Shown here piece after piece: positions 1 to 64,000 of a stretch of 64,000 bases of DNA (position 1 is its first letter; every line of letters starts with the position of its first letter). This DNA comes from a virus. Made by a program: the position numbers and the translations under genes. The stretch covers positions 1-64,000 of the IMG/VR virus record IMGVR_UViG_3300027762_000214. One strand, given 5' to 3'. Below the pieces are notes generated by a model. It was not told where the DNA came from. It searched no databases and saw nothing but the letters and a program-made list of their open reading frames with translations.

Positions 1-125
1 GACGAAGAAATCTACGACAGTGGTGGGTAAAAATATCAGACAAGATGGGTTATGTATCTTCAGTAGAAGATGCTCGTAAGAATCTTGAAGATCTCTATAA
101 AGATAATAGTAATAAAAGTAACTAA
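1..125 (+). CDS. C-terminal end of an unidentified protein (5' truncated)
   Basis: An open frame runs from base 3 to a TAA at 123-125 and gives the last 40 residues of a protein that starts outside the window. The tail is charged (RRNLRQWWVK, then KNLEDLYKDNSNKSN) and has no motif I recognise. It lies upstream of gp55 in the same orientation. The other two frames close within 80 bases, so this is the likely coding frame. T4-like phages often have small regulators near gp55, but nothing here proves that identity. Confidence 0.5.
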   Translation, partial: RRNLRQWWVKISDKMGYVSSVEDARKNLEDLYKDNSNKSN

Positions 126-173
126 GCTACAGTGTCATCTTCATCCTTAGCAAAGCGATTCTACCTATATTCG

Positions 174-209
174 GAGGTTTTGTCAAGCCTCTAAGAAGTG
201 TGTTATAAT
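174..209 (+). promoter_or_regulatory. sigma-70 promoter overlapping a hairpin, upstream of gp55
   Basis: TTGTCA (180-185) is separated by 18 bases from TATAAT (204-209). The -35 overlaps a hairpin with arms GAGGTTT (174-180) and AAGCCTC (185-191) and loop TGTC. This looks like a host-RNA-polymerase promoter for gp55 and the recombination nuclease operon. The hairpin has no T-run, so it is at best a weak terminator of the upstream gene. Confidence 0.6.
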
Positions 210-245
210 TGATATAAAGTTTATTAATAAAAAGAGACCGATGTT

Positions 246-761
246 ATGTCCAAGAAAAAACCTGAACATTATGTAAATAACAAAGAGTTATTGGATGCTC
301 TTATAATTTATAGGGAAAGAGTAGAAAAAGATTTTTTTAGTAAAAATTCTAGAAACCCTACAAGAGAAGATAGATCAAAGCATTGGCAAGGTAAACCTCC
401 AATTCCAAATTATCTCGGAGAATGTTTTCTAAAGATTGCGACTCATTTATCTTATAAACCAAACTTTGTAAATTATATGTTCCGTGAAGATATGATTTCT
501 GACGGAATTGAAAATTGTGTTCAGTATATTCATAACTTTGATCCAGAAAAATCTAAAAATCCTTTTGCTTACTTCACTCAAATTATTCATTACGCATTTT
601 TGAGAAGAATTCAAAAAGAGAAAAAGCAGTTGGATATTAAAACCAAAATTATTGAGAAATCAGGTTTTGATGAAGTGATGATGGTTGATGACAGCTTGCT
701 TTCTGGGCATAGTTCGGAGTATAATAGTATTAAAGACGCCATCCAATACCGCAATAAATGA
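246..761 (+). CDS. 55: Late-transcription sigma factor gp55
   Basis: This 171-residue protein has the T4 gp55 layout. The sigma region-2-like segment includes FREDMISDGIENC, the NFDPEKSKNPFAYF stretch and HYAFLRRIQKEKK, which correspond to core-binding and -10-recognition helices. In T4, gp55 binds host RNA polymerase and, with the gp45 clamp and gp33, recognises TATAAATA late promoters, many of which occur in this window. A sigma-70-type promoter sits about 40 bases upstream, fitting expression before the late phase. The stop overlaps the gp47 start (ATGA), so the two are probably translationally coupled. Confidence 0.93.
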   Translation: MSKKKPEHYVNNKELLDALIIYRERVEKDFFSKNSRNPTREDRSKHWQGKPPIPNYLGECFLKIATHLSYKPNFVNYMFREDMISDGIENCVQYIHNFDPEKSKNPFAYFTQIIHYAFLRRIQKEKKQLDIKTKIIEKSGFDEVMMVDDSLLSGHSSEYNSIKDAIQYRNK

Positions 762-1792
762 AGGTAGCAATCATCACCGATACTCATTATGGTGCTCGAA
801 AGGGTTCTAAGTATCTTCACGATTATTTTGAACTGTTTTATAAGAATGTATTTTTCCCTTCTCTTAAAGAAAACAACGTAAACACTGTTATTCATATGGG
901 AGATGCCTTTGATAGCCGTAAATCTATTGATTATCAAAGTCTTGAGTGGTCGAAACGGGTTGTATTTGATCCTCTTAAAAAATATAATGTGCATATGATT
1001 ATTGGTAATCATGATACTTATTATAAGAATACCAATAATGTAAATTCCCCAGAACTACTTCTTCAAACATATTCTAATGTTAAGACTTATAGTGATTCTA
1101 CAGAAGTTAATATTGGTGGTTTGAATATTTTATTAATACCTTGGATTAATCAAGAAAATGAAGCAAAAACTTTAAAAATGATTGGAGAATCCAAAAGCAA
1201 ATGTGCCATGGGGCATCTTGAATTTCAGGGATTTAGAGTTAATCGTCAACTAGTGATGGAACATGGATTGGATTCGGCTATTTTTAAAAACTTCACGAAA
1301 GTATTTTCTGGTCATTACCATACTCGTTCTGATAATGGACGTATTTTCTATCTTGGTAATCCTTACGAGATGTACTGGACCGATGTAAACGACACTCGTG
1401 GTTTTCATATTTTTGATACCGAAACATTAGAGCATACTCCAATTAATAATCCATATAAATTATTCTATAACATTTATTATGAAGATACTCCCTATCAAAT
1501 GTTTGATCCAACCGAGTATCATCAAAAAATTGTTAAAGTAATTGTTCGTAAAAAATCTAAACCAAAAGATTTTGAAAAATTTATTGATAAACTTTATAGT
1601 ATTGGAATTCAAGAATTAAAAATTATTGAAAATTTTGAAGTTCGGGAAAGTGAAGATTTTAAAGTTGATGAAGACGAAAATACATTATCAGTTTTAAACC
1701 GATATATTGATGACTCCGAATTTAATTTTGATAAAAGTATCATAAAAAATATTCTTCAGGATCTTTATCAACAAGCATCGCAAATAGAGTAA
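758..1792 (+). CDS. 47: Recombination endonuclease subunit gp47 (Mre11/SbcD family)
   Basis: The 344-residue protein opens with the metallophosphoesterase motif ITDTHYGA and continues with HMGDAFDSR, IGNHD and GHYHTR, the metal-binding blocks of Mre11/SbcD nucleases. With gp46 it forms the complex that resects DNA ends for recombination-dependent replication. It overlaps the gp55 stop by four bases. The partner gp46 follows after one small ORF, the usual T4-like order. Length is normal for the family. Confidence 0.95.
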   Translation: MKVAIITDTHYGARKGSKYLHDYFELFYKNVFFPSLKENNVNTVIHMGDAFDSRKSIDYQSLEWSKRVVFDPLKKYNVHMIIGNHDTYYKNTNNVNSPELLLQTYSNVKTYSDSTEVNIGGLNILLIPWINQENEAKTLKMIGESKSKCAMGHLEFQGFRVNRQLVMEHGLDSAIFKNFTKVFSGHYHTRSDNGRIFYLGNPYEMYWTDVNDTRGFHIFDTETLEHTPINNPYKLFYNIYYEDTPYQMFDPTEYHQKIVKVIVRKKSKPKDFEKFIDKLYSIGIQELKIIENFEVRESEDFKVDEDENTLSVLNRYIDDSEFNFDKSIIKNILQDLYQQASQIE

Positions 1793-1793
1793 A

Positions 1794-2063
1794 ATGTTTC
1801 TTCTAACTCTTAAAGGTAAAAAAGACGATGGGGCATATGCTGTTCAGGACCAATATGGTCATAAAGTTTTATTTCTTTTTGAAGAAGAGGATGATGCTAC
1901 TCGTTATGCTATGATGATTGAAGATCAAGAAGATCAAGAAATGGATGTTATTGAAGTTGATGACGAACTTGCTATAAAAACTTGTAAACTTTACAATTAC
2001 AAGTATGCTGTAATTACTCCTGATGATATTGTAATTCCTCCGAAAAATGTTAGTATTTCATAA
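1794..2063 (+). CDS. DUF3110-like small protein between gp47 and gp46
   Basis: This 89-residue acidic protein contains VLFLFEEEDDATRYAMMIE followed by an acidic stretch and TCKLYNYKYAV. That pattern resembles the DUF3110 family of cyanobacteria and plant plastids (FE-DDA-RYA-LLE-Q). It starts one base after the gp47 stop and overlaps the gp46 start by 17 bases, so it is embedded in the recombination operon. The function is unknown; its place suggests an accessory role with the gp46/gp47 complex, but that is inference. Confidence 0.75.
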   Translation: MFLLTLKGKKDDGAYAVQDQYGHKVLFLFEEEDDATRYAMMIEDQEDQEMDVIEVDDELAIKTCKLYNYKYAVITPDDIVIPPKNVSIS

Positions 2064-3774
2064 GATTAAATATAAGAATTTTTTAAGTTCTGGTAATCAA
2101 TTTACTGAGATTGATTTTAAAAAAAATAATACGAACTTAATAATTGGAACAAATGGGGCAGGTAAATCCACTATGCTGGATGCTCTTACTTTTGTTCTCT
2201 TTAATAAAAGTTTTAGGGGAATTACAAAACCTCAACTTATTAATAGCACTAATGAAAGAGATTGTGTAGTTGAAATAGAATTTTCTGTTAATAGTAAAAA
2301 TTATTTGGTTAGGAGAGGAATTAAACCAAGTATTTTTGATATTGAAGTTAATGGCGTATCTCTTCATAAAGAGTCGGATGATCGTGCAAATCAAAAAATT
2401 CTAGAAGAAAATATTTTAAAAGTAAATTACAAATCTTTTACTCAGATTGTAATTCTTGGTAGTAGTAATTTTGTTCCTTTTATGCAACTCACTTCTTCAA
2501 ATCGCCGGGAAGTGATTGAAGATCTTTTAGATATCCGAATTTTTTCTGCCATGAATTCTTTGGTGAAGGATATGATTAAAGATCAAAAAGATCAAATTAA
2601 ATCTTTAGAATTAAAAAAAGAAAATATTAAAGATAAAATTGTAATGCAAGAGAGTTTCATTGAAGAACTTGAAAATCGTGGAAATGCCAATATAAATGCC
2701 AATAAAGAAAAGATTGCAAATTTAGATGCTGAAATTGGCGTTTACATGACTCATATATCAATAGTTGAGAAAGATCTTTATACTAAAACTAAATTGCAAG
2801 AAGAAGTTGTTGGTGCTGGAGATAAACTTTTAAAACTTAATAATCTTAGGGGTAAGTTGTCTCAAAAAGTATTTTCCATTACAAAAGAACATAAGTTCTT
2901 TACTGAAAATACGGTATGCCCAACATGCACCCAAACCATTGAAGAAGATTTTCGGTTAAATAGAATTGAAGATGCTCAAAATAAGGCAAAGGATCTCCAG
3001 AAAGGATTTCAAGAACTTGAGGAGACTATAAAATTAGAACAAGATAGAGAGCATCAATTTACAGTTCTATCTAAGGAGATCACGAAACTCAATCATGAGA
3101 TTTCTCAAAACAATACTCGGATATCACTTAACCAGCGACAAATCCGAGATCTTGAAAATGAAATTCAAACAATTACCGAAAACCTTGCAAATAGAAATAC
3201 TGAGCATGAGAAGTTAGAAGAATTTCGCAATAATCTCCAAAAAACATTCGAAGACCTTTCAGATAAAAAACAACAAATCGTACATTACGATTTTGCCTAT
3301 TCCTTACTCAAGGATGATGGCGTAAAAACGAAGATTATCAAGAAGTATCTTCCGTTCATAAATCAGCAGGTGAATCGTTATCTTCAGATGATGGATTTTT
3401 ACATCAACTTCTATCTAGATGAAGAATTCAACGAAACTGTAAAATCACCCATTCACGAAGACTTTTCTTATAGCTCCTTCAGTGAGGGTGAAAAAATGAG
3501 AATCGACCTTGCCCTTCTCTTCACTTGGAGAGAAGTTGCTAGAGTCAAAAACTCCGTCAATACTAATCTGCTGATTATGGATGAGGTATTTGATTCTTCA
3601 CTTGATGGTTTCGGCACTGATGAGTTCCTAAAGATTATCCGTTATGTCATTAAGGATGCTAATATCTTTGTTATTTCTCATAAGTCTGACCTGCATGACA
3701 AATTTGAAAGTGTCATAAGGTTTGAGAAGGTCAAAGGATTTTCCCGTATGATGTCCCCATCAATACAAGACTAA
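2047..3774 (+). CDS. 46: Recombination endonuclease subunit gp46 (Rad50/SbcC family)
   Basis: The 575-residue protein has Walker A GTNGAGKST (residues 34-42), long coiled-coil arms, a zinc-hook CPTC (Cys291 and Cys294) between the arms, the ABC signature SFSEGEKMRIDLAL and Walker B NLLIMDEVFD. It is the ATPase partner of gp47 in DNA-end processing. The ATG at 2047 overlaps the preceding small gene by 17 bases and starts the conserved MLVFHKIKYKNF segment, which supports the start chosen. Confidence 0.95.
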   Translation: MLVFHKIKYKNFLSSGNQFTEIDFKKNNTNLIIGTNGAGKSTMLDALTFVLFNKSFRGITKPQLINSTNERDCVVEIEFSVNSKNYLVRRGIKPSIFDIEVNGVSLHKESDDRANQKILEENILKVNYKSFTQIVILGSSNFVPFMQLTSSNRREVIEDLLDIRIFSAMNSLVKDMIKDQKDQIKSLELKKENIKDKIVMQESFIEELENRGNANINANKEKIANLDAEIGVYMTHISIVEKDLYTKTKLQEEVVGAGDKLLKLNNLRGKLSQKVFSITKEHKFFTENTVCPTCTQTIEEDFRLNRIEDAQNKAKDLQKGFQELEETIKLEQDREHQFTVLSKEITKLNHEISQNNTRISLNQRQIRDLENEIQTITENLANRNTEHEKLEEFRNNLQKTFEDLSDKKQQIVHYDFAYSLLKDDGVKTKIIKKYLPFINQQVNRYLQMMDFYINFYLDEEFNETVKSPIHEDFSYSSFSEGEKMRIDLALLFTWREVARVKNSVNTNLLIMDEVFDSSLDGFGTDEFLKIIRYVIKDANIFVISHKSDLHDKFESVIRFEKVKGFSRMMSPSIQD

Positions 3775-3911
3775 TGAATACTCCAAACTGGCAACACCAC
3801 TCTAAAAAGGAGCAAAAGCGAAAACTGAAACCGCAAGCACTCCGACAAGCAAAGGCACGTCGCCAAGCACTTAAAAAGCGTCTCTCACAAAGAGACGCTT
3901 CTTTTTTATAA
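3774..3911 (+). CDS. Small Arg/Lys/Gln-rich basic protein
   Basis: A 45-codon ORF whose ATG shares an A with the gp46 stop (TAATG). The product is strongly basic (KKEQKRKLKPQ, LRQAKARRQALKKRL) and could bind nucleic acid, but I recognise no family. A terminator hairpin lies inside its last codons, so the hairpin arms also encode protein. Coupling to gp46 and the even basic composition support a real gene. Confidence is moderate because it is short. Confidence 0.55.
   Translation: MNTPNWQHHSKKEQKRKLKPQALRQAKARRQALKKRLSQRDASFL
3876..3907 (+). terminator. Rho-independent terminator ending the gp55-gp46 operon
   Basis: Arms AAGCGTCTCT (3876-3885) and AGAGACGCTT (3891-3900) pair perfectly over 10 bases around loop CACAA, followed by CTTTTTT. 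The T-run continues directly into a TATAAATA late promoter. Confidence 0.9.
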
Positions 3912-3914
3912 ATA
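3907..3914 (+). promoter_or_regulatory. Late promoter TATAAATA
   Basis: An exact T4-type late -10 box 20 bases before the ATG at 3935. Its first T is the last base of the preceding terminator T-run. Confidence 0.8.
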
Positions 3915-3934
3915 TTTAAAAATTCTTTATAAAA

Positions 3935-4441
3935 ATGAATTCGAAAGAATTAAATAATATTTGGGAAGCATACACTCAAGTTTATGAAGAAATTGGAGTT
4001 AAAGTTCCATCTGGTGCTAGTGATACCGAAGCACTTAAGGGATTTATTCCAAAAGGTGATAAGGTTCATGAAGTTCCAAAGAAAAAATCTACCTTACAAA
4101 ATGCTGCTTATGAACCAGAAGGAGAATTAGTTGAAGAGCAAGAAACTAATGAAATTTTTAATTATCTGTTAGAATACTTAGTTTCCGAAGGTTATGCTGA
4201 CACTAATCAGGCAGCTCTTGTTATTATGGCAAATATGAGTGAAGAGTGGAAACAAAATATTGTAGAAGTTTTGGGTGGGCAACCTGGTGATGGGTATATT
4301 GGTCATCCAAGATTGGGCATTAAGAATTCATCTGCTCCCCCTAAAAAATCCACTAATATTGCTCCTAAAAATACAGGTCTTGCTGGAAAATTGGGAAATA
4401 GGGCATCTGAACTAGAGGGCGCAATAAATAAACTTAGATAA
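3935..4441 (+). CDS. Late protein with EGYA/IMANM module and YEPEG motif
   Basis: A 168-residue protein of unknown function. The N-terminus has an amphipathic helix with NIWEAYTQVYEE. A YEPEGE motif follows near residue 68, then the module EYLVSEGYAD with VIMANMSEEWKQN near residues 85-110, then a Pro/Lys/Gly-rich tail. The same module recurs in three other late ORFs here (6716, 35438, 36344) and the YEPEG motif recurs in the ORF at 26103. The late promoter suggests a virion or assembly role. NIWE followed by A resembles a gp21 prohead-protease site (Leu/Ile-x-Glu), which is only a suggestion. Confidence 0.75.
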   Translation: MNSKELNNIWEAYTQVYEEIGVKVPSGASDTEALKGFIPKGDKVHEVPKKKSTLQNAAYEPEGELVEEQETNEIFNYLLEYLVSEGYADTNQAALVIMANMSEEWKQNIVEVLGGQPGDGYIGHPRLGIKNSSAPPKKSTNIAPKNTGLAGKLGNRASELEGAINKLR

Positions 4442-4446
4442 TTGGG

Positions 4447-4493
4447 CAGTTTTTAAACTGGCACACTGGAGGGCCTCATCACCCTCTTTTTTT
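4447..4493 (+). terminator. Inverted CAGTTT/AAACTG motif and terminator before the VWA gene
   Basis: CAGTTT-TT-AAACTG (4447-4460) is a perfect palindrome. It is followed by a hairpin GAGGG (4469-4473) / CCCTC (4482-4486) and seven Ts. A TATGAT (4495-4500) downstream may be a -10 box, but I see no -35. The segment resembles the one at 9136-9194 upstream of the CobS-like gene. Confidence 0.7.
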
Positions 4494-4521
4494 GTATGAT
4501 ACGTTCATACGCAACAAACCC

Positions 4522-6669
4522 ATGACCGTTCGCCACGAAATCAAATCTCAACTTGCCAAGCTGCTTGCCACAGAAGATCTGGTGGTTGAGCACAAGAAGG
4601 TAGAGACTGCCCAATTCAACGTTCACACCCGTGTGCTTACGCTTCCTATGTGGGAGAAGGCAAGCAACACCGTATACGATCTCCTGGTGGGGCATGAGGT
4701 GGGACACGCTCTTTACACCCCTGATGAGGATTGGACAATAAACGTAAAGGTTCCTCCACAGTTTGTGAATATTGTGGAAGATGCCCGTATTGAGAAGATG
4801 ATGAAGCGCCGTTATCCTGGTCTTGCCAAGACTTTCTTTAACGGTTATAAAGAACTTTCTGATGATGATTTTTTCCAACTCAAAGACGATAATCTCGAAA
4901 CCTATAATCTTGCCGACCGTGTAAACCTTTGGTTTAAGATTGGAAACTATGTTGATATTCCTGTTGAGCGTGGTGAGGAAACTGAAATTGTCAATCTGAT
5001 TGCTGATAGTGAAACCTTTGCTGATGTTTTGATTGCTGCAGAGGCACTCTATAAGTATTGCAAGCAGAAGCAACAAGAAGAAACTAAAATCCAGATTGAT
5101 GATCTGCAATCGCAGCAGAGTGGTTCCAATCAACCTGCATCTGATTTTTCTGATCAAGAAGAAGGTGAGAATGATCAACCTGAATCTGAAGGTTCTGAAG
5201 GATCACCCTCCAATCAAGACTCTTCTCAACCACAACAAAAATCTTCTCAATCTAATGAAGGCGGTGAAGATAATGAACCTGAAGTGAAGACTATGGATAA
5301 ACTTGAGGAAGCACTCAAGGAACTGATTGATGGTGATGCATATGAAAATGTATATCTTGAACTTCCTAAACTTGATCTAGATAAAGTTATCGTTCCCAAT
5401 TCTGAAATTCATGCAAAGTGCAAAGAAAGTTGGGATACTTACCTTACTAATTGTGGGTATACCCACCAAGAAATCTTTGGTGAAGTTGATAAGCAGTTTG
5501 TAGAGTTCAAGCGTTCTGCTCAAAAGGAAGTCAACTATCTGGTAAAAGAGTTTGAGTGTCGCAAGGCAGCAGATTCTTATGCTCGTGCTTCAACTGCTCG
5601 CACAGGTGTTTTGGATTGCTCTAAACTTCATACCTACAAATATAACGAAGATATCTTCCGCAAAGTGACAACTCTTGCAGATGGTAAGAATCATGGACTA
5701 GTGTTTGTTCTGGACTGGTCTGGTTCTATGTGTGATGTAATGCTTGATACCGTCAAGCAACTCTTTAACCTGGTTTGGTTCTGTAAGAAAGTTAGTATTC
5801 CCTTTGAGGTTTATGCCTTTACTACGGATTATCCTTTAGTCAAGTATGAAGACGGTAAAGCAAATCTTCGCCAACTTGCTTACAAGAAAAAAGACGGTCT
5901 TGTTCAAGTTGGCGAATGGTTCTCTATGATGAATCTTCTTACCAGTAAAGTGAATGGTAAGACTCTTGAGGATCAAATGAAGAACATCTTCTGCCTTGCT
6001 GCTTCATTTAATTGTAGGAATTATTCTCGATACCCTATTCCTGTTGGTATGAGTCTTTCTGGAACTCCTCTGAATGAGGCGCTGATTTCCTTGCATCAAA
6101 TTCTCCCCAAATTCCAAACAGAGAATAAACTTCAGAAGGTTCAGTGCGTTGTTCTAACTGATGGTGAAGCTTGTGCGATTAAGTATCACCGTGAGGTTCA
6201 ACGCCGTTGGGAACAAGAACCTTTTATGGGAACTGCACATATTGGACCAAATGCTTTTCTTCGTGATCGTAAAACTGGCAATACTTATTCTTTTGATTGT
6301 GAGTGGCATGAATTTACTGATGTTATTCTTCGCAATTTGAGGGATTGTTTTACCAACATTAATTTTATCGGAATTCGTGTTTTGGAATCTCGTGATGCTG
6401 GTTCTTTTATTCGGCGATATTGTGGTTATTATGGGGATGAGCATGATAAAGTTATGTCTACTTGGAGAAAAGAAAAAGCATTCTCTATCAAAAAATCTGG
6501 ATATCATACTTATTTCGGTCTTTCATCTAGTGCTCTTTCGCAAGATTCTGCTTTTGATGTTGCTGAAGATGCCACCAAGTCTCAAATCAAAAACGCATTT
6601 GTTAAAAGTCTTAAGACTAAAAAAATGAATAAGCGTATTCTTGGTGAGTTTGTAGAACTTGTTGCATAA
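4522..6669 (+). CDS. CobT/VWA-like protein with HExxH metallopeptidase motif
   Basis: With the ATG at 4522 the product is 715 residues. A TTG 30 bases upstream keeps the frame but lies in the terminator T-run, so I reject it. HEVGH (residues 58-62) matches a zinc-peptidase motif. A Gln/Ser/Glu-rich linker spans about residues 180-260. Near residue 398 is a MIDAS-like DWSGSMCD, the metal site of von Willebrand A domains, and CVVLTDGEA lies further on. Such proteins normally work with a MoxR/CobS AAA+ ATPase, and one is encoded at 9227. The pair probably remodels or processes a protein target. Cobalt chelation, implied by the family name, is not supported. Confidence 0.8.
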   Translation: MTVRHEIKSQLAKLLATEDLVVEHKKVETAQFNVHTRVLTLPMWEKASNTVYDLLVGHEVGHALYTPDEDWTINVKVPPQFVNIVEDARIEKMMKRRYPGLAKTFFNGYKELSDDDFFQLKDDNLETYNLADRVNLWFKIGNYVDIPVERGEETEIVNLIADSETFADVLIAAEALYKYCKQKQQEETKIQIDDLQSQQSGSNQPASDFSDQEEGENDQPESEGSEGSPSNQDSSQPQQKSSQSNEGGEDNEPEVKTMDKLEEALKELIDGDAYENVYLELPKLDLDKVIVPNSEIHAKCKESWDTYLTNCGYTHQEIFGEVDKQFVEFKRSAQKEVNYLVKEFECRKAADSYARASTARTGVLDCSKLHTYKYNEDIFRKVTTLADGKNHGLVFVLDWSGSMCDVMLDTVKQLFNLVWFCKKVSIPFEVYAFTTDYPLVKYEDGKANLRQLAYKKKDGLVQVGEWFSMMNLLTSKVNGKTLEDQMKNIFCLAASFNCRNYSRYPIPVGMSLSGTPLNEALISLHQILPKFQTENKLQKVQCVVLTDGEACAIKYHREVQRRWEQEPFMGTAHIGPNAFLRDRKTGNTYSFDCEWHEFTDVILRNLRDCFTNINFIGIRVLESRDAGSFIRRYCGYYGDEHDKVMSTWRKEKAFSIKKSGYHTYFGLSSSALSQDSAFDVAEDATKSQIKNAFVKSLKTKKMNKRILGEFVELVA

Positions 6670-6682
6670 ATTGATAACATTT

Positions 6683-6690
6683 TATAAATA
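6683..6690 (+). promoter_or_regulatory. Late promoter TATAAATA
   Basis: An exact late -10 box just after the VWA gene and 25 bases before the ATG at 6716. Confidence 0.8.
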
Positions 6691-6715
6691 CTTGAAAAAG
6701 TATTTGTTTGTATAA

Positions 6716-8917
6716 ATGGATTCATCAATTATAAAAGATATTCAAAATGCCTATCGGGATGTTTATTATCCTGATAGGGATCTTTTTGATAATATTGTAG
6801 ATTTTTGTGATGAGGTTAATATTTTTGAAACTGTAGAAGAAAACGAATATTTTGCTAATTTAATTATTGAAAATGACTTAGCACTAACTTTTGTTGAAGA
6901 TGTTCTTGAGTATTATACCGAAGAACAATTATTTGAAGAAACTTATATCGCAGAAGTTAGTGCTGGATTATTGAAGGCGGGATTAAAGGCTGCTGGTGGT
7001 GTTTTAAAAAAAGTAACCCCTGCAGTTAGAGGTCTTCCTGCCAAAACTCTTGCAAAGAAAGGATATACTCCTGGAGGTTTTAGTTCTACTGGAAAACAAC
7101 TTGGTAAAGTTAATAAACCAGCTCTTGCAACTCAAACTAGATCAATTCAGCAAGCAAGAGCAGCAAGAAAACCACCAGAACCACAAAAGGCAAATAAGTA
7201 TGCAGACATGCTTGCTCAAAAGAAAGCATCTCAGGCAACTAAACCTACAGCATCAAAACCAGCAACTACAAAACCTGGAGGAATGACTCCGTCTTATATT
7301 GCAAAGAGAGGAGTAACTGATACTTTAGCGACAACTTTAGCTTTAGGAATGGGACATATGGCAGGTCTTAAACCTGCTACTAATGTATTAAAGCAATTTG
7401 CACAACCTATTGTCAGAACAATTAAACCTGCTGCAACTAGAACTGCACCTACAGCACTTCCTTCTGCGGGTAAAACAGTAGCATCTAAACCAACATTTAA
7501 ACCTGAAGCACTTCCAAAATCACCTAAATTAGCGGAACCTGCAGGAAAATTAGCAACAACAAAGGCACCTAAACCAACATTTAAACCTGAAGCATTACCT
7601 AAGGCAAAGGCAACAACAGAACCTGGGGGAGCACTTGTTCGTGTAAAGGGTTCTAAACCAACATTTAAACCTGAAGCACTACCCAAGGCAAAGGCAACAA
7701 CAGAACCTGGAGGAGCACTTGTTCGTGTAAAGGGTTCTAAACCAACATTTAAACCCGAAGCACTACCTAAGGCAAAGGCAACAACAGAACCTGGAGGAGC
7801 ACTAGTTTCTACTAGATCATCTAAACCAACATTTAAACCTGAAGCATTACCTAAGGCAAAGGCAACAGCAGAACCTGCTGGAAAGTTGGCAACAACAAAA
7901 ACTCCAAAAACCACAAAAACTGGATTATCTCCAGAAGGGCAGGCAATTCAAAGATTAAATAAAATGACTGGTGGTGGACCTTTAGGAACTAGAGAGTTGC
8001 CAAAACTTTCTCCTAGAGCACCTAAACCTGCCTGGGAAGCAGGAGCAAAACCACCAAAACCACAACAAGTTCCTGGTCAGGTTCAAAGAAGTGTTGCTCT
8101 TCCATCAAGTAAAACTACATCTTCCACTAAACCATCTAAAAAAACTCCAGAACCTTCTACTGGAGGAAAACCTCCTAGAGGTGGCGGATTGACTAATACA
8201 GTTCGTGCTACTTTGTCACCCACAGAAAGAACAGGAAATATGAAGTATCCTGGCCTTGAAAAATATGCAACGGGATCTGGTCCTGGAACTGGTGGAGCAA
8301 AACCACCTAAAAAATCTATGTTAGGACCTGCTGTTGCTGCTGCTGGTGCTGCTCTTGCATCTTCGGATTCGGAAAGAAAGCAGAAAAAAACTGAAAAACA
8401 ACAAAAAGCACTTGTATCAAATATTGAAAAACCAAAGAAAAAAGTTACTGGTGAAGATGTGAGAAAAAGTTTTGATACTGCATTTGCCACAGAAAGAAAA
8501 CTAAAAGGATCAAAAGGTACTTTTAGATGGACAAATCCTTTAACTAAAAAGACTGGTACTTATACAACTAAAATGGCAAAAGAATCAATAGACAATTTTG
8601 ATATTATTTTAGATTCACTTTTAGTTGAAGGTTATAGTAATGAAGATGCATTATCAATTATGGCAAATTTAGATGAAGCTGCAGTTACTAAATTGTTGTT
8701 AAAACTTCAAAAAGCTTTACCCAAATTATCTGATGAGGGTAAAAAAGCAGCAAGGGGTATTATGAAAAAACAAGATTCTACTGCGGCTGATCTTGAAAGA
8801 CAAAAAATGTCTCCAGTTCGTAAGCAACAATCTAAACAGAGATATGAAAGAGAAACTGAAGATAAGTATGGGCATCCATCTTTGAGTGCTGCAGAAAGAA
8901 ATCCATCATTACGTTGA
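6716..8917 (+). CDS. Large low-complexity late protein with five 28-residue repeats
   Basis: A 733-residue protein with three parts. The acidic N-terminus (about residues 1-80) starts with an IQNAYRDVYY helix. A long Ala/Pro/Lys/Thr-rich middle contains five tandem 28-residue repeats built around KPTFKPEALPK. The C-terminus has DSLLVEGYSNEDALSIMANL, the module shared with three other late ORFs here. The basic Pro/Ala repeats look intrinsically disordered and could bind DNA or fill the capsid. No enzymatic motif is visible. Probably a virion or prohead-core protein, by inference from the promoter and module. Confidence 0.8.
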   Translation: MDSSIIKDIQNAYRDVYYPDRDLFDNIVDFCDEVNIFETVEENEYFANLIIENDLALTFVEDVLEYYTEEQLFEETYIAEVSAGLLKAGLKAAGGVLKKVTPAVRGLPAKTLAKKGYTPGGFSSTGKQLGKVNKPALATQTRSIQQARAARKPPEPQKANKYADMLAQKKASQATKPTASKPATTKPGGMTPSYIAKRGVTDTLATTLALGMGHMAGLKPATNVLKQFAQPIVRTIKPAATRTAPTALPSAGKTVASKPTFKPEALPKSPKLAEPAGKLATTKAPKPTFKPEALPKAKATTEPGGALVRVKGSKPTFKPEALPKAKATTEPGGALVRVKGSKPTFKPEALPKAKATTEPGGALVSTRSSKPTFKPEALPKAKATAEPAGKLATTKTPKTTKTGLSPEGQAIQRLNKMTGGGPLGTRELPKLSPRAPKPAWEAGAKPPKPQQVPGQVQRSVALPSSKTTSSTKPSKKTPEPSTGGKPPRGGGLTNTVRATLSPTERTGNMKYPGLEKYATGSGPGTGGAKPPKKSMLGPAVAAAGAALASSDSERKQKKTEKQQKALVSNIEKPKKKVTGEDVRKSFDTAFATERKLKGSKGTFRWTNPLTKKTGTYTTKMAKESIDNFDIILDSLLVEGYSNEDALSIMANLDEAAVTKLLLKLQKALPKLSDEGKKAARGIMKKQDSTAADLERQKMSPVRKQQSKQRYERETEDKYGHPSLSAAERNPSLR
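7484..7903 (+). repeat. Five tandem 84-bp coding repeats
   Basis: The segment beginning AAACCAACATTTAAACC recurs at 7487, 7571, 7655, 7739 and 7823, exactly 84 bases (28 codons) apart. Copies 2-4 are nearly identical; the first and last differ more in their second half. The repeats lie wholly inside the ORF at 6716 and keep frame. Confidence 0.95.
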
Positions 8918-8961
8918 TTTTAAATTAATTTTTAAAAAATAAAATTCAAAAAATTATACTT

Positions 8962-8969
8962 GATAAATA
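8962..8969 (+). promoter_or_regulatory. Late promoter GATAAATA
   Basis: A late-type -10 box with G at the first position, 25 bases before the small ORF at 8995, in an A/T-rich gap. Confidence 0.6.
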
Positions 8970-8994
8970 ATTTTATAGAATTCTATTGCATCTA

Positions 8995-9135
8995 ATGAGT
9001 AGATTTACGGATTTATTTCAAGAACCAGACTCTACACCAGAATCAACTCTGGAACCTGTAAAGGTTGAAGAGGTCGTAGTTGAAAAACCAGTATCAGTAC
9101 ACAAACCAGCAAAGAAAAAATCTATTACTAATTGA
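8995..9135 (+). CDS. Small late protein, acidic then basic
   Basis: A 46-codon ORF. The product starts MSRFTDLFQEPDSTPE, has an acidic and Val-rich middle (VEEVVVEKP) and ends with basic HKPAKKKS. It follows a late promoter and is followed directly by a terminator, so it is a complete transcription unit. I do not recognise the family. Its size and charge pattern recall small prohead-core proteins of T4 (gp67, gp68), but no clear match is visible. Confidence 0.6.
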   Translation: MSRFTDLFQEPDSTPESTLEPVKVEEVVVEKPVSVHKPAKKKSITN

Positions 9136-9158
9136 TGGGCGATCTTTGAACTGGCACA

Positions 9159-9183
9159 GGGGGCATCACACTGCCCCCTTTTT
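9159..9183 (+). terminator. Terminator before the CobS-like gene
   Basis: Arms GGGGGCA (9159-9165) and TGCCCCC (9172-9178) with a 6-base loop and five Ts. AACTGGCACA just upstream is shared with the segment before the VWA gene. TATAAT (9189-9194) follows the T-run and may be a -10 box. Confidence 0.85.
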
Positions 9184-9226
9184 GCTTCTATAATTACTTT
9201 GTTGAAACAAACCACCTAACTGCATC

Positions 9227-10330
9227 ATGCCTCGTAAACTTCCTGTGACTGACGCACAACTGATTGAATCTCTTCGGAATATGTATGGATCTGAAATCAC
9301 ATCTGGTGATCTCCGAGGTTTCTGTGCATATCGAAATCTCAACTATCAGACTGTTTCCAACAAACTTGCACAATACAAAACTGATCGTGGTCGTTGGAAC
9401 CTGGAAGTAACTCAAGAACGTGTTGAAGAAATTGAGCGTTCCTACAGTGCTCCCGCAGTCCTTCCTGTTGTTGAACAAAATCTAATTCCTGATAAAGATG
9501 ATACCTTCGTCAAGTTTGGTAACTTTACTGATATTAAAAAAATTATTCAGTCCAATCTTTTTTATCCAACGTTCATTACGGGTCTTTCGGGTAATGGTAA
9601 AACGTTCTCTGTGGAGCAAGCGTGTGCTCAACTTAAGCGTGAACTGATTCGCGTAAACATCACAATTGAGACTGATGAGGATGACCTGATTGGTGGATTC
9701 CGTCTTGTTGATGGAAGTACTGCATGGCATAATGGTCCCGTGATTGAAGCACTTGAGCGTGGTGCAATCCTCCTGTTGGATGAGATTGACCTTGCTTCCA
9801 ACAAAATCTTGTGCCTTCAATCTATTCTGGAAGGTAAAGGTGTCTTCCTGAAAAAGATTGGTCGTTGGGTAAAACCCGCTGCTGGATTCAACGTCATCGC
9901 CACCGCAAACACCAAGGGCAAAGGTTCTGATGACGGTCGCTTCATCGGCACCAACGTGCTCAACGAGGCATTCCTGGAGCGTTTCCCTGTGACCTTTGAG
10001 CAGTCCTACCCTGCCCCTGCAACGGAGCAGAAGATCCTTGAGGGGGTTTCTCTGGACCTTGGTGTAGAAGACCGTGAGTTCTGCAAGCGCCTGGTGGATT
10101 GGGCTGATATCATCCGTAAGACCTTCTACGATGGTGGTATTGAGGAAATCATCAGCACCCGCCGCCTTGTCCACATCATCCGTGCCTACAGCATCTTCCA
10201 AGACAAGGCAAAAGCAATTCAAGTGTGCATCAACCGCTTTGATGACGAAACCAAGCAAGCATTCCTTGAACTTTACGATAAGGTGGATGTCGATTTTAAA
10301 ATGCCTGTTGACTCAGAACCTCAATCCTGA
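9227..10330 (+). CDS. cobS: MoxR/CobS-like AAA+ ATPase
   Basis: The 367-residue protein has Walker A GLSGNGKT (residues 119-126) and Walker B LLLDEID (182-188), followed by NVIATANTKG and a FLERFPV segment typical of MoxR/CobS ATPases. Cyanophage annotations call it CobS. Its likely partner is the VWA-like protein at 4522, since MoxR ATPases act with VWA proteins. The last third of the gene is visibly richer in G+C than its neighbours. The role in infection is unknown; cobaltochelatase activity is not shown by the sequence. Confidence 0.85.
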   Translation: MPRKLPVTDAQLIESLRNMYGSEITSGDLRGFCAYRNLNYQTVSNKLAQYKTDRGRWNLEVTQERVEEIERSYSAPAVLPVVEQNLIPDKDDTFVKFGNFTDIKKIIQSNLFYPTFITGLSGNGKTFSVEQACAQLKRELIRVNITIETDEDDLIGGFRLVDGSTAWHNGPVIEALERGAILLLDEIDLASNKILCLQSILEGKGVFLKKIGRWVKPAAGFNVIATANTKGKGSDDGRFIGTNVLNEAFLERFPVTFEQSYPAPATEQKILEGVSLDLGVEDREFCKRLVDWADIIRKTFYDGGIEEIISTRRLVHIIRAYSIFQDKAKAIQVCINRFDDETKQAFLELYDKVDVDFKMPVDSEPQS

Positions 10331-10361
10331 TATAATTGGGGAAGGTAAAATGTGCCTTCCC
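10308..10361 (+). promoter_or_regulatory. Sigma-70 promoter overlapping the cobS terminator
   Basis: TTGACT (10308-10313), 17 bases, TATAAT (10331-10336) lies across the end of cobS. A hairpin GGGAAGG (10339-10345) / CCTTCCC (10355-10361) followed by a short T-rich tract comes straight after the -10 box. The expected start near 10343 is inside the hairpin, so only transcripts arriving from upstream can form it, while new transcripts towards the clamp genes escape. Confidence 0.7.
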
Positions 10362-10385
10362 TTTGTTCTTTATTTTTGAAAAATT

Positions 10386-10916
10386 ATGCCTTCTGAAAAT
10401 TTTGAAAGCACTTATGGAAGTTCAATTCCAAAAACCAACAATTTCACATTCTTAGGAGGAGCAAGTTCTTCGGATACAATTTCATTAGGAAATACTCATT
10501 TTCCTGGTGGAATGCATGGTCCCTCTCAAGACTACTGGGATTATGATGGGATTAGTTTTACTGGAAATCCTTATACATCTCCCGACTTTCTCACGATGAA
10601 TTCCTATAATATTAAAATGACTGAAGATACGAACAAAAACGGTTTCTGGAAATACAACGAGGATAAAATCCTGAAACAACTTGAGGAGTACATTGCAAGT
10701 ACTTATCGCCAGCATTATGTCGATCGTACTGGTGGTGGGAAGGAACAAACTCTCGACAAAATTAAGCACAATCGTCGTGAAGGGTTCTGTGCAGGTAATG
10801 TAACCAAGTATATTGATCGTTACGACACCAAAGGAACTCCTCGTGCAGATCTTTTCAAGGTTCTTCACTACACGATTCTTCTAATCAATCACCTGAACCT
10901 TATTGAAAACAAGTGA
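10386..10916 (+). CDS. DUF3310-like protein
   Basis: A 176-residue protein. The N-terminal half is Gly/Ser/Asn-rich and probably flexible. The C-terminal half (about residues 115-176) has EQTLDKIKHNRREGFCAGN, VTKYIDRYDTKG and DLFKVLHYTILLI, matching the DUF3310 domain common in phage replication regions. Function unproven. It overlaps a non-ATG extension of gp45 and is probably co-transcribed with the clamp genes. Confidence 0.75.
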   Translation: MPSENFESTYGSSIPKTNNFTFLGGASSSDTISLGNTHFPGGMHGPSQDYWDYDGISFTGNPYTSPDFLTMNSYNIKMTEDTNKNGFWKYNEDKILKQLEEYIASTYRQHYVDRTGGGKEQTLDKIKHNRREGFCAGNVTKYIDRYDTKGTPRADLFKVLHYTILLINHLNLIENK

Positions 10917-10933
10917 AACTTCAAGACAAAACT

Positions 10934-11599
10934 ATGAAACTCTCAGATAATACTCTTGCTCTTCTAAAGAATTTTGCAGGAATTAACAATTCTATTCTTG
11001 TGAAAAAAGGAACTCAACTTCGTACTATTTCTGTTGCAAAGAATATCCTCGCACAAGCAAATATTACCGAAGAGTTTCCTCGTGATTTTGCAATCTATGA
11101 TCTCAATCAATTTTTAAATGGTCTGAGTTTGCATCAAGATCCTGATCTTGATTTTACTGAGGAGTCATATCTCAGCATTAAAGAAGGTAAGCGTAGGGTC
11201 AAGTACTTCTATGCAGATCCTAATGTGATTATTTCTCCTCCCGACAAAGAAATTCAACTTCCTTCTCAAGATGTTTGTTTTCAACTTGATAGTACTTCTT
11301 TAGAGAAACTAGTTAAGGCTGCATCTGTATACCAACTTCCTGATTTGTCTGCCGTTGGTGAAGCAGGTGTTATCAAACTGGTGGTTCGGGATAAGAAGAA
11401 TGATACTTCTAATGAATATGCCATTGTGGTTGGTGAGACTGACGATGAGTTTGTATTTAACTTCAAGGTAGAAAACATTAAGATCATTCCTGGTGCGTAT
11501 GACGTGATTGTATCCTCTAAACTTTTGTCACAGTTCACAAATACCAAGTACAATCTCTGCTACTATATTGCCTTGGAACCTGATTCTACTTTTGGTTGA
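10934..11599 (+). CDS. 45: DNA polymerase sliding clamp gp45
   Basis: The 221-residue product from the ATG at 10934 starts MKLSDNTLALLKNFAGIN, typical of T4-like cyanophage gp45. A GTG at 10913 would add seven residues, but the ATG gives the conserved N-terminus. gp45 trimers encircle DNA, hold gp43 on the template and, in T4, activate late transcription with gp55. The clamp-loader genes follow. Confidence 0.93.
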   Translation: MKLSDNTLALLKNFAGINNSILVKKGTQLRTISVAKNILAQANITEEFPRDFAIYDLNQFLNGLSLHQDPDLDFTEESYLSIKEGKRRVKYFYADPNVIISPPDKEIQLPSQDVCFQLDSTSLEKLVKAASVYQLPDLSAVGEAGVIKLVVRDKKNDTSNEYAIVVGETDDEFVFNFKVENIKIIPGAYDVIVSSKLLSQFTNTKYNLCYYIALEPDSTFG

Positions 11600-12015
11600 T
11601 GGAATTTCTTTTATATTTGACCCCTATTGGTCGTGAAATCGTTCAGAACGTAATTCGTGCAGGATATCCAGTTCGGGAAAACATTGAGTTTTGTCGTGAT
11701 AAGAATAGGTTTGGATATGGAAACTTTAATAAAATGGTCATCTGCACGAATAATATTAAACACAGTGGTTTGAATGTAAAAGAACAAATCAATTATACTG
11801 TGTATCACGAAGCAGTTCATATGGCACATATGTGCAATGGTTATAAACCATTTTATATTAATGTAAAGGATATGCCTCTCCCATGGAATAAAATGGAAGA
11901 TATTAAAAAATCTATGGCAATGTCAACTGCTTCCAGACAAATGGAGCATGAAGCATTTTGGATGGAAGATAAACCAAAAAAAGTAAATTATGTAATCAAA
12001 AAGTATTGTTTTTGA
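11599..12015 (+). CDS. Putative HExxH zinc metalloprotease-like protein
   Basis: A 138-residue protein whose ATG overlaps the gp45 stop (TGATG). YHEAVHMAHMCNG contains the HExxH zinc motif, and an EHEAFWMED segment lies downstream where a third ligand is often found. No signal peptide is visible. It is coupled to gp45 and precedes gp44, so it is made with replication proteins. Protease activity is inferred from the motif only. Confidence 0.7.
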   Translation: MEFLLYLTPIGREIVQNVIRAGYPVRENIEFCRDKNRFGYGNFNKMVICTNNIKHSGLNVKEQINYTVYHEAVHMAHMCNGYKPFYINVKDMPLPWNKMEDIKKSMAMSTASRQMEHEAFWMEDKPKKVNYVIKKYCF

Positions 12016-12016
12016 T

Positions 12017-12526
12017 ATGAACATCTTCGTAACAAGTGAATATCCCGCAGAGAGTGCCATCTGCCTGCCTGACAAGCACGTTGTTAAAATGCCCCTAGAG
12101 TGCTGTCAGATGCTTTCCATCGTAGCATCCAAGTGGTATCACAATTATGGTCCTCTTCTCAAGGCAGACAGTACGCCCTACAAGACCGAGAAAGGAGCAT
12201 TCCGTAACCATCCCTGCACCAAGTGGGCGGCGGATAGTATTCATAATGCTTATTGGTTGATTAAGCACGGTCTTAATCTATGTGATGAATACACTCTGCG
12301 TTATGATAAGGTTCATTCCTGTTACAAGACACTCGTAGATGCCTTTTATTTGTTCCCCCGTGGTAAAATTAATAAGGTAGAAAACTTTGTTCGTGCTATG
12401 CCAGATGAGTATAAACTTGACACAAGCATTAACACTTTTACTGCTTACAAGATGTATATTGCATCCAAACCTTGGGTTGCATCTAATTATCTTCGTATGC
12501 CAGAACGAAAACCTGAATGGATCTAA
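12017..12526 (+). CDS. Conserved phage protein in the clamp-loader operon
   Basis: A 169-residue protein with KHVVKMPLECCQML near the N-terminus, a FRNHPCTKWAADS segment and several Trp and Tyr residues in amphipathic helices. I recognise this as a conserved phage type, often near replication genes, but cannot name a function. It begins two bases after the preceding stop and ends just before gp44. Confidence 0.7.
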   Translation: MNIFVTSEYPAESAICLPDKHVVKMPLECCQMLSIVASKWYHNYGPLLKADSTPYKTEKGAFRNHPCTKWAADSIHNAYWLIKHGLNLCDEYTLRYDKVHSCYKTLVDAFYLFPRGKINKVENFVRAMPDEYKLDTSINTFTAYKMYIASKPWVASNYLRMPERKPEWI

Positions 12527-12529
12527 ATT

Positions 12530-13474
12530 ATGACAAGTGAATTTCTTTATGTGGAAAAGTACCGCCCTCAAGTAATTGAGGATTGTATTCTTCCAGATGA
12601 TACTAAAAAAACATTTAAGGAGTTTGTTGAGAAGGGTGAGATTCCGAATCTTCTTCTTGCAGGACCTCCTGGTATTGGTAAAACTACAATCGCAAAAGCA
12701 TTATGTAATGAATTAGGAGCAGATTTTTATGTCATCAACGGATCCGACGAAGGGCGTTTCTTGGATACTGTACGAAACCAAGCAAAGAACTTCGCTTCGA
12801 CCGTATCACTTACGGGATCTTCTAAACACAAAGTCATCATTATCGATGAGGCGGATAACACAGGGAACGACGTACAACTCTTACTACGGGCGAATATTGA
12901 GGCATTTTATAACAACTGCCGATTCATCTTCACCTGCAACTACAAGAATAAAATCATTGAACCCCTGCATTCCAGATGTGCCGTCATTGATTTCGCAATC
13001 AAAGGAAAGCAAAAGCAACAACTTGCAGGAAGCTTTTTCAAAAGAGTTCTTCAAATCTTGGATCAGGAGAAAATTGAGTATGATGAAAAAGTTGTTGTTG
13101 AACTCGTTACAAAACACTTCCCAGACTTCCGTAGAGTCCTCAACGAGTGCCAAAGATATTCTACGGGGGGTAAAATTGACTCAGGAATTCTCGCGTCGTT
13201 TTCAGACATTTCAGTAAATGAACTTATTAAGAATCTTAAAGATAAGAACTTTCCTGAAGTCCGAAAGTGGGTGGTCTCCAACCTGGACAACGATGCTTCT
13301 AGTTTACTTCGTCGGATTTATGACTCCCTTTATGATTGTCTTTCACCCCCATCTATTCCTGCTGCCGTTCTTGTTATTGCTAAGTATCAATACCAATGTG
13401 CGTTCGTGGCTGACCAAGAGATAAACCTTCTTGCTGCTCTTACTGAAATTATGTGTGAGTGTGAGTTTAAATGA
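12530..13474 (+). CDS. 44: Clamp loader large subunit gp44
   Basis: The 314-residue AAA+ protein starts with VEKYRPQ, has Walker A GPPGIGKT (45-52), Walker B VIIIDEAD and HSRCAVIDF with the SRC arginine-finger motif. With gp62 it opens the gp45 clamp and loads it at primer ends. In the same cluster lie gp45 upstream and gp62 downstream, separated by small ORFs and a methylase. Start and length are normal. Confidence 0.95.
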   Translation: MTSEFLYVEKYRPQVIEDCILPDDTKKTFKEFVEKGEIPNLLLAGPPGIGKTTIAKALCNELGADFYVINGSDEGRFLDTVRNQAKNFASTVSLTGSSKHKVIIIDEADNTGNDVQLLLRANIEAFYNNCRFIFTCNYKNKIIEPLHSRCAVIDFAIKGKQKQQLAGSFFKRVLQILDQEKIEYDEKVVVELVTKHFPDFRRVLNECQRYSTGGKIDSGILASFSDISVNELIKNLKDKNFPEVRKWVVSNLDNDASSLLRRIYDSLYDCLSPPSIPAAVLVIAKYQYQCAFVADQEINLLAALTEIMCECEFK

Positions 13475-13662
13475 AAGTTCCATCTAAATCTGAATTGATG
13501 CATTATCGTCTTCAAGCAGTTATGCGTGAAAACATTTTTGAAGAAGATCAAATTAAATATCTTGGTGTTCGTGATGATGGTAAACATTGGTATCTTCTTG
13601 GCGGAGATCATGAAGTATCTTCGGATCAATTTGAAGACATTGAATTGGTTGAGGAACTGTAA
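13471..13662 (+). CDS. Small protein of unknown function
   Basis: A 63-residue protein overlapping the gp44 stop by four bases. It is mostly helical and acidic, with YLGVRDDGKHWYLLGGDHEV in the middle suggesting a small beta hairpin. No family recognised. The tight overlaps on both sides support a real, co-translated gene. Confidence 0.65.
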   Translation: MKVPSKSELMHYRLQAVMRENIFEEDQIKYLGVRDDGKHWYLLGGDHEVSSDQFEDIELVEEL

Positions 13663-13868
13663 TGAATCCGTACAAAATTAACAGAGCATCTTTTGTAGAA
13701 CAACCAGTAAAAACTACTCCACAAAATGTAAAAGAGGCAAATGAGGCACTCTTTTATTCTAAAATGAATCTTCCGCAAGCAGCAAAGCATTGTGGAATGA
13801 CTCAAAAAGAAATGAAACTTACTTTTTTTGAATACCTTAAGTATAACAAACCTGATTATGAGTATTGA
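13662..13868 (+). CDS. Small helix-turn-helix-like protein
   Basis: A 68-residue protein. The segment NLPQAAKHCGMTQKEMKLTF resembles a short helix-turn-helix of the kind used for DNA binding. It shares one base with the preceding stop and overlaps the next ORF by 11 bases. It could regulate the nuclease/methylase pair downstream, as controller proteins do in restriction-modification loci, but that is speculation. Confidence 0.6.
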   Translation: MNPYKINRASFVEQPVKTTPQNVKEANEALFYSKMNLPQAAKHCGMTQKEMKLTFFEYLKYNKPDYEY

Positions 13869-14415
13869 TTTTTCTCGCGTTAATTTTGAACAATTTTTCG
13901 GATGGGTGAACGCATCTAATACGAAACAAATGAAAAGTTCTTCTTTTAGGGGACTTCGAGCGCATTATACTGAAAAGTCTTTTTGTAAGTGGTCAGATGA
14001 TCAATTGAAACATGTAGGACTTTTTGATAATGGTAGGGATTTTGTCATAAAAGAAACAGGCGAATCTGTTGAAATGAAAAGTCAACTTGGAATGTTTAAA
14101 ACAAAGAAAGGATACCAGGGTGATTGTAAGTCATTTGTGTTGAAAAATTTTCATCCTTCTAACAAAGACAGAAAAAACTGGAAGAAACAGGATTTAATTA
14201 AGACATTTGATTACTTACTTTTAGTTGATACGAAATCCATGTCTGTGGGTTATACTACATGGGATAAAGTTTACGAATGTGTTGATGAGACTGCAAATGA
14301 TCCTAAATGTGTATTGAAGAAAGGTGATTATACTATGATTGTCGAAAACGTCATTCCTGCTGAAAAAGACTGTGATGTTGATGCTATGTTTTCTTTTATT
14401 GAGGAGCATATTTAA
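13858..14415 (+). CDS. Putative PD-(D/E)XK nuclease-like protein next to an adenine methylase
   Basis: The product from the ATG at 13858 has 185 residues; an in-frame start 30 bases upstream lies deeper in the previous gene. The key segment is GRDFVIKETGESVEMKSQ, with Asp61, Glu72 and Lys74 spaced as in the PD-(D/E)XK nuclease core. FDYLLLVDTKSMSVGYTTW follows and would form a beta strand pair. Its stop overlaps the start of the D12-class adenine methylase, an arrangement typical of restriction-modification pairs. Nuclease function is inference. Confidence 0.6.
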   Translation: MSIDFSRVNFEQFFGWVNASNTKQMKSSSFRGLRAHYTEKSFCKWSDDQLKHVGLFDNGRDFVIKETGESVEMKSQLGMFKTKKGYQGDCKSFVLKNFHPSNKDRKNWKKQDLIKTFDYLLLVDTKSMSVGYTTWDKVYECVDETANDPKCVLKKGDYTMIVENVIPAEKDCDVDAMFSFIEEHI

Positions 14416-15287
14416 TGAAATCTCTTAAAACTCCTTTACGCTACCCTGGCGGAAAGTCCCGTGCCTGTGAAAAAATGGGACCTTACTTCCCCGACCTACG
14501 AAATTATGATGAATTTCGTGAACCATTTCTTGGTGGAGGAAGTGTTGCAATTTATATCACAAAGAAGTATCCTGGATTAAATATTTGGGTAAATGACCTT
14601 TATGAACCCCTTGTAAACTTCTGGCAACAACTCCAGATGTTTGGGAATGATCTGAAGAATGAATTGGTTGATTGTAAAGTTGCTTACAATACTCCCGAAC
14701 TTGCAAGGGAACTCTTTCTAAAGTCAAAAGAGCATATAAATGATGAGTCTGAAACGAACTTTAATCGTGCTGTCGCTTTCTATATTGTTAACAAATGCTC
14801 TTTTAGTGGTCTTACCGAAAGTTCATCTTTTTCAGAGCAAGCAAGTAACTCCAATTTTTCCTTGCGAGGAATTGGAAAATTGCCAGAGTATTCCAAGTTA
14901 ATTGCTAATTGGCGTATAACTAACTATTCATACGATTATCTGATGGATGGGGACAAAGGTGCTTTTATGTATCTCGATCCTCCTTATGATATTAAGGATA
15001 ATCTCTATGGGCATAAGGGATCAATGCACAAAGGATTTGATCACGATAAGTTTGCTGCTGATTGCGATGCTAATAATATGGATCAATTGATCAGTTATAA
15101 TTCAGATCAACTTGTGAAGGATCGTTTTAAGAACTGGAATGCTGCTGAGTTTGATCTTACGTATACGATGAGATCTGTTGGTGAATATATGCGAGAACAA
15201 AAACAACGTAAAGAACTTTTGCTTTTTAATTATGGAATTGAAGGACTGGTTAAACTCTATCAATCAGACGAAGAAACATCTGATTGA
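14415..15287 (+). CDS. dam: DNA adenine methyltransferase (D12 class, Dam-like)
   Basis: The 290-residue protein has the SAM-binding motif YPGGKSRA near the N-terminus, REPFLGGGSVA, and the catalytic LDPPYD near residue 190, the hallmarks of D12-class N6-adenine methylases such as Dam and DpnM. The probable target is GATC, which is common in this DNA, but specificity cannot be read directly. It may modify phage DNA against host restriction or against the neighbouring putative nuclease. The last 56 bases also encode the start of gp62. Confidence 0.9.
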   Translation: MKSLKTPLRYPGGKSRACEKMGPYFPDLRNYDEFREPFLGGGSVAIYITKKYPGLNIWVNDLYEPLVNFWQQLQMFGNDLKNELVDCKVAYNTPELARELFLKSKEHINDESETNFNRAVAFYIVNKCSFSGLTESSSFSEQASNSNFSLRGIGKLPEYSKLIANWRITNYSYDYLMDGDKGAFMYLDPPYDIKDNLYGHKGSMHKGFDHDKFAADCDANNMDQLISYNSDQLVKDRFKNWNAAEFDLTYTMRSVGEYMREQKQRKELLLFNYGIEGLVKLYQSDEETSD

Positions 15288-15612
15288 CGAAGACCCTTCG
15301 CTTGAGAAGGAATATGCACCATATATCATTAATCGGTGTCTCTCTGGACATATTGATTGCATCATGTATGCAAATGAAATGAATCAATATCATTTCCTTT
15401 CAAAAAAGATGCAATATGATTTTTTGCTAAATAGTCTGAGGAAAAGGAAGAGATTTTCTCCCTGGCTCCGTCAAGATAAAATCAAAGACCTTGATTATGT
15501 CAAACGTTATTATGGATATAGTAATGAAAAGGCAAAACAAGCTTTGAGGATTCTTACTAAAGAACAACTTAATTTTATTAAATCAAAATTTGAAACTGGA
15601 GGAACAAAATGA
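15232..15612 (+). CDS. 62: Clamp loader small subunit gp62
   Basis: The start at 15232 gives a 126-residue protein beginning MELKDWLNSIN, typical of T4-like gp62. The longer ORF upstream has no conserved N-terminus. Helical segments include RFSPWLRQDK and VKRYYGYSN. It joins gp44 in the clamp loader. It overlaps the methylase gene by 56 bases in another frame, unusually long for this genome, and its stop overlaps the regA start. Confidence 0.88.
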   Translation: MELKDWLNSINQTKKHLIDEDPSLEKEYAPYIINRCLSGHIDCIMYANEMNQYHFLSKKMQYDFLLNSLRKRKRFSPWLRQDKIKDLDYVKRYYGYSNEKAKQALRILTKEQLNFIKSKFETGGTK

Positions 15613-16049
15613 GTGTCGTTCAAGAACCTGAAGTGAAGTGGACGCCCGATCAAATGGTTGAAGTGGTTCTTAATGAACCAGACGACTTTTTGAAGGTACG
15701 CGAAACTTTGACTCGTATCGGAGTCGCATCACGAAAGGAAAAGAAAATCTATCAGTCTTGCCATATTCTTCACAAGCAAGGTAGATATTATCTTGTTCAC
15801 TTTAAAGAACTATTTGCCTTGGATGGTAAACATGCTAATCTGACTGTGAATGATGTTCAACGTCGCAATCGTATTGCTCAACTGCTTGCTGATTGGGGTT
15901 TGATTACGATTGTTGACCTTAAAAAGATTCAGGACATTGCTCCTTTGAATCAAATTAAAGTTCTTGCTTATAAAGATAAGGGGGACTGGATTTTAGAAAC
16001 CAAGTATAATATTGGTGCTAAAAAGAAAAAGGTAGAAGACGCCGAATAA
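15609..16049 (+). CDS. regA: RegA translational repressor
   Basis: The 146-residue protein contains DDFLKVRETLTRIGVASRK, YQSCHILHKQG and LLADWGLITIV, closely matching T4 RegA. RegA binds start regions of early mRNAs and blocks ribosomes, and represses its own message in T4. Compared with T4 it has an N-terminal extension of about 15 residues and a basic C-terminal tail (GAKKKKVEDAE). It is the last gene of the clamp-loader operon and is followed by a terminator. Confidence 0.95.
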   Translation: MSVVQEPEVKWTPDQMVEVVLNEPDDFLKVRETLTRIGVASRKEKKIYQSCHILHKQGRYYLVHFKELFALDGKHANLTVNDVQRRNRIAQLLADWGLITIVDLKKIQDIAPLNQIKVLAYKDKGDWILETKYNIGAKKKKVEDAE

Positions 16050-16057
16050 TAAAAGTA

Positions 16058-16079
16058 GGGAGTTCAACACTCCCTTTTT
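16058..16079 (+). terminator. Terminator after regA
   Basis: Arms GGGAGT (16058-16063) and ACTCCC (16069-16074), loop TCAAC, then TTTTT. A TATAAT (16094-16099) follows and may serve hsp20, but no -35 box is seen. Confidence 0.85.
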
Positions 16080-16157
16080 ATTTATTTTACATATATAATA
16101 CTAAGGATGCCGAAAGGGTCCACAAAACACAAACTCGCTTTTAAAGGAGCTACTATA

Positions 16158-16592
16158 ATGACTAACCTTGCACGTTATACTGCTGCGGATCTTAATACTT
16201 TGATGGATAAGATTACCCGCAATAGTATTGGAATGGATGAATATTTTGATCGTCTTTTTAATCACCACGAAACTACTACAAATTACCCTCCTTATAATCT
16301 AATTCAAATAAATAACGTTGAATCCCATTTGGAACTCGCACTCGCTGGATTCAAAAAGGAGGAGGTAAATGTTTTCACAGAATATGGAAAACTTTTTGTT
16401 GAAGGGCAAAAAGCAGATGCCGAATCGGATAGGACGTTTATCCACAAGGGAGTGGCTCAAAGAAGTTTTAAACGAGCGTGGACTCTATCCGACGACACAG
16501 AAGTACGTGAAGTCACATTTGAAGATGGACTTTTACGGATCGTACTTGGGAAAATAGTCCCAGAGCATCACGCCCGTAAGGACTATCTATAA
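16158..16592 (+). CDS. hsp20: Small heat-shock protein Hsp20
   Basis: The ATG at 16158 has a good ribosome site (AAAGGAG about 9 bases upstream) and gives 144 residues; an in-frame ATG at 16107 lacks one. The alpha-crystallin domain covers about residues 45-140, with SHLELALAGFKKEEVNV, LFVEGQK, SFKRAWTLSDD and VTFEDGLLRIVLG. Hsp20 proteins hold unfolding proteins for refolding and are common in cyanomyoviruses. It stands alone between two terminators. Confidence 0.93.
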   Translation: MTNLARYTAADLNTLMDKITRNSIGMDEYFDRLFNHHETTTNYPPYNLIQINNVESHLELALAGFKKEEVNVFTEYGKLFVEGQKADAESDRTFIHKGVAQRSFKRAWTLSDDTEVREVTFEDGLLRIVLGKIVPEHHARKDYL

Positions 16593-16623
16593 ATATAATT
16601 GAATATCGTCGGCGCTATGCCAC

Positions 16624-16675
16624 GGGAGGTAACTGGCAAAATCCAGTTGACACCTCCCATTTTTTTTGTTATACT
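16624..16675 (+). promoter_or_regulatory. Terminator hairpin fused to a sigma-70 promoter
   Basis: Outer arms GGGAGGT (16624-16630) and ACCTCCC (16652-16658) and inner arms AACTGG (16631-16636) and CCAGTT (16643-16648) form a long hairpin followed by T8. TTGACA (16647-16652) lies in the descending arm, and after exactly 17 bases, which include the T-run, comes TATACT (16670-16675). One segment thus ends the hsp20 transcript and starts that of the DNA polymerase operon. Confidence 0.85.
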
Positions 16676-16696
16676 GGTTTTAAACTAAGTGAAAAA

Positions 16697-17008
16697 ATGA
16701 CCATTAAACTTGTTTTATTAAAAACTGGAGAAACTATTATATCTGATGTAAAGGAACTAGTTTCTGATGAAAAACCTTGTGGGTATCTGTTGAATGACCC
16801 TCAATTAGTTTCTATTAAAAAGGAAATGATTGATACTGAAAATGATGATCAACAAAATGTAAATCGTGGAGAGGTACATGTTTCTTTAACACCTTGGATA
16901 ATTCTTTCTATTGATACGCAAATTCCAATTGATTTCAGTAATGTAGTTACTCTCGCTGAACCAGTAGAATCTTTGAAAAAAATGTATGAGGATAAGGTAA
17001 ATGTCTAA
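16697..17008 (+). CDS. Sm-like small protein A upstream of DNA polymerase
   Basis: A 103-residue protein predicted to be mostly beta strands: IKLVLLKTGETIISDVKEL, GYLLNDPQLVSI, VSLTPWIILS, then VVTLAEPVESLKKMYED. The opening strand-turn-strand with KTGE resembles Sm/Lsm folds. The next ORF looks like a divergent copy. Both are probably expressed from the fused promoter at 16624-16675 with gp43. Function unknown; RNA binding would fit an Sm fold but is not shown. Confidence 0.65.
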   Translation: MTIKLVLLKTGETIISDVKELVSDEKPCGYLLNDPQLVSIKKEMIDTENDDQQNVNRGEVHVSLTPWIILSIDTQIPIDFSNVVTLAEPVESLKKMYEDKVNV

Positions 17009-17273
17009 GACCGTTAAGTGTGTTTTAATTAATGTTGATGTTGTTCTTATTACTGAAGTAGTTGAAATTGATGCTGATATTGGGAGTCCTAACTGTAAAT
17101 TGATAAATCCATTCTTGTTTAAAAAAGCAGACGGTTCTGATGATAATTTTTATTTGGAACCTTGGCCAGATGTTACATATCAAAAGGAAATTATGCTAAG
17201 ATCTGATGATATTTTAACTATCGCAGATCCACTTCCAAAAATTGTTGAAAAGTATTTAGAACTAACTACCTGA
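17001..17273 (+). CDS. Sm-like small protein B, likely paralogue of its neighbour
   Basis: A 90-residue protein with the same layout as the preceding gene: KCVLINVDVVLITEVVEI, CKLINPFLF, FYLEPWPD and DDILTIADPLPKIVEKYLE. The end matches the VVTLAEPVESLKKMYE end of its neighbour. It overlaps that gene by 8 bases and shares one base with the gp43 start. Probably an old tandem duplication. Function unknown. Confidence 0.65.
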   Translation: MSKTVKCVLINVDVVLITEVVEIDADIGSPNCKLINPFLFKKADGSDDNFYLEPWPDVTYQKEIMLRSDDILTIADPLPKIVEKYLELTT

Positions 17274-19774
17274 TGCGCTTTTATACTAACGTTCAAATGG
17301 TCGGGGACAACTTTCTTGTCCGTGGTTATGAAGATGGTCAACACTTCATGACCCGTGAGAAGTTCAACCCGACTCTTTTTGTCCCTGCCAATAAAAAAAC
17401 AAAATATCAAACCTTAAGTGGAGAATATGTAGAATCAGTTCAACCTGGATCTGTTCGTGATTGTAGGGAATTTGTTAAAAAATATGAGAACGTAGAAAAC
17501 TTTAAAATCTTTGGAAATACTCAATATATCTATCAGTATATTTCTGATATGTATTCTGAAGATGAAATTAAATTTGATATTAGTAAAATTAAAGTAACTA
17601 CTATTGATATTGAGGTTGCTTCTGAAAATGGATTCCCTGATGTAGAATCTGCTGCCGAAGAAGTTCTTTTGATTACCGTTCAAGATTATTCCTCAAAACA
17701 AATTAACACTTGGGGGAAGGGTCCCTTTCAAAACAAACAGAAGAATGTAAACTATCGTTCATTCTCAAGTGAGTACGATCTCTTAAACGATTTCATTAAT
17801 TGGTGGATGATTGAATCCAACACACCAGAAGTTGTGACTGGATGGAACAGTAAACTGTATGATATTCCTTATCTCGTTCGTAGAATTGATAGGGTTCTTG
17901 GTGAAAAACTAATGAAGCGTTTGTCACCTTGGGGTCTTGTAACTGAAGATGAAACATACATCTCGGGTCGTAAGCACCTTTGTTATGATATTGGTGGAAT
18001 CTCGCAGTTGGACTATCTTGATCTTTATAAGAAATTTACTTATAAAGCACAGGAATCTTATCGTCTGGATTATATTGCTGAAGTTGAACTTAAACAGAAA
18101 AAACTAGATCACTCTGAGTTTGATACTTTCAAAGATTTTTATACGAAAGGATGGCAAAAGTTTGTAGAATACAACATCAAGGACGTGGAACTTGTTGACC
18201 GTTTGGAAGACAAGATGAAACTAATTGAACTTGCGCTTACTATGGCATATGACGCCAAGGCAAACTATGAGGATGTATTTTCTCAAGTTCGCATGTGGGA
18301 TACGATTATCTATAACTACCTGAAGAAAAGGAATATCGTTATTCCTCCTAAAGAGCGTTCTGATAAAGATTCCAAATATGAGGGTGCTTATGTTAAAGAA
18401 CCTATTCCTGGAATGTATGAATGGGTTGTGAGTTTTGACTTGAACTCTCTATATCCACATTTGATTATGCAATACAACATAAGCCCTGAAACTCTTTTAG
18501 AAGAAAGGCATCCATCTGTAACTGTGGATAAGATTCTCAATAAAGATCTTACATTTGAACTGTATAAAGACTATGCAGTTTGTGCGAATGGTGCGATGTA
18601 TCGTAAAGATGTTCGCGGATTCCTTCCAGAGTTGATGGAAAAGATTTATAATGAACGTGTAATCTTTAAAAAGAAAATGCTTGCTGCAGAGCAAGCATAT
18701 GAAAAGACCAAGAGCAAGGAGTTAGTTAAAGAAATTGCTCGTTGCAACAACATTCAGATGGCACGAAAGATTCAATTGAACTCTGCCTATGGTGCGATTG
18801 GTAATCAGTATTTTCGTTATTTTAAACTTGCAAATGCTGAAGCAATTACTTTATCTGGTCAAGTTTCAATTAACTGGATCATGAATAAGGTAAATGCTTA
18901 TTTAAACAAAATTCTTAAGAGTACAGATGTTGATTACGTTATTGCTTCGGATACTGATTCTCTTTACGTTAATATGGGTCCTTTGGTTGAGAGTGTATAC
19001 AAAGGAAGAGAGAAAACTACTCAAAGCGTTGTTTCGTTCCTTGATAAGGTCTGTCAGGTGGAATTTGAAAAGTATATTGAAAATTCTTACAAAGAACTGG
19101 CGGAATACGTGAATGCTTATGAGCAGAAAATGATCATGAAGCGTGAGTGTATTGCTGAACGTGGTATTTGGACTGCAAAGAAGCGATACATTTTAAGTGT
19201 GTGGGATAGTGAAGGTGTTCGCTATGAGGAATCCAAACTCAAGATTAAGGGTATTGAAGCAATTAAATCTTCCACACCAGCACCTTGCCGTAAGATGTTG
19301 AAAGAATCTTTTAATATTTTAATGAGTGGTACTGAAGATGACATGATTCATTTTATTGATAAGTGCCGCGAAGAGTTTAAATCTCTTCCTCCAGAACAAA
19401 TTGCATTTCCTAGAACTGCTTCTGATATTCGTAAATATTATTCGTCTTCTAATATTTACGCCTCTAAAACTCCAATTCAGGTACGGGGTGCATTGCTTTT
19501 TAATCATTACATAAAACAAAAAAATCTTACTAATAAGTATTCTTTGATTAATAATGGCGAAAAGGTTAAGTTCTTATTTTTGAAAAAACCAAATATCATT
19601 CAAGAAAATGTAATTTCTTTTATTCAGCAGTTTCCTACCGAACTTGGTCTTGACAAATACATTGATTATGAATTACAATTTGAGAAAGCATTCTTGGATC
19701 CACTCAAAACAATTTTGAATATTATTGGGTGGCAAGAAGAAAAAACTATAAATCTTGAATCATTTTTCTTTTAA
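17273..19774 (+). CDS. 43: Family B DNA polymerase gp43
   Basis: The 833-residue protein has 3'-5' exonuclease motifs TIDIEVAS (near residue 112) and YNIKDVELVDRL, polymerase motif A FDLNSLYPH (near 389), motif B KIQLNSAYGAIGNQYF (near 500) and motif C ASDTDSLYVN (near 560). It is complete, shorter than T4 gp43 (898) but normal for cyanophages. No inteins or introns interrupt it. It is the replicative polymerase that works with gp45, gp44/62, gp41 and gp61. Confidence 0.97.
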   Translation: MRFYTNVQMVGDNFLVRGYEDGQHFMTREKFNPTLFVPANKKTKYQTLSGEYVESVQPGSVRDCREFVKKYENVENFKIFGNTQYIYQYISDMYSEDEIKFDISKIKVTTIDIEVASENGFPDVESAAEEVLLITVQDYSSKQINTWGKGPFQNKQKNVNYRSFSSEYDLLNDFINWWMIESNTPEVVTGWNSKLYDIPYLVRRIDRVLGEKLMKRLSPWGLVTEDETYISGRKHLCYDIGGISQLDYLDLYKKFTYKAQESYRLDYIAEVELKQKKLDHSEFDTFKDFYTKGWQKFVEYNIKDVELVDRLEDKMKLIELALTMAYDAKANYEDVFSQVRMWDTIIYNYLKKRNIVIPPKERSDKDSKYEGAYVKEPIPGMYEWVVSFDLNSLYPHLIMQYNISPETLLEERHPSVTVDKILNKDLTFELYKDYAVCANGAMYRKDVRGFLPELMEKIYNERVIFKKKMLAAEQAYEKTKSKELVKEIARCNNIQMARKIQLNSAYGAIGNQYFRYFKLANAEAITLSGQVSINWIMNKVNAYLNKILKSTDVDYVIASDTDSLYVNMGPLVESVYKGREKTTQSVVSFLDKVCQVEFEKYIENSYKELAEYVNAYEQKMIMKRECIAERGIWTAKKRYILSVWDSEGVRYEESKLKIKGIEAIKSSTPAPCRKMLKESFNILMSGTEDDMIHFIDKCREEFKSLPPEQIAFPRTASDIRKYYSSSNIYASKTPIQVRGALLFNHYIKQKNLTNKYSLINNGEKVKFLFLKKPNIIQENVISFIQQFPTELGLDKYIDYELQFEKAFLDPLKTILNIIGWQEEKTINLESFFF

Positions 19775-19908
19775 TGAAATTGCCTATTAATCAAAAAGAA
19801 TTAGAGTATATAATAAACTCATTAAAAAATATTAATCCACAACTTTATGCTAAATTGTGGTCATATAAAGTAAATCATTTGAAGGAGAAAAAAAATGGAT
19901 TTTCTTAA
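19774..19908 (+). CDS. 44-residue protein between gp43 and uvsX
   Basis: An ORF whose ATG shares an A with the gp43 stop (TAATG) and which overlaps uvsX by 14 bases. The product starts MKLPINQKELEYIINSL and continues INPQLYAKLWSYK, an amphipathic helical peptide. I believe similar short ORFs occur at this place in other cyanomyoviruses. Function unknown. The AAGGAG ribosome site of uvsX lies within it. Confidence 0.65.
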   Translation: MKLPINQKELEYIINSLKNINPQLYAKLWSYKVNHLKEKKNGFS

Positions 19909-20902
19909 GGATATTGTGAAAGAAATTGGTGGCGAGTACACGCAACTTGCTTCTGATATTGATGAGACTGAAACTTATGTTGACACAGGTTCGTACATTT
20001 TTAATGCACTGGTTTCAGGTAGCATATTTGGCGGTGTATCTGGCAACAAGATTACTGCTATTGCTGGAGAGTCTAGTACTGGAAAAACTTTCTTCAGCCT
20101 CGCCGTTGTTAAGAATTTTCTTGATACCAATCCCGATGGTTATTGCCTCTACTTTGATACTGAAGCTGCTATTACCAAATCTCTCTTAGAATCCCGTGGA
20201 ATTGATACTTCTCGTCTTGTGGTTGTTAATGTGGTTACTGTTGAAGAGTTTCGTGGAACGGCGCTCAAGGCAGTAGATATGTATATGAAAAAACCAGAAG
20301 CAGAACGCAAACCTTGCATTTTTGTGCTAGACTCTCTGGGTATGCTTTCCACAAGTAAGGAGATTAATGATGCTCTGAATGATAAAGAAGTTCGTGACAT
20401 GACCAAATCACAACTGATTAAAGGTGCATTCCGTATGCTTACGCTTAAACTGGGTCAAGCAAAAATTCCAATGATCGTGACCAATCACACGTATGATGTC
20501 ATCGGTGCTTACGTTCCTACTAAAGAGATGGGTGGTGGTAGTGGACTCAAGTACGCAGCGTCTTCAATCATTTATCTCAGCAAAAAGAAAGAAAAGGATG
20601 GAACAGAAGTTGTTGGAAACATTATAAAGGCAAAGACTGCTAAGTCGCGTTTGAGTAAGGAGAATAAGGATGTAGAGGTTCGTTTGTTTTATGATGAACG
20701 AGGTCTGGATAGATATTATGGACTACTTGAACTCGGTGAGATTGGTGGACTTTGGAAAAACACCGCAGGACGTTATGAAATTAATGGCAAGAAAATCTAC
20801 GCTAAACAAATTTTAGCAAATACTGAAGAATACTTCACCGAAGAGGTGATGCAACAACTTGATGATATTGCTAAACGTGAATTCTCTTATGGAACGAATT
20901 GA
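19895..20902 (+). CDS. uvsX: Recombinase UvsX (RecA family)
   Basis: The 335-residue protein has Walker A GESSTGKT (residues 58-65), CLYFDTEAA, and Walker B CIFVLDSLGML, plus the loop segment PTKEMGGGSGLKY. UvsX forms filaments on single-stranded DNA and catalyses strand invasion, feeding recombination-dependent replication with gp46/47 and gp41. AAGGAG is placed well before the ATG. The stop overlaps the helicase gene by 14 bases. Confidence 0.95.
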   Translation: MDFLKDIVKEIGGEYTQLASDIDETETYVDTGSYIFNALVSGSIFGGVSGNKITAIAGESSTGKTFFSLAVVKNFLDTNPDGYCLYFDTEAAITKSLLESRGIDTSRLVVVNVVTVEEFRGTALKAVDMYMKKPEAERKPCIFVLDSLGMLSTSKEINDALNDKEVRDMTKSQLIKGAFRMLTLKLGQAKIPMIVTNHTYDVIGAYVPTKEMGGGSGLKYAASSIIYLSKKKEKDGTEVVGNIIKAKTAKSRLSKENKDVEVRLFYDERGLDRYYGLLELGEIGGLWKNTAGRYEINGKKIYAKQILANTEEYFTEEVMQQLDDIAKREFSYGTN

Positions 20903-22268
20903 ATCGACTATTTTAAAAAATTTAGTATTTAATGAAGATTATTCTAGAAAGGTAATACCTTTTATACAACCAGATTATTTTGAAAATAAATCTGAAAAAG
21001 TTATTTTTGAAGAGATCACTCAATTCATTATAAAATATGGTTCGGCAATTACTGTTGAAGCACTTAATATTGAAGTAGAAAATCGGTCAGATTTGACTGA
21101 GGATCAAATTAAAGAAATCAGGGAAATTAATAGGAACTTGAGTTATTTCCCTGTAGATAAGCGGTGGTTACTTGATACTACTGAAAGATGGTGTCGTGAT
21201 CGTGCTATTTACTTGGCACTCATGGAATCAATCCATATTGCCGATGGTAACGATTCAAAAAAGAATAGGGATGCTATTCCAAGTATTCTTTCAGATGCTC
21301 TTGCAGTTAGTTTTGATAACAATATCGGTCACGATTATCTAAACAACTATGAAGAACGATATGAGTATTATCACAGAAAGGAGGATAAAATTGAATTTGA
21401 TCTTGAGTACTTTAACAAAATTACCAAAGGCGGTCTCCCTAACAAGACTCTTAATATCGCTCTTGCTGGTACGGGTGTCGGCAAGTCTTTATTCATGTGC
21501 CATGTTGCTAGCTCCGTCTTGTTGCAGGGGAGGAACGTTCTCTACATTACAATGGAAATGGCAGAGGAGAAAATTGCTGAGCGAATTGATGCAAATCTCT
21601 TAAACGTTCCCATTCAGCAGTTGGAAGAATTGCCAAGATCAACCTTTGAGAATAAAGTAACGAATATTGCAAAGAAAACCAGTGGATCACTTATAATTAA
21701 GGAGTATCCAACTGCTTCAGCGCATAGTGGACATTTCAAGGCACTTCTTAATGAACTTGCACTTAAGAAGTCATTTAAACCTGATATTATTTTCATCGAT
21801 TACCTTAATATTTGTGCTTCCAGTAGACACAAAGCAAATAGTTCTGTCAATTCTTATTCTTATATTAAATCAATTGCCGAAGAACTTCGTGGTCTGGCAG
21901 TAGAATTCAATGTTCCGATTGTCAGCGCAACACAAACTACTCGGAGTGGTTTTGGATCTTCTGATGTGGAATTGACTGATACTTCCGAATCATTTGGTTT
22001 GCCTGCTACTGCCGACCTTATGTTTGCTCTGATTAGCACGGAAGAGTTAGAGCAACTTGGTCAAATTATGGTAAAGCAATTGAAAAACCGTTATAATGAC
22101 CCAACAATCTACAAGAGATTTATTGTTGGGATTGACCGTGCTAAAATGCGTCTTTATGATTGTGAGCAGACTGCCCAGAATGACATACTTGACAGTGGGC
22201 AGGACGATGAGTATAATGATAATGAAGACAAAAAACCCAAAAAGTCGTTTGAAGGATTTAAATTTTAA
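20889..22268 (+). CDS. 41: Replicative DNA helicase gp41 (DnaB family)
   Basis: The ATG at 20889 gives 459 residues starting MERIESTILKNLV; in-frame codons upstream lie inside uvsX. Walker A GTGVGKS is near residue 195, YITMEMAEEKIAERIDANL follows, and Walker B is IIFIDYLNI. QTTRSGF and GIDRAKMR belong to the hexameric helicase core. It unwinds DNA at the fork and works with primase gp61 at 29355. The stop codon overlaps the next ATG. Confidence 0.95.
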   Translation: MERIESTILKNLVFNEDYSRKVIPFIQPDYFENKSEKVIFEEITQFIIKYGSAITVEALNIEVENRSDLTEDQIKEIREINRNLSYFPVDKRWLLDTTERWCRDRAIYLALMESIHIADGNDSKKNRDAIPSILSDALAVSFDNNIGHDYLNNYEERYEYYHRKEDKIEFDLEYFNKITKGGLPNKTLNIALAGTGVGKSLFMCHVASSVLLQGRNVLYITMEMAEEKIAERIDANLLNVPIQQLEELPRSTFENKVTNIAKKTSGSLIIKEYPTASAHSGHFKALLNELALKKSFKPDIIFIDYLNICASSRHKANSSVNSYSYIKSIAEELRGLAVEFNVPIVSATQTTRSGFGSSDVELTDTSESFGLPATADLMFALISTEELEQLGQIMVKQLKNRYNDPTIYKRFIVGIDRAKMRLYDCEQTAQNDILDSGQDDEYNDNEDKKPKKSFEGFKF

Positions 22269-22684
22269 TGGAAACTGCTAAACACGTTAATTTTGATAAA
22301 TATGCTGAGTTTGTAGATGCAGTGACTTCTGATGCATCTAAAGACTTTCTTTCTCTCTCTGACCGCCTGGTTGCTCTTGATGAGAAAGGTGCGAATATTG
22401 AGCGTCTTCTAACCGCTTCTGTTGGCATCAATGCTGAAGGTGGTGAGTTTATGGAAATCGTTAAGAAGATGATTTTCCAGGGAAAACCTTATAATGAGGA
22501 TAATCGTGAGCACCTGATTATTGAGTTGGGAGATATTATGTGGTATGTTGCTCAAGCATGTATGGCACTTGATGTAACTCTGGATGATGTTGTTGCCCGT
22601 AACGTTCAAAAACTCCTGAAGCGTTATCCTGAAGGTGCTTTTGATGTTTACTTCTCCGAAAACCGTGCTGCTGATGACCGATGA
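22268..22684 (+). CDS. mazG: MazG-like nucleotide pyrophosphohydrolase
   Basis: The 138-residue protein carries the MazG metal-binding pattern: EGGEFMEIVKK (ExxE region) then HLIIELGDIMWYVAQ (ExxD region), and ends with KLLKRYPEGAF. Such all-alpha enzymes hydrolyse (d)NTPs to monophosphates. Proposed roles in cyanophage are dNTP supply or changing host nucleotide signalling. It overlaps gp41 by one base and is part of the polymerase-helicase operon. Confidence 0.85.
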   Translation: METAKHVNFDKYAEFVDAVTSDASKDFLSLSDRLVALDEKGANIERLLTASVGINAEGGEFMEIVKKMIFQGKPYNEDNREHLIIELGDIMWYVAQACMALDVTLDDVVARNVQKLLKRYPEGAFDVYFSENRAADDR

Positions 22685-22863
22685 CTAAAGAAAAGCAAGT
22701 AACAATTAAAATGGATATTCGTTCTGCTGCTGCAGTACGACAAATCCTTTTTGAGTCTCAAAAAGGATACACTTATAATTCAGAAAGTGTTCCTCCTCGT
22801 ATTTCTGATATTCGCTCGGTAATTTCAGATCTTGATGATAAGATTAGTACAGTTTTTGGTTAA
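22681..22863 (+). CDS. Small protein of unknown function
   Basis: A 60-residue protein overlapping the MazG stop by four bases. It has IKMDIRSAAAVRQILFESQKG, then PPRISDIRSVISDLDDKIS, likely two helices. No family recognised. It is the last gene of the polymerase operon before the late-type element at 22865. Confidence 0.6.
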   Translation: MTKEKQVTIKMDIRSAAAVRQILFESQKGYTYNSESVPPRISDIRSVISDLDDKISTVFG

Positions 22864-22864
22864 T

Positions 22865-22872
22865 AATAAATA
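22865..22872 (+). promoter_or_regulatory. Possible late promoter AATAAATA
   Basis: A late-type box only 8 bases before the ATG at 22881, much closer than the usual 17-27 bases here. A transcript from it would be almost leaderless, so its activity is uncertain. Confidence 0.4.
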
Positions 22873-22880
22873 TTTCAAAA

Positions 22881-23282
22881 ATGTCTTTGATTGGAAAAAA
22901 AAGGGGAAGACCTATTAGTAGAATTCAGTTTGATTCTATTTTAAAAAAATTCTTAGTTTTTTTAAAAAGAGAGTTAAAAATTAATTATGATGTTCCAATC
23001 ATATTAGTTGATGATGCTGATTTTTCAAAAAAAGTATTGGCATTTGGTGAAATATCAAAAGATAATATGATACATTTAAGTATTATAAATCGTCATCCCA
23101 TGGACATACTTAGAACACTTGCTCATGAGTATGTCCATTATAAGCAAAATATTGAAAATAAAATTCGTAGAAGTGGTCCAGGAAGTCCATCAGAAAATCA
23201 AGCAAATGCAAAGGCAGGTGAGATTATGAGAAAGTATGGACAACTTCATCCAGAGTTATTTGACCTTATGTCTATTAGGTAA
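22881..23282 (+). CDS. Putative HExxH metalloprotease-like late protein
   Basis: A 133-residue protein with TLAHEYVHYKQ, matching HExxH, and SENQANAKAGEIM downstream, where the Glu could be the third zinc ligand. The N-terminus is basic (GKKRGRPISR). No signal peptide, so it would act in the cytoplasm or virion. There is no clear ribosome site, and the late-like box just upstream implies a very short leader. Two tRNA genes follow. Protease function is inferred from the motif. Confidence 0.7.
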   Translation: MSLIGKKRGRPISRIQFDSILKKFLVFLKRELKINYDVPIILVDDADFSKKVLAFGEISKDNMIHLSIINRHPMDILRTLAHEYVHYKQNIENKIRRSGPGSPSENQANAKAGEIMRKYGQLHPELFDLMSIR

Positions 23283-23297
23283 TATAATTCTTTTATT

Positions 23298-23368
23298 GGG
23301 GAATTAGTTAAACGGTATAACGGGTGCTTTGCAAGCACTTATTAGGAGTTCGATTCTCCTATTCTCCA
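23298..23368 (+). tRNA. tRNA-Ala (UGC)
   Basis: Acceptor arms GGGGAAT and ATTCTCC, anticodon stem GGTGC/GCACT with loop TTTGCAA, and T-arm AGGAG-TTCGATT-CTCCT. Discriminator A; CCA is not encoded. It lies three bases before a second tRNA. Confidence 0.9.
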
Positions 23369-23371
23369 TTT

Positions 23372-23444
23372 GCCCGTGTACTCCAACGGTAGAGAGGGTG
23401 GACTTAGAATCCATACAGTGGAAGTTCGAATCTTCTCACGGGCA
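23372..23444 (+). tRNA. tRNA with anticodon UAG (Leu by anticodon), short variable arm
   Basis: Acceptor arms GCCCGTG and CACGGGC, anticodon stem GTGGA/TCCAT with loop CTTAGAA (anticodon TAG, reading CUA), T-arm GGAAG-TTCGAAT-CTTCT, discriminator A. The variable region is only five bases (ACAGT), whereas bacterial tRNA-Leu usually has a long variable arm. The D-stem shows three clear pairs (CTC/GAG). The fold is sound; the amino acid identity is less so. Confidence 0.8.
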
Positions 23445-23460
23445 CTAAATATTTGAAAAA

Positions 23461-24717
23461 ATGTCAAGAACAAAAGGTAAAGATACTTGGGAAAAATATT
23501 ATAATAATAAAGATAATATTAGTATTCAAATAAAGAAAACTGCACCGTATTATGCAGATGAACTTACAACGAAAGTTGAAGGAAACTTACCATATGATGG
23601 AATTGTAATTTATAAAGATGGTTTTTCTAAACATATTTCCAGAGGAGGAAATACAAAATTAGCATTTCAATTTAATCCAACTGGTCCAATTTATTATTCT
23701 CCGGTTGATAATTTTTATAAACCAGGAATATCTTCTGGTTTAAATTTAAGTCCCGAATCTTTTGGGATTGAAAATCAAACTTTTGGTAACAGTGAAATAT
23801 ATTACCAGAAAGTAATAAATTCAATTACAGATCGTTGGCAATCTGGTAATTATAGTGGGGAATTGTATGATTATCTTATGGAATTAGTTTCTTATGCAAA
23901 TGGAGGACCTGGAAGTTTTAGTGGAATAAAAACTGATGGTTTTGATTGGGGCACAATCACTAGTTATTTTTCTGAAGTTATTGGACCATTAGTTTGCATT
24001 AAAAGAGGAATTTTGTCCGATTTGAGAGTAACAAATATTTCTAGTGCAAAAATTTTCATACCATCTTCTTCGGAAGCCTTGTATGACTATAAACTTATTT
24101 GTGGTGATCAAGAATATCTAATATCCGCAAAATCTGGAAGGGGTGTATCTAATCAGGTTAAACCCCAATTTGTACTTCCCTATGTTGAAAATTATTTAGA
24201 AATTCCATTAAAATCTAGGAAGGCATATAAACTATTGCAAATATTATCAAATTATTCTATTAAAAAAGGACCCTTTCTTGGGTGGCAATTGTTGCAAAAT
24301 ACTGCAGAGTTAACTGCTGGTGCTATTTCTGATATAGAAAAAAACTATGACACAAATATTAAATCATCTAGAGACCAAATAACTAATATTCAACCATGGA
24401 AACCTTTTATAAGTAAGTATTTTCCTACTTATAAAACTGTCACTTATGGGCAAGTAAGATATAAATGTGAAACTTTAATTCAATCTGCATCTAAAACAGG
24501 AATTTTGCATAATGATCTTAAAAAAATATTTCAGGTATATTTGAACAAATCTAGAATTTCTTATGTAAAAATGAAAGTTTCTATGCCAAACGGAAATCCA
24601 TCATTTACAAGAATTCAAGATGGTGGAGTTAAAACGATTAATTATTTGGAATTGAGAAGTTCTAATGATAGTTTGTCTAGAACATCTGATAAAATGGGTT
24701 TTGATAAGGTGAGATAA
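23461..24717 (+). CDS. Late protein with PD-(D/E)XK nuclease-like residues
   Basis: A 418-residue protein. The central part has FSEVIGPL (Glu172), LYDYKLI (Asp209) and EYLISAKSGRG (Lys224). The order E, D, then SxK, each next to predicted strands, resembles restriction-endonuclease-like cores. The C-terminal half has no motif I know. A weak late box (CTAAATA, 23445-23451) lies 9 bases before the ATG. It begins a late block, so the nuclease would act late or be carried in the virion. Function is inferred. Confidence 0.6.
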   Translation: MSRTKGKDTWEKYYNNKDNISIQIKKTAPYYADELTTKVEGNLPYDGIVIYKDGFSKHISRGGNTKLAFQFNPTGPIYYSPVDNFYKPGISSGLNLSPESFGIENQTFGNSEIYYQKVINSITDRWQSGNYSGELYDYLMELVSYANGGPGSFSGIKTDGFDWGTITSYFSEVIGPLVCIKRGILSDLRVTNISSAKIFIPSSSEALYDYKLICGDQEYLISAKSGRGVSNQVKPQFVLPYVENYLEIPLKSRKAYKLLQILSNYSIKKGPFLGWQLLQNTAELTAGAISDIEKNYDTNIKSSRDQITNIQPWKPFISKYFPTYKTVTYGQVRYKCETLIQSASKTGILHNDLKKIFQVYLNKSRISYVKMKVSMPNGNPSFTRIQDGGVKTINYLELRSSNDSLSRTSDKMGFDKVR

Positions 24718-24725
24718 TCTATTAG

Positions 24726-24733
24726 AATAAATA
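24726..24733 (+). promoter_or_regulatory. Probable late promoter AATAAATA
   Basis: A late-type box 39 bases before the ATG at 24773, in an A/T-rich gap. Confidence 0.5.
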
Positions 24734-24772
24734 TTTAGTAATTATAGTAAAGATAGAATAATACCGTAAATA

Positions 24773-26083
24773 ATGAAAAACTTCTTTCAGTTTGTGCAAA
24801 ATATTCAAGAAATGGCATCTCAACAAGCTGCTAGACTTGGATTTCAGGGAGATGGTAAAGGTGGATGGTATAAACAGGGAGAGTTTGTCGCAAAAACAGA
24901 AAAAGGAAGACTCAAGTTTTATAATAAAAGACAAACTCTTGGTAAAGATTCTGCTCAAACTGAACTAGAAAAAAATATATCTGATCCTAATTTTCAAGAT
25001 CCTGCCATTACTCAACAGCAGCAAGTTGTACCAACTGGTCAACAGAATGTTTCCCAAGAACCTATTTCGCCAGAAGATCCTGTAGTAAATTATCTTCCAG
25101 TAGAAAAAACAAAAGGAACTTTAACTATTGCTTTTGGTAGATTTAATCCTCCGCATTTAGGACATCAACAATTGATGGATACTGCAGCAGCAGCGGCAGA
25201 ACAAGATGGTAGTGATTATATAATTGTTCCTTCACGTAGTCAGGATGAGAAAAAAAATCCATTAGATCCTGATACTAAAATTATGATAATGCGTCAAATG
25301 TTTCCTGACCATAGTGAAAGAATTTTAAATGATCTCAATACAACAACAATCTTTGATGCTTTAAAGAAAGCGCATAATGATGGATATATGAACGTGAGAA
25401 TTGTTGGTGGATCGGATAGAGTTAAAGAATTAGATAAACTATCTAATAACTATAATGGAAATCTTTATCAATTTGATAATATTGAAGTATTATCTGCTGG
25501 AGATATAGATCCAGATTCAGATGGATTGGAAGGTTTATCAACATCAAGAATGCGTCTTGCTGCTGCGGAAGGAGATTTTAAAACTTTTCGTGCTGGTATG
25601 CCTCCAGACATGAGACCAAAAGATATAAGAGCAATTTTTGATACCGTTCGTGCTTCTATGGGAATACAAGATGAGGTAATTGAAGTTTGGAAAATCGCAC
25701 CTAAGTATGACACACAAACTCTTCGTGAAAATTATATTGCAGAAAAAATTTATAACATTGGGGATTTAGTAGAAAACTTAAATACCGGATTGGTTGGACG
25801 TATTATTCGTCGTGGGACTAATTATCTTATTTGTGTAACTGAAGATCATATTATGTTTAAGTCCTGGATTAAAGATGTAACTGAGTCTAAAAAATATACT
25901 GAGAAGAAATTGGATAGTATGTATAGAGAACCTGGAAAACCAAACACTTTGGCAGGAACTTTGGGGTATTTTAAATATGCTTCTAAACAAACTCCGGGTG
26001 CAATAGGAACAAACTCAGAATATCTTCAATCTGGTGCAAAATCTTACGGTATTGATTTCATAAATAGACATAGAAAAAAATAA
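24773..26083 (+). CDS. HIGH-family nucleotidyltransferase with a capsid-targeting-like N-terminus
   Basis: A 436-residue protein. Residues 1-14 (MKNFFQFVQNIQEM) resemble the T4 capsid-targeting peptide MKTYQEFIAEA. A Gln-rich linker covers about 70-110. The catalytic domain begins at TIAFGRFNPPHLGH (HxGH at 128-131) and includes IVGGSDRVKEL and LSTSRMR (256-262), the second nucleotide-binding motif of cytidylyl/adenylyltransferases. The C-terminus has GLVGRIIRRGTNYLICVTED, which I associate with other cyanophage structural-type proteins. A late-type box precedes it. The substrate is unknown; NMN or phosphocholine-like groups are possible. Confidence 0.75.
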   Translation: MKNFFQFVQNIQEMASQQAARLGFQGDGKGGWYKQGEFVAKTEKGRLKFYNKRQTLGKDSAQTELEKNISDPNFQDPAITQQQQVVPTGQQNVSQEPISPEDPVVNYLPVEKTKGTLTIAFGRFNPPHLGHQQLMDTAAAAAEQDGSDYIIVPSRSQDEKKNPLDPDTKIMIMRQMFPDHSERILNDLNTTTIFDALKKAHNDGYMNVRIVGGSDRVKELDKLSNNYNGNLYQFDNIEVLSAGDIDPDSDGLEGLSTSRMRLAAAEGDFKTFRAGMPPDMRPKDIRAIFDTVRASMGIQDEVIEVWKIAPKYDTQTLRENYIAEKIYNIGDLVENLNTGLVGRIIRRGTNYLICVTEDHIMFKSWIKDVTESKKYTEKKLDSMYREPGKPNTLAGTLGYFKYASKQTPGAIGTNSEYLQSGAKSYGIDFINRHRKK

Positions 26084-26102
26084 AGTATTATAAAAATCTC
26101 AA

Positions 26103-27437
26103 ATGACTACCACTATTTTTGAAGAAACCCCTCCTATGGGCGATGCAAAAAGAACTCTTGAGAAGCAAGCAAGACAACTTGCTTATGATATTAGATATGA
26201 AATCAAGAAATCTATCGGTGATAAAAAATTAGATCCAGCATCTCTTAAAAGAGAGTATATGAAAGGTCTTCAAAAATCTTCTCAACCACCAGCAGTTAAA
26301 ATGAGAGCAAGACAAATGTTATTGGGAGAAGACTATACATCTGATATTAAAAATATTGTATCAGAAAATGTTGCAAATGCTCTTTATAAAGTTTTTGTTG
26401 AAGGTATAGATGAGGTTAATTCTGAAATAGAATTGGATTATTTGAGAGAGCTTGCTGATACTAGAGAAGCAAAATATAAAGTAAGAGTTACAGACAAGAA
26501 AACTGGAAATTCATATGTTCGTTATGCAACTCGTGCAAAAATTTCTGAACTTCGTGCAAATCCAAATATTTCTTCTGTAGAAATGACAGAACATGGTGAA
26601 CCAAGAGAAGGTGAAAGAAAAAGAGGTGTAGAAACTGCTACAGTAAAAACTGGCGGCAATGCAAAGAAGGATTATGATGGTGATGGTAACGTGGAAAGTG
26701 GTGCTAAAGAATATCGTGGTGCCGTTCATAATGCAATTCAACGTAGAAGGGGTGGAGTGGCAGACGGTAAAGATACTTCAAGTGTTAAAGAAGACTTTAT
26801 AGGTGAAGTAAAAACTACTGAAGATAAAAGGAATAAAAAGATTACTGGTGAAGGTGTAAATAATTCCAGTATTATTAAATTATTTCCAGATGATAAAACC
26901 GCACCATCACGCCATGGAATGGTTGTAGCAAATAGTTATGAAGTTGATGGACCTATTTTAACTGAAAGGGCAAAAAGTTCAGCTCAGCAAAAATTTATGG
27001 GCATGGTTCTTGCCACTAAACGGGGCAAAAAGGCATCATCAAAAGAAGTTGCAAAGTCTGCTTCTGAAATGAGTGAAAAGGAAGCAAAAAAATTCGCTAA
27101 AACTAAGCATAAAGGTCTTCCAAAACATGTTGCAAAAGAAGAAAAAGAATGTGGGGGTGATGAAGATCCAAGACAAATGAAGACTAAAAGAGATAAAGTA
27201 CGAACTGCTCTTGGATTGATGGGAATCAAGGCTTCTTATGAACCCGAAGGTAAAGTAATCTCAGAAAGAGATGATGAACCAGGTGAAGGACCAAGACAAA
27301 GATATGGTGATATGCGTGGTTTAGACCGTAGTGGACCACCAACATCTTTTGGTGGAAAATGGCAAAGTAAAGAAAGGAAAGCAGCAGGTGCAGACGCTTT
27401 AAAAAGAGCTTCATCTTTAGTAAAACCTGCTGACTGA
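26103..27437 (+). CDS. Mosaic late protein with EF-hand-like loop and YEPEG motif
   Basis: A 444-residue protein with an N-terminal helical region, then YKVRVTDKKTGNSYVRYAT, a calcium-binding-like loop KKDYDGDGNVESGAKE, and NAIQRRRGG. The middle is Lys/Ala-rich and basic. Near the C-terminus SYEPEGKVISE repeats the YEPEG motif of the ORF at 3935. The loop has Asp at EF-hand positions 1, 3 and 5 and Gly at 6. It is 19 bases from the nucleotidyltransferase gene and probably shares its transcript. It looks like a mosaic virion protein. Function unknown. Confidence 0.7.
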   Translation: MTTTIFEETPPMGDAKRTLEKQARQLAYDIRYEIKKSIGDKKLDPASLKREYMKGLQKSSQPPAVKMRARQMLLGEDYTSDIKNIVSENVANALYKVFVEGIDEVNSEIELDYLRELADTREAKYKVRVTDKKTGNSYVRYATRAKISELRANPNISSVEMTEHGEPREGERKRGVETATVKTGGNAKKDYDGDGNVESGAKEYRGAVHNAIQRRRGGVADGKDTSSVKEDFIGEVKTTEDKRNKKITGEGVNNSSIIKLFPDDKTAPSRHGMVVANSYEVDGPILTERAKSSAQQKFMGMVLATKRGKKASSKEVAKSASEMSEKEAKKFAKTKHKGLPKHVAKEEKECGGDEDPRQMKTKRDKVRTALGLMGIKASYEPEGKVISERDDEPGEGPRQRYGDMRGLDRSGPPTSFGGKWQSKERKAAGADALKRASSLVKPAD

Positions 27438-27443
27438 TAAATA
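27436..27443 (+). promoter_or_regulatory. Late promoter GATAAATA
   Basis: A late-type box overlapping the stop of the ORF at 26103 and 28 bases before the next ATG. Confidence 0.6.
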
Positions 27444-27471
27444 TTTCAGGATACTCTAAACGGAGGACATC

Positions 27472-27654
27472 ATGGACGCAATAGTAGTGGTTGTAAAACC
27501 AATTCTTATTCATCTTGCTACACATCCAGCAGTTAAGAATCTTGTAATTTCTCTTCTCGAAAAGTATGTAAATACAACCGATAATAGTATTGATAATCAA
27601 ATTCTTGAAACTGCTAAAGTTCTTCTGTTCAAACCAGAAGCACCTAAAGTGTGA
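27472..27654 (+). CDS. Small late protein with hydrophobic N-terminal helix
   Basis: A 60-residue protein with ribosome site CGGAGGA 9 bases upstream. MDAIVVVVKPILIHLATH is hydrophobic, followed by VKNLVISLLEKYV, so it may be membrane-associated or helical. I believe similar short proteins occur in other cyanomyoviruses. Followed by a strong terminator. Function unknown. Confidence 0.7.
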   Translation: MDAIVVVVKPILIHLATHPAVKNLVISLLEKYVNTTDNSIDNQILETAKVLLFKPEAPKV

Positions 27655-27690
27655 TCATTTGTTTTTTAACTAATTGGGTCATAACTATCT

Positions 27691-27730
27691 AAAGGAGACA
27701 AAAAGTAAAAGTCTCCTTTTTTTATAAATA
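27691..27730 (+). promoter_or_regulatory. Terminator whose T-run becomes a late promoter
   Basis: Arms AAAGGAGAC (27691-27699) and GTCTCCTTT (27711-27719), T-run to 27723, then TATAAATA at 27723-27730. The last T of the terminator is the first T of the late box for the gene at 27761. Confidence 0.88.
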
Positions 27731-27760
27731 TCAATATAAAGAAATTATAGGGTAAGAAAC

Positions 27761-28321
27761 ATGGCTCTTTGGGGCAATACGGATTTAATTGGACAGGCTG
27801 GTACTATTACCATCAATCTTGGTACTGAGGCAGTAACTGGATCTGGAACTACCTTTGCAACTACTGGATTTACTGTAAGTGAGGGAGATATTCTCGTAGT
27901 TGGCGCTGGTGCCACTTATGGTCATGCAGTAATTTCATCAGTTACAAGTAATACTGCAATTTCAATTGCTTCTACGCAATTTTTGATTCCTCACCCAACA
28001 ACTAATCTAATTAGTGGTGCATCTTATTTTGTAACTCAAAGACCCATATCATCTATTGAGGGTGGTCAGTATGTTGCACCTGATGAAAAATCAAATAGAT
28101 ATTCTACTGTATTTGGTGTAGATACTACTGAAACTGCTGCTGCTAGAACAGCAACAGTTGGTGGAAAGGCAGGAGCTTATAGCGTTGCTCATGCTGGTTG
28201 GGTTGGTGTTACAACTTACGTAGATACTCACGGAAATCTTAGAGTCAAGAGTGAAACTTTAGTTGCCGGAAGTATGATTACCAGTGATGCAAATGATGAC
28301 GCCAGATATCCAGATTCTTGA
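27761..28321 (+). CDS. Late beta-rich protein, probable virion component
   Basis: A 186-residue protein rich in Gly, Thr, Ala and Ser, with repeated short beta strands (AGTITINLGTEAVTGSGTT) and AHAGWVGVTTYVDTHGNLRV near the end. Low Cys and high Thr/Gly are typical of tail or capsid decoration proteins. The ATG follows a late promoter by 30 bases. I recall comparable proteins in cyanophage virions but cannot name the part. Confidence 0.7.
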   Translation: MALWGNTDLIGQAGTITINLGTEAVTGSGTTFATTGFTVSEGDILVVGAGATYGHAVISSVTSNTAISIASTQFLIPHPTTNLISGASYFVTQRPISSIEGGQYVAPDEKSNRYSTVFGVDTTETAAARTATVGGKAGAYSVAHAGWVGVTTYVDTHGNLRVKSETLVAGSMITSDANDDARYPDS

Positions 28322-28330
28322 TAAAAATGT

Positions 28331-28702
28331 ATGAGATTTGATGAGTTGAATGAAAATAATTATTTGTTATTTGCCATAAAATTTTATGACAATCCTCAGT
28401 CTGCGACTAAAGAAGATTTTGACAACGATTTAAAAAAAATACGTTATATCAAAAGACTTCTTAAAAAGTATAAGCAGACTGGGGAACTTAAAGTGCATTT
28501 GATATTAAATCATTTAATTGTACTTTTTAATGTTTTTAATGATGCGGCAATCCCTTTGTTATTTTATAGTTTAGATAAAGATCTTTGGCCTGCAATAAAA
28601 AGTTTTTTAATTTTTTTAAATAGAATACCAGAATATCCAAAAACAGAAATTGATAATATACAAGAAGATAAAAACTGTTTGACCCAACTTCATTTAATTT
28701 AA
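28331..28702 (+). CDS. Conserved phage protein of unknown function
   Basis: A 123-residue, Leu/Ile/Phe-rich helical protein: FDELNENNYLLFAIKFYDNP, KYIK-like KIRYIKRLLKKYK, then LNHLIVLFNVFNDAA and LWPAIKSFLIFLNRIPEYP. This pattern occurs in many phages as a small protein of unknown role. It shares one base with the following ORF. Probably in the late transcript from 27723. Confidence 0.7.
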   Translation: MRFDELNENNYLLFAIKFYDNPQSATKEDFDNDLKKIRYIKRLLKKYKQTGELKVHLILNHLIVLFNVFNDAAIPLLFYSLDKDLWPAIKSFLIFLNRIPEYPKTEIDNIQEDKNCLTQLHLI

Positions 28703-28920
28703 TGGATAAAGCAGAAAAATTAATAAATTTAATTAGACTTATAAAAGAAGAAGGAATGAGTGTTTCTTCTGGTCCAGTAAATTCGACTAATAAATCTGGC
28801 GAAGTTAGTATTGCCGGTTTACCTCCAGATAATCCTCCTGTGTTTAGAAAAAATAAAATTTATGCAAAGGGGGGTAAAGGATCTCGTAAATGGTGGTTGC
28901 AGTATTTAAGAGGTAATTAA
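28702..28920 (+). CDS. Small basic late protein
   Basis: A 72-residue protein with an N-terminal helix (AEKLINLIRLIKEEGM), a Ser/Pro-rich middle (GPVNSTNKSGE) and a basic aromatic end (GSRKWWLQYLRGN). Its ATG overlaps the previous stop by one base. Function unknown. Confidence 0.65.
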   Translation: MDKAEKLINLIRLIKEEGMSVSSGPVNSTNKSGEVSIAGLPPDNPPVFRKNKIYAKGGKGSRKWWLQYLRGN

Positions 28921-28925
28921 AAAAA

Positions 28926-29342
28926 ATGTTCTCACAAGAATCATCTAAACTAGCGGTTCTTGAATCTAAACTCAGTATCTATGAAGAATTATCCCGCGAA
29001 ATGCTTTCTAAATTAGAATCGGCAGTAGAAAAAATTTCTGAAGGTAATTCACGTATTGCCACAATTCTTACTAAACACGATGAGCGTATTGAGCAAAGTA
29101 TGAAAACCGATGAACTGATTATTAAAATGATTGAGGATGTAAAGGAAGAAAATAAACAAGATTATTCTAGAGTTATGACTAGATTGGAAAAGTTAGAAAG
29201 TAAAGTAGAAGATTTTGCTAAGTTTCGTTGGTTACTTGTTGGTGGTGCAATTTTTCTATCGTTTATGTTTTCACAATCTACTGTAGTTGTGGATATGTTG
29301 ACACCTGACTCACAACCTGCTAGAGTAGAGCGCACAAAGTAA
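28926..29342 (+). CDS. Coiled-coil protein with C-terminal membrane helix
   Basis: A 138-residue protein. Residues 5-95 form heptad-rich coiled coil (ESKLSIYEELSREML, RVMTRLEKLESKVEDF). A single hydrophobic segment WLLVGGAIFLSFMF (about 103-117) is a likely transmembrane helix followed by a short tail. This layout fits a small membrane-anchored phage protein, possibly in lysis or superinfection control, but there is no direct evidence. It precedes primase by 12 bases. Confidence 0.65.
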   Translation: MFSQESSKLAVLESKLSIYEELSREMLSKLESAVEKISEGNSRIATILTKHDERIEQSMKTDELIIKMIEDVKEENKQDYSRVMTRLEKLESKVEDFAKFRWLLVGGAIFLSFMFSQSTVVVDMLTPDSQPARVERTK

Positions 29343-29354
29343 TACCCTCTTGTA

Positions 29355-30326
29355 ATGGATTTTGTTGACTCCAAGTATATTGGTTTAGTTTCATCACGTC
29401 TACAAAAATTTAAAAGGGTCAAATCGGATCTCTACAACTTCCGCTGCCCTATTTGTGGCGATTCTCATAAGAACAAAAACAAGGCAAGAGGATATATTTA
29501 TCCTGTGAAAAATAATACTAACTTTAAGTGTCACAACTGTGGTGCTAGTATGTCTTTTAATAATTTTCTTAAAGAAATTGATATTATATTGTATAAACAA
29601 TATACTTTAGAAAAATTTAAAGAGGGGCATACTGGACAAAATTTTGTTGTTGAAGAACCAAAATTTGATTTTACTAAACCATCCTTTAAAAAAAAGTTAG
29701 ATCTTCCTAAAGCATCAGAAATTCCTGTTGCAAAAGAGTATTTGGAAAAAAGAAAATTAAATCCAGAAAAATTTTATTTTACTAACAAATTTAAACAATG
29801 GGTAAATACACAAAAACATACATTTGACGTTATTTCAAAAGATGAAAGTCGTATTATTATACCAATGTATGATACGGAAAACAATTTGATAGGTTTTCAG
29901 GGAAGAGCACTAGGACCGAACCCTGTTAAATATATTACTGTGATGCTTTCTGAGGATGCTCCAAAAATTTATGGTCTTGAAAAAATTAATCATTCAAAAC
30001 CCATTTACATTGTTGAAGGACCCTTCGACTCCACGTTTGTACAAAATGCTGTTGCTATGTGTGGGTCCGACGTTGATATTGGGTCGTTTGGTTGGAGCGA
30101 TTATATTTACGTTTTTGATAACGAACCTCGCAATCGAGAAATCGTCAACCGAATATCAAAAACCATCGACAGAGGCGACAAAGTAATTATTTGGCCATCA
30201 TCCATTGAGCAAAAAGATATCAATGATATGGTTCTCTCTGGACTTAATGTCATGGATGTGTTAGAATCAAATACCTATTCTGGTTTAGAAGCAAAAATTA
30301 AGTTTAACAATTGGAAAAAAATATGA
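29355..30326 (+). CDS. 61: DNA primase gp61
   Basis: The 323-residue protein has an N-terminal zinc finger (FRCPICGDS near residue 32 and FKCHNCGAS near 62) and a TOPRIM-type domain with IYIVEGPFDS and FDNEPRN. This matches T4 gp61 and DnaG-like primases. It makes RNA primers with helicase gp41. The stop overlaps the nrdA start (ATGA), so replication and dNTP synthesis are coupled in one unit. Confidence 0.92.
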   Translation: MDFVDSKYIGLVSSRLQKFKRVKSDLYNFRCPICGDSHKNKNKARGYIYPVKNNTNFKCHNCGASMSFNNFLKEIDIILYKQYTLEKFKEGHTGQNFVVEEPKFDFTKPSFKKKLDLPKASEIPVAKEYLEKRKLNPEKFYFTNKFKQWVNTQKHTFDVISKDESRIIIPMYDTENNLIGFQGRALGPNPVKYITVMLSEDAPKIYGLEKINHSKPIYIVEGPFDSTFVQNAVAMCGSDVDIGSFGWSDYIYVFDNEPRNREIVNRISKTIDRGDKVIIWPSSIEQKDINDMVLSGLNVMDVLESNTYSGLEAKIKFNNWKKI

Positions 30327-32620
30327 GCAACGGAACAAAAGTTATTAAGAGAAATGGTAAAACTGAATCTCTTGATTTGAATAAACTTCACGTTATGGTG
30401 GAAGAAGCGTGTAAAGATCTTGCTGGAGTTTCTGCATCCCAAGTAGAAATGCAATCTGGTATTCAATTTTATGATGGTATTACGACCGCAGAGATTCAGG
30501 AGATTCTGATTCGTTCTGCTTCTGATCTAATTGATCTGGAGCATCCCAATTATCAGTTTGTTGCTGCTCGCCTGCTGCTGTTTGCTATTCGTAAACAGAT
30601 TTTTGGACGTATGCATGAGGCACCAACTGTAAAGCAGCATATTGTTCAATGTATCAAAAACGGAGTTTATGATGCAGAAATTGCAGACCTCTATTCTGAT
30701 GAAGAGTTTGATAAACTTCAGTCGTTTATTGATCATAGTCGTGACTATTTGTTCACTTATGCAGGTCTACGTCAGGTCGTTGATAAGTATCTCGTGCAGG
30801 ACAGAAGTACTGGATCACTTTATGAAACGCCACAATTCATGTATCTGCTGATTGCTGCAACTATCTTCTCCAAATATCCAAAGGAAACACGTTTAGATTA
30901 CGTGAGGAAATACTATGATGCAATCTCAAAGCACAAGATCAACATTCCAACCCCCATCATGGCAGGAGTGCGAACACCACTTAGACAATACGCTAGTTGT
31001 GTTCTTGTTGATGTTGATGACACCCTCGATAGTATCTTTACTAGCGATATGGCTATCGGCAGGTATGTTGCACAAAGGGCGGGCATCGGTATCAACGCAG
31101 GTCGCATCCGTGGCATCAACAGCAAAATCAGAGGTGGAGAAGTTCAGCACACAGGTGTTGTCCCTTTCCTCAAAAAGTTTGAAGCAACTGTCCGATGCTG
31201 CACTCAAAATGGCATCCGAGGTGGATCAGCAACTGTCCACTTCCCCATCTGGCATCAAGAAATAGAAGATATCCTAGTATTAAAGAATAACAAAGGAACT
31301 GAAGATAACCGTGTTCGCAAGTTAGACTATAGTATCCAAATTTCTAAACTCTTCTATGCACGGTTCATTCAAAACAGAGAGATCTCACTATTCTCTCCAC
31401 ACGACGTTCCTGGTCTGTATGATGCTTTTGGTACTGATGGATTTGACAGTTTATATGAGCATTACGAACGAGCTCAAGATGTTCCAAGAAAGACTATTGG
31501 AGCTCAAGAACTCTTTTTGGATCTTCTAAAAGAACGTGCAGAAACTGGTCGTATTTACATTATGAATATTGATCATTGCAATTCTCACTCATCTTTCTTG
31601 GATAAAGTTGAGATGAGTAATCTTTGCCAAGAAATTACTTTGCCCACTAAACCACTTCAACATATTGATGATATTGATGGTGAAATCGCTCTCTGCATCC
31701 TTAGTGCAATTAATGTCGGAAAAATCCGTGACCTTGAAGACCTTGAAATACTCTGTGATCTTTCTGTGCGCTCTCTGGATGAACTTATCGATTTCCAAGG
31801 ATATCCCGTCAAAGCAGCAGAAATTGCTACCAGAGCACGTCGTTCTCTGGGTATAGGTTTTATTGGACTTGCCCATTATCTTGCTAAGAATGGTGAACAC
31901 TATGATGATCCTGGTGCCTGGAAACTGGTTCATGATTTGACTGAAGCATTTCAGTATTACCTCATTCAATCAACAGTAAATCTTGCAAAAGAAAAAGGTG
32001 CTTGTGAATATTCGCACCGCACAAAGTATTCTCAGGGTATTTTACCGATTGATACTTATAAGAAAGATGTAGATGAAATTGTTCCGAATGAATTGAAATA
32101 TGATTGGGAAGGTCTTAGATCACAAGTTAAGCAATATGGAGTCAGGAACAGCACTTTGTCCGCACAGATGCCATCGGAGAGCAGTTCCGTTGTGTCAAAT
32201 GCCACCAACGGAATTGAACCACCTAGAGGTTATTTGTCCATTAAGAAGTCGAAAAAGGGTCCACTTAAGCAGATTGTTCCACAGTATCAAACACTTAAAA
32301 ACAATTACACGCTTCTTTGGGATATGCCTAGCAATCGTGGTTATATTCATATTGTTGCTATTATGCAAAAATTCTTTGATCAAGCGATTTCTGGAAACTG
32401 GTCGTATAATCCAGAGAATTATACCGATAATGAAGTTCCTACTTCGGTAATGGCACAAGATCTACTGACTACATATAAGTACGGCTGGAAAACCAGCTAC
32501 TATCAAAATACAAACGACATGAAGAATGATGAGGTTGAAGAAACCCGTCAATCTCTTGAAGATTTAATTTCTCAACTAGAAACTGCAGAGGAGGAAGATT
32601 GTGAGTCTTGTAAGATTTAA
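30323..32620 (+). CDS. nrdA: Ribonucleotide reductase large subunit NrdA
   Basis: The ATG at 30323 gives 765 residues; a TTG at 30311 only adds four. It has an N-terminal ATP cone (VIKRNGKTESLDLNKL), QYASCVLVDVDDT with the first active-site Cys, MSNLCQEI with the Asn-Cys-Glu catalytic set, and the C-terminal redox pair CESC. It is a class I enzyme reducing ribonucleotides to deoxyribonucleotides with NrdB. Common in cyanomyoviruses. Confidence 0.95.
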   Translation: MSNGTKVIKRNGKTESLDLNKLHVMVEEACKDLAGVSASQVEMQSGIQFYDGITTAEIQEILIRSASDLIDLEHPNYQFVAARLLLFAIRKQIFGRMHEAPTVKQHIVQCIKNGVYDAEIADLYSDEEFDKLQSFIDHSRDYLFTYAGLRQVVDKYLVQDRSTGSLYETPQFMYLLIAATIFSKYPKETRLDYVRKYYDAISKHKINIPTPIMAGVRTPLRQYASCVLVDVDDTLDSIFTSDMAIGRYVAQRAGIGINAGRIRGINSKIRGGEVQHTGVVPFLKKFEATVRCCTQNGIRGGSATVHFPIWHQEIEDILVLKNNKGTEDNRVRKLDYSIQISKLFYARFIQNREISLFSPHDVPGLYDAFGTDGFDSLYEHYERAQDVPRKTIGAQELFLDLLKERAETGRIYIMNIDHCNSHSSFLDKVEMSNLCQEITLPTKPLQHIDDIDGEIALCILSAINVGKIRDLEDLEILCDLSVRSLDELIDFQGYPVKAAEIATRARRSLGIGFIGLAHYLAKNGEHYDDPGAWKLVHDLTEAFQYYLIQSTVNLAKEKGACEYSHRTKYSQGILPIDTYKKDVDEIVPNELKYDWEGLRSQVKQYGVRNSTLSAQMPSESSSVVSNATNGIEPPRGYLSIKKSKKGPLKQIVPQYQTLKNNYTLLWDMPSNRGYIHIVAIMQKFFDQAISGNWSYNPENYTDNEVPTSVMAQDLLTTYKYGWKTSYYQNTNDMKNDEVEETRQSLEDLISQLETAEEEDCESCKI

Positions 32621-32642
32621 AACAGGTTTGGAGGATAAAAAA

Positions 32643-33785
32643 ATGGTTGATTCTATGACCGTTTTTAATTCTCAAGAAGTAGATACTAAAAAGCAACCTA
32701 TGTTTTTTGGTGCTCCACTAGGAATTCAAAGATACGATTCTTACAAGTATCCAATTTTTGATAAACTAACAACTCAACAACTAGGTTACTTTTGGAGACC
32801 TGAAGAGGTTTCTCTTCAAAAAGATAGAGGAGATTATCAATCTCTTCGTCCAGAACAAAAACATATTTTTACTAGCAACCTGAAATATCAGGTTATGTTG
32901 GATTCAGTTCAGGGTCGTGGTCCTGGTATGGCGTTCGCGCCTTACTGCTCACTTCCCGAACTGGAAGCTTGTATGAAAGTGTGGGAATTTATGGAAATGA
33001 TCCATTCCCGTTCATACACTTATATCATCAAGAACGTTTATTCGGACCCATCTGAAGTTTTTGATACTATTCTTAAAGAAGATCGTATTATGGAACGTGC
33101 CGTGAGCGTGACTCAGGCATATAATGATTTCATCAATAGTGCTCATCATTATGATAATTCAAATGAATGGGTTCACGCATTGGAACAAGTACCATACGCA
33201 CAAGAGGCAAGGTATGAACTCAAGCGCAAATTGTTCAGAGCAGTTGCAAACGTTAATATTCTTGAAGGTATTCGTTTTTATGTCAGTTTTGCTTGCAGTT
33301 TTGCATTTGGCGAACTCAAACTTATGGAAGGAAGTGCCAAAATCATCTCACTGATTGCTCGTGATGAGAACCAGCATCTGGTAATCACTCAGAACATTTT
33401 AAACAAATGGAAGGAAGGTGATGACCCTGAGATGGCACGTATTTCCAAAGAGGAGGAGCAGTGGTTCTACAAGACCTTTGAGAATGCAGTCAATCAAGAA
33501 AAACTTTGGGCAGAGTATCTGTTCAAGGATGGATCTATGATTGGCCTAAATGACAAACTGTTACAGCAGTATGTTGAATGGATTGCAAACCGTAGAATGA
33601 AGGCGATTGGACTTCGCCCACTTTATGATATTCCAGCAAAAAATAATCCGCTTCCTTGGACTGAACATTGGATTTCCTCTAAGGGACTTCAAGTGGCACC
33701 TCAGGAAACAGAAGTTGAGTCCTACATAGTAGGTGGGATTAAACAAGATGTTACCAAAGATACTTTCTCAGGATTCCAATTATGA
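32643..33785 (+). CDS. nrdB: Ribonucleotide reductase small subunit NrdB
   Basis: GGAGG at 32631-32635 places the start at ATG 32643 (380 residues); an in-frame GTG at 32601 lies within nrdA. Diiron ligands are seen in PELEACMKVWEFMEMIHSRS and ARDENQHL, and the radical Tyr would be in RSYTYI. It provides the stable tyrosyl radical to NrdA. Its last 38 bases also encode the start of a small acidic protein. Confidence 0.95.
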   Translation: MVDSMTVFNSQEVDTKKQPMFFGAPLGIQRYDSYKYPIFDKLTTQQLGYFWRPEEVSLQKDRGDYQSLRPEQKHIFTSNLKYQVMLDSVQGRGPGMAFAPYCSLPELEACMKVWEFMEMIHSRSYTYIIKNVYSDPSEVFDTILKEDRIMERAVSVTQAYNDFINSAHHYDNSNEWVHALEQVPYAQEARYELKRKLFRAVANVNILEGIRFYVSFACSFAFGELKLMEGSAKIISLIARDENQHLVITQNILNKWKEGDDPEMARISKEEEQWFYKTFENAVNQEKLWAEYLFKDGSMIGLNDKLLQQYVEWIANRRMKAIGLRPLYDIPAKNNPLPWTEHWISSKGLQVAPQETEVESYIVGGIKQDVTKDTFSGFQL

Positions 33786-33909
33786 TGAATGGTGTGAACA
33801 GGAAATCCTGAACGCATATAAAGAAGCTGCAGAAAGTGATGAATTTTTGTTCGGTGATTATGATTATGAAAAAGAGTGGTTAGGTAAAAAGAATGATGAT
33901 GTAAGTTGA
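33748..33909 (+). CDS. 53-residue acidic protein overlapping nrdB
   Basis: The ATG at 33748 lies inside the nrdB end in another frame and the ORF ends at 33909. The product has EWCEQEILNAYKEAAES and FLFGDYDYEKEWLGK, strongly acidic and helical. It ends on the first base of a terminator. The sense-like composition outside the overlap (almost 125 bases) supports coding. Function unknown. Confidence 0.55.
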   Translation: MLPKILSQDSNYDEWCEQEILNAYKEAAESDEFLFGDYDYEKEWLGKKNDDVS

Positions 33910-33943
33910 GGAGGGTCTTCGGATCCTCCTTTTTTTATAAATA
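33909..33943 (+). promoter_or_regulatory. Terminator with UUCG tetraloop running into a late promoter
   Basis: Stem AGGAGGGTC (33909-33917) / GATCCTCCT (33922-33930) is closed by C(TTCG)G, one of the most stable RNA tetraloops. T-run 33930-33936, then TATAAATA at 33936-33943, 20 bases before the ATG at 33964. It closes the primase-reductase operon and opens the next late gene. Confidence 0.9.
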
Positions 33944-33963
33944 TCTAAAAAAGTAAAAGATAA

Positions 33964-35400
33964 ATGAAGACTTTTAGAGAGTTTATGCTTGAGGCGGTGG
34001 AATCTACTTTTGGAAGTGAGGCTGAACAAGCAAGAGTTCGTGAAAGAGATGCTGCACAAGCAAGAAGAAGAGCTGCTAGAACTGGAATGAGTCCAGAAGT
34101 AGAAGAAGCTGAAAATAAAAGAAAGGCATTTGAAAAGTCTGGATTAAGCCCAGAAGAAGCTAGAAGAAGAGCATATAGAAATGTAAAAGTAAGTTCACAA
34201 GATGCTGGATTTGGTCCTAATAAACAAACATCATCTTCAACACAAAAAACTGCTAAACAACCTACAGGAACAACTCAAACACCACCCAGACCGCAGCAAC
34301 AGGCACCTAGACAACAACCTCCAAAGCAACCCTCAGGATCCACACAAACGCCTCCTAGAGGCGCTCAGGCGGGCACTCAGGCACCTCCTAAGCAACCTAA
34401 GGCATCTACTCCTCCACCACCAAAACCACCCACCAGTAACGTTCCAGCACCCACAGCAAAACCTCCTACAGCAGCACCAAAGGGACCAGGACTTCGCACT
34501 CGTTTAGGTAGATTAGGTGGAACTGCATTAAATGTTGGTGCTGGTGCTTTAGAGTATAAGGATAGAAGATCTGCTGGACAGACTAGAACTCAGGCAGCAA
34601 CTGGTGCTACTGCATCTGCTGCTGGAGGTGAAGCAGGATGGAGAACTGGTCTCAGACTTGGTTCTTCTTTAGGATCAAAATTTGGTCCTAAAGGAGCAGT
34701 TATTGGTAGTGGTATAGGAGCACTTAGTGGAGCAGCACTTGGATCTACTGCCGCTGGTGGTTTGGCAGACAAATTAACTGGTGCCAGCAAAAAACCAACA
34801 GAAAAAGATTATGAAAAAGCAAGACAAAAATATGGTGTAACTCAATCTAGAAAGGTTTCTGCACAATCTGGAACTTATGGTGCAAAACAGGGTTCTGCTT
34901 TAACTGGAATTGGTGGAAAAACTGCAGTATCTAAGGATAAGAAGGGTGCTGCATTTATGTCAACTGGTGCGGGATCTCAAAGAAAAACAGTTCAACTCGC
35001 TAAAACTCAATTAGTACGTGATCCTAAAACTGGTAAACAAGTTGTAGGTGATCTTGCATTTAAAGGAGGAAAGGCAACTTATCTTGCAAGACCTTCAGTT
35101 GCCTCAAGAGATACTGGATTAGGTGGTGCTATTAGAAATGTTTCAAGAGCAACAGGTATTGGTGGGCAGAGAGAAAGAGATGCTGCAGCAGCAAAAACTG
35201 AGTATAGAACTGCTCTCAAGAATACACAAACTTATCAAAAGAAACTGGGAATTACTCCTAAGGCAGCCACGGCACAAAAACTTCCTGGACGTGGAGTTGG
35301 ACCAGCAAAAGTTGGTCCTAAATTAGTTGGACCTAAAATTGTAGGGCCTAAAAAAGTAGGAACTGGTGCTAAACCATCAGCAACAGTAAAACCAGCATAA
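33964..35400 (+). CDS. Late protein with T4-type capsid-targeting-like peptide and glycine zipper
   Basis: A 478-residue protein. The first residues MKTFREFMLEA match the capsid-targeting peptide of T4 internal proteins (MKTYQEFIAEA) at seven of eleven positions; in T4 the peptide is cut after its Glu by prohead protease gp21. An Arg/Ala/Glu helix follows, then a Pro/Gln-rich linker (about 90-175), then a glycine-zipper segment GAVIGSGIGALSGAALGS (about 240-265) that could insert in membranes, then a basic tail with VGPK repeats. A good candidate for an internal head protein delivered with DNA. The name and role are inference. Confidence 0.72.
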   Translation: MKTFREFMLEAVESTFGSEAEQARVRERDAAQARRRAARTGMSPEVEEAENKRKAFEKSGLSPEEARRRAYRNVKVSSQDAGFGPNKQTSSSTQKTAKQPTGTTQTPPRPQQQAPRQQPPKQPSGSTQTPPRGAQAGTQAPPKQPKASTPPPPKPPTSNVPAPTAKPPTAAPKGPGLRTRLGRLGGTALNVGAGALEYKDRRSAGQTRTQAATGATASAAGGEAGWRTGLRLGSSLGSKFGPKGAVIGSGIGALSGAALGSTAAGGLADKLTGASKKPTEKDYEKARQKYGVTQSRKVSAQSGTYGAKQGSALTGIGGKTAVSKDKKGAAFMSTGAGSQRKTVQLAKTQLVRDPKTGKQVVGDLAFKGGKATYLARPSVASRDTGLGGAIRNVSRATGIGGQRERDAAAAKTEYRTALKNTQTYQKKLGITPKAATAQKLPGRGVGPAKVGPKLVGPKIVGPKKVGTGAKPSATVKPA

Positions 35401-35404
35401 TCAA

Positions 35405-35415
35405 ATAAATAAATA
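35405..35415 (+). promoter_or_regulatory. Overlapping late promoter boxes
   Basis: Two overlapping ATAAATA motifs 22 bases before the ATG at 35438. Confidence 0.6.
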
Positions 35416-35437
35416 TTAGTAAAAAGTATTATTTCTA

Positions 35438-36283
35438 ATGGAAAGATTAACTGGCGGAAAATACAGATCCTTTTTAGAATCATATGTTTCTATCTATGAT
35501 AATGGAACTGATGATTTGCAAGAGCAGGAAAATATTCAAGAATTTCTGCAAGTTATTGGTGAATTAGTTGACGAAGGATATGATTTAAGTGAATATACTT
35601 ATGATGAACTTTATGAGCATTATCTCAGTGAAGGTGGTTTGGGAACTGTATTAAAAGCACTTGGTGGTCGAGCACTTGCCGCCACCAGAGGAGCTGCTAG
35701 AACTGCCTGGAAAGGGACTGTTAAGCAGACAAATGAAGGACCTAAAGTTATTCCTGGGGCAAAAGAAACAACTAAGGAAATACTTGCAAAAACAGGTAAA
35801 GTTGCACCTTGGGTAGCTTTGGGGCTTGCTGCTGATCAAGCACTTACTGGAGGTGCTGGAAGAGAATGGTTAGGACGTGGTGCTCAAGCAGTAAAGGATG
35901 TAGGTCATAGTATTCCAAAACCAGAAAAACCTCAAACAGCAAGACCAAAGCCACAATCAAGTCAAGAAAGAAATCCTTATGGATTGAATCAAGATTTTGA
36001 TATTTTTGACGCTATTAAGGGTCATCTTCTGGATGAAGGTTATGCAGAAACTGAAGAGGCGGCGATTGCTATCATGGCAAATATGGGAGAAGAGTGGAGA
36101 AATAGTATTATTGAGCAAAGTGCTATTGCTTCTAGAACCTCTAAAGTTGTTGATGATCAAAGACAAGGATATCATGGAGACTCTGATGCGATTAATAAAT
36201 TGCAAAACGCTACATCTAAATCAATTGGTAGATTGAAAAGAGGGCAAGGACCAGTAGTTACTCCTGGTCTTCCTGGAGTTTGA
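35438..36283 (+). CDS. Late protein with EGYA/IMANM module
   Basis: A 281-residue protein. The N-terminus contains YRSFLESYVSIYDN, similar in pattern to IWEAYTQVYEE at 3935. An acidic region follows, then an Ala/Gly-rich helical stretch with VAPWVALGLAADQALTGG. Near residues 185-220 lies the shared module GHLLDEGYAETEEAAIAIM and GEEWRNSIIE. It ends with a basic tail. The late promoter and the terminator after it make it a single-gene unit. Probably a virion or core protein. Confidence 0.72.
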   Translation: MERLTGGKYRSFLESYVSIYDNGTDDLQEQENIQEFLQVIGELVDEGYDLSEYTYDELYEHYLSEGGLGTVLKALGGRALAATRGAARTAWKGTVKQTNEGPKVIPGAKETTKEILAKTGKVAPWVALGLAADQALTGGAGREWLGRGAQAVKDVGHSIPKPEKPQTARPKPQSSQERNPYGLNQDFDIFDAIKGHLLDEGYAETEEAAIAIMANMGEEWRNSIIEQSAIASRTSKVVDDQRQGYHGDSDAINKLQNATSKSIGRLKRGQGPVVTPGLPGV

Positions 36284-36287
36284 TAAG

Positions 36288-36317
36288 AGGGGCAAAACGC
36301 CCCTTTTTTTATAAATA
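36288..36317 (+). promoter_or_regulatory. Terminator fused to late promoter
   Basis: Arms AGGGGC (36288-36293) and GCCCCT (36299-36304), loop AAAAC, T-run to 36310, then TATAAATA at 36310-36317, 26 bases before the next ATG. Confidence 0.88.
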
Positions 36318-36343
36318 AAAATATAAGTAATATAAAGATAAAA

Positions 36344-37537
36344 ATGCCAAAAATTGGAGATAAAGGACCTGGCGGAAAAGTCTGGGCAGGTGATGATTTT
36401 GGGTGGCAAAATCCTCAAACTGTCTGGAAAGGACAAAAACCTGGATCTAAAACAGGAGAAACCAGAACTCTTCCTGGTTTAGGAACAAAAGTCTGGACTG
36501 GAAAAGATTATGGTTGGCAAACTCAAGCAACTATAGATAAAACAAAAAAAGGAGCAACACCTACCCCCACTCCAACTCCTTCTCCAGAACCAACTCAAAC
36601 ACAGAAACCTGCACCTTCTCCAGAACCAACTCAAACACAGAAACCTGCACCTTCCTCAACCCCCAAACCATCAACAGTAAATCCAGCACCATCTTCTACA
36701 CCTTCTAAACCAATATCTTCAGCACCCACATCAACTTCAGAGAAAATTAGGGGTGGTTTACAAACATATCAAAAGCAAATTAAGTCTGGTGACATTAAGG
36801 GTGCAGAAAAAACTGGAAAGGAAACTTGGGCAGCAGCAAATCCAAAGCTTGCAGCAGCAGCAGCAGAAAGAGAAAGAACTCGGGGAACAAGTGCAACAAC
36901 TAATCCACAAATGGCAGATTTGAAGAGTAGACTTCCTGCTCCAAAAACTTCTTCTTCAGGTATATCTACTCCCCCACCCCCAAAAGTAAAGACTGATACC
37001 GCTGTTCAAAGAGTTCAAACTGTAAGTCAACCTGCTGCAAAATCAATTGAAGCAGAAGTTAAAAAAAGAAACATTCCATCATTTAACACTAGTAAGATGA
37101 CAACAACTTTAAGACAATCCTATGAATATGATGCATACGATATTGTTTTAGAATACCTTTTTGATACTGGGCACGTAGATACGATTGAAGAAGCAAATTA
37201 TGTAATGTTACAAATGGATTCTAATCACATTCAAAATATTATTGAAACTATTGGTGGAAATCAATATATGCCAAATCCTATTGGAAATGCAATTAAAACT
37301 GGTGCTGGTATTATTAAAAAAACATTAAACAATCCATCTGTTTCAAATACTATTAGAACAGGGTCTCAAACTATACAAAAAAATATTCCTTCTGGTGGAT
37401 ATAGCACTAGACCTGGTGATGGTAAACCCTATAAAGATGGTCCTCTTTGGGATAGTCCAGAAGGATCAGTAAAAAAACCAATTCCACAACCACAAAAGAA
37501 ACCACAGGCACCTATGAGAGATGAACCTCTTTGGTGA
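36344..37537 (+). CDS. Late protein with duplicated GWQ motif, Pro-rich linker and module
   Basis: A 397-residue protein. Residues 1-65 hold two copies of a KVWxGxDxGWQ motif (KVWAGDDFGWQ and KVWTGKDYGWQ). A Pro/Thr/Ser linker follows with a perfect short repeat (SPEPTQTQKPAP twice). The C-terminal third has the module DIVLEYLFDTGHVDTIEE with VMLQMDSNHIQNIIE, the most divergent of the four copies. No enzyme motif. Presumed virion-related because of the late promoter and shared module. Confidence 0.7.
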   Translation: MPKIGDKGPGGKVWAGDDFGWQNPQTVWKGQKPGSKTGETRTLPGLGTKVWTGKDYGWQTQATIDKTKKGATPTPTPTPSPEPTQTQKPAPSPEPTQTQKPAPSSTPKPSTVNPAPSSTPSKPISSAPTSTSEKIRGGLQTYQKQIKSGDIKGAEKTGKETWAAANPKLAAAAAERERTRGTSATTNPQMADLKSRLPAPKTSSSGISTPPPPKVKTDTAVQRVQTVSQPAAKSIEAEVKKRNIPSFNTSKMTTTLRQSYEYDAYDIVLEYLFDTGHVDTIEEANYVMLQMDSNHIQNIIETIGGNQYMPNPIGNAIKTGAGIIKKTLNNPSVSNTIRTGSQTIQKNIPSGGYSTRPGDGKPYKDGPLWDSPEGSVKKPIPQPQKKPQAPMRDEPLW

Positions 37538-37557
37538 TTATATTATAGTACATATTG

Positions 37558-37594
37558 GGGGGTCTTGACAAGGACCCCCTTTTATTGCTAGAAT
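37558..37594 (+). promoter_or_regulatory. Terminator hairpin with -35 box in its loop
   Basis: Arms GGGGGTC (37558-37564) and GACCCCC (37573-37579), loop TTGACAAG containing TTGACA (37565-37570), T-run TTTT, then TAGAAT (37589-37594) 18 bases after the -35. It ends the late gene and can start transcription of the GIY-YIG gene. Confidence 0.8.
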
Positions 37595-37613
37595 CGCTTT
37601 GCTAAGGTTGAAG

Positions 37614-37621
37614 GATAAATA
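37614..37621 (+). promoter_or_regulatory. Late promoter GATAAATA
   Basis: A late-type box 21 bases before the ATG at 37643 and 20 bases after the sigma-70 -10 box, so this gene may have both promoter classes. Confidence 0.55.
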
Positions 37622-37642
37622 ATAGCTCTATAAGATTAATGT

Positions 37643-38071
37643 ATGAGCTATGAGAATCCTTGGAGATTCAATGGAGAAGTTTTTGAGTCTTCTAATATTC
37701 AAGATTATTTTGGTTTTGTTTATCATATACACTGCACTACAACTGGTCGTAGTTACATTGGTAGAAAATATTTCTGGAGTTTCCGAACACCGAAGGGAAA
37801 ATCTAGAAAGGTTAAAGGAGAGTCCGATTGGAAAAATTATTACGGATCATGTCCCGAACTCAAAGCCGATGTTAACCTTTGGGGAAAGGCATCCTTCAAC
37901 AGAACAATACTTAGCCTCCATAAAACAAAAGGACAATGTAACTACGAAGAAACCAAACAGCTTTTCCTAAATAATGTATTGATAGAGTCGCTTGACGATG
38001 GCACCCCTGCGTACTACAATAGCAATATCCTAGGACGCTACATGCGAAAAGACTATGGTAACTTTGATTGA
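37643..38071 (+). CDS. GIY-YIG-type endonuclease-like protein
   Basis: A 142-residue protein with FGFVYHIHCTTTGRSYIGRK, which fits the GIY-YIG pattern (FVY then YIG with a following Arg), then YYGSCPELKA and a conserved-looking KGQCNYEETKQLFLNN. GIY-YIG domains are found in homing nucleases such as I-TevI and in T4 seg proteins. The absence of a visible DNA-binding extension suggests a free-standing nuclease. It has dual promoters. Confidence 0.75.
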   Translation: MSYENPWRFNGEVFESSNIQDYFGFVYHIHCTTTGRSYIGRKYFWSFRTPKGKSRKVKGESDWKNYYGSCPELKADVNLWGKASFNRTILSLHKTKGQCNYEETKQLFLNNVLIESLDDGTPAYYNSNILGRYMRKDYGNFD

Positions 38072-38243
38072 GACTCTTCGTTTATCCCACGATTGGGCAA
38101 TTGATCGTATTCATACTCTTTGTGATATAAATGAAGAACATGAATACCAAAACGCATACGCAATTCAAAAAGAATTTAGTGAATGGTTAGATCCTAAAAT
38201 TGAAGATCATGATATTTTTTCACTCGAATACATAGGGGACTAA
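38055..38243 (+). CDS. Small acidic protein of unknown function
   Basis: A 62-residue protein overlapping the GIY-YIG gene by 17 bases. Contains LSHDWAIDRIHTLCDINEEHEY and a helical acidic end. No family recognised. It ends three bases before the C39 peptidase gene. Confidence 0.55.
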   Translation: MVTLIETLRLSHDWAIDRIHTLCDINEEHEYQNAYAIQKEFSEWLDPKIEDHDIFSLEYIGD

Positions 38244-38246
38244 AAA

Positions 38247-38951
38247 ATGCAAATTGATCTCCATAATTTCTTTAAATTTTATGATGAAAAAAATCCAAAA
38301 CATGTTGCAGCAGTAGAGCAACTTGAGAAAGATCTTCTTGCGAGAGCAAATGATCTAATGCAAGATAATGCAAATTGGGTTAGAATTTTTAGGTCAACGG
38401 TAGAAGCACCAAAGACAGATATTTTACAAGTTCCTTTCTATCCTCAGACAGATAACTATAGGGACGCACAAAGAACTTGTAATTCCTCATCTTGTGCTAT
38501 GTGTCTTGAGTATTTCAAACCAGGAACACTTCAAGGACCTAAAGGCGATGATGCCTACATTCAGAAAGTTTTCGCAGTGGGCGATACAACTGATCATTCC
38601 GTTCAAACAAAAGTTTTATCATCTTACGGTATTAATTCACGATTTAGTTACAATCTCTCTTTTGCTGATCTTGATAGGGAGCTTGCCGCTGGGAGACCTG
38701 TCATTATCGGGATTCTTCATCGGGGTACTTTATCTTCACCTACTGGCGGGCACATGGTTGTAGTGATTGGTAAGACTGCTTCTGGGGATTATGTTGTTAA
38801 TGACCCTTATGGATCATTAAACGATAGTTATACTGGACCTGTTACAAACGGAAGAGGTGCTGTATATAAGAAGTCTGTCCTAGAAAAAAGATGGACTGTT
38901 GATGGACCATCTTCAGGATGGGGGAGAATATTTGAAACAAAAAAGTCTTGA
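38247..38951 (+). CDS. C39-like cysteine peptidase, upstream half of a probable frameshifted lysin
   Basis: A 234-residue protein. After an N-terminal helical region (1-55) comes the peptidase domain with QVPFYPQTDNYRDAQRTC, where Cys78 is the likely nucleophile, then GGHMVVVIGK with the His and VVNDPYGS with the Asp/Asn. These are the elements of the Peptidase_C39_2 family. It has no signal peptide. The gene ends ACA AAA AAG TCT TGA, in which A AAA AAG is a classical -1 slippery heptamer, and the lysozyme ORF lies in the -1 frame. Together they may make a bifunctional lysin. Confidence 0.8.
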   Translation: MQIDLHNFFKFYDEKNPKHVAAVEQLEKDLLARANDLMQDNANWVRIFRSTVEAPKTDILQVPFYPQTDNYRDAQRTCNSSSCAMCLEYFKPGTLQGPKGDDAYIQKVFAVGDTTDHSVQTKVLSSYGINSRFSYNLSFADLDRELAAGRPVIIGILHRGTLSSPTGGHMVVVIGKTASGDYVVNDPYGSLNDSYTGPVTNGRGAVYKKSVLEKRWTVDGPSSGWGRIFETKKS

Positions 38952-38980
38952 GTTCTACTTCAGGCATAAGTGAAGGTGAA
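38920..38980 (+). promoter_or_regulatory. Probable programmed -1 ribosomal frameshift signal
   Basis: Slippery heptamer A AAA AAG at 38939-38945 is in the correct phase of the C39 frame. A Shine-Dalgarno-like GGGGGAG (38920-38926) lies 12 bases upstream. Downstream after 7 bases is a stem-loop with arms TTC..CTTCA (38953-38962) and TGAAG..GAA (38971-38980). This is the three-part layout of the dnaX frameshift. A -1 shift reads on through GTC TTG AGT into the lysozyme frame and bypasses the TGA at 38949-38951. Confidence 0.7.
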
Positions 38981-39439
38981 TTGCCTATAAGAGGAGTAGA
39001 ACTTATAAAAGAATTTGAAGGATGTCATTTGAATGCATATCCAGATCCACTAACTGGGGGACTTCCGATTACAATTGGGTGGGGAAGTACAAAAGATTTT
39101 GATGGACAACCTTTTAAAGTTGGTAGAAAAATCACTCAAAAGTATGCCGATGCTTTATTAGAGTTTGATCTTAAAAATCGTTTTCTATTTTCACTCAAAA
39201 ATATCCCTTACTGGAATGAAATGAATGAAAACCAACAAGGTGCTCTTCTATCTTTTGCTTATAATCTTGGTGCTCGCTTTTACGGGTCTTCTAATTTTAA
39301 TACCATCACTAAAGTATTAAAAAACAAAGAATGGGATAAAGTTCCTGATGCTCTTTATCTTTATCACAACCCAGGAACAAAAGTTGCTGAGGGATTGAAG
39401 AGAAGAAGAATTGCTGAAGGAAAACTTTGGTCTTCTTAA
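38948..39439 (+). CDS. T4-type lysozyme (GH24), no ATG or GTG start
   Basis: A 163-residue reading frame for a GH24 muramidase: VELIKEFEGCHLNAYPD has the catalytic Glu and Asp, PITIGWG follows, and NENQQGALLSFAYNLG and VAEGLKRRRIAEGKLW complete the fold. The frame has no ATG or GTG before the domain; the first possible start is TTG at 38948, inside the overlap with the C39 stop, and no ribosome site is well placed for it. Synthesis by -1 frameshift from the peptidase gene is the better explanation. It would cleave host murein for lysis or, in the virion, for entry. The stop overlaps that of the convergent minus-strand gene. Confidence 0.85.
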   Translation: MSSTSGISEGELPIRGVELIKEFEGCHLNAYPDPLTGGLPITIGWGSTKDFDGQPFKVGRKITQKYADALLEFDLKNRFLFSLKNIPYWNEMNENQQGALLSFAYNLGARFYGSSNFNTITKVLKNKEWDKVPDALYLYHNPGTKVAEGLKRRRIAEGKLWSS

Positions 39440-39675
39440 TCTTCTACCTTTGTTCTTAATGCAATAACTGTAGTCAAAATAGTCAATAAAGTTTCATACC
39501 CTCTTCTTTCAGATTCTTTGCAATCTAAAGGAGGAGGGTTTTTTAATTCTCCTTTTGCATTAGCTCCACTTAAAGATCCAGGAAGCATGAAATTGCAGGT
39601 CACAAAATTCATACCAACAAATCCAATAGTAGCAAAACATACTATAAAGATTAGTTTGGTTAGATTTAGTTTCAT
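39436..39675 (-). CDS. Small membrane/secreted protein in minus-strand operon
   Basis: A 79-residue protein with N-terminal hydrophobic segment LIFIVCFATIGFVGMNFVTC (about 8-27), a Gly/Pro-rich middle with a second Cys, and a C-terminal hydrophobic stretch TLLTILTTVIALRT. This could be a small membrane protein of a lysis cassette (holin- or spanin-like), but no lipobox or defined family is visible. It overlaps the upstream minus-strand gene by four bases (ATGA) and its stop overlaps the lysozyme stop. Confidence 0.65.
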   Translation of the reverse strand: MKLNLTKLIFIVCFATIGFVGMNFVTCNFMLPGSLSGANAKGELKNPPPLDCKESERRGYETLLTILTTVIALRTKVED

Positions 39676-39863
39676 CTTCCTTCTTGTTTATGAATCCAAG
39701 TTTTCAATTCTGCAAGATATTCTCTCAACATATCTGCTTTTTCTAGATGCCAAATATCACCACTCTTGAAGTACTCTTGAGTGTGGTTATCAATTGCCTT
39801 TAGAATGTTGTGTATTGGTGCATTCCAAGGCTCACGCTTGGGGGTATTCCATTCTCTTGGCAT
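39672..39863 (-). CDS. Small protein in minus-strand operon
   Basis: A 63-residue soluble protein with several Trp residues (MPREWNTPKREPWNAPIHN) and a helical second half (EKADMLREYLAELKTWIHKQEGR). Coupled to the membrane protein by an ATGA overlap. No family recognised. Confidence 0.65.
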   Translation of the reverse strand: MPREWNTPKREPWNAPIHNILKAIDNHTQEYFKSGDIWHLEKADMLREYLAELKTWIHKQEGR

Positions 39864-39866
39864 ACA

Positions 39867-39980
39867 TCACTTTTTCTTCCCACCGTTTTTTGCTTTCTTA
39901 GCAGTGGCATTGCCTTGATTTTGCTTAGATTGTTTTCCGCCAGCGGAACCTTTTTTTCCTTTATTGGGTGACTTTGCCAT
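39867..39980 (-). CDS. Lys/Gly/Ala-rich 37-residue basic protein
   Basis: The ORF reads MAKSPNKGKKGSAGGKQ followed by SKQNQGNATAKKAKNGGKKK, so it is highly basic and probably unstructured. It is first in the minus-strand operon, 21 bases after a late box. Such peptides can bind nucleic acid. The late promoter and the tight operon support a real gene despite its simple composition. Confidence 0.55.
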   Translation of the reverse strand: MAKSPNKGKKGSAGGKQSKQNQGNATAKKAKNGGKKK

Positions 39981-40001
39981 TAGTTTATAGGCATAACATT
40001 T

Positions 40002-40009
40002 TATTTATA
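40002..40009 (-). promoter_or_regulatory. Late promoter on the minus strand
   Basis: TATTTATA on the plus strand is TATAAATA on the minus strand, 21 bases before the ATG of the 37-residue gene. It is the only minus-strand late promoter I found with a matching operon. Confidence 0.7.
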
Positions 40010-40035
40010 TGGAACAGTTTGAAAATTAGAACTTC

Positions 40036-40095
40036 TTGACAAATCCTAAATATTAACTTATTATGTAAAAATCCCTGTTATGAGCAGGGTTTTTT
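40036..40095 (+). promoter_or_regulatory. Consensus sigma-70 promoter followed at once by a terminator hairpin
   Basis: TTGACA (40036-40041), 17 bases, TATTAT (40059-40064). A hairpin CCCTG (40073-40077) / CAGGG (40085-40089) with a T6 run starts about 9 bases after the -10 box. On the other strand the arms are also followed by Ts, so it may be a two-way terminator protecting the minus-strand operon and the lysozyme gene from each other's transcripts. Confidence 0.7.
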
Positions 40096-40123
40096 GTTAT
40101 GAGACTTTGAGTGTGATTTAGAG

Positions 40124-40171
40124 CCGTGGGCGCTGCCCCTGAGAAGGGGAACTTCTCCTTTGCCTATACGG
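40124..40171 (+). ncRNA. Predicted three-way-junction leader RNA
   Basis: CCGT (40124-40127) pairs with ACGG (40168-40171) and encloses two hairpins, GGGC-GCT-GCCC (40128-40138) and GAGAAG/CTTCTC (40141-40157). It lies in the 5' leader of the lysozyme-like gene at 40194, between the terminator hairpin and the ATG. It could be a cis-regulatory RNA. No known family was recognised. Confidence 0.4.
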
Positions 40172-40193
40172 ATGTAGAGTTCAATTAATTTTA

Positions 40194-40862
40194 ATGCAAA
40201 ACTTCTTTACTGTAGCCCTGCCTCTTATGGCAACGGTTACAACCAGTACGGCATCACTGCCATTCGTCAACTACAAGATGCAAGGTCCTCCACCACCAGT
40301 GGAACCAACGACTAAACCATTTGCTATTATCAAAGAATTTGAACTTGTAGATGAAAAGAAGACAGCAATCCGCGAGGTTGCACCATCAAAGCCAAAACAG
40401 ACAAGGCTAATTTGTAAAGGGTGTAATGAACATGAGAATGCTACCCTGGCATTTTTCCAGGATCGTGGTGTTAAAGACAGAAACGCCCTTGCTACTATCA
40501 TGGGCAATATTAGACAAGAATCCACATTCGTGCCTAATATCTGCGAAGGTGGTAGCAGAACCAGTTGGAATAACTGTGGACGCGGTTATGGACTGATTCA
40601 ATGGACATCTGCCGATCGTTATTATGGATTGGGTGATTTTGCTAAGAAGTATGGAGGATCTCCGTCATCACTTCAAACGCAACTTCGTTATCTAACGACT
40701 GAAGTTCAATGGCAACGTATTGAGAACAGGATGAAAACTCCTGGTAAGTCTATCAATAGTTACATGGACTATGCGTATAGTTGGATTGGTTGGGGGCATC
40801 ATGGTGCCCGCACTTCGTATGCACATGAATATGCTAACCGACTAATCACGGTAGAAGTTTAA
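40194..40862 (+). CDS. Exported lysozyme-like protein (Phage_lysozyme2 type)
   Basis: A 222-residue protein. The N-terminus MQNFFTVALPLMATVTTST looks like a signal peptide or anchor. A Pro-rich linker follows, then a lytic domain with ATIMGNIRQESTFVPN, where the Glu of IRQES is likely catalytic, and GYGLIQWTSADRY and WGHHGARTSYAHEYANRL. This resembles the lysozyme-like domains of phage tails and exported endolysins. It has a sigma-70 promoter and a structured leader, unlike the late lysozyme upstream, so it may be made earlier. Confidence 0.8.
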   Translation: MQNFFTVALPLMATVTTSTASLPFVNYKMQGPPPPVEPTTKPFAIIKEFELVDEKKTAIREVAPSKPKQTRLICKGCNEHENATLAFFQDRGVKDRNALATIMGNIRQESTFVPNICEGGSRTSWNNCGRGYGLIQWTSADRYYGLGDFAKKYGGSPSSLQTQLRYLTTEVQWQRIENRMKTPGKSINSYMDYAYSWIGWGHHGARTSYAHEYANRLITVEV

Positions 40863-40867
40863 TATAT

Positions 40868-40893
40868 AAGGGGAGTGCTGCAGACCTCCCCTT
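40868..40893 (+). terminator. Terminator after the exported lysozyme
   Basis: Arms AAGGGGAG (40868-40875) and CTCCCCTT (40886-40893), 10-base loop, then TTTCTT. The gene at 40898 begins right after it. Confidence 0.75.
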
Positions 40894-40897
40894 TCTT

Positions 40898-41296
40898 ATG
40901 TTTAACTTCGGAAAAAAGAAACCAGATATAAAACAATATGCAATTATAGGAATTGTATTATCATCTATTATTGCAGCACTTTCACAATGTACAGGAGTTT
41001 CTGAGAGTAGTCTTTGGGATTTACTTGATGAAGTTCAAAGAAAGTATTTTCCACAAACTATTCTTAATGAGTTTGTTATTAAAGATTCTGAGAAATTAGA
41101 ACGTAGAGTTAATCGTGATGTTGATCGGGCAATTAATGACGTAATTCCAGAGTATGATCGGATTATTTCCGATTATAACCAAAAATATAAACCAAAATAT
41201 GTAGAAAAAGAACCAGATGGGAGTGAAGCTCAGCGTCTACTTGGCGGAGAAATGAGAATTTGTGCTCCTTGGGTTGACGACTGCCCTAAAAACTAA
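40898..41296 (+). CDS. Membrane-anchored protein of unknown function
   Basis: A 132-residue protein with a basic start (MFNFGKKKPDIKQ), one transmembrane helix YAIIGIVLSSIIAALSQ (about 14-30), then a helical, charged domain (KLERRVNRDVDRAIND) facing one side of the membrane and an end with two Cys residues. It may be a lysis accessory such as a spanin-like protein, but nothing proves that. Confidence 0.6.
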   Translation: MFNFGKKKPDIKQYAIIGIVLSSIIAALSQCTGVSESSLWDLLDEVQRKYFPQTILNEFVIKDSEKLERRVNRDVDRAINDVIPEYDRIISDYNQKYKPKYVEKEPDGSEAQRLLGGEMRICAPWVDDCPKN

Positions 41297-41333
41297 CTAT
41301 ATAATCATATCCTATTTTATTTTGGAGATTATT

Positions 41334-41522
41334 ATGTCCGTATCAGAAAACCTACTTAATGCTGTTGAAGCATGGAAAGTAAATGACGAAAAGTTCACTG
41401 CTGGAAACAATTCCGCAGGAACTCGTGCTCGCAAAGCACTTCAGGAAATTGCCAAGCTTGTTAAGGCACGTAGAGCAGAAATTACTGAAGAAAAGAACGC
41501 TCGTAAGGAAGCAACGGCTTGA
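41334..41522 (+). CDS. Hc1-like nucleoid protein
   Basis: The ATG at 41334 with TTGGAGA upstream gives 62 residues; a longer in-frame ORF overlaps the previous gene without a ribosome site. The sequence EAWKVNDEKFTAGNNSAGTR followed by RARKALQEIAKLVKARRAEI matches the histone H1-like Hc1 family. Such proteins compact DNA. Its stop lies within the -35 box of the promoter that drives the tRNA cluster. Confidence 0.75.
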   Translation: MSVSENLLNAVEAWKVNDEKFTAGNNSAGTRARKALQEIAKLVKARRAEITEEKNARKEATA

Positions 41523-41547
41523 CTTCATGCCACTGTTGCCCTATAAT
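41519..41547 (+). promoter_or_regulatory. Sigma-70 promoter of the tRNA cluster
   Basis: TTGACT (41519-41524), 17 bases, TATAAT (41542-41547). The next transcribed features are stem-loops and tRNA-Ile. Confidence 0.85.
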
Positions 41548-41554
41548 ACTCTCA

Positions 41555-41631
41555 TGGGCAGGTGAGGTTCCAACCCTCCTCTAAGACCCACCCCTTTCAT
41601 GCCTCTCATAGAAGCACAAACCGAAAGGGTT
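41555..41631 (+). ncRNA. Structured leader of the tRNA transcript
   Basis: TGGG (41555-41558) / CCCA (41587-41590) with inner GAGG / CCTC form one hairpin, and CCCCTTTC pairs with GAAAGGGT just before tRNA-Ile. No ORF or tRNA is seen. It could be a processing signal or a separate stable RNA. Confidence 0.4.
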
Positions 41632-41633
41632 AT

Positions 41634-41705
41634 GGGACTGTCGCCTATTGGTTAAGGCCCACTGCTTATAACGGTGTGAACGGAGTTCAATTCTCCGCAG
41701 TCCTA
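41634..41705 (+). tRNA. tRNA-Ile (UAU)
   Basis: Acceptor arms GGGACTG and CAGTCCT, anticodon stem CACTG/CGGTG with loop CTTATAA, T-arm CGGAG-TTCAATT-CTCCG, discriminator A. It reads AUA directly, without the modified C34 used by most bacterial AUA readers. Confidence 0.88.
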
Positions 41706-41727
41706 TTGGCAATCTTTTTTGCCTTAT

Positions 41728-41801
41728 GGGTTAGTAGCTCAGATGGATAGAGCCACAAACTTCTAATTTGTTGGTCGGGGGTTCGAGTCCCTCCTAACCC
41801 G
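41728..41801 (+). tRNA. tRNA-Arg (UCU)
   Basis: Acceptor arms GGGTTAG and CTAACCC, anticodon stem ACAAA/TTTGT with loop CTTCTAA, T-arm with GTTCGAGTCCC, discriminator G. It reads AGA, frequent in this A/T-rich genome. Confidence 0.92.
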
Positions 41802-41836
41802 CTTGGAGAATTTATCTCCATATATAATATGATAGA

Positions 41837-41970
41837 GGGTAAGTCACTGTTATATCCTTATGAGGTATATCACACTTACTCCATCAAATGTAGGAAGTGC
41901 AACACCTCTCGCTGGTTTAGACTGGATGATGTGAAAGGTGATTCTATCCGCACATAGAAATCCCTCCTAC
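41837..41970 (+). ncRNA. Structured RNA between tRNA-Arg and tRNA-Asn
   Basis: First a long hairpin at 41837-41881: GTAAGT/ACTTAC with inner TATATC/GGTATA. Then an 81-base unit closed by GTAGGA (41890-41895) and TCCTAC (41965-41970), the size of a tRNA, with inner ACACCT/AGGTGA-type and CTAT/ATAG pairs. It lacks a normal T-loop and I find no credible anticodon loop. T4 also has stable RNAs of unknown role within its tRNA cluster, so a comparable RNA is possible. Confidence 0.4.
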
Positions 41971-41976
41971 CATTAT

Positions 41977-42049
41977 TCCCATCGACCGAGCAAGCGAACG
42001 GGCCCGACTGTTAATCGGAGATTGGTAGGGGCAGTACCTACGATGGGAG
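41977..42049 (+). tRNA. Aberrant tRNA-Asn (GUU)
   Basis: Acceptor arms TCCCATC and GATGGGA, anticodon arm CGACTGTTAATCG with anticodon GTT as in bacterial tRNA-Asn. The T-stem GTAGG/CCTAC is perfect, but its loop is GGCAGTA in place of the near-universal TTCRANY, and the D-loop lacks GG. It may be a degenerate or specially processed tRNA. Confidence 0.6.
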
Positions 42050-42050
42050 T

Positions 42051-42152
42051 TGGAAGAACTGGAAATGTCTGGGTCTTCCATAAGAGTCGGGATCATCATA
42101 TCCGACTCACTAAATCCTAAGTTTTCTTAGGTCGGGGATTTGATCACCCCCG
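42051..42152 (+). ncRNA. Array of four stem-loops between tRNA-Asn and tRNA-Thr
   Basis: Perfect stems follow one another: TGGAAGA/TCTTCCA (42051-42080), GAGTCGG/CCGACTC (42084-42108), CCTAAG/CTTAGG with a T4 loop (42116-42131) and CGGGG/CCCCG (42133-42152). The last two resemble the variable arm and T-arm of a class II tRNA, but I find no matching acceptor or anticodon arm. Confidence 0.45.
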
Positions 42153-42156
42153 CGTT

Positions 42157-42228
42157 GCCCTTGTAGCTCAGTGGTAGAGCAACGGTTTTGTAAACCGTTG
42201 GTCGTCTGTTCAAATCAGATCGGGGGCT
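42157..42228 (+). tRNA. tRNA-Thr (UGU)
   Basis: Acceptor arms GCCCTTG and CGGGGGC, D-arm GCTC/GAGC, anticodon stem ACGGT/ACCGT with loop TTTGTAA, T-arm with GTTCAAATC. Its 3' end touches the -35 box of the next promoter. Confidence 0.9.
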
Positions 42229-42256
42229 TGACATAATACTCATTATGTCTTATACT
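42228..42256 (+). promoter_or_regulatory. Sigma-70 promoter between tRNA-Thr and tRNA-Gly
   Basis: TTGACA (42228-42233), 17 bases, TATACT (42251-42256). The -35 box begins at the discriminator base of tRNA-Thr. A hairpin TGGGAG/CTCCCA follows at about 42283-42300, before tRNA-Gly. Confidence 0.8.
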
Positions 42257-42305
42257 TTCTTTTGTGTGAAGGAAGTGCGCTGGGAGAGAAATCTCCCACC
42301 AAATT

Positions 42306-42377
42306 GCGGAGTTAGTTCAGTGGTAGAACGCTATCCTTCCAAGTTAGATGTCGTCGGTTCAAATCCGATACTCCGCT
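42306..42377 (+). tRNA. tRNA-Gly (UCC)
   Basis: Acceptor arms GCGGAGT and ACTCCGC, anticodon stem CTATC/GTTAG with loop CTTCCAA, T-arm GTCGG-TTCAAAT-CCGAT, discriminator T. Confidence 0.92.
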
Positions 42378-42394
42378 TCTTAACCAAATCTTAG

Positions 42395-42423
42395 TTGACA
42401 AAAAACTGAAAGTGATCTAAGAT
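42395..42423 (+). promoter_or_regulatory. Sigma-70 promoter of the porin gene
   Basis: TTGACA (42395-42400), 17 bases, TAAGAT (42418-42423). The leader of about 90 bases has two hairpins, TCTTAA/TTAAGA and GAAGATT/AATCTTC, before the porin ATG at 42520. Confidence 0.8.
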
Positions 42424-42519
42424 ACTATCCAATCTTAAGGTTTGCTTAAGATCCCCTAAATAACGAAGATTTGCTTTGTTGTAAATCTTCATATTGTCCT
42501 ATAGCACATAAACATTTTT

Positions 42520-43986
42520 ATGAAACTCAAACAACTGATGCTTGCACCTGTTGCTCTGGGAATGGTTGCTCCTGTTGCTGCGAATGCCGCAGATCTTAAT
42601 ATGGCAGCAGTCAACCAATACTCCATTGAACAGGTTACAAGTGTTTCGCAACTTTCTGACGTTCAACCTTCAGATTGGGCATATCAGGCACTTTCCAATC
42701 TTGTTGAGCGTTATGGTTGTGTTGCTGGTTATCCCAACGGCACCTATGGTGGTGGTCGTGCAATGACCCGTTATGAAGCAGCTGCTCTCCTGAATGCTTG
42801 CCTTGACCGTGTTACTGAAGTGACTGATGAACTCCAACGTCTATCGAAAGAGTTTTCTGAAGAACTTGCTGTTATCCGTGGTCGTGTTGATAAACTTGAA
42901 GCACAAGTTGGGCAACTTGAGGCAACTCAATTTTCCACCACTACCAAACTGCGTGGTGAAGCAAACTTCGTTCTCGGTGGTGTAGATAATTATCAAACCA
43001 AGGATGGTGACATTACTCATACCGCATTCAACTATGATCTGCGTCTGAATCTGGATACTTCCTTCACTGGTAAGGATCTTCTTCGCACTCGTCTGCGTTC
43101 TTCTAACTTCAGCAGCAATCCTTTTGGTTCTAGTTCTTCCCTGTTCAAACTGGACAAGGCAGACAACACCACCAGTGAAGTTGGTAACAACGTAGTTATT
43201 GACCGACTGTTCTATCAGTTCCCTGCTTTCAATAACAAAGCAACTCTGACTGCTGGTGCTGCAGTTCGTAACACTGAGATTGCCTGGGTTCCTTCTGCTT
43301 ATAAGTCTGGTATTCTTGATTTCTTTGCTGTTGCTGGTACTCCTGGCGTCTATAACAAGGCAACTGGTGCTGGTTTCGGTGTTCAGTATGGTAAGAAAGG
43401 TCTTATTGCTGGCGTGAACTACGTTGCTCAAAATGGTAATGATAGTGAGACTGGTGTATTTGATGAGACTGGTGCTCTGAATACTCTTGCACAAATCGGT
43501 TATCGTGGTAAGAACTACGGTGTTGCATTCGGTTATCGTTATGGTACTGAAGGCACTCGTGTTCGCACCTACAATGGTATTGATGGTGCTTCTGGTACTC
43601 TGGTCCCTGGTCAAACCTCCAACGGTTATGCTCTGAATGCATATTGGGAGCCTGAGAAGTCGGGTATTATCCCCGCTATCTCCGCTGGTTATGGTTGGAA
43701 CACCGTGAGTGGAACTGCTAGCGATGCTACCAACAGTCAGTCCTGGTTTGCTGGTCTGACTTGGGATGATGTGTTTGTTGATGGCAACTCTGCTGGTGTT
43801 GCTATCGGTCAAGCACCTACTGGTGAAGATCTAGAAAAGGCAACGATGCTTGAAATCTTCTACAAGTATCAAGTGTCAGACAACATCAGTGTCACTCCTG
43901 CTATCATCTATGGTAGCGACAACCAGCGTCTTGCTAACAACTCCTCTAACTGGGGTGGTGTAATTCAGACGACTTTCCGTTTCTGA
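42520..43986 (+). CDS. som: Cyanobacterial-type outer-membrane porin (SLH + OprB)
   Basis: The 488-residue protein has a signal peptide cut after AANA (residue 23), an SLH domain (DVQPSDWAYQALSNL, YGCVAGYPNGTY, TRYEAAALLNACL), a coiled-coil linker, and a beta-barrel ending TTFRF with the C-terminal Phe that guides outer-membrane insertion. This is the layout of the abundant Synechococcus/Prochlorococcus porins (Som/iron-uptake porin type). The gene is richer in G+C and in host-preferred codons than its neighbours, so it was acquired from a host. The strong sigma-70 promoter suggests expression during infection to change nutrient uptake. Confidence 0.9.
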   Translation: MKLKQLMLAPVALGMVAPVAANAADLNMAAVNQYSIEQVTSVSQLSDVQPSDWAYQALSNLVERYGCVAGYPNGTYGGGRAMTRYEAAALLNACLDRVTEVTDELQRLSKEFSEELAVIRGRVDKLEAQVGQLEATQFSTTTKLRGEANFVLGGVDNYQTKDGDITHTAFNYDLRLNLDTSFTGKDLLRTRLRSSNFSSNPFGSSSSLFKLDKADNTTSEVGNNVVIDRLFYQFPAFNNKATLTAGAAVRNTEIAWVPSAYKSGILDFFAVAGTPGVYNKATGAGFGVQYGKKGLIAGVNYVAQNGNDSETGVFDETGALNTLAQIGYRGKNYGVAFGYRYGTEGTRVRTYNGIDGASGTLVPGQTSNGYALNAYWEPEKSGIIPAISAGYGWNTVSGTASDATNSQSWFAGLTWDDVFVDGNSAGVAIGQAPTGEDLEKATMLEIFYKYQVSDNISVTPAIIYGSDNQRLANNSSNWGGVIQTTFRF

Positions 43987-43996
43987 TAGATTAATG

Positions 43997-44030
43997 GGGG
44001 GTTGACAAAACCCCCTTTTTGGTCTATTAT
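43997..44030 (+). promoter_or_regulatory. Terminator hairpin with -35 box in stem and loop
   Basis: GGGGGTT (43997-44003) pairs with AACCCCC (44009-44015), followed by TTTTT. TTGACA (44002-44007) spans the top of the stem and the loop, and TATTAT (44025-44030) follows after 17 bases that contain the T-run. It ends porin transcription and begins that of the small genes at 44052. Confidence 0.88.
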
Positions 44031-44051
44031 AGATAACGAGTTAGGAGTTCT

Positions 44052-44246
44052 ATGTCTCTTATTTCCCAACGTGATAGACAACTTGCTATTGAAGCATTGG
44101 AGTATTATCGTGATGATACTCTTCGTAAATATCAAGCATTTAAAGATCTTGGAGTTTCTGATGTTCACTTAAACGATACTTTTATCATGGAACTTAATGC
44201 TCTTATCAATTGGGTCAAACTAGAATATTCAAAGAATGAAAATTAA
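44052..44246 (+). CDS. Small helical protein of unknown function
   Basis: A 64-residue protein, mostly helical: ISQRDRQLAIEALEYYRDD, LRKYQAFKDLGVSD, FIMELNALINWVKLEYS. GTTAGGAGT precedes the ATG. Overlaps the next ORF by 11 bases. No family recognised. Confidence 0.7.
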   Translation: MSLISQRDRQLAIEALEYYRDDTLRKYQAFKDLGVSDVHLNDTFIMELNALINWVKLEYSKNEN

Positions 44247-44400
44247 TCTCTGGTACTGTAATGAAATGAAACAGTGGCGTTGGACTTTAACTGAAGATCA
44301 TCGTCCAATCATTAAACAAGAATCAGGACAAAGAGAAAATCTACGAGATGCTATGAACGATGTAGCAAATACAGTAGAATATATGATGAGACAATATTGA
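44236..44400 (+). CDS. 54-residue protein of unknown function
   Basis: The ORF begins MKINLWYCNEMKQWRWTLTE and continues with HRPIIKQESGQRENLRDAMN and TVEYMMRQY: a short strand pair followed by a helix. It overlaps the upstream gene in another frame and ends just before tRNA-Val. Conserved-looking, function unknown. Confidence 0.6.
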   Translation: MKINLWYCNEMKQWRWTLTEDHRPIIKQESGQRENLRDAMNDVANTVEYMMRQY

Positions 44401-44407
44401 CTTTTTT

Positions 44408-44480
44408 GGGCGATTAACTCAGCGGTTAGAGTGTCTGCTTTACACGCAGAAAGTCCACGGTTCGAATCCGTGATTGCCCA
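44408..44480 (+). tRNA. tRNA-Val (UAC)
   Basis: Acceptor arms GGGCGAT and ATTGCCC, anticodon stem TCTGC/GCAGA with loop TTTACAC, T-arm CACGG-TTCGAAT-CCGTG, discriminator A. Confidence 0.92.
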
Positions 44481-44483
44481 TTT

Positions 44484-44491
44484 TATAAATA
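44484..44491 (+). promoter_or_regulatory. Late promoter TATAAATA
   Basis: An exact late box three bases after tRNA-Val and 17 bases before the Dps-like gene. Confidence 0.8.
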
Positions 44492-44508
44492 CTTCAAAAA
44501 GAAGTATA

Positions 44509-44943
44509 ATGGAAACCCTTTATAAACTTTTAAGTGATACGCAAGCATCACTTTTCTTGCTATTCCAAAAAACTTGGGTTTATCACTGGCATGTTGTTGG
44601 TGAAGATTTCAAACAAATTCATGACTTGTTTGGGGATCAATATGTGCAAATTCAGAAAGAAATTGACCGTCTTTCTGAACATATGAGATTTTTGGGTATT
44701 AAACCTGTAAGTTCTTTATCCAGGGTTCTTGAAGTTTCTGGTGTAGGAGAAGCAAAAACAAATATAACTTCCATGGAAATGATTAGTGATCTCTTGAAAG
44801 ATCATAAAAAAATGATTTCTATGTTTAATGATGCTGCAATAGAAGCAGAAAATCAAAAGTCTAGAGGAACAATTAATCTTCTTGATGATTTAAATGAAGC
44901 ACATGGGAAGTTTGTTTGGATGTTAAGATCGTTTACCGAATAA
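44509..44943 (+). CDS. Dps/ferritin-like protein under a late promoter
   Basis: The ATG at 44509 gives 144 residues; a longer ORF upstream runs through tRNA-Val. KTWVYHWHVVGEDFKQIHDL and DQYVQIQKEIDRLSEHMRFL match the Dps signature, including the ferroxidase-type His and Asp/Glu ligands. Dps proteins bind iron and DNA and protect against oxidation. Late expression suggests it protects or packs phage DNA, or is carried in the virion. Confidence 0.82.
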   Translation: METLYKLLSDTQASLFLLFQKTWVYHWHVVGEDFKQIHDLFGDQYVQIQKEIDRLSEHMRFLGIKPVSSLSRVLEVSGVGEAKTNITSMEMISDLLKDHKKMISMFNDAAIEAENQKSRGTINLLDDLNEAHGKFVWMLRSFTE

Positions 44944-44961
44944 AATAAAAATTATAATTGT

Positions 44962-45219
44962 ATGGAAAATTTAAGAATCAGATGTCGCTCTTGTGGAAGA
45001 GAGTTAGAAGGGCATCCTACTAGAACTATAACTTGTGGTTGTCCTAATATGGCAACAATTCGTGGTGGAGTGATTTCTGCTCTTGACTTATCACAAGTTG
45101 TTATGCTAAACTCTTATAATATAAAAGCAAAATCTAGTGTTCTTACCAATGAAGATATTCAATGGCAAGAGGCACGTCGTCAACGTAAGGTTAAACGATT
45201 AGATTTTGAAGTTCGTTGA
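44962..45219 (+). CDS. Small zinc-ribbon protein
   Basis: An 85-residue protein with RCRSCGRELEGHPTRTITCG followed by CP, likely a four-Cys zinc ribbon, then a basic helical end (ARRQRKVKRLDF). It could bind nucleic acid or protein. Follows the Dps-like gene and probably shares its transcript. Confidence 0.7.
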   Translation: MENLRIRCRSCGRELEGHPTRTITCGCPNMATIRGGVISALDLSQVVMLNSYNIKAKSSVLTNEDIQWQEARRQRKVKRLDFEVR

Positions 45220-45228
45220 GGACTTTTT

Positions 45229-45311
45229 GGAGAGAGTCCGGTTGGTCGAGGACACCGCCTTGAAAGCGGCTGGGTTTAAAAGCTTCGCAGGTTCGATTCC
45301 TGTTCTCTCCG
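45229..45311 (+). tRNA. tRNA-Ser (UGA)
   Basis: Acceptor arms GGAGAGA and TCTCTCC, anticodon stem ACCGC/GCGGC with loop CTTGAAA, a long variable arm (around TGGGTTTAAAAGCTTCGC) typical of class II tRNA, T-arm with GTTCGATTCC, discriminator G as expected for Ser. Confidence 0.92.
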
Positions 45312-45370
45312 TTTAGAAACATTACAAAATTTAAGATTGTTTTAATGTGTGTTTTTGTATCAACACAAAC

Positions 45371-45399
45371 TTGACATTCTTAAAATGCTGACTAGTATA
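45371..45399 (+). promoter_or_regulatory. Sigma-70 promoter of the microprotein-gnd operon
   Basis: TTGACA (45371-45376) followed after 17 bases by TAGTAT (45394-45399), or after 19 bases by TATAAC. About 27 bases before the ATG at 45426. Confidence 0.7.
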
Positions 45400-45425
45400 A
45401 CTAGTAGTATTCAACTTTAAGTTTT

Positions 45426-45575
45426 ATGGATCAGCACACCTATGACAATTGGGTGAAGATCAAGGCAACCTTTGAAGAGTCTGGTAATACGGACAATATG
45501 TTTTATAAACGAGCAGTTGAAATTGTAAAAACCCGCAGAGATCCTCTTGCAAAGTTTCTTGGAGATGAGAAATGA
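45426..45575 (+). CDS. 49-residue protein at the head of the gnd operon
   Basis: The ORF reads MDQHTYDNWVKIKATFEESG, then NTDNMFYKRAVEIVKTRRDP and LAKFLGDEK. It is helical and charged. Overlaps the next gene by four bases (ATGA). Function unknown. Confidence 0.6.
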   Translation: MDQHTYDNWVKIKATFEESGNTDNMFYKRAVEIVKTRRDPLAKFLGDEK

Positions 45576-45778
45576 TGGAACCTTTTGATAGTGAATACGT
45601 AACTCGCAATGAAGTTCAGGAGGTGATTGATGCAGCAATACGACGACACAACCGTAATGCTTCTATCATTAGTATGTGCGTCGGTTGGGTGGTTCTTGCT
45701 CTATTTGCTGAAGGACTTTTAAGACTTATTGGTGTAATTCCACCTTTACTTCCATTTCTTAAAATTACTTTGAACTAA
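45572..45778 (+). CDS. Small membrane protein
   Basis: A 68-residue protein: acidic N-terminus with EVQEVIDAAIRRHNRNA, then hydrophobic IISMCVGWVVLALFAEGLL and a second hydrophobic stretch GVIPPLLPFLKI. Two ATGs (45572 and 45575) are possible. It probably sits in the inner membrane. Coupled on both sides to tiny ORFs. Confidence 0.65.
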   Translation: MMEPFDSEYVTRNEVQEVIDAAIRRHNRNASIISMCVGWVVLALFAEGLLRLIGVIPPLLPFLKITLN

Positions 45779-45891
45779 TGGTAACAGTTACAGAGGAAGA
45801 TTTGCAAAAATTAAATCAAAGAGTTCTGCAACAAAAAATGGAAGAACTCTTTGAAGAACCATCTACTTATGAGGATGAGAAAGATGACTAA
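45778..45891 (+). CDS. 37-residue acidic microprotein
   Basis: MVTVTEEDLQKLNQRVLQQ then KMEELFEEPSTYEDEKDD: a short helix and an acidic tail. Its ATG shares an A with the preceding stop and its end overlaps the next ORF by 8 bases. Chain overlap is the main support. Confidence 0.5.
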   Translation: MVTVTEEDLQKLNQRVLQQKMEELFEEPSTYEDEKDD

Positions 45892-45976
45892 AACACTTTT
45901 AATTTCAGCACTCATTTATGGGTCAATTATTGGACTTTGGATCTACTGGAGTCTCACACACGCTTATGTTGGGTAA
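45884..45976 (+). CDS. 30-residue membrane microprotein
   Basis: MTKTLLISALIYGSIIGLWI then YWSLTHAYVG: a single transmembrane helix with a basic start. Overlaps the previous ORF by 8 bases and ends four bases before gnd. Several similar short membrane ORFs surround gnd. Confidence 0.5.
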   Translation: MTKTLLISALIYGSIIGLWIYWSLTHAYVG

Positions 45977-45980
45977 TCAT

Positions 45981-47015
45981 ATGAGAGTAGGACTAATCGG
46001 ATTAGGGCGAATGGGCGAAGGCATGTCTCGCCGCATGATGAAAGCAGGAATAGAAGTTTGGGGTTATCGTAGGAATTATGAAAAAGCAAACGAAGCATAC
46101 GAAAGTGGGTATGTTAACGGCATTACAACTACTATTGAAAATCTTGTTAAAGTAGTTAAGCAAAATAAAAATGGTGGAACCCAACCAGGAATTTTCCAGA
46201 TGGTTGTACCTGCTGAAACAGTGGAGGAAACGATCAATGAGTTACTACGATATTGTGGTGAGGGAGATATTATTATTGATCATGGCAATAGCAATTTTAA
46301 AGACAGTCGGAAAAGAGCAGAACGTCTGGCAAAGTTGGGTATCCAATATATTGATTGCGGCACTAGCGGTGGTGTTTATGGTCTGGATCGTGGATACTGT
46401 CTTATGGTTGGTGGCGGAAATACTGCGGTCGCCGCTTGTGCGGGCATTTTTGATGCCCTCTCTCCAGGAATCATCGCTGCCCCCAGGACTCAATTTAACT
46501 CGGATGTAACCTCTGCTGAGTTTGGGTGGTTGCATTGTGGTGGTCCAGGTGCAGGACACTTTGTGAAGATGGTGCATAATGGTATTGAGTATGGTATTAT
46601 GCAGGCATATGCAGAAGGATTTAACATCATCAAGAACGCGAATGCAGGTGCTCAATATGTTAGAGAAGGGGACGCAGAGGTTGCCCCTATGTCAGATCCA
46701 GAATCTTATTGCTATGATATTGATGTTGCTGAGGTTGCTGAGTTATGGCGTCGTGGTAGCGTGGTTGGGTCTTGGTTACTTGACCTTACTGCTGATGTGC
46801 TACGCAGGGATGGTAGCCTTAAACAGTTCTCTGGAGGCGTATCCGACAGCGGTGAGGGTCGTTGGACTGTTTCTGCCGCTGTGGATCTGGGGGTTCCCGC
46901 TCCTGTTATTACTGCTGCCTTATTTGAAAGATTTAACTCACGCAATCTCGGATCGTTCGGAGCAAAAATCTTGAATGGTATGCGTTACATGTTTGGAGGA
47001 CATCATGTTAGGTAA
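45981..47015 (+). CDS. gnd: 6-phosphogluconate dehydrogenase
   Basis: The ATG at 45981 gives 344 residues with the NADP fold at MRVGLIGLGRMGEGM; upstream in-frame ATGs precede it without homology. Further motifs are DHGNSNFKDS, DCGTSGG, GPGAGHFVKMVHNGIEYG and LLDLTADVLR. It is the short form of the enzyme that makes ribulose-5-phosphate, CO2 and NADPH in the oxidative pentose phosphate pathway. Cyanophages carry it as an auxiliary metabolic gene to supply reducing power and ribose for nucleotides, which suits the phage NrdA/NrdB. Confidence 0.92.
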   Translation: MRVGLIGLGRMGEGMSRRMMKAGIEVWGYRRNYEKANEAYESGYVNGITTTIENLVKVVKQNKNGGTQPGIFQMVVPAETVEETINELLRYCGEGDIIIDHGNSNFKDSRKRAERLAKLGIQYIDCGTSGGVYGLDRGYCLMVGGGNTAVAACAGIFDALSPGIIAAPRTQFNSDVTSAEFGWLHCGGPGAGHFVKMVHNGIEYGIMQAYAEGFNIIKNANAGAQYVREGDAEVAPMSDPESYCYDIDVAEVAELWRRGSVVGSWLLDLTADVLRRDGSLKQFSGGVSDSGEGRWTVSAAVDLGVPAPVITAALFERFNSRNLGSFGAKILNGMRYMFGGHHVR

Positions 47016-47124
47016 AGCACTTATTTTCATTGCAATTCTTTTTGTATTGACTACACTGTATTTCGGAACACGAGGAGGATACTATGATTCCGAAGACTAT
47101 AAGGGAAATGGAACCGCCCATTAG
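47005..47124 (+). CDS. 39-residue single-pass membrane microprotein
   Basis: MLGKALIFIAILFVLTTLYF then GTRGGYYDSEDYKGNGTAH: one transmembrane helix and a short hydrophilic tail. Ribosome site TTGGAGGA lies within the end of gnd, and the ORF overlaps the gnd stop by 11 bases. Confidence 0.6.
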   Translation: MLGKALIFIAILFVLTTLYFGTRGGYYDSEDYKGNGTAH

Positions 47125-47311
47125 ACAAAGATATAATTTTGCAATGTCTGCATTTTCTAGAATTCTTGGAGTAAGGTCTACTGCTAATGATATACACATT
47201 AAGCAGTTCTGTATTGAATGGTCATACTGGGATGTGAGTGCTCCTTTGGCAGGTCTTAATGAGGTTGATCAATACTTTTATTATGAATATAAAAACTGGA
47301 GAGGAAGATGA
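47084..47311 (+). CDS. 75-residue protein of unknown function
   Basis: Ribosome site GAGGAGG precedes the ATG. The product has PPIRQRYNFAMSAFSRILGV and aromatic EWSYWDVSAPLAG then DQYFYYEYKNW. Overlaps the previous microprotein by 41 bases in another frame and the next by four. No family recognised. Confidence 0.6.
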   Translation: MIPKTIREMEPPIRQRYNFAMSAFSRILGVRSTANDIHIKQFCIEWSYWDVSAPLAGLNEVDQYFYYEYKNWRGR

Positions 47312-47421
47312 TTTTTCACACAGTAGAAGCACTTGCGGCAAGTCCTATATGGATTGGACTTTGTGGATTTGGAATAATCGTTGTTCCTATTATTGGAATT
47401 GCTTATATACATAAGAAATAA
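47308..47421 (+). CDS. 37-residue membrane microprotein
   Basis: MIFHTVEALAASPIWIGLCG then FGIIVVPIIGIAYIHKK: a long hydrophobic helix with basic end. AGAGGAAG upstream. Overlaps the previous gene by four bases. Probably inner-membrane. Confidence 0.55.
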   Translation: MIFHTVEALAASPIWIGLCGFGIIVVPIIGIAYIHKK

Positions 47422-47427
47422 TAAATA
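47420..47427 (+). promoter_or_regulatory. Late promoter AATAAATA
   Basis: A late-type box overlapping the stop of the preceding microprotein, 21 bases before the ATG at 47449. Confidence 0.65.
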
Positions 47428-47448
47428 CTAAAAAATATAATTATTAAT

Positions 47449-47874
47449 ATGGCTATTAAAGTAATTACTTTAACTGTTTCTGGTGTTTCAGATGGTACTG
47501 GATGGCAGGCAAGATTTAATTCCGAAGCTGATACAACCGCAATTAGAAATATAACTGGACAAGTAGTATCTATTTTATCTCCAGTAACTTTAAATAATTT
47601 GTTTACGGTGACATCTTTTGATGGTTATACTGGACCATATGTTACTTGGAGATCTACAAGTCCTTCTGGGCAACATCCTACTTCTGGATTTAGTATGGAT
47701 ATTTGGAGTCAAACACTTTTTACATCAATTATTACTAATAATAGCACTTGGACTTCTCTTAATGGGCAAAATTTTACACTGGTTGCCAATAAACATAGTT
47801 TAGTTTATCATTATAATAATCTTAATGCTCCAGTTTGGTCAATTGGTGGAACTTTATCAGTATCGGCAGTTTGA
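47449..47874 (+). CDS. Late beta-rich protein
   Basis: A 141-residue protein rich in Thr, Ser and Gly with alternating strands (KVITLTVSGVSDGTGW, VTSFDGYTGPYVTW, NFTLVANKHSLVYH). No Cys. This composition fits a virion surface or tail protein. The late promoter supports that. Function unknown. Confidence 0.65.
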   Translation: MAIKVITLTVSGVSDGTGWQARFNSEADTTAIRNITGQVVSILSPVTLNNLFTVTSFDGYTGPYVTWRSTSPSGQHPTSGFSMDIWSQTLFTSIITNNSTWTSLNGQNFTLVANKHSLVYHYNNLNAPVWSIGGTLSVSAV

Positions 47875-47881
47875 CAAAAAA

Positions 47882-47889
47882 TATAAATA
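47882..47889 (+). promoter_or_regulatory. Late promoter TATAAATA
   Basis: An exact late box 26 bases before the HNH gene. Confidence 0.75.
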
Positions 47890-47915
47890 ATGGTAGATAA
47901 ACTTATTCTACCAAA

Positions 47916-48272
47916 ATGAGAACGCATAAATGTGGGCATTGTGGAGAAACTGACCCATCTAAATTTTATGGACACAAAAAATCAGTATGCTGTGCTTGCC
48001 ATAACAAATATACATTGGAGTTGGGACAGAAAAAAAGAAGTTTTATTATAGAAGAAATGGGAGGTAAATGTATTTCTTGTGGGTATGATAAATATACATC
48101 AGCACTTCAAGTTCATCATTTAGACTCTTCTCAAAAAGATTCTAAATTTCATGGGATTCGTGGATGGAGTCACAAACGCATTCTTGACGAAATAAGGGGA
48201 TGTGTGCTATTATGTTCTTGTTGCCACGCAGCAGTTCATTCTGGTGAGTTGGAACTACGGAGTATCGCCTAA
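47916..48272 (+). CDS. HNH endonuclease, 3' end overlapping tRNA-Pro
   Basis: A 118-residue protein with an N-terminal zinc finger (HKCGHCGE and VCCACHNKY) and an HNH core: GGKCISCGY, ALQVHHLDSSQKDSKF, then GCVLLCSCCHAAVHSGE. The HH, the following Asp/Asn positions and the C-terminal His are those of HNH nucleases. Free-standing HNH nucleases in T4-like phages act in homing. The last 15 bases form the 5' acceptor arm of tRNA-Pro. Confidence 0.85.
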   Translation: MRTHKCGHCGETDPSKFYGHKKSVCCACHNKYTLELGQKKRSFIIEEMGGKCISCGYDKYTSALQVHHLDSSQKDSKFHGIRGWSHKRILDEIRGCVLLCSCCHAAVHSGELELRSIA

Positions 48273-48333
48273 CTTGGTCATGGCACCGCTTTTGGGAAGC
48301 GGAATAATTTCAGTTCAAATCTGAATACTCCGA
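48258..48333 (+). tRNA. tRNA-Pro (UGG)
   Basis: Acceptor arms CGGAGTA (48258-48264) and TACTCCG (48326-48332), anticodon stem CCGCT/AGCGG with loop TTTGGGA, T-arm TTCAG-TTCAAAT-CTGAA, discriminator A. Its 5' end is inside the HNH coding sequence, whose stop lies at 48270-48272. Confidence 0.88.
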
Positions 48334-48336
48334 CTA

Positions 48337-48387
48337 GCCAGTTTTCTATCTGGCACACTTGACATACAACTTGTAAACCCTTATAAT
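48337..48387 (+). promoter_or_regulatory. Hairpin plus perfect consensus sigma-70 promoter
   Basis: A hairpin GCCAG/CTGGC (about 48337-48354) is followed by TTGACA (48359-48364), 17 bases and TATAAT (48382-48387), the exact sigma-70 consensus. It drives the gene at 48410. Confidence 0.88.
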
Positions 48388-48409
48388 ACTAAGGCAACAA
48401 TTCAAAACA

Positions 48410-48625
48410 ATGTCTCTGATTCAAAAGTTCAAAAAGGATGTTAGCACTCTTCGTCTTGCTGCTAACGGGGAAATCTACCTTGATGTAAAGAGTCCGAAAC
48501 TTTATAAAAAGGTCCGTCGTTTTTATGAGAATGAAGGCGTAGTGTTTTCTGGTGACCCCCTTGACGACTACGAAATGCTTATGGAATATCTTTATCAGGA
48601 TTTGGAAATGGTAGAAGTATCTTGA
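48410..48625 (+). CDS. Small protein of unknown function
   Basis: A 71-residue protein: IQKFKKDVSTLRLAANGEIY, KSPKLYKKVRRFYENEGVVF, then an acidic helix. Strong promoter upstream suggests abundant early expression. No family recognised. Confidence 0.7.
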   Translation: MSLIQKFKKDVSTLRLAANGEIYLDVKSPKLYKKVRRFYENEGVVFSGDPLDDYEMLMEYLYQDLEMVEVS

Positions 48626-48677
48626 TTTTAATTAGTCATGGAGAGACTTTAAAAACCCTGGTCGGGAGTAACCCCTT

Positions 48678-48917
48678 ATGAAAAAGTCTGATGTACTAAG
48701 ATACGTTGGTAATATTCTCCTCTTATCAGGATACTTTGTTTTGTTATGGGGAGATCCTAAAGTTGGATTACTTGTAAAATGTATTGGAAATGTTTTTGTA
48801 GTTCCATTTGCAATCAAGTATAAGTTTTGGGATATTCTAGTATTATGTGCTTTTTATGCTGCAATTGAAATCCCAAAACTAATTCAATTAGTCTTTCCTA
48901 GTTTGTTTGTAAATTAG
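48678..48917 (+). CDS. Small multi-pass membrane protein
   Basis: A 79-residue protein with about three hydrophobic segments: YVGNILLLSGYFVLLWG, LLVKCIGNVFVVPFAI, and ILVLCAFYAAIEIPKLIQ. Size and topology recall small holin-like or transporter-like proteins, but identity is unknown. A short structured leader (AGTC/GACT hairpin) precedes it. Confidence 0.65.
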   Translation: MKKSDVLRYVGNILLLSGYFVLLWGDPKVGLLVKCIGNVFVVPFAIKYKFWDILVLCAFYAAIEIPKLIQLVFPSLFVN

Positions 48918-49046
48918 GTGGTGGAGTCAATGACCCATTTGTCCTCGTCGGATTGGACATAAAATATGCCGACTGGTGTGGATGGGGAAACCCCGCCTAG
49001 TTTCTTATTTCTAGATAAAAAAATAAGTGGCGAGCCTGAAATAATC
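48918..49046 (+). ncRNA. Gene-free stretch with stem-loops
   Basis: No convincing ORF. Pairings include GTCGG/CCGAC (about 48953-48975), GGGG-AAA-CCCC (near 48985-48996) and CTTATTT/AAATAAG (about 49003-49027). It lies between a membrane gene and a strong terminator, so it could be a 3' UTR or a small RNA. No known riboswitch consensus was recognised. Confidence 0.3.
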
Positions 49047-49078
49047 AAAGATCCTATGGTATTCATGGGATCTTTTTT
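49047..49078 (+). terminator. Strong terminator before the glycan cluster
   Basis: Arms AAAGATCC (49047-49054) and GGATCTTT (49068-49075) extend through inner pairs (ATG/CAT) and run into a T-tract. TATAAT at 49090-49095 follows, but no -35 box is placed correctly. Confidence 0.9.
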
Positions 49079-49116
49079 ATTGTTTAATATATAATAAAAG
49101 ATATTTTATTATTCTT

Positions 49117-50766
49117 ATGAATTCAAAAATTTTGGCATTAAATGGATATCATGATGCTTCTGTAACATTTGTAGATAAAAATAATCAACTTAGAATTTTT
49201 GAATATGAAAGATTTTGCAAAAAAAGATTTGGAGTCTTTAGGCAAAGGGATGATAATACTAGCATAGGTACTGATCAAGAAACTAGAGATAAGTTTTTAA
49301 ATTATATAAAAATTCAGTTAAAGGATCAACCAGAAATTATTTTATATAGTGAATTGGATTATGATGATGTTGAAAATTTAAAACAATATTTTCCTAACGT
49401 TCAATTTTTTAAAATGGGGCATCATATGTCACATTGTTCTGGAGCATATCATCAAAGTGGATTTGTGAATGCATTAGCAATTTCTTTAGATGGTGGTGGG
49501 TTAGATTACCAAACTGGAACTGAATTGACACTCAGAACTTATAGCATTTATAAATTTATTGATGGAAACTGTGAAACCTTAACTCACACAAATATTGATA
49601 GTCCTGATAGATTTGTATTCAATCCTGGAATTTATGGTGCTTTTGGATATTATGTAAGTGAAATTAAAAAAGAAGTTAATCAAGTAGGAAAAACTCATAA
49701 GAATTCTTTAAGTTATGCTGGAAAAATAATGGGTCTTTCTGCATATGGAAAAGTCAGAAATGAATGGGTAGAACCTATAATTAATTTTTATAAAAATCAT
49801 CCAGTAGATCATTGGACTCAATATGATTCTCTAGAAGAAAAAATGTCTCAGGAAATGGGAATTAAATTATTTGAAAATTGTTTTTCTGAAAATGATAGTT
49901 ATGATCTTGCTGCCACAAATCAATATGTTTTTGAATTACTTTGTTTTTCGTTTATTAAACCTTATATTGACGAGTATAATTTAGATGTAGTTTTTTCTGG
50001 AGGGTGTGCTCTAAATGTTATCTTCAATCAAAAATTATCCGAATATTTATCTTCCAAAGGATTAAATCTTTATATCCCACCTTATCCTGGAGATTGTGGT
50101 TTATCATTTGGACATTTTGTTTCTTTTCAAAATATTAAATTAGATCCTTCACCTTATTGTGGAATTGATATTTTAGATCGCGATAAAATTTTTGATTATT
50201 ATCAAAAGTATGATAAAACTGGAAAAGTTAAAATATCTACAATTGATTCTATAGTTGACTTAATAAAAGATGGTAAAATAGGTGGGATTATACAGGGATA
50301 TTCTGAAGTTGGTCCAAGAGCACTTGGAAATAGAAGTATTATTTGTGATCCTTCTATTCCTGATATGAAAGATATATTAAATTCTAAAGTTAAGTTTAGG
50401 GAATGGTTCAGACCATTTGCTCCAGTTTGTAGGGAAGAAGATAAGAATTTATATTTTGAAAATGCCTTTCCCTCAGAGTACATGAGTTTTGCTCCAAAAG
50501 TTAGAGAAAAATATAGAGATCTTTTACCATCAATCACTCATGAAGATGGAACTGCAAGATTACAAACTGTATCTAAAGACCAACATAACTTATTTTATGA
50601 TATATTGACAGTATTGAAAAAAAGAGATATGATTGCTGTTATTATGAATACTTCCTTCAATATTAAAGGTAAACCAATATTGACAAGTATTGAGGATGCA
50701 TTTGAAGTTTTAGAAACCACAGAATTGGATTTTATTGTTGTTGAAAATTTATTGTTCATAAAATGA
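49117..50766 (+). CDS. Carbamoyltransferase (NodU/CmcH family)
   Basis: The 549-residue protein has an N-terminal Kae1-like domain with GYHDASVTF and [11 protein letters not shown] (metal and nucleotide site, near residue 104), SLDGGGLDY and [13 protein letters not shown], then a C-terminal YrdC-like domain with [15 protein letters not shown] and [11 protein letters not shown]. These enzymes transfer a carbamoyl group from carbamoyl phosphate to sugars or antibiotics. As first gene of the glycan cluster it probably carbamoylates a sugar residue of the phage-directed polysaccharide. Confidence 0.9.
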
Positions 50767-51764
50767 AAAAAGCGTTAATTACTGGAATTACGGGACAAGA
50801 TGGATCGTATCTAGCTGAACTGTTACTTGAGAAAGGATATCAGGTTCATGGAATTATCAGAAGAGCATCTCTGATTAATACTCATCGTATTGATCATATT
50901 TACGATCAGATTAAACTTCACTATGGAGATCTTACTGATTCTACAAACCTTGTAAGAGTCATTCAGCAAGTTCAACCTGATGAGATTTATAATTTAGGTG
51001 CTCAAAGTCATGTAAAAGTATCGTTTGAGATGCCTGAATATACTGGTCAAACTGATGGATTAGGAACTCTTCGCATTCTTGAGGCAGTTCGTCTTTTGGG
51101 AATGGAGAAAAAAACGAGAATCTATCAGGCATCAACATCCGAAATGTTTGGTAAGGTTCAAGAAATTCCACAAAAAGAAACTACACCTTTTTATCCTCGT
51201 TCACCTTATGGAGTTGCAAAAGTTTATGGATACTGGATCGTCAAAAACTACAGAGAGTCTTACGGATTACATGCATCTTCTGGAATTCTTTTCAATCACG
51301 AATCCCCTAGAAGAGGAGAAACTTTTGTCACAAGAAAAATCACTAGAGGATTATCATCTATTTCAACTGGGCAACAAGACGTATTATATCTCGGGAATTT
51401 AAACGCAAAACGTGACTGGGGACACGCTAAGGACTTTGTAGAGGCAATGTGGTTGATGCTACAGCAGGATGAACCAGATGATTATGTAATCGCCACAGGA
51501 GAGCAGTATTCGGTTCGTGAGTTTGTTGAGGCAGCAGCACCTTATTTTGGTATGAAGATTGCCTGGGAAGGTGAAGGATTGGATGAGGTTGGTATTGATA
51601 AACTTACCAAAAGAGAGGTTGTAAGAGTAAGTCCTAAATATTTCAGACCTGCTGAAGTAGAGACCTTATTAGGTGATGCCACTAAGGCAAAAGAAAAATT
51701 AGGTTGGGAACCTAAAATTTCATTTGAACAATTAGTTGAGGATATGTGCATTTATGGACAGTAA
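50763..51764 (+). CDS. gmd: GDP-mannose 4,6-dehydratase
   Basis: A 333-residue SDR enzyme: [20 protein letters not shown] binds [15 protein letters not shown] holds the catalytic Ser/Thr, and [14 protein letters not shown] has the Tyr-x3-Lys pair. [20 protein letters not shown] is typical of GMD. It converts GDP-mannose to GDP-4-keto-6-deoxymannose, first step of GDP-fucose synthesis. Overlaps the carbamoyltransferase stop and the next gene. Confidence 0.95.
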
Positions 51765-52713
51765 TTCTAGAGTATTAGTTGCTGGTGCCAACGGAATGGT
51801 TGGTTCGGCAATCGTGAGAAACCTTGAGAGTAAAGGTTATACCAACATCATCAAAGGAACTCGTGATGATGTAGATTTTACGAATCAAGATGAAACCGAA
51901 AGATATTTCTGCTCAGAAGAACCTGAGTATGTGTTTGTTGCTGCTGCCAAAGTTGGTGGTATTATGGCAAACAACAACTACAAGGCAGATTTTCTGACTG
52001 AGAATCTCCAAATTCAAACCAATCTTATTCAACAGTCTTATAACTTCGGCGTAAAGAAACTTCTGTTCCTTGGTTCATCTTGCATCTACCCTAAGTATGC
52101 AACTCAACCCATTACTGAAGATCAGTTTATGACTGGTGCTTTGGAACCCACGAATGATGCCTATGCGATTGCCAAGATTGCTGGCATTATGATGTGTCAG
52201 GCATACCGCCAGCAACACGGTTTCAACGCCATTTCTCTGATGCCTACGAACCTTTATGGTCCTAATGACAATTTTGATCTGGAAACATCACACGTTCTCC
52301 CTGCGATGATTGCTAAGTTTCATTATATGAAGGAGAATGGATATACAATTGATATGGGTGGACCTTGGTATGGTACTGTGAAACTCTGGGGTGATGGTTC
52401 TGCAATGAGAGAGTTTCTACATGTTGATGATCTGGCAGAGGCGTGTTATGTTTGTATGCAGAAATATGATGAGGCGGAGCACATTAACGTTGGGACTGGT
52501 GAGGATGTAACAATTAAAGAATTGGCACACATAATTTCTGATGTTGTTCGTTTTCCTGGAGACATTGAGTGGGACACAACGAAACCAAATGGCACTCCTC
52601 GTAAAGTTTTGAACGTTGATAAGATTAAATCACTTGGATGGGAACCAAAGATTGGTCTTCGTGAAGGTATTGAAAAAACATATAAATGGTATTTGAAAAA
52701 TGTTGTCGTTTAA
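51754..52713 (+). CDS. fcl: GDP-L-fucose synthase
   Basis: The ATG at 51754 gives 319 residues beginning [37 protein letters not shown] and [12 protein letters not shown] carry the catalytic Ser and Tyr-x3-Lys, and [12 protein letters not shown] is typical of WcaG/Fcl. It epimerises and reduces the GMD product to GDP-L-fucose. Overlaps gmd by 11 bases, so the two steps are co-expressed. Confidence 0.95.
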
Positions 52714-53509
52714 TAATATTGGAAATCTTGGAAGACTTGCCAATCAAATGTTTCAGTACGCTTCTTTAAAAGGTATTGCTAAAAATAGGGAATATGATTT
52801 TTGTATACCTCCAAAAGAAGTATTTGGTAGGATTGATAATAATGTTAAAAAATCTGATATAAATCTCTATGATATCTTTGATATTGAAAAAAAGAATAAT
52901 ATTGGATTAACTAAAAATTTAGTTCTTCGTGAAAGATTTCATTCTTTTGATGAAGAGTTAATTATTAATTGTCCAGATAATGTTGATTTATTTGGATATT
53001 ATCAGAGTGAAAAATATTTTAAACATATCGAAAGTGAAATAAGAGAAGATTTTTGTTTTAAAGAAGATTTACTTTCTATATGTAATTCTTTTATAAAAGA
53101 AAATTTTGATACAAAAGTGATTTCTCTACACGTCCGTAGGGGTGATTATGTTACTAATCCAAATCACCCTTTACAAGATGAACAGTATTATATAAAATCT
53201 TTAGATAGTTTACCTGATGATCTTCCTGTTATAATTTTTTCCGATGATTCATCTTGGTGTAAAGAGCAAAAAATATTTTCTTCTGATAGATTTGTAATTT
53301 CTGAAAATAATGCGACAGATTTTGATCTTTGTTTAATGAGTCTTTGTCAATATCATATTATTGCAAATAGTTCTTATAGTTGGTGGGGTGCTTGGTTGGC
53401 AAAAAGTAAAAAAACTATTGCTCCGAATAATTGGTTTGCTGGTGATTGTATAGATAAAAATATAAAGGATTTAAAATTTGATAACTTTTATTTTATAGAG
53501 GAGTTATGA
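52700..53509 (+). CDS. GT11 fucosyltransferase (alpha-1,2 type)
   Basis: A 269-residue protein: GNLGRLANQMFQYASLKGIA at the start, SLHVRRGDYVTNP (the GDP-fucose-binding HxRRGDY motif), VIIFSDDSSWCKE and ANSSYSWWGAWLA. These are the conserved blocks of GT11 alpha-1,2-fucosyltransferases. It would transfer fucose from the GDP-fucose made by the two genes before it. No membrane segment. Confidence 0.9.
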   Translation: MLSFNNIGNLGRLANQMFQYASLKGIAKNREYDFCIPPKEVFGRIDNNVKKSDINLYDIFDIEKKNNIGLTKNLVLRERFHSFDEELIINCPDNVDLFGYYQSEKYFKHIESEIREDFCFKEDLLSICNSFIKENFDTKVISLHVRRGDYVTNPNHPLQDEQYYIKSLDSLPDDLPVIIFSDDSSWCKEQKIFSSDRFVISENNATDFDLCLMSLCQYHIIANSSYSWWGAWLAKSKKTIAPNNWFAGDCIDKNIKDLKFDNFYFIEEL

Positions 53510-54264
53510 TGAATAAAAAATATCTAATGGTAATTGCAAATTATCCTGATTACCGCCAGGATTTTTTTCAAACTTATATGACTCCAAGAAATAAAGAATA
53601 TTGTTTTATTCATAATTATGAATATTTGGAATACATTGGACCTCAAAAAGATTTTAGGAATCATCCTACATGGTGGAAATTTACTATTGTCAAAGATCTT
53701 ATTGATAGTGGAACATTAAATGAGGGTGATATTCTTACTCATATTGATGCCGATATGTGCATTCATAAATTGAATATTGATTATCCTTGTAATAAGTCAT
53801 TTACTTATTGTATTGATTCTGGAAATACTCATTGTATGGGATCATATTCTATTCGTGTAAATGAATGGAGTAAAAATATGATTAATTTAATTTTAGATGA
53901 AAATAGGTATGAAAATCTAAAAGATAAAATAACACTTCATGAATATTTTGGACATCATGATAGTTTCTGGAACATTTTTAGAGAACAAGCATCTTGGTAT
54001 TCTTTAGCAGGAATAAAAAGACATTCTAATACACCGTTCTATAATCTTTCTCACTATGGATGGCATTCTGCAAAAGATGAGTGGACTGTTTATTCTTTAG
54101 AGGATTTGTATCAGCATGTTGAAATTTTACCAACCTGTTGGAACGTAACTGAAATTCCAGGAGAATCTGGGTGTCAATTTAATATTAATAGTGTTGATAG
54201 GAAAGATGTTATTATCCGACACTTTGCTGGGGGTCAACCTTGGAGAAAGGAGTGGTTTGAGTAA
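53506..54264 (+). CDS. Glycosyltransferase with DxD motif (GT34/GT8-like)
   Basis: A 252-residue protein with YLMVIANYPDYRQDFF, HPTWWKFTIVKDLID, a DxD motif in THIDADMCI, and late IIRHFAGGQPWRKEW. The DxD binds a metal and nucleotide sugar. The layout resembles galactosyl- or xylosyltransferase-like GT-A enzymes. Exact donor unknown. Confidence 0.7.
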   Translation: MMNKKYLMVIANYPDYRQDFFQTYMTPRNKEYCFIHNYEYLEYIGPQKDFRNHPTWWKFTIVKDLIDSGTLNEGDILTHIDADMCIHKLNIDYPCNKSFTYCIDSGNTHCMGSYSIRVNEWSKNMINLILDENRYENLKDKITLHEYFGHHDSFWNIFREQASWYSLAGIKRHSNTPFYNLSHYGWHSAKDEWTVYSLEDLYQHVEILPTCWNVTEIPGESGCQFNINSVDRKDVIIRHFAGGQPWRKEWFE

Positions 54265-55004
54265 TGATTGATATTCATTATCGCGGTTCTTCTGATGTGT
54301 GTTCTGGATTTGCCAATAAACTTGGGCAATATGCTGTAGGAAAAATTATTTCAAATAAAACTAATTATTTTTTAAAAGCAAATAAACCTGGAAATTTTAA
54401 TACTACAGATGAAGAAAATAATCCATTAATTATATCAGATAATGTTTTGGTTATTTCAGGTGAACCTGGATTATTAATAGATTATGACCAAATATCTAAA
54501 CATAGTGGTGGGATATTATTACATGGTTTTTTTCAGAATTATGAAAATTTTAGATCTCATAAAAGTTTGATTAAAAAAATATATTCATTTAATAAAATAC
54601 CAGAATTATATAATGACGATTTGATTGCAGTACATATAAGACTTGGAGAATATAGAAGAGATAATAATCATCTTCCTATTGACTATTATATTGATGTTAT
54701 TAAAGAATCTAAAAAAATTCCTGTATTATATACTGATGAACCTAATAGTGAATATATAACTGAAATTAAAGGTCTCTTAAATTGCCAGGTTAGATGTAAT
54801 TCTGAATGGCAAGACTTCGTTGAAATTGCATCTTATAAAACAATATCAATTTCTCAATCATCTTATTCCTGGTGGTCATCATGGCTATCTAATGCTGAAA
54901 GAATTTATTATCCATACACTCCTAAAAATTATTGGCAACATAGGAATGATGGTGAAGATATCAATTTTGTTGTTACTGATGAAAACAGATTTATTTTAGT
55001 TTAA
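54264..55004 (+). CDS. Second GT11-like fucosyltransferase
   Basis: A 246-residue protein with FANKLGQYAVGKIISNK, IAVHIRLGEYRRD (variant of the HxRRGDY motif with Leu-Gly-Glu), PVLYTDEP and SQSSYSWWSSWLSNAERI, like the WWG block of GT11. The altered motif may mean a different acceptor or reduced activity. One base overlaps the previous gene. Confidence 0.7.
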   Translation: MIDIHYRGSSDVCSGFANKLGQYAVGKIISNKTNYFLKANKPGNFNTTDEENNPLIISDNVLVISGEPGLLIDYDQISKHSGGILLHGFFQNYENFRSHKSLIKKIYSFNKIPELYNDDLIAVHIRLGEYRRDNNHLPIDYYIDVIKESKKIPVLYTDEPNSEYITEIKGLLNCQVRCNSEWQDFVEIASYKTISISQSSYSWWSSWLSNAERIYYPYTPKNYWQHRNDGEDINFVVTDENRFILV

Positions 55005-55008
55005 AAAT

Positions 55009-55752
55009 ATGAAAATTACAGAGTTTACTATTTGTCTACATTGTGGATGTAGTCAAGATGTTGTTAATGCTCAAATAGAAGCATTAAAACCACTAGAAGA
55101 AAAATATAAAGTTTATTGGAATAATAGGATTGATAGGTATCCTAAACTTTATCAAACTTATTCTCAACTCATTAATCATTCTGTTGCAACATCTCCTACA
55201 GAATGGGTAATTTTAATTAACGATAGGACATCTCCTACAGTTAGTGAAGTTGAGAAAATGATTAGTCTTTTGGAAAATGGCATTTCATGTGTCTTACTTT
55301 ATAATGTAGGATTTATGGGATTTTCTAAAGAATTAATTAGAACTATAGGGTGGTGGGATGAAAGATTTATACTTGGTGGTTGGGAAGACCGTGATTGGGT
55401 TTTTAGACTTAAATTGAATGATCTTTCTTTATATGAAAGTCTAGAAAGTACATATGATATGAGTTGGAAATCTCCATTAAATGGACCACCTGGAGATGCA
55501 GAATCATGGCCTCATTGGAATGTAAAATATGACACCCAATCATATTCGGATGTTATATGGAAAAATATTCCAGAAGAAGAGTATTCTCATTGGGATTTAT
55601 TCATCGGTGATCATAAAAAAGATATTAAAGATTCTTGGAAACCTTGGAGTGAATCTTGTCTAGATATTATGTACAATCAAAAAGACAGACCTGGATCTGG
55701 TCCTTCCGCTTCTAGTATGATTGGAAATAGGGTTATTTTAAATAGAAATTAA
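55009..55752 (+). CDS. Glycosyltransferase-like protein (GT-A fold)
   Basis: A 247-residue protein: TEFTICLHCGCSQDVVNAQI, WVILINDRTSPTVSEVEKM, and RFILGGWEDRDWVFRLKL, where the ED pair corresponds to the catalytic region of GT2-like enzymes. The C-terminus is Trp-rich. Probably a nucleotide-sugar transferase in this cluster; substrate unknown. Confidence 0.6.
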   Translation: MKITEFTICLHCGCSQDVVNAQIEALKPLEEKYKVYWNNRIDRYPKLYQTYSQLINHSVATSPTEWVILINDRTSPTVSEVEKMISLLENGISCVLLYNVGFMGFSKELIRTIGWWDERFILGGWEDRDWVFRLKLNDLSLYESLESTYDMSWKSPLNGPPGDAESWPHWNVKYDTQSYSDVIWKNIPEEEYSHWDLFIGDHKKDIKDSWKPWSESCLDIMYNQKDRPGSGPSASSMIGNRVILNRN

Positions 55753-56358
55753 ATGGAAGAACTAAATAAAATAAAAACTATTTTTATTGACTGTGGATCA
55801 AATCTTGGTCAAGGATATGCAAATCTTACTAATATTCTTCAACTGGAAAATGATGAAGTTTATATGTTTGAACCTAGTAAGTATTGTTACGAAAAATTAA
55901 TTGAAAAATATTCAAATAATTCCAGTATTCATCTCAATCAAAAAGCTGTTTGGAACAAAAATGAAAAACGAATTTTAAATATTGAATTTTGCCCAATTGA
56001 GGATGGATTTTATGGTGGGGCAACAAATATACTCATGAAAAATTTTAAAATTTTAGATCGAGATATGCCATTAATGGATGAGTGGCCACCTAAAGAATTT
56101 GATGTAATTGAATGTATTGATCTATCACAGTTTATTCGCGAGAACATTGACCTTAATCAAAATATTATTTTAAAAATTGATATAGAAGGTGCTGAATATG
56201 AAGTGATTGACAAATTGATTGAAGATGACACTTTAAAATATATTAATACGGTAGCTGTAGAATGGCATCCAGATATGAGGAAAGATAATTGTAAAGATAT
56301 TTCATATTATGTAAATGAATTTACGAAAAATAATGTGAAGTATATAGAATGGTTTTAA
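55753..56358 (+). CDS. FkbM-family methyltransferase (1)
   Basis: A 201-residue protein. FIDCGSNLGQGYANLTN is the SAM-binding motif I, VYMFEPSKYCYEKLIEKY motif II, and ILKIDIEGAEYEVIDKLI the conserved KIDIEGAE block of FkbM enzymes. These methylate sugar hydroxyls, so it may add O-methyl groups to the glycan. Starts directly after the preceding stop. Confidence 0.85.
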   Translation: MEELNKIKTIFIDCGSNLGQGYANLTNILQLENDEVYMFEPSKYCYEKLIEKYSNNSSIHLNQKAVWNKNEKRILNIEFCPIEDGFYGGATNILMKNFKILDRDMPLMDEWPPKEFDVIECIDLSQFIRENIDLNQNIILKIDIEGAEYEVIDKLIEDDTLKYINTVAVEWHPDMRKDNCKDISYYVNEFTKNNVKYIEWF

Positions 56359-56382
56359 AATTTATTTTTGGAGGAAACTAAA

Positions 56383-57015
56383 GTGGAAATTTATTATTGG
56401 AGAGGCAAGTTTTTTAATCGTCTTATAAGAGAATTGAACTATTCATCTTATCTAGAATTGGGAGTTTCGACTGGTCAATACTGTTGGAATGTTGTTGAAT
56501 GTTCTAACAAAGTTGGAGTTGATAGTAATCCTGATTTGAATATTCCTGGTGTTGTTTGTTCTACAACAGATGAATATTTTAAATCACTTAACCTAGATAC
56601 TAAATATGATCTAATCTTTATAGATGCTTTTCATGAGAAATATCAAGTATATGCTGATTTTTGTAACTCTTTAAAACATTTAAATCCTGGTGGAATAATA
56701 GTTTTGCATGATATTTACCCATTAAATAAAGAAAATTGTAATATCAATACTTCTAATGGGAATGTTTATGAATTTTGGATTGAACTTGTTAACAACTATG
56801 AAAATGAAACCTCAGTTGTTATTGGTAATCCTGGAAATGATGAGGGAACCATAGGAATTTTTATTCCTAATAATGATAATTTTGATAATAATTTAATTAA
56901 GGAAATGAATCATTCTTATGAGTATTTTTCTGAAAATATTAATAAGTATATTTCTAAAAAAACTTTTAATGAAACTGAAATCATAGAAAAAATTAAAAAA
57001 ACAAATCAAAAATAA
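56383..57015 (+). CDS. Class I SAM methyltransferase, GTG start
   Basis: GGAGG at 56370-56374 is 8 bases before GTG 56383, so that start is preferred over an in-frame TTG at 56368 that overlaps the ribosome site. The 210-residue product has YLELGVSTGQYCWNVVEC (motif I), YDLIFIDAFHEKYQVYAD and HLNPGGIIVLHDIYP, typical of Methyltransf_24-like enzymes. Probable sugar methylation. Confidence 0.8.
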   Translation: MEIYYWRGKFFNRLIRELNYSSYLELGVSTGQYCWNVVECSNKVGVDSNPDLNIPGVVCSTTDEYFKSLNLDTKYDLIFIDAFHEKYQVYADFCNSLKHLNPGGIIVLHDIYPLNKENCNINTSNGNVYEFWIELVNNYENETSVVIGNPGNDEGTIGIFIPNNDNFDNNLIKEMNHSYEYFSENINKYISKKTFNETEIIEKIKKTNQK

Positions 57016-57032
57016 AAAAGGATTTAAATAGA

Positions 57033-57605
57033 ATGGATATTTACAATAATGAAATTTTTGGACACGAACCAATTCAGTCTAATATTTTTTTAAATATATT
57101 AAAGGATATAAAAAGTAGTAAACCATTAATGATTGAACTTGGGTGTGCTTACGCCGACTACTCTAAGTTTTTTAATGATTATTTTTTAAACAATTGTGAA
57201 AACATTTGTCTTGATATTTTGCCTAGGCAAATAGAAGTTGCTAAAAATAATCTTCCATCTGCAACTTTTATACATGGATATGTTGGAGAACCTGTTCATA
57301 TACAAGAGGTTAAAGAAGATAATTTTGGTGCAAAACGAATATATTTGGAAGAATTGATAGGTGAAAAAAAAGTTAATATATTACATATGGACGTGCAAGG
57401 TTCTGAGACATATATTATGAATGAATTATATAATTCTAATAATCTTATTGATAATATTGAATATTTGTTTATATCTCTTCATAATACTTATGATGAAGTT
57501 AAAAAATATATAACGAATAATTTTGAATATATTTACGAACATCCAACTGAGGGGGGAGTTGGTGATGGATTAATTGTTATAAAAAATAAAAATTTTAAAG
57601 AATAA
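57033..57605 (+). CDS. FkbM-family methyltransferase (2)
   Basis: A 190-residue protein with LMIELGCAYADYSKFF (motif I), ICLDILPRQIEVAKNN, and NILHMDVQGSETYIMNEL, the MDVQGSE variant of the FkbM block. A/T-rich gene with AAGGA before the ATG. Probable O-methyltransferase of a sugar. Confidence 0.8.
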   Translation: MDIYNNEIFGHEPIQSNIFLNILKDIKSSKPLMIELGCAYADYSKFFNDYFLNNCENICLDILPRQIEVAKNNLPSATFIHGYVGEPVHIQEVKEDNFGAKRIYLEELIGEKKVNILHMDVQGSETYIMNELYNSNNLIDNIEYLFISLHNTYDEVKKYITNNFEYIYEHPTEGGVGDGLIVIKNKNFKE

Positions 57606-57646
57606 AAAAATATAAAAAAATCTTATAAACTGGAGGTAAATGTAGA

Positions 57647-58627
57647 ATGAAGAAAAAAATTTTAATAACGGGTGGCCTTGGATTTATTGGTGCCCACTGT
57701 ATTGAAAAGTGGAAAGAAAATGATTGGGAAATTTGTGTTATTGATAATTTATCAACTAATGCAATTTCAAGGAATAATTTTCTTACTCAAGGTGTATCGA
57801 TTATTGAAGATGACATTTTAAATGTTGATTGGCAAAATCTTCCTAAGTTTGATTTAATTCTTCATTTGGCTTCTCCAGTCGGACCTGTTGGGGTCCTTAA
57901 GCATTCTGGTAATATGGCAAGAATTATTCTTGATGATATTTACTGGGCAGTTGATGGAGCAAAATATAATAATTGCCCATTAGTATTTGTTTCCACTTCT
58001 GAAATTTATGGGCATCGTGAATCTAAGAGTTATCTGAAAGAGGAAGATGATAAAGTACTGCATGGTGATTTTACAGTAAGGAATGAATATGCTATTGCTA
58101 AACTTCTTTCTGAAATTGTTCTAACTAATCAGGCAAAAATTAATCCGAATTTTAGATATCAAATCATTCGCCCATTTAATGTAACTGGTAAGTATCAACT
58201 TCCTGATGGTGGGTTTGTCCTCCCAAGATTTGTTAAACAGGCATTAAGTAATGAGGATATTACTGTTTATTATGATGGATCCCAACTTAGGGCATTTACT
58301 TGGGTTAAGGATATTGTTGATGGAATTTATTTAACCTCAATTGCTCCAGAAGAATATTGGAATGAGGAATGGAATATTGGTAATGAGCAAAATGAAAGAA
58401 CGATTTTATACTTGGCAGAAAAAGTAAAAGAAATTACCGAATCTTATTCTACGATTTCTAATGTAGATCCAACAGAACTTCACGGACCACTTTTTGCCGA
58501 AGCACCAGAAAAGATTCCTAATAGTGAAAAGATTAAGAAAATTTTAGGTTGGAATCCGACAAAAGGAGTTGACGAAGTTATTTTGGAAGTGGTAGAATAC
58601 TATAAGAATGGTGGTTATTTAAAATGA
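57647..58627 (+). CDS. NAD-dependent nucleotide-sugar epimerase/dehydratase
   Basis: A 326-residue extended SDR: ILITGGLGFIGAHCIEKW binds NAD, LVFVSTSEIYGHRESKSY carries the Ser/Thr, NEYAIAKLLSEIV the Tyr-x3-Lys, and IIRPFNVTGKYQ follows. It resembles UDP-glucuronate decarboxylase or UDP-sugar 4-epimerase; I cannot decide which. GGAGG lies upstream. Overlaps the next gene by four bases. Confidence 0.85.
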   Translation: MKKKILITGGLGFIGAHCIEKWKENDWEICVIDNLSTNAISRNNFLTQGVSIIEDDILNVDWQNLPKFDLILHLASPVGPVGVLKHSGNMARIILDDIYWAVDGAKYNNCPLVFVSTSEIYGHRESKSYLKEEDDKVLHGDFTVRNEYAIAKLLSEIVLTNQAKINPNFRYQIIRPFNVTGKYQLPDGGFVLPRFVKQALSNEDITVYYDGSQLRAFTWVKDIVDGIYLTSIAPEEYWNEEWNIGNEQNERTILYLAEKVKEITESYSTISNVDPTELHGPLFAEAPEKIPNSEKIKKILGWNPTKGVDEVILEVVEYYKNGGYLK

Positions 58628-59340
58628 AAATTGGTATTGTTGGATATGGGGAGATTGGAAGTAGTCTAGAAAAAGTTTATGTTCAATCTTCCCAATATGA
58701 AGTTTCAATAGTTGATCCTTATGTTGGGAAAAATGATGATCTTTCTAATGTGGATATTTTAAATATTTGTATTCCTTTTATTGATAATTTTGTAGGAGTA
58801 GTTAAAGATTATATTCAAAAATATAATCCAAAGTATACTGTTATCCATTCTACAGTTTCTCCTGGAACGACCGAAAAAATTGGTGGAAGAGTATGCCATT
58901 CTCCTGTAAGAGGTCTTCATCCTAATCTTGATACTGGCATTAAAACTTTTTTAAAATATATTGGTGCTGATGATCAAAGTGTTGGACTTGAGTATCAGCA
59001 ACATTTGAAGGATATGGGAATTGAGTCTTATATCTGCAAAAACAGCAAAACTACAGAATATTCTAAATTACTTGACACTACTTATTATGGTGTTTGTATT
59101 GCTTTCCATGCTGATGTGATGGAATTATGTGAAAAGGAGGGTGTAGATTTTGACGAAGTTATGACTCTTTATAATAAAACTTATAATGAAGGATATTCTA
59201 AACTTGGTAAACCTAATGTAGTAAGGCCAGTTCTTTATGGAACTAAAAAAATTGGTGGGCATTGTGTTACTCCAAATGCACACATTTTGAAGGAATATTT
59301 TGACTCAAAGTTTATTGATTTAATTCTTAAATATGAATAA
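58624..59340 (+). CDS. Nucleotide-sugar dehydrogenase-like protein (short form)
   Basis: A 238-residue protein with MKIGIVGYGEIGSSLEKVY (NAD fold), VIHSTVSPGTTEKIGG, HSPVRGLHPNLDTGIKTFLK and KKIGGHCVTPNAHILKEYF. These match UDP-glucose/GDP-mannose dehydrogenases, but the usual catalytic Cys-containing C-terminal domain is absent, as the protein is about half length. It may be an oxidoreductase acting on another sugar. Paired with the epimerase before it. Confidence 0.7.
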   Translation: MKIGIVGYGEIGSSLEKVYVQSSQYEVSIVDPYVGKNDDLSNVDILNICIPFIDNFVGVVKDYIQKYNPKYTVIHSTVSPGTTEKIGGRVCHSPVRGLHPNLDTGIKTFLKYIGADDQSVGLEYQQHLKDMGIESYICKNSKTTEYSKLLDTTYYGVCIAFHADVMELCEKEGVDFDEVMTLYNKTYNEGYSKLGKPNVVRPVLYGTKKIGGHCVTPNAHILKEYFDSKFIDLILKYE

Positions 59341-60082
59341 AATTACTTTAGCTATACCTTTTTATAATACATCACAATACTTTACTGATTGTATTAAATA
59401 TGCATTAGATAATGATTTTGTTGATGAAATTGTTGTTAATGATGATTGTTCTACCCAAGATCATTTAAATAATCTTATTAACATTATTGAATCACTTAAT
59501 ACTAGTAAGATTAAACTTTTTAGGAATGAAACTAATATTGGAGCTTTTAGAAATAAGTATCAAACGGTTCTAAATTGCTCTAATGATTGGATTTATATGT
59601 TGGATAGCGACAATCATCCATTTGAAGAGACTTATAATCTAATAAAGGATATTCCAAATACAGATCCAAATATTTGTTATTGTCCAACTCATTTATACTG
59701 TAAAAATGATAATGTTTCATCATATGAAAATATTTCAGATTATAATTTTGGTTATGATTTAATCGGCATAGAAGAATCTAAAGAATCTTTGAATAAAGGT
59801 ATTGAATGGTTCAATTGGTTTGTGAATAGTGGTAATTATATTTTTAATAAAAATACTTACTTAAGTCTTTTAGAAGAACCTTTTAAAGATCTTTCAGTTC
59901 CACTTCTTCATGCTGATACTGCTGCGGCATTCTATTATTGGTTGAAGAATGGTGGTAAATTTAAAGTAGTTGAAGGACTTAGACACCATCACAGATTGAG
60001 ACTAGATAGTAATTGGCATAGTTGTGGAAATAATTCTCAAATGTCTGCAACTTATTATGAAAGGAAAATTGTAGAATTATGA
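59333..60082 (+). CDS. GT2 family glycosyltransferase
   Basis: A 249-residue protein: KITLAIPFYNTSQYFTDCI, VNDDCSTQDHLNNL, ETNIGAFRNKYQTVLNCS and IYMLDSDNHPF, where DSD is the metal-binding motif of GT2 enzymes. It would add a sugar to the growing glycan. Overlaps both neighbours. Confidence 0.88.
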   Translation: MNKITLAIPFYNTSQYFTDCIKYALDNDFVDEIVVNDDCSTQDHLNNLINIIESLNTSKIKLFRNETNIGAFRNKYQTVLNCSNDWIYMLDSDNHPFEETYNLIKDIPNTDPNICYCPTHLYCKNDNVSSYENISDYNFGYDLIGIEESKESLNKGIEWFNWFVNSGNYIFNKNTYLSLLEEPFKDLSVPLLHADTAAAFYYWLKNGGKFKVVEGLRHHHRLRLDSNWHSCGNNSQMSATYYERKIVEL

Positions 60083-60954
60083 TTAGAATTGTAGATTGCC
60101 CAGAGCATTTTTTGCCCAAGATGCCTGTCGTTTATCCTCCACATCAAGGTTGGAATCCGATGATAGAGGAAAGGGCATATAGTTTCTTTTCCACTAAAAC
60201 TGACTTGGAATCTGATTACATTTATATTCCTATTCAATGGACATCTTTCCATATCAATAATGATTATGGAAAAAATGTCCAACCTTTGAAAGATTTCTGT
60301 AATGAACTTATTTCAAAACATCCAAATGAGAAATTTTTTACTATAGTTCAGTATGATGGTGGAACACTAGTTGATATTGATAACTGCTTAATTTTTGGAT
60401 CTTCTGGAAGTTTTAGTTCTCCTATTGGAAATAATTCATCATATGAACCAATACCACTTCTTTGTGATCCGCATAATGGGCAACCTAAAGAGGTAAGGAC
60501 TAATAAAGCTGGTTATGCTGGAATTGATACTCATCCAATTCGTAAAAAAATGTATGAGTATCTCAAAAATTTTATTGGATATGAATTTTTTCTAAATTCA
60601 CACGATCCTAATAGAACTGAAAAATTTAGAGAAATTCTTTATAATTCTGTTTTTGCACTTGCACCTAGGGGATATGGTCCAGCATCTTATAGGATGTATG
60701 AGGCAATCCAAATGCAGTGTATTCCAATTTATATTAGTGATGAATTTTGGCTTCCCTTTACAAATGAAATTGAATGGGATAAGATGTCATTATTAATTAC
60801 TGAAAATGAGATTGAATCTATTCCTGAAAAAGTTGATCATCTATTAGATAGTGGTGAATATCAAAATTATATTGATTATGGACAAGAAATATATCAGAAA
60901 TATTTGACTTGGGATGGATGTTTAAACGCAATTGCAAAGAGGATAGTTAAGTAA
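60079..60954 (+). CDS. Exostosin-like glycosyltransferase (GT47 type)
   Basis: A 291-residue protein whose C-terminal half has FALAPRGYGPASYRMYEAIQ, MQCIPIYISDEFWLPFTN and IEWDKMSLLITENEI, matching the exostosin domain. In eukaryotes such enzymes build heparan sulfate or plant cell walls; bacterial and phage members act on polysaccharides. The N-terminal half has no motif I know. Confidence 0.8.
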   Translation: MIRIVDCPEHFLPKMPVVYPPHQGWNPMIEERAYSFFSTKTDLESDYIYIPIQWTSFHINNDYGKNVQPLKDFCNELISKHPNEKFFTIVQYDGGTLVDIDNCLIFGSSGSFSSPIGNNSSYEPIPLLCDPHNGQPKEVRTNKAGYAGIDTHPIRKKMYEYLKNFIGYEFFLNSHDPNRTEKFREILYNSVFALAPRGYGPASYRMYEAIQMQCIPIYISDEFWLPFTNEIEWDKMSLLITENEIESIPEKVDHLLDSGEYQNYIDYGQEIYQKYLTWDGCLNAIAKRIVK

Positions 60955-60955
60955 A

Positions 60956-61576
60956 ATGTTAATTAGTTTTTCAAACATAAAGAAAAAATATAACATGAAT
61001 ATCAAAGGAATTATTCATGTTGGAGGACATTATGGTGAAGAAATTCACGATTATATCAATAATGGTATATCCGAAATAGTTATTTTTGAACCATTACTGA
61101 GTAATTTTCAAATTCTTGAAAGAAATGTTACTGGATTAAATGCAAATATTGAAGGGCATCAAATCGCTCTTGGATCTGAAGAGAATCAACTTGAAATGTA
61201 TGTTAGTAGTAATGGTGGTTTGAGTAGTTCTTTATTGAAACCAAAAAAACATCTTACACAATATACTGATATAACTTTTAATCAAAAGGAAGTTGTTGAT
61301 GTAAAAACTTTAGATAGTTTTTCTTTTACGAAGTATAATTTTATCAATATGGATGTTCAAGGATATGAACTTGAAGTTCTTAAAGGGGGAGTAAAAACTT
61401 TAGAAAACGTTGACTACGTTTATTGTGAAGTTAATCGTGATGAGGTTTATGAAAATAATGCCTACATAGAAGAAATTGATGAGTTTCTATCCAAATATAA
61501 TATGACTAGAGTTGAAACTGATTGGCAAGGTGATACTTGGGGGGATGCTCTTTATATTAGAGATTTTAATAAATGA
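60956..61576 (+). CDS. FkbM-family methyltransferase (3)
   Basis: A 206-residue protein with IKGIIHVGGHYGEEIHDY (SAM motif I), VIFEPLLSNFQILERNV, and FINMDVQGYELEVLKGG, the MDVQGYE form of the FkbM block. Third such methyltransferase in the cluster; the three are divergent, so they probably act on different sugars or positions. Confidence 0.88.
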   Translation: MLISFSNIKKKYNMNIKGIIHVGGHYGEEIHDYINNGISEIVIFEPLLSNFQILERNVTGLNANIEGHQIALGSEENQLEMYVSSNGGLSSSLLKPKKHLTQYTDITFNQKEVVDVKTLDSFSFTKYNFINMDVQGYELEVLKGGVKTLENVDYVYCEVNRDEVYENNAYIEEIDEFLSKYNMTRVETDWQGDTWGDALYIRDFNK

Positions 61577-62268
61577 AGATTTGTATTTTAACCATAGCAA
61601 CAAATAAGTATATTCAATTTGTTGAAAGACTCCTTGATAATATTGAAGAGAATTTTTTAAATGGACATGAAATTGAATGTCTCCTTTTCACCGATCATGA
61701 AGTTGAGGCATCCGATAATGTGAGGGTTTGTCAAATTGAACATGAACCTTGGCCCATGCCCACTTTAAAGAGATATAATTATTTTGTAAAAGAAAAAGAG
61801 TTTATCTCTCAGTTTGATTATTGTTATTATTTTGATGTGGATATGGGTCTGGTGGATAAAGTTGGTGATGAAGTTTTAAGTGATCTGGTTGCCACTCAGC
61901 ACCCCTACCAGTCCTTCTATCCAAAGGAGCAGAGGACATATGATAGAAACCCACAGTCGCTGGCATACGTTCCTGTGGGTGAGGAAGGTGAGCATTATTA
62001 TGCTGGTGGATTCAATGGTGGATCTACAAAGAGATTTCTTGAAATGGCGGAGGTTCTTGCAGATCGTGTAACTAGAGATCTTGAAAATGGAGTTGTTGCT
62101 TTATGGCATGATGAATCTCAAATGAATCGTTATTTAATTGATAATCCTCCAACTTTGAGTCTGACACCTTCATATTGTTTTGCAGAAGAACAGATGGGAA
62201 ATCCAGAGTATCCATTTGTTCCTAAAATTATTGCTTTGAAGAAGAATCACAATGAACTTAGATCTTAG
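61573..62268 (+). CDS. GT6 family glycosyltransferase (ABO-transferase-like)
   Basis: A 231-residue protein: ICILTIATNKYIQFVERLL, HEPWPMPTLKRYNYF, CYYFDVDMGLVD with the DVD metal motif, YYAGGFNGGSTKRFLEM and VVALWHDESQMNRYLIDNP. These are the hallmark blocks of GT6, the family of mammalian ABO blood-group and alpha-1,3-galactosyltransferases. Like bacterial and phage members it lacks the membrane anchor and stem. It would add Gal or GalNAc with retention. Prokaryotic GT6 genes, including one in a cyanophage, are rare. Confidence 0.9.
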   Translation: MKICILTIATNKYIQFVERLLDNIEENFLNGHEIECLLFTDHEVEASDNVRVCQIEHEPWPMPTLKRYNYFVKEKEFISQFDYCYYFDVDMGLVDKVGDEVLSDLVATQHPYQSFYPKEQRTYDRNPQSLAYVPVGEEGEHYYAGGFNGGSTKRFLEMAEVLADRVTRDLENGVVALWHDESQMNRYLIDNPPTLSLTPSYCFAEEQMGNPEYPFVPKIIALKKNHNELRS

Positions 62269-62896
62269 AGAAATACCTGCTCTTTATATGAATCTGGAGC
62301 AGCACACCGAAAAGAATGAGAGTATGCAAAACCTACTTAAAGAATGTGGGTTTAAAACTATCATTCGTGTAGAAGGAGTTGCTCGCCCAGATAATCCAGT
62401 TGCTGGATGTTCTGCTGCTCATCATAAGGGTTTATGTGAAATAGATCCTCCTTTTGTTTTATTTGAGGATGATTGTGTAATCAAAAATTTTCGCCCAGAA
62501 ATTGAAGTTCCTGATGATGCAGATGCGGTTTATCTTGGCATTTCATCTTGGGGGAGAATGAATGGACACTCTGGACCTTATGTCCAATATGAGCATATTG
62601 GAGATGATCTTTATCGTGTGTATAATATGCTTAGTGGTCATTCAGTATTGTATCTTACTGATGATTATGTTAGAATGTGCCAAAGAATAACCCATCATGC
62701 TGGTTATGTAATTGAAGATTATCAAGATATTGGATTTGCTGAAATTCAACGTTGGTTTAATGTATATACCTTTAATGATCCATTCTTTTTTCAAACAAGT
62801 GGATATCATGGAACTGTAAATCCATTAACCAGTTATCCAACTCAAGAATGTTTTAATTATAATAAGTCTTATTTTTTACCTGAAAGGATTGTATGA
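62252..62896 (+). CDS. GT25-like glycosyltransferase
   Basis: A 214-residue protein: IPALYMNLEQHTEKNESMQ, FKTIIRVEGVARPDNPVAG then CSAAHHKGLCE, and FVLFEDDCVIKNF with the EDD motif. The pattern resembles GT25 enzymes (LPS glycosyltransferases). Overlaps GT6 by 17 bases and the next gene by four. Confidence 0.7.
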   Translation: MNLDLREIPALYMNLEQHTEKNESMQNLLKECGFKTIIRVEGVARPDNPVAGCSAAHHKGLCEIDPPFVLFEDDCVIKNFRPEIEVPDDADAVYLGISSWGRMNGHSGPYVQYEHIGDDLYRVYNMLSGHSVLYLTDDYVRMCQRITHHAGYVIEDYQDIGFAEIQRWFNVYTFNDPFFFQTSGYHGTVNPLTSYPTQECFNYNKSYFLPERIV

Positions 62897-63792
62897 CAAA
62901 ATCATTAGTTACTGGCGGTGCAGGATTTATTGGATCCAATCTAGTTGATCGCCTATTAGAAATGGGACAAGAAGTTATCGTAATTGATAATGAATTTTCT
63001 GATGCTCATGATCAATTTTATTGGAATGATAAAGCAGAAAATTATAAGTATGATATTCGTGATTATGAAAATACACGCCATCTTTATGATGGAGTAGATT
63101 ATGTATTTCATATTGCCGCAGAAGCACGTATTCAACCTGCTATCCTAAATCCAATTGAAGCAGTAAGTATTAATTCTGTAGGAACTTGTACTGTTCTTCA
63201 GTGTGCAAGGGAGGCAGGTGTAAAGCGTGTGATGTATTCTTCTACCTCTTCCGCATATGGTAGAAATGAACCTGCTAACGTAGAAACACAACCAGATGAT
63301 TGTTTAAATCCTTACTCTGTTTCTAAAGTTAGTGGTGAAAAACTCTGTAAAATGTATACGGAGTTATATGGTCTTCCGACAATTAGTTTTAGATATTTTA
63401 ATGTATATGGAGAACGTCAACCTCTGAAGGGGCAATATGCACCAGTGATTGGAATTTTTCTTCGTCAACGTGCTGCTGGAGAACCCTTGACAATTATTGG
63501 TGATGGAAATCAGCGTAGAGATTTCACTTATGTTGGTGATGTTGTGAAAGCAAATATTATGGCAGCAATTTCAAACCCAGATTCGGAAGCATTTGGGCAG
63601 GTTTATAATGTTGGAACTGGCAATAATTATTCTATTAACCAGATTGCTAGAATGTTTGATCACCCTACTGTAAATATTGTCCCTCGTCCAGGTGAGACTA
63701 GATTGAGTCTTGCAAATAATCAAAAAATGAAAAAAACTTTTGGTTGGGAACCAACTATGAAACTTGAAGATTGGATTGCATCACATCTATGA
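62893..63792 (+). CDS. NAD-dependent UDP-sugar 4-epimerase-like protein
   Basis: A 299-residue extended SDR: SLVTGGAGFIGSNLVDRLLE, DYVFHIAAEARIQPA, VMYSSTSSAYGRNEPAN, NPYSVSKVSGEKL with Tyr-x3-Lys, and SFRYFNVYGERQP. It closely resembles UDP-glucose or UDP-GlcNAc 4-epimerases (GalE/WbpP type), which would supply UDP-Gal or UDP-GalNAc for the GT6 enzyme. Confidence 0.88.
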   Translation: MTKSLVTGGAGFIGSNLVDRLLEMGQEVIVIDNEFSDAHDQFYWNDKAENYKYDIRDYENTRHLYDGVDYVFHIAAEARIQPAILNPIEAVSINSVGTCTVLQCAREAGVKRVMYSSTSSAYGRNEPANVETQPDDCLNPYSVSKVSGEKLCKMYTELYGLPTISFRYFNVYGERQPLKGQYAPVIGIFLRQRAAGEPLTIIGDGNQRRDFTYVGDVVKANIMAAISNPDSEAFGQVYNVGTGNNYSINQIARMFDHPTVNIVPRPGETRLSLANNQKMKKTFGWEPTMKLEDWIASHL

Positions 63793-64000
63793 CTATTCAA
63801 ATTTTTACTTCGGTCGTTAATAGGCCAGATTTTGTTAGTTTACAAAATAAATTATTTAAAAAATTTCTTAAAAATGAATATCAGTTTCACATTATTGATG
63901 ATTCTGTAGATGAAAATATTGAAAAGGAATTTGTTTCAGTATGTCAAGAAAATAATATAAAGTATTACAAGAAACCTAAAAGAAATTTTCAGGTTAATCC
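63789..64000 (+). CDS. Glycosyltransferase-like protein, 3' truncated
   Basis: The ATG at 63789 overlaps the previous stop and the frame is open to the window end (70 residues). It starts MTIQIFTSVVNRPDFVSLQ, then YQFHIIDDSVDENIEKEF. The strand-helix-strand with an acidic DD recalls the start of a GT-A fold. Too little is present to name it. Confidence 0.55.
   Translation, partial: MTIQIFTSVVNRPDFVSLQNKLFKKFLKNEYQFHIIDDSVDENIEKEFVSVCQENNIKYYKKPKRNFQVN

Follow-up and report, generated by a model that had tools for sequence, protein, structure and literature searches.

Two overlapping open reading frames of a T4-like cyanophage, one encoding a C39-like peptidase and the other a GH24 lysozyme, very probably form a single recoded endolysin gene, predicted from sequence to yield a short and a long product by -1 frameshifting. 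The window analysed here, 64,000 nucleotides, comes from a virus record of 71,431 bases, and its phage is a T4-like cyanophage infecting cyanobacteria; judged at this locus, its closest relatives in culture are S-SRM01, S-PM2 and S-CREM1 (T4-like cyanophages, Kyanoviridae). The locus carries the sequence elements of a -1 cassette, namely an X XXY YYZ heptamer in the overlap, a covarying downstream structure and a conserved -1 ORF that lacks a start of its own in many relatives and has only TTG in the window. The anatomy of the locus, the in-phase heptamer, the covarying stem, the loss of lysozyme starts, the conservation of the arrangement and the retention of a two-product output when polarity reverses are all read directly from sequence; slippage in the cell, and its efficiency, are what we infer.

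Table 1. Features of the predicted recoded endolysin locus, in window coordinates
Feature	Position	Strand	Basis
Zero-frame ORF, ATG to TGA, 234 aa: N-terminal helical domain and C39-like peptidase; predicted unshifted product	38247..38951	+	ORF and profile match
N-terminal domain of about 50 aa (DLHNFFKFYDEKNPKHVAAVEQLE...), the head common to all isoforms in relatives	38247..38396	+	alignment, AF2
Peptidase_C39_2 domain (PF13529)	38424..38810	+	profile match
GGGGGAG, Shine-Dalgarno-like, 12 nt before the heptamer; part of WGR codons	38920..38926	+	sequence
TGA closing the -1 (lysozyme) frame on its upstream side	38933..38935	+	sequence
In-phase slippery heptamer, A AAA AAG	38939..38945	+	sequence, relatives
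Zero-frame stop TGA, one codon past the heptamer; overlaps TTG 38948-38950	38949..38951	+	sequence
Putative stimulatory stem-loop: 38949-38961 (TGAGTTCTACTTC) pairs with 38993-39005 (GGAGTAGAACTTA)	38949..39005	+	folding, covariation
-1 frame: linker and GH24 lysozyme; predicted fusion entry at GTC 38945	38936..39439	+	ORF, profile match
Phage_lysozyme domain (PF00959)	39008..39418	+	profile match

Both enzymatic assignments have profile matches above the cut-off: the Peptidase_C39_2 match (E 8e-14) scores 52.8 bits against a curated cut-off of 24, and the Phage_lysozyme match (E 8e-23) 81.5 bits against 22.3. The consensus motifs RTCNSS, GGHM and DPYG supply the peptidase's Cys, His and Asp, and EFEG...YPD...TIGWG contains the Glu-8x-Asp-Thr catalytic motif of the lysozyme. 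In comparisons of modelled structures, the peptidase fold resembles the ComA peptidase and the lysozyme fold P22 lysozyme and GH24 muramidases. Two neighbouring genes are worth recording: an upstream one (37643-38071) resembles GIY-YIG endonucleases, often labelled NAD synthetase in cyanophage records, and a 222-aa ORF at 40194-40862, with the motifs GNIRQESTF...YGLIQW, resembles another phage-type muramidase, or a tail lysozyme, encoded near the endolysin.

The C39 ORF ends in GAA ACA AAA AAG TCT TGA; its zero frame reads AAA and AAG as codons, so that A AAA AAG closes the gene in phase, as an earlier sequence-only reading had proposed. Because the -1 frame is closed upstream by a TGA, any shift is confined to the 16 bases 38936-38951, which contain the heptamer. 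That reading had also placed the lysozyme in the -1 frame without ATG or GTG, noted the GGGGGAG element 12 nt before the heptamer and estimated a fusion of about 395 residues. These points hold for the window: the -1 frame has neither ATG nor GTG ahead of the lysozyme core, the element is present, and joining the two frames gives a conceptual fusion of 397 aa, whose junction reads ...ETKKVLSSTSG. At the overlap, translation could start solely on TTG 38948, which forms a TTGA with the C39 stop; a second in-frame TTG lies further in.

Most ribosomes would read A AAA AAG TCT TGA in frame 0 and terminate, giving the N-terminal domain (N-domain) and C39 peptidase. The stem-loop would delay some of them with the two Lys codons in the P and A sites, where both tRNA-Lys could move back one base to pair with AAA AAA; reading would then continue in the -1 frame into the lysozyme to produce the peptidase-lysozyme. 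Slippage of this kind may hold the ratio of peptidase alone to fusion constant, as had been suggested. With respect to the tRNA supply, we searched by pattern alone 41 genomes from the family of a PsbA-bearing Cyanobium contig (picocyanobacteria), taken as a stand-in for the host; tRNA-Lys(UUU)-like genes occur in 39 of the 41 and tRNA-Lys(CUU)-like genes in three. None of the nine tRNAs found in the window is a tRNA-Lys. In E. coli, a lone tRNA-Lys has been held responsible for making AAG slippery (Atkins et al. 2016, PMC5009743).

Comparative evidence strongly supports the reading of the locus as a C39-lysozyme frameshift fusion, the heptamer, the stem and the loss of the start all recurring among relatives. 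We gathered 213 distinct lysozyme loci of the family from IMG/VR scans and cultured phages; they share ancestry, and counts among them do not represent independent events. A split arrangement, with C39 followed by a -1 lysozyme, is found in 104 distinct loci. Rather than lacking the heptamer and having a normal start codon, 90 of these hold an in-phase slippery heptamer in the overlap (85 A AAA AAG, one A AAA AAA, three T TTT TTT, one C CCA AAG), mostly abutting the stop codon, as in A AAA AAG TAG. In other genes, in-phase A AAA AAG occurs at about 3e-4 per codon, and Lys-Lys is written AAA AAG about 20% of the time. The heptamer falls within the last five codons in 1 of about 394 non-C39 genes versus roughly 70 of 107 C39 genes.

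The same junctions bear on whether the lysozyme could instead be made separately, as a 163-aa protein, by ribosomes that terminate at the C39 TGA and restart on the overlapping TTG, a reading that we consider unlikely. All 14 split junctions without a heptamer have a start overlapping the stop (ATG in 13, GTG in one) and no stem; the use of ATGA by relatives of this kind speaks for reinitiation. A start also overlaps the stop in 14 of the 90 heptamer-bearing junctions, among them S-SRM01 and its kin, which carry ATGA as well as the heptamer, and the TTG of the window might make a small contribution of this kind. The difference between 14/14 and 14/90 is nevertheless pronounced (Fisher p 5e-10). 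Ahead of the lysozyme core, 50 of the 90 are devoid of ATG, GTG and TTG alike, and 77 have no ATG; heptamer and stem are kept in start-less relatives and lost where ATGA stands without the heptamer. Moreover, TTG is a weak start, and no Shine-Dalgarno sequence lies at the right distance from it.

For predicted frameshifting, cultured phages offer examples. The lysozymes of S-PM2 (L003:3169-3678) and S-CAM7 (L006:3190-3717) lack ATG, GTG and TTG; for want of a start codon in the frame, their lysins have been annotated as truncated ORFs of only 72 and 90 aa, and in both the full lysozyme frame extends back to the heptamer. Recoding would account for these truncated 'lysin' annotations. Two further variants were observed. 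In L286:3190-3804 and the similar L290, L294, L012 and L082, the heptamer has been lost, ATGA is present and the lysozyme has gained an extension at its N-terminus (MSIKFTDAVKYHQDLPHQ...), perhaps in place of the N-domain that the frameshift would otherwise provide. In S-CRM01 (L009:2321-2960), the C-terminus of the lysozyme lies in another frame past an A-rich stretch (KEKDGTMSPQL*), reflecting either a sequencing error or another frameshift.

The stem-loop that had been proposed downstream of the heptamer is borne out by folding and by covariation. In the window it is a 13-bp helix of -21.0 kcal/mol (z -3.44) that begins 3 nt past the heptamer, or 6 nt if the UGA pairs are left out. Across relatives, stem coordinates were fixed by the heptamer and the lysozyme core and not fitted; at these coordinates, pairing of the arms falls into three registers that differ by one codon each, and double changes are numerous. 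A single anchored register proved insufficient. When each of 40 distinct arm pairs is set in the register that suits it best, 92.8% of cells are paired, a percentage favoured by the choice of register, so the double changes carry more weight: 130 cells, as against 46 expected in shuffles. The covariation value is 0.844 versus 0.224, and it falls to 0.22 or less when the partner is slid by 1-3 columns. Relative to dinucleotide shuffles, mean helix scores reach z values, inflated by kinship, of 37 for split C39 genes, 19 for split genes with a bare N-domain, and 8.8 and 7.1 for the in-frame classes with the heptamer, and -0.5 for split genes without it. The stems of in-frame N-domain-lysozyme genes are individually weak (11 of 50 at p<=0.05). 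At the position of the Shine-Dalgarno-like element, relatives mostly have GGGGTAGA or GGGGAAGA; the Arg codon is AGA in 70 of 90 versus a background of 55%, weakly in favour of a conserved stimulator, and beyond the split C39 genes the element is absent from the other classes. GGGGGAG arises largely from the conserved W-G-R codons.

A second split class, with a bare N-domain protein of about 73 aa followed by a -1 lysozyme, comprises 23 distinct loci, in each of which G GGA AAG abuts the stop and a strong stem lies 3-6 nt downstream. G GGA AAG is the heptamer of phage lambda G/GT. An ATGATG shortly ahead of the lysozyme core in these genes counts against a frameshift reading of this class. In L168:200-421 and others (L169-L202), the N-domain protein ends in CPHCGK(S/P)LGK, half of a zinc ribbon adjoining the heptamer. 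The identity of the heptamers also bears on transcriptional slippage, by which RNA polymerase would add an A within the A6 run and the fusion would arise by ordinary translation. The locus does have an A homopolymer, and two relatives carry A7 and are in frame; the run, however, is exactly six in 82 of 83 cases, a short stretch for a polymerase to slip on, the sites of sister genes (G GGA AAG and C CCA AAG) suit tandem tRNA slippage and are no homopolymers, and the downstream stem is conserved at ribosome spacing. We regard this origin of the fusion as very improbable.

The family also contains genes in which the long product is read in one frame, and many of these retain the slippery site with its polarity reversed. 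Among 53 distinct in-frame fusions of the N-domain to the lysozyme, 44 have A AAA AAG after Arg-Gly, and a -1 slip there ends after 3 (34 genes), 11 (5) or 17 (5) codons, which would leave the N-domain alone; in an earlier set, Gly-Lys-Lys was encoded GGA AAA AAG in 48 of 48. The 23 distinct in-frame C39-lysozyme fusions divide into six with A AAA AAG, two with A7 and 15 without a heptamer. In the six (the Synechococcus phage ACG-2014f group, L248 and L270), the -1 frame stops after three codons. A shift would thus give the shorter product, the true dnaX polarity, in L005, L248, L270 and the 44 of 53 in-frame N-domain-lysozyme genes. The heptamer was expected in marine in-frame C39-lysozyme fusions, and most were found without it: it is lacking in 15 distinct, mostly marine, fusions of this kind and in six in-frame N-domain-lysozyme genes, so dual output is not universal and some phages manage with one product. 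Fusions of reversed order, lysozyme before C39 (the S-CREM1 type; L004:2006-3187, L089, L126, L133, L139), lie in one frame and show no frameshift signal.

That in-frame fusions exist (phrog_3617, ACG-2014f) leaves room for the idea that the split genes are pseudogenes or sequencing errors, a once-fused lysozyme broken by a frameshift. In more than 100 distinct split genes, those of the cultured phages S-PM2 and S-CAM7 among them, the lysozyme frame is intact and the recoding signal is kept, which makes this idea barely credible. The two A7 genes (L083:2501-3709, L249:2501-3685) read C39 and lysozyme in one frame via A7 instead of A6, and a -1 slip in them ends after 13 codons; such one-base indels may be a route by which polarity flips, or may be assembly slips.

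On a quick lysozyme tree with many weak forks, split and in-frame genes are mixed inside supported clades: L197 with L277 (support 99), L248 and L270 with L023, L030 and L064 (99), L249 with L147 (97), and L007 within the split N-domain genes (97). The product that needs the slip has therefore changed several times, and part of this mixing could be due to recombination of the lysozyme domain. Polarity thus appears, as judged from these sequences, to have flipped repeatedly with both products still encoded, which argues strongly for a need of two endolysin isoforms.

The most likely purpose of the predicted frameshift is to set the ratio of the short, N-domain-bearing isoform to the full lysin. 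Having survived many sequence changes, the two-product arrangement probably matters for the bursting of the host cell. The N-domain is the one part present in every isoform, and structure searches with it returned weak matches only, to other cyanophage endolysins. An AF2 model of an in-frame relative has three modules and a disordered linker (238-248) that corresponds to the junction. By analogy with endolysins that have internal starts, the short isoform is probably wanted as such, either as a partner in assembly with the full lysin or as an aid to it. In CTP1L, LysIME-EF1, Lys170 and Ply2638A, internal starts yield full-length and short isoforms from one gene, and in several such lysins the two assemble, or both are needed for the best lysis (PMC12203907). 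Whether two isoforms are wanted is the question raised for those endolysins (PMC12203907). We tentatively suggest, at somewhat less than even confidence, that the endolysin is a hetero-oligomer whose subunit ratio is fixed by frameshifting, in which the N-domain would be an assembly or wall-targeting unit supplied in extra copies with or without the peptidase, and that small indels flip the slip-dependent product while the pair is preserved, so that selection would hold the output of the switch and leave its polarity free.

In the literature accessible outside most subscription journals, no endolysin was found that is described as a product of programmed frameshifting. Setting the isoform ratio of an endolysin is predicted to be a new and widespread use of -1 frameshifting, one that would add lysis to the few phage functions controlled through recoding. 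The natural series of sites (A AAA AAG, G GGA AAG, T TTT TTT, C CCA AAG), stems and polarities on one protein should be useful for working out cyanobacterial frameshift rules.

Several known systems can be set beside this locus. The C39-lysozyme endolysin of cyanophages (phrog_3617; ACG-2014f YP_009134422.1) shares its domains, their order and full-length homology; unlike the window gene it lies in one frame, with the heptamer and a -1 stop in some members and no heptamer in others. The likeness to tau/gamma of E. coli dnaX, proposed in the sequence-only reading, stands for A AAA AAG, the downstream stem-loop, presumed hosts with a single tRNA-Lys(UUU) and isoforms sharing an N-terminus. Polarity differs, since the shift in the window would give the long product; the Shine-Dalgarno-like element, present in the window, is not conserved across the classes; and the gene is an endolysin. 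The dnaX polarity is the one found in the in-frame relatives. Like the tail-assembly chaperone G/GT of lambda, the window has a phage gene with a start-less second ORF in the -1 frame, although the lambda proteins serve tail assembly and these form a lysis enzyme. Endolysins with internal starts also come as two isoforms, but their short form is the C-terminal part, whereas here it is the N-terminal part and would come from unshifted ribosomes (from shifted ones in the reversed relatives). An internal start was set aside as the source of the two forms in the window, where the short form shares the N-terminus of the long one and ends at the zero-frame stop.
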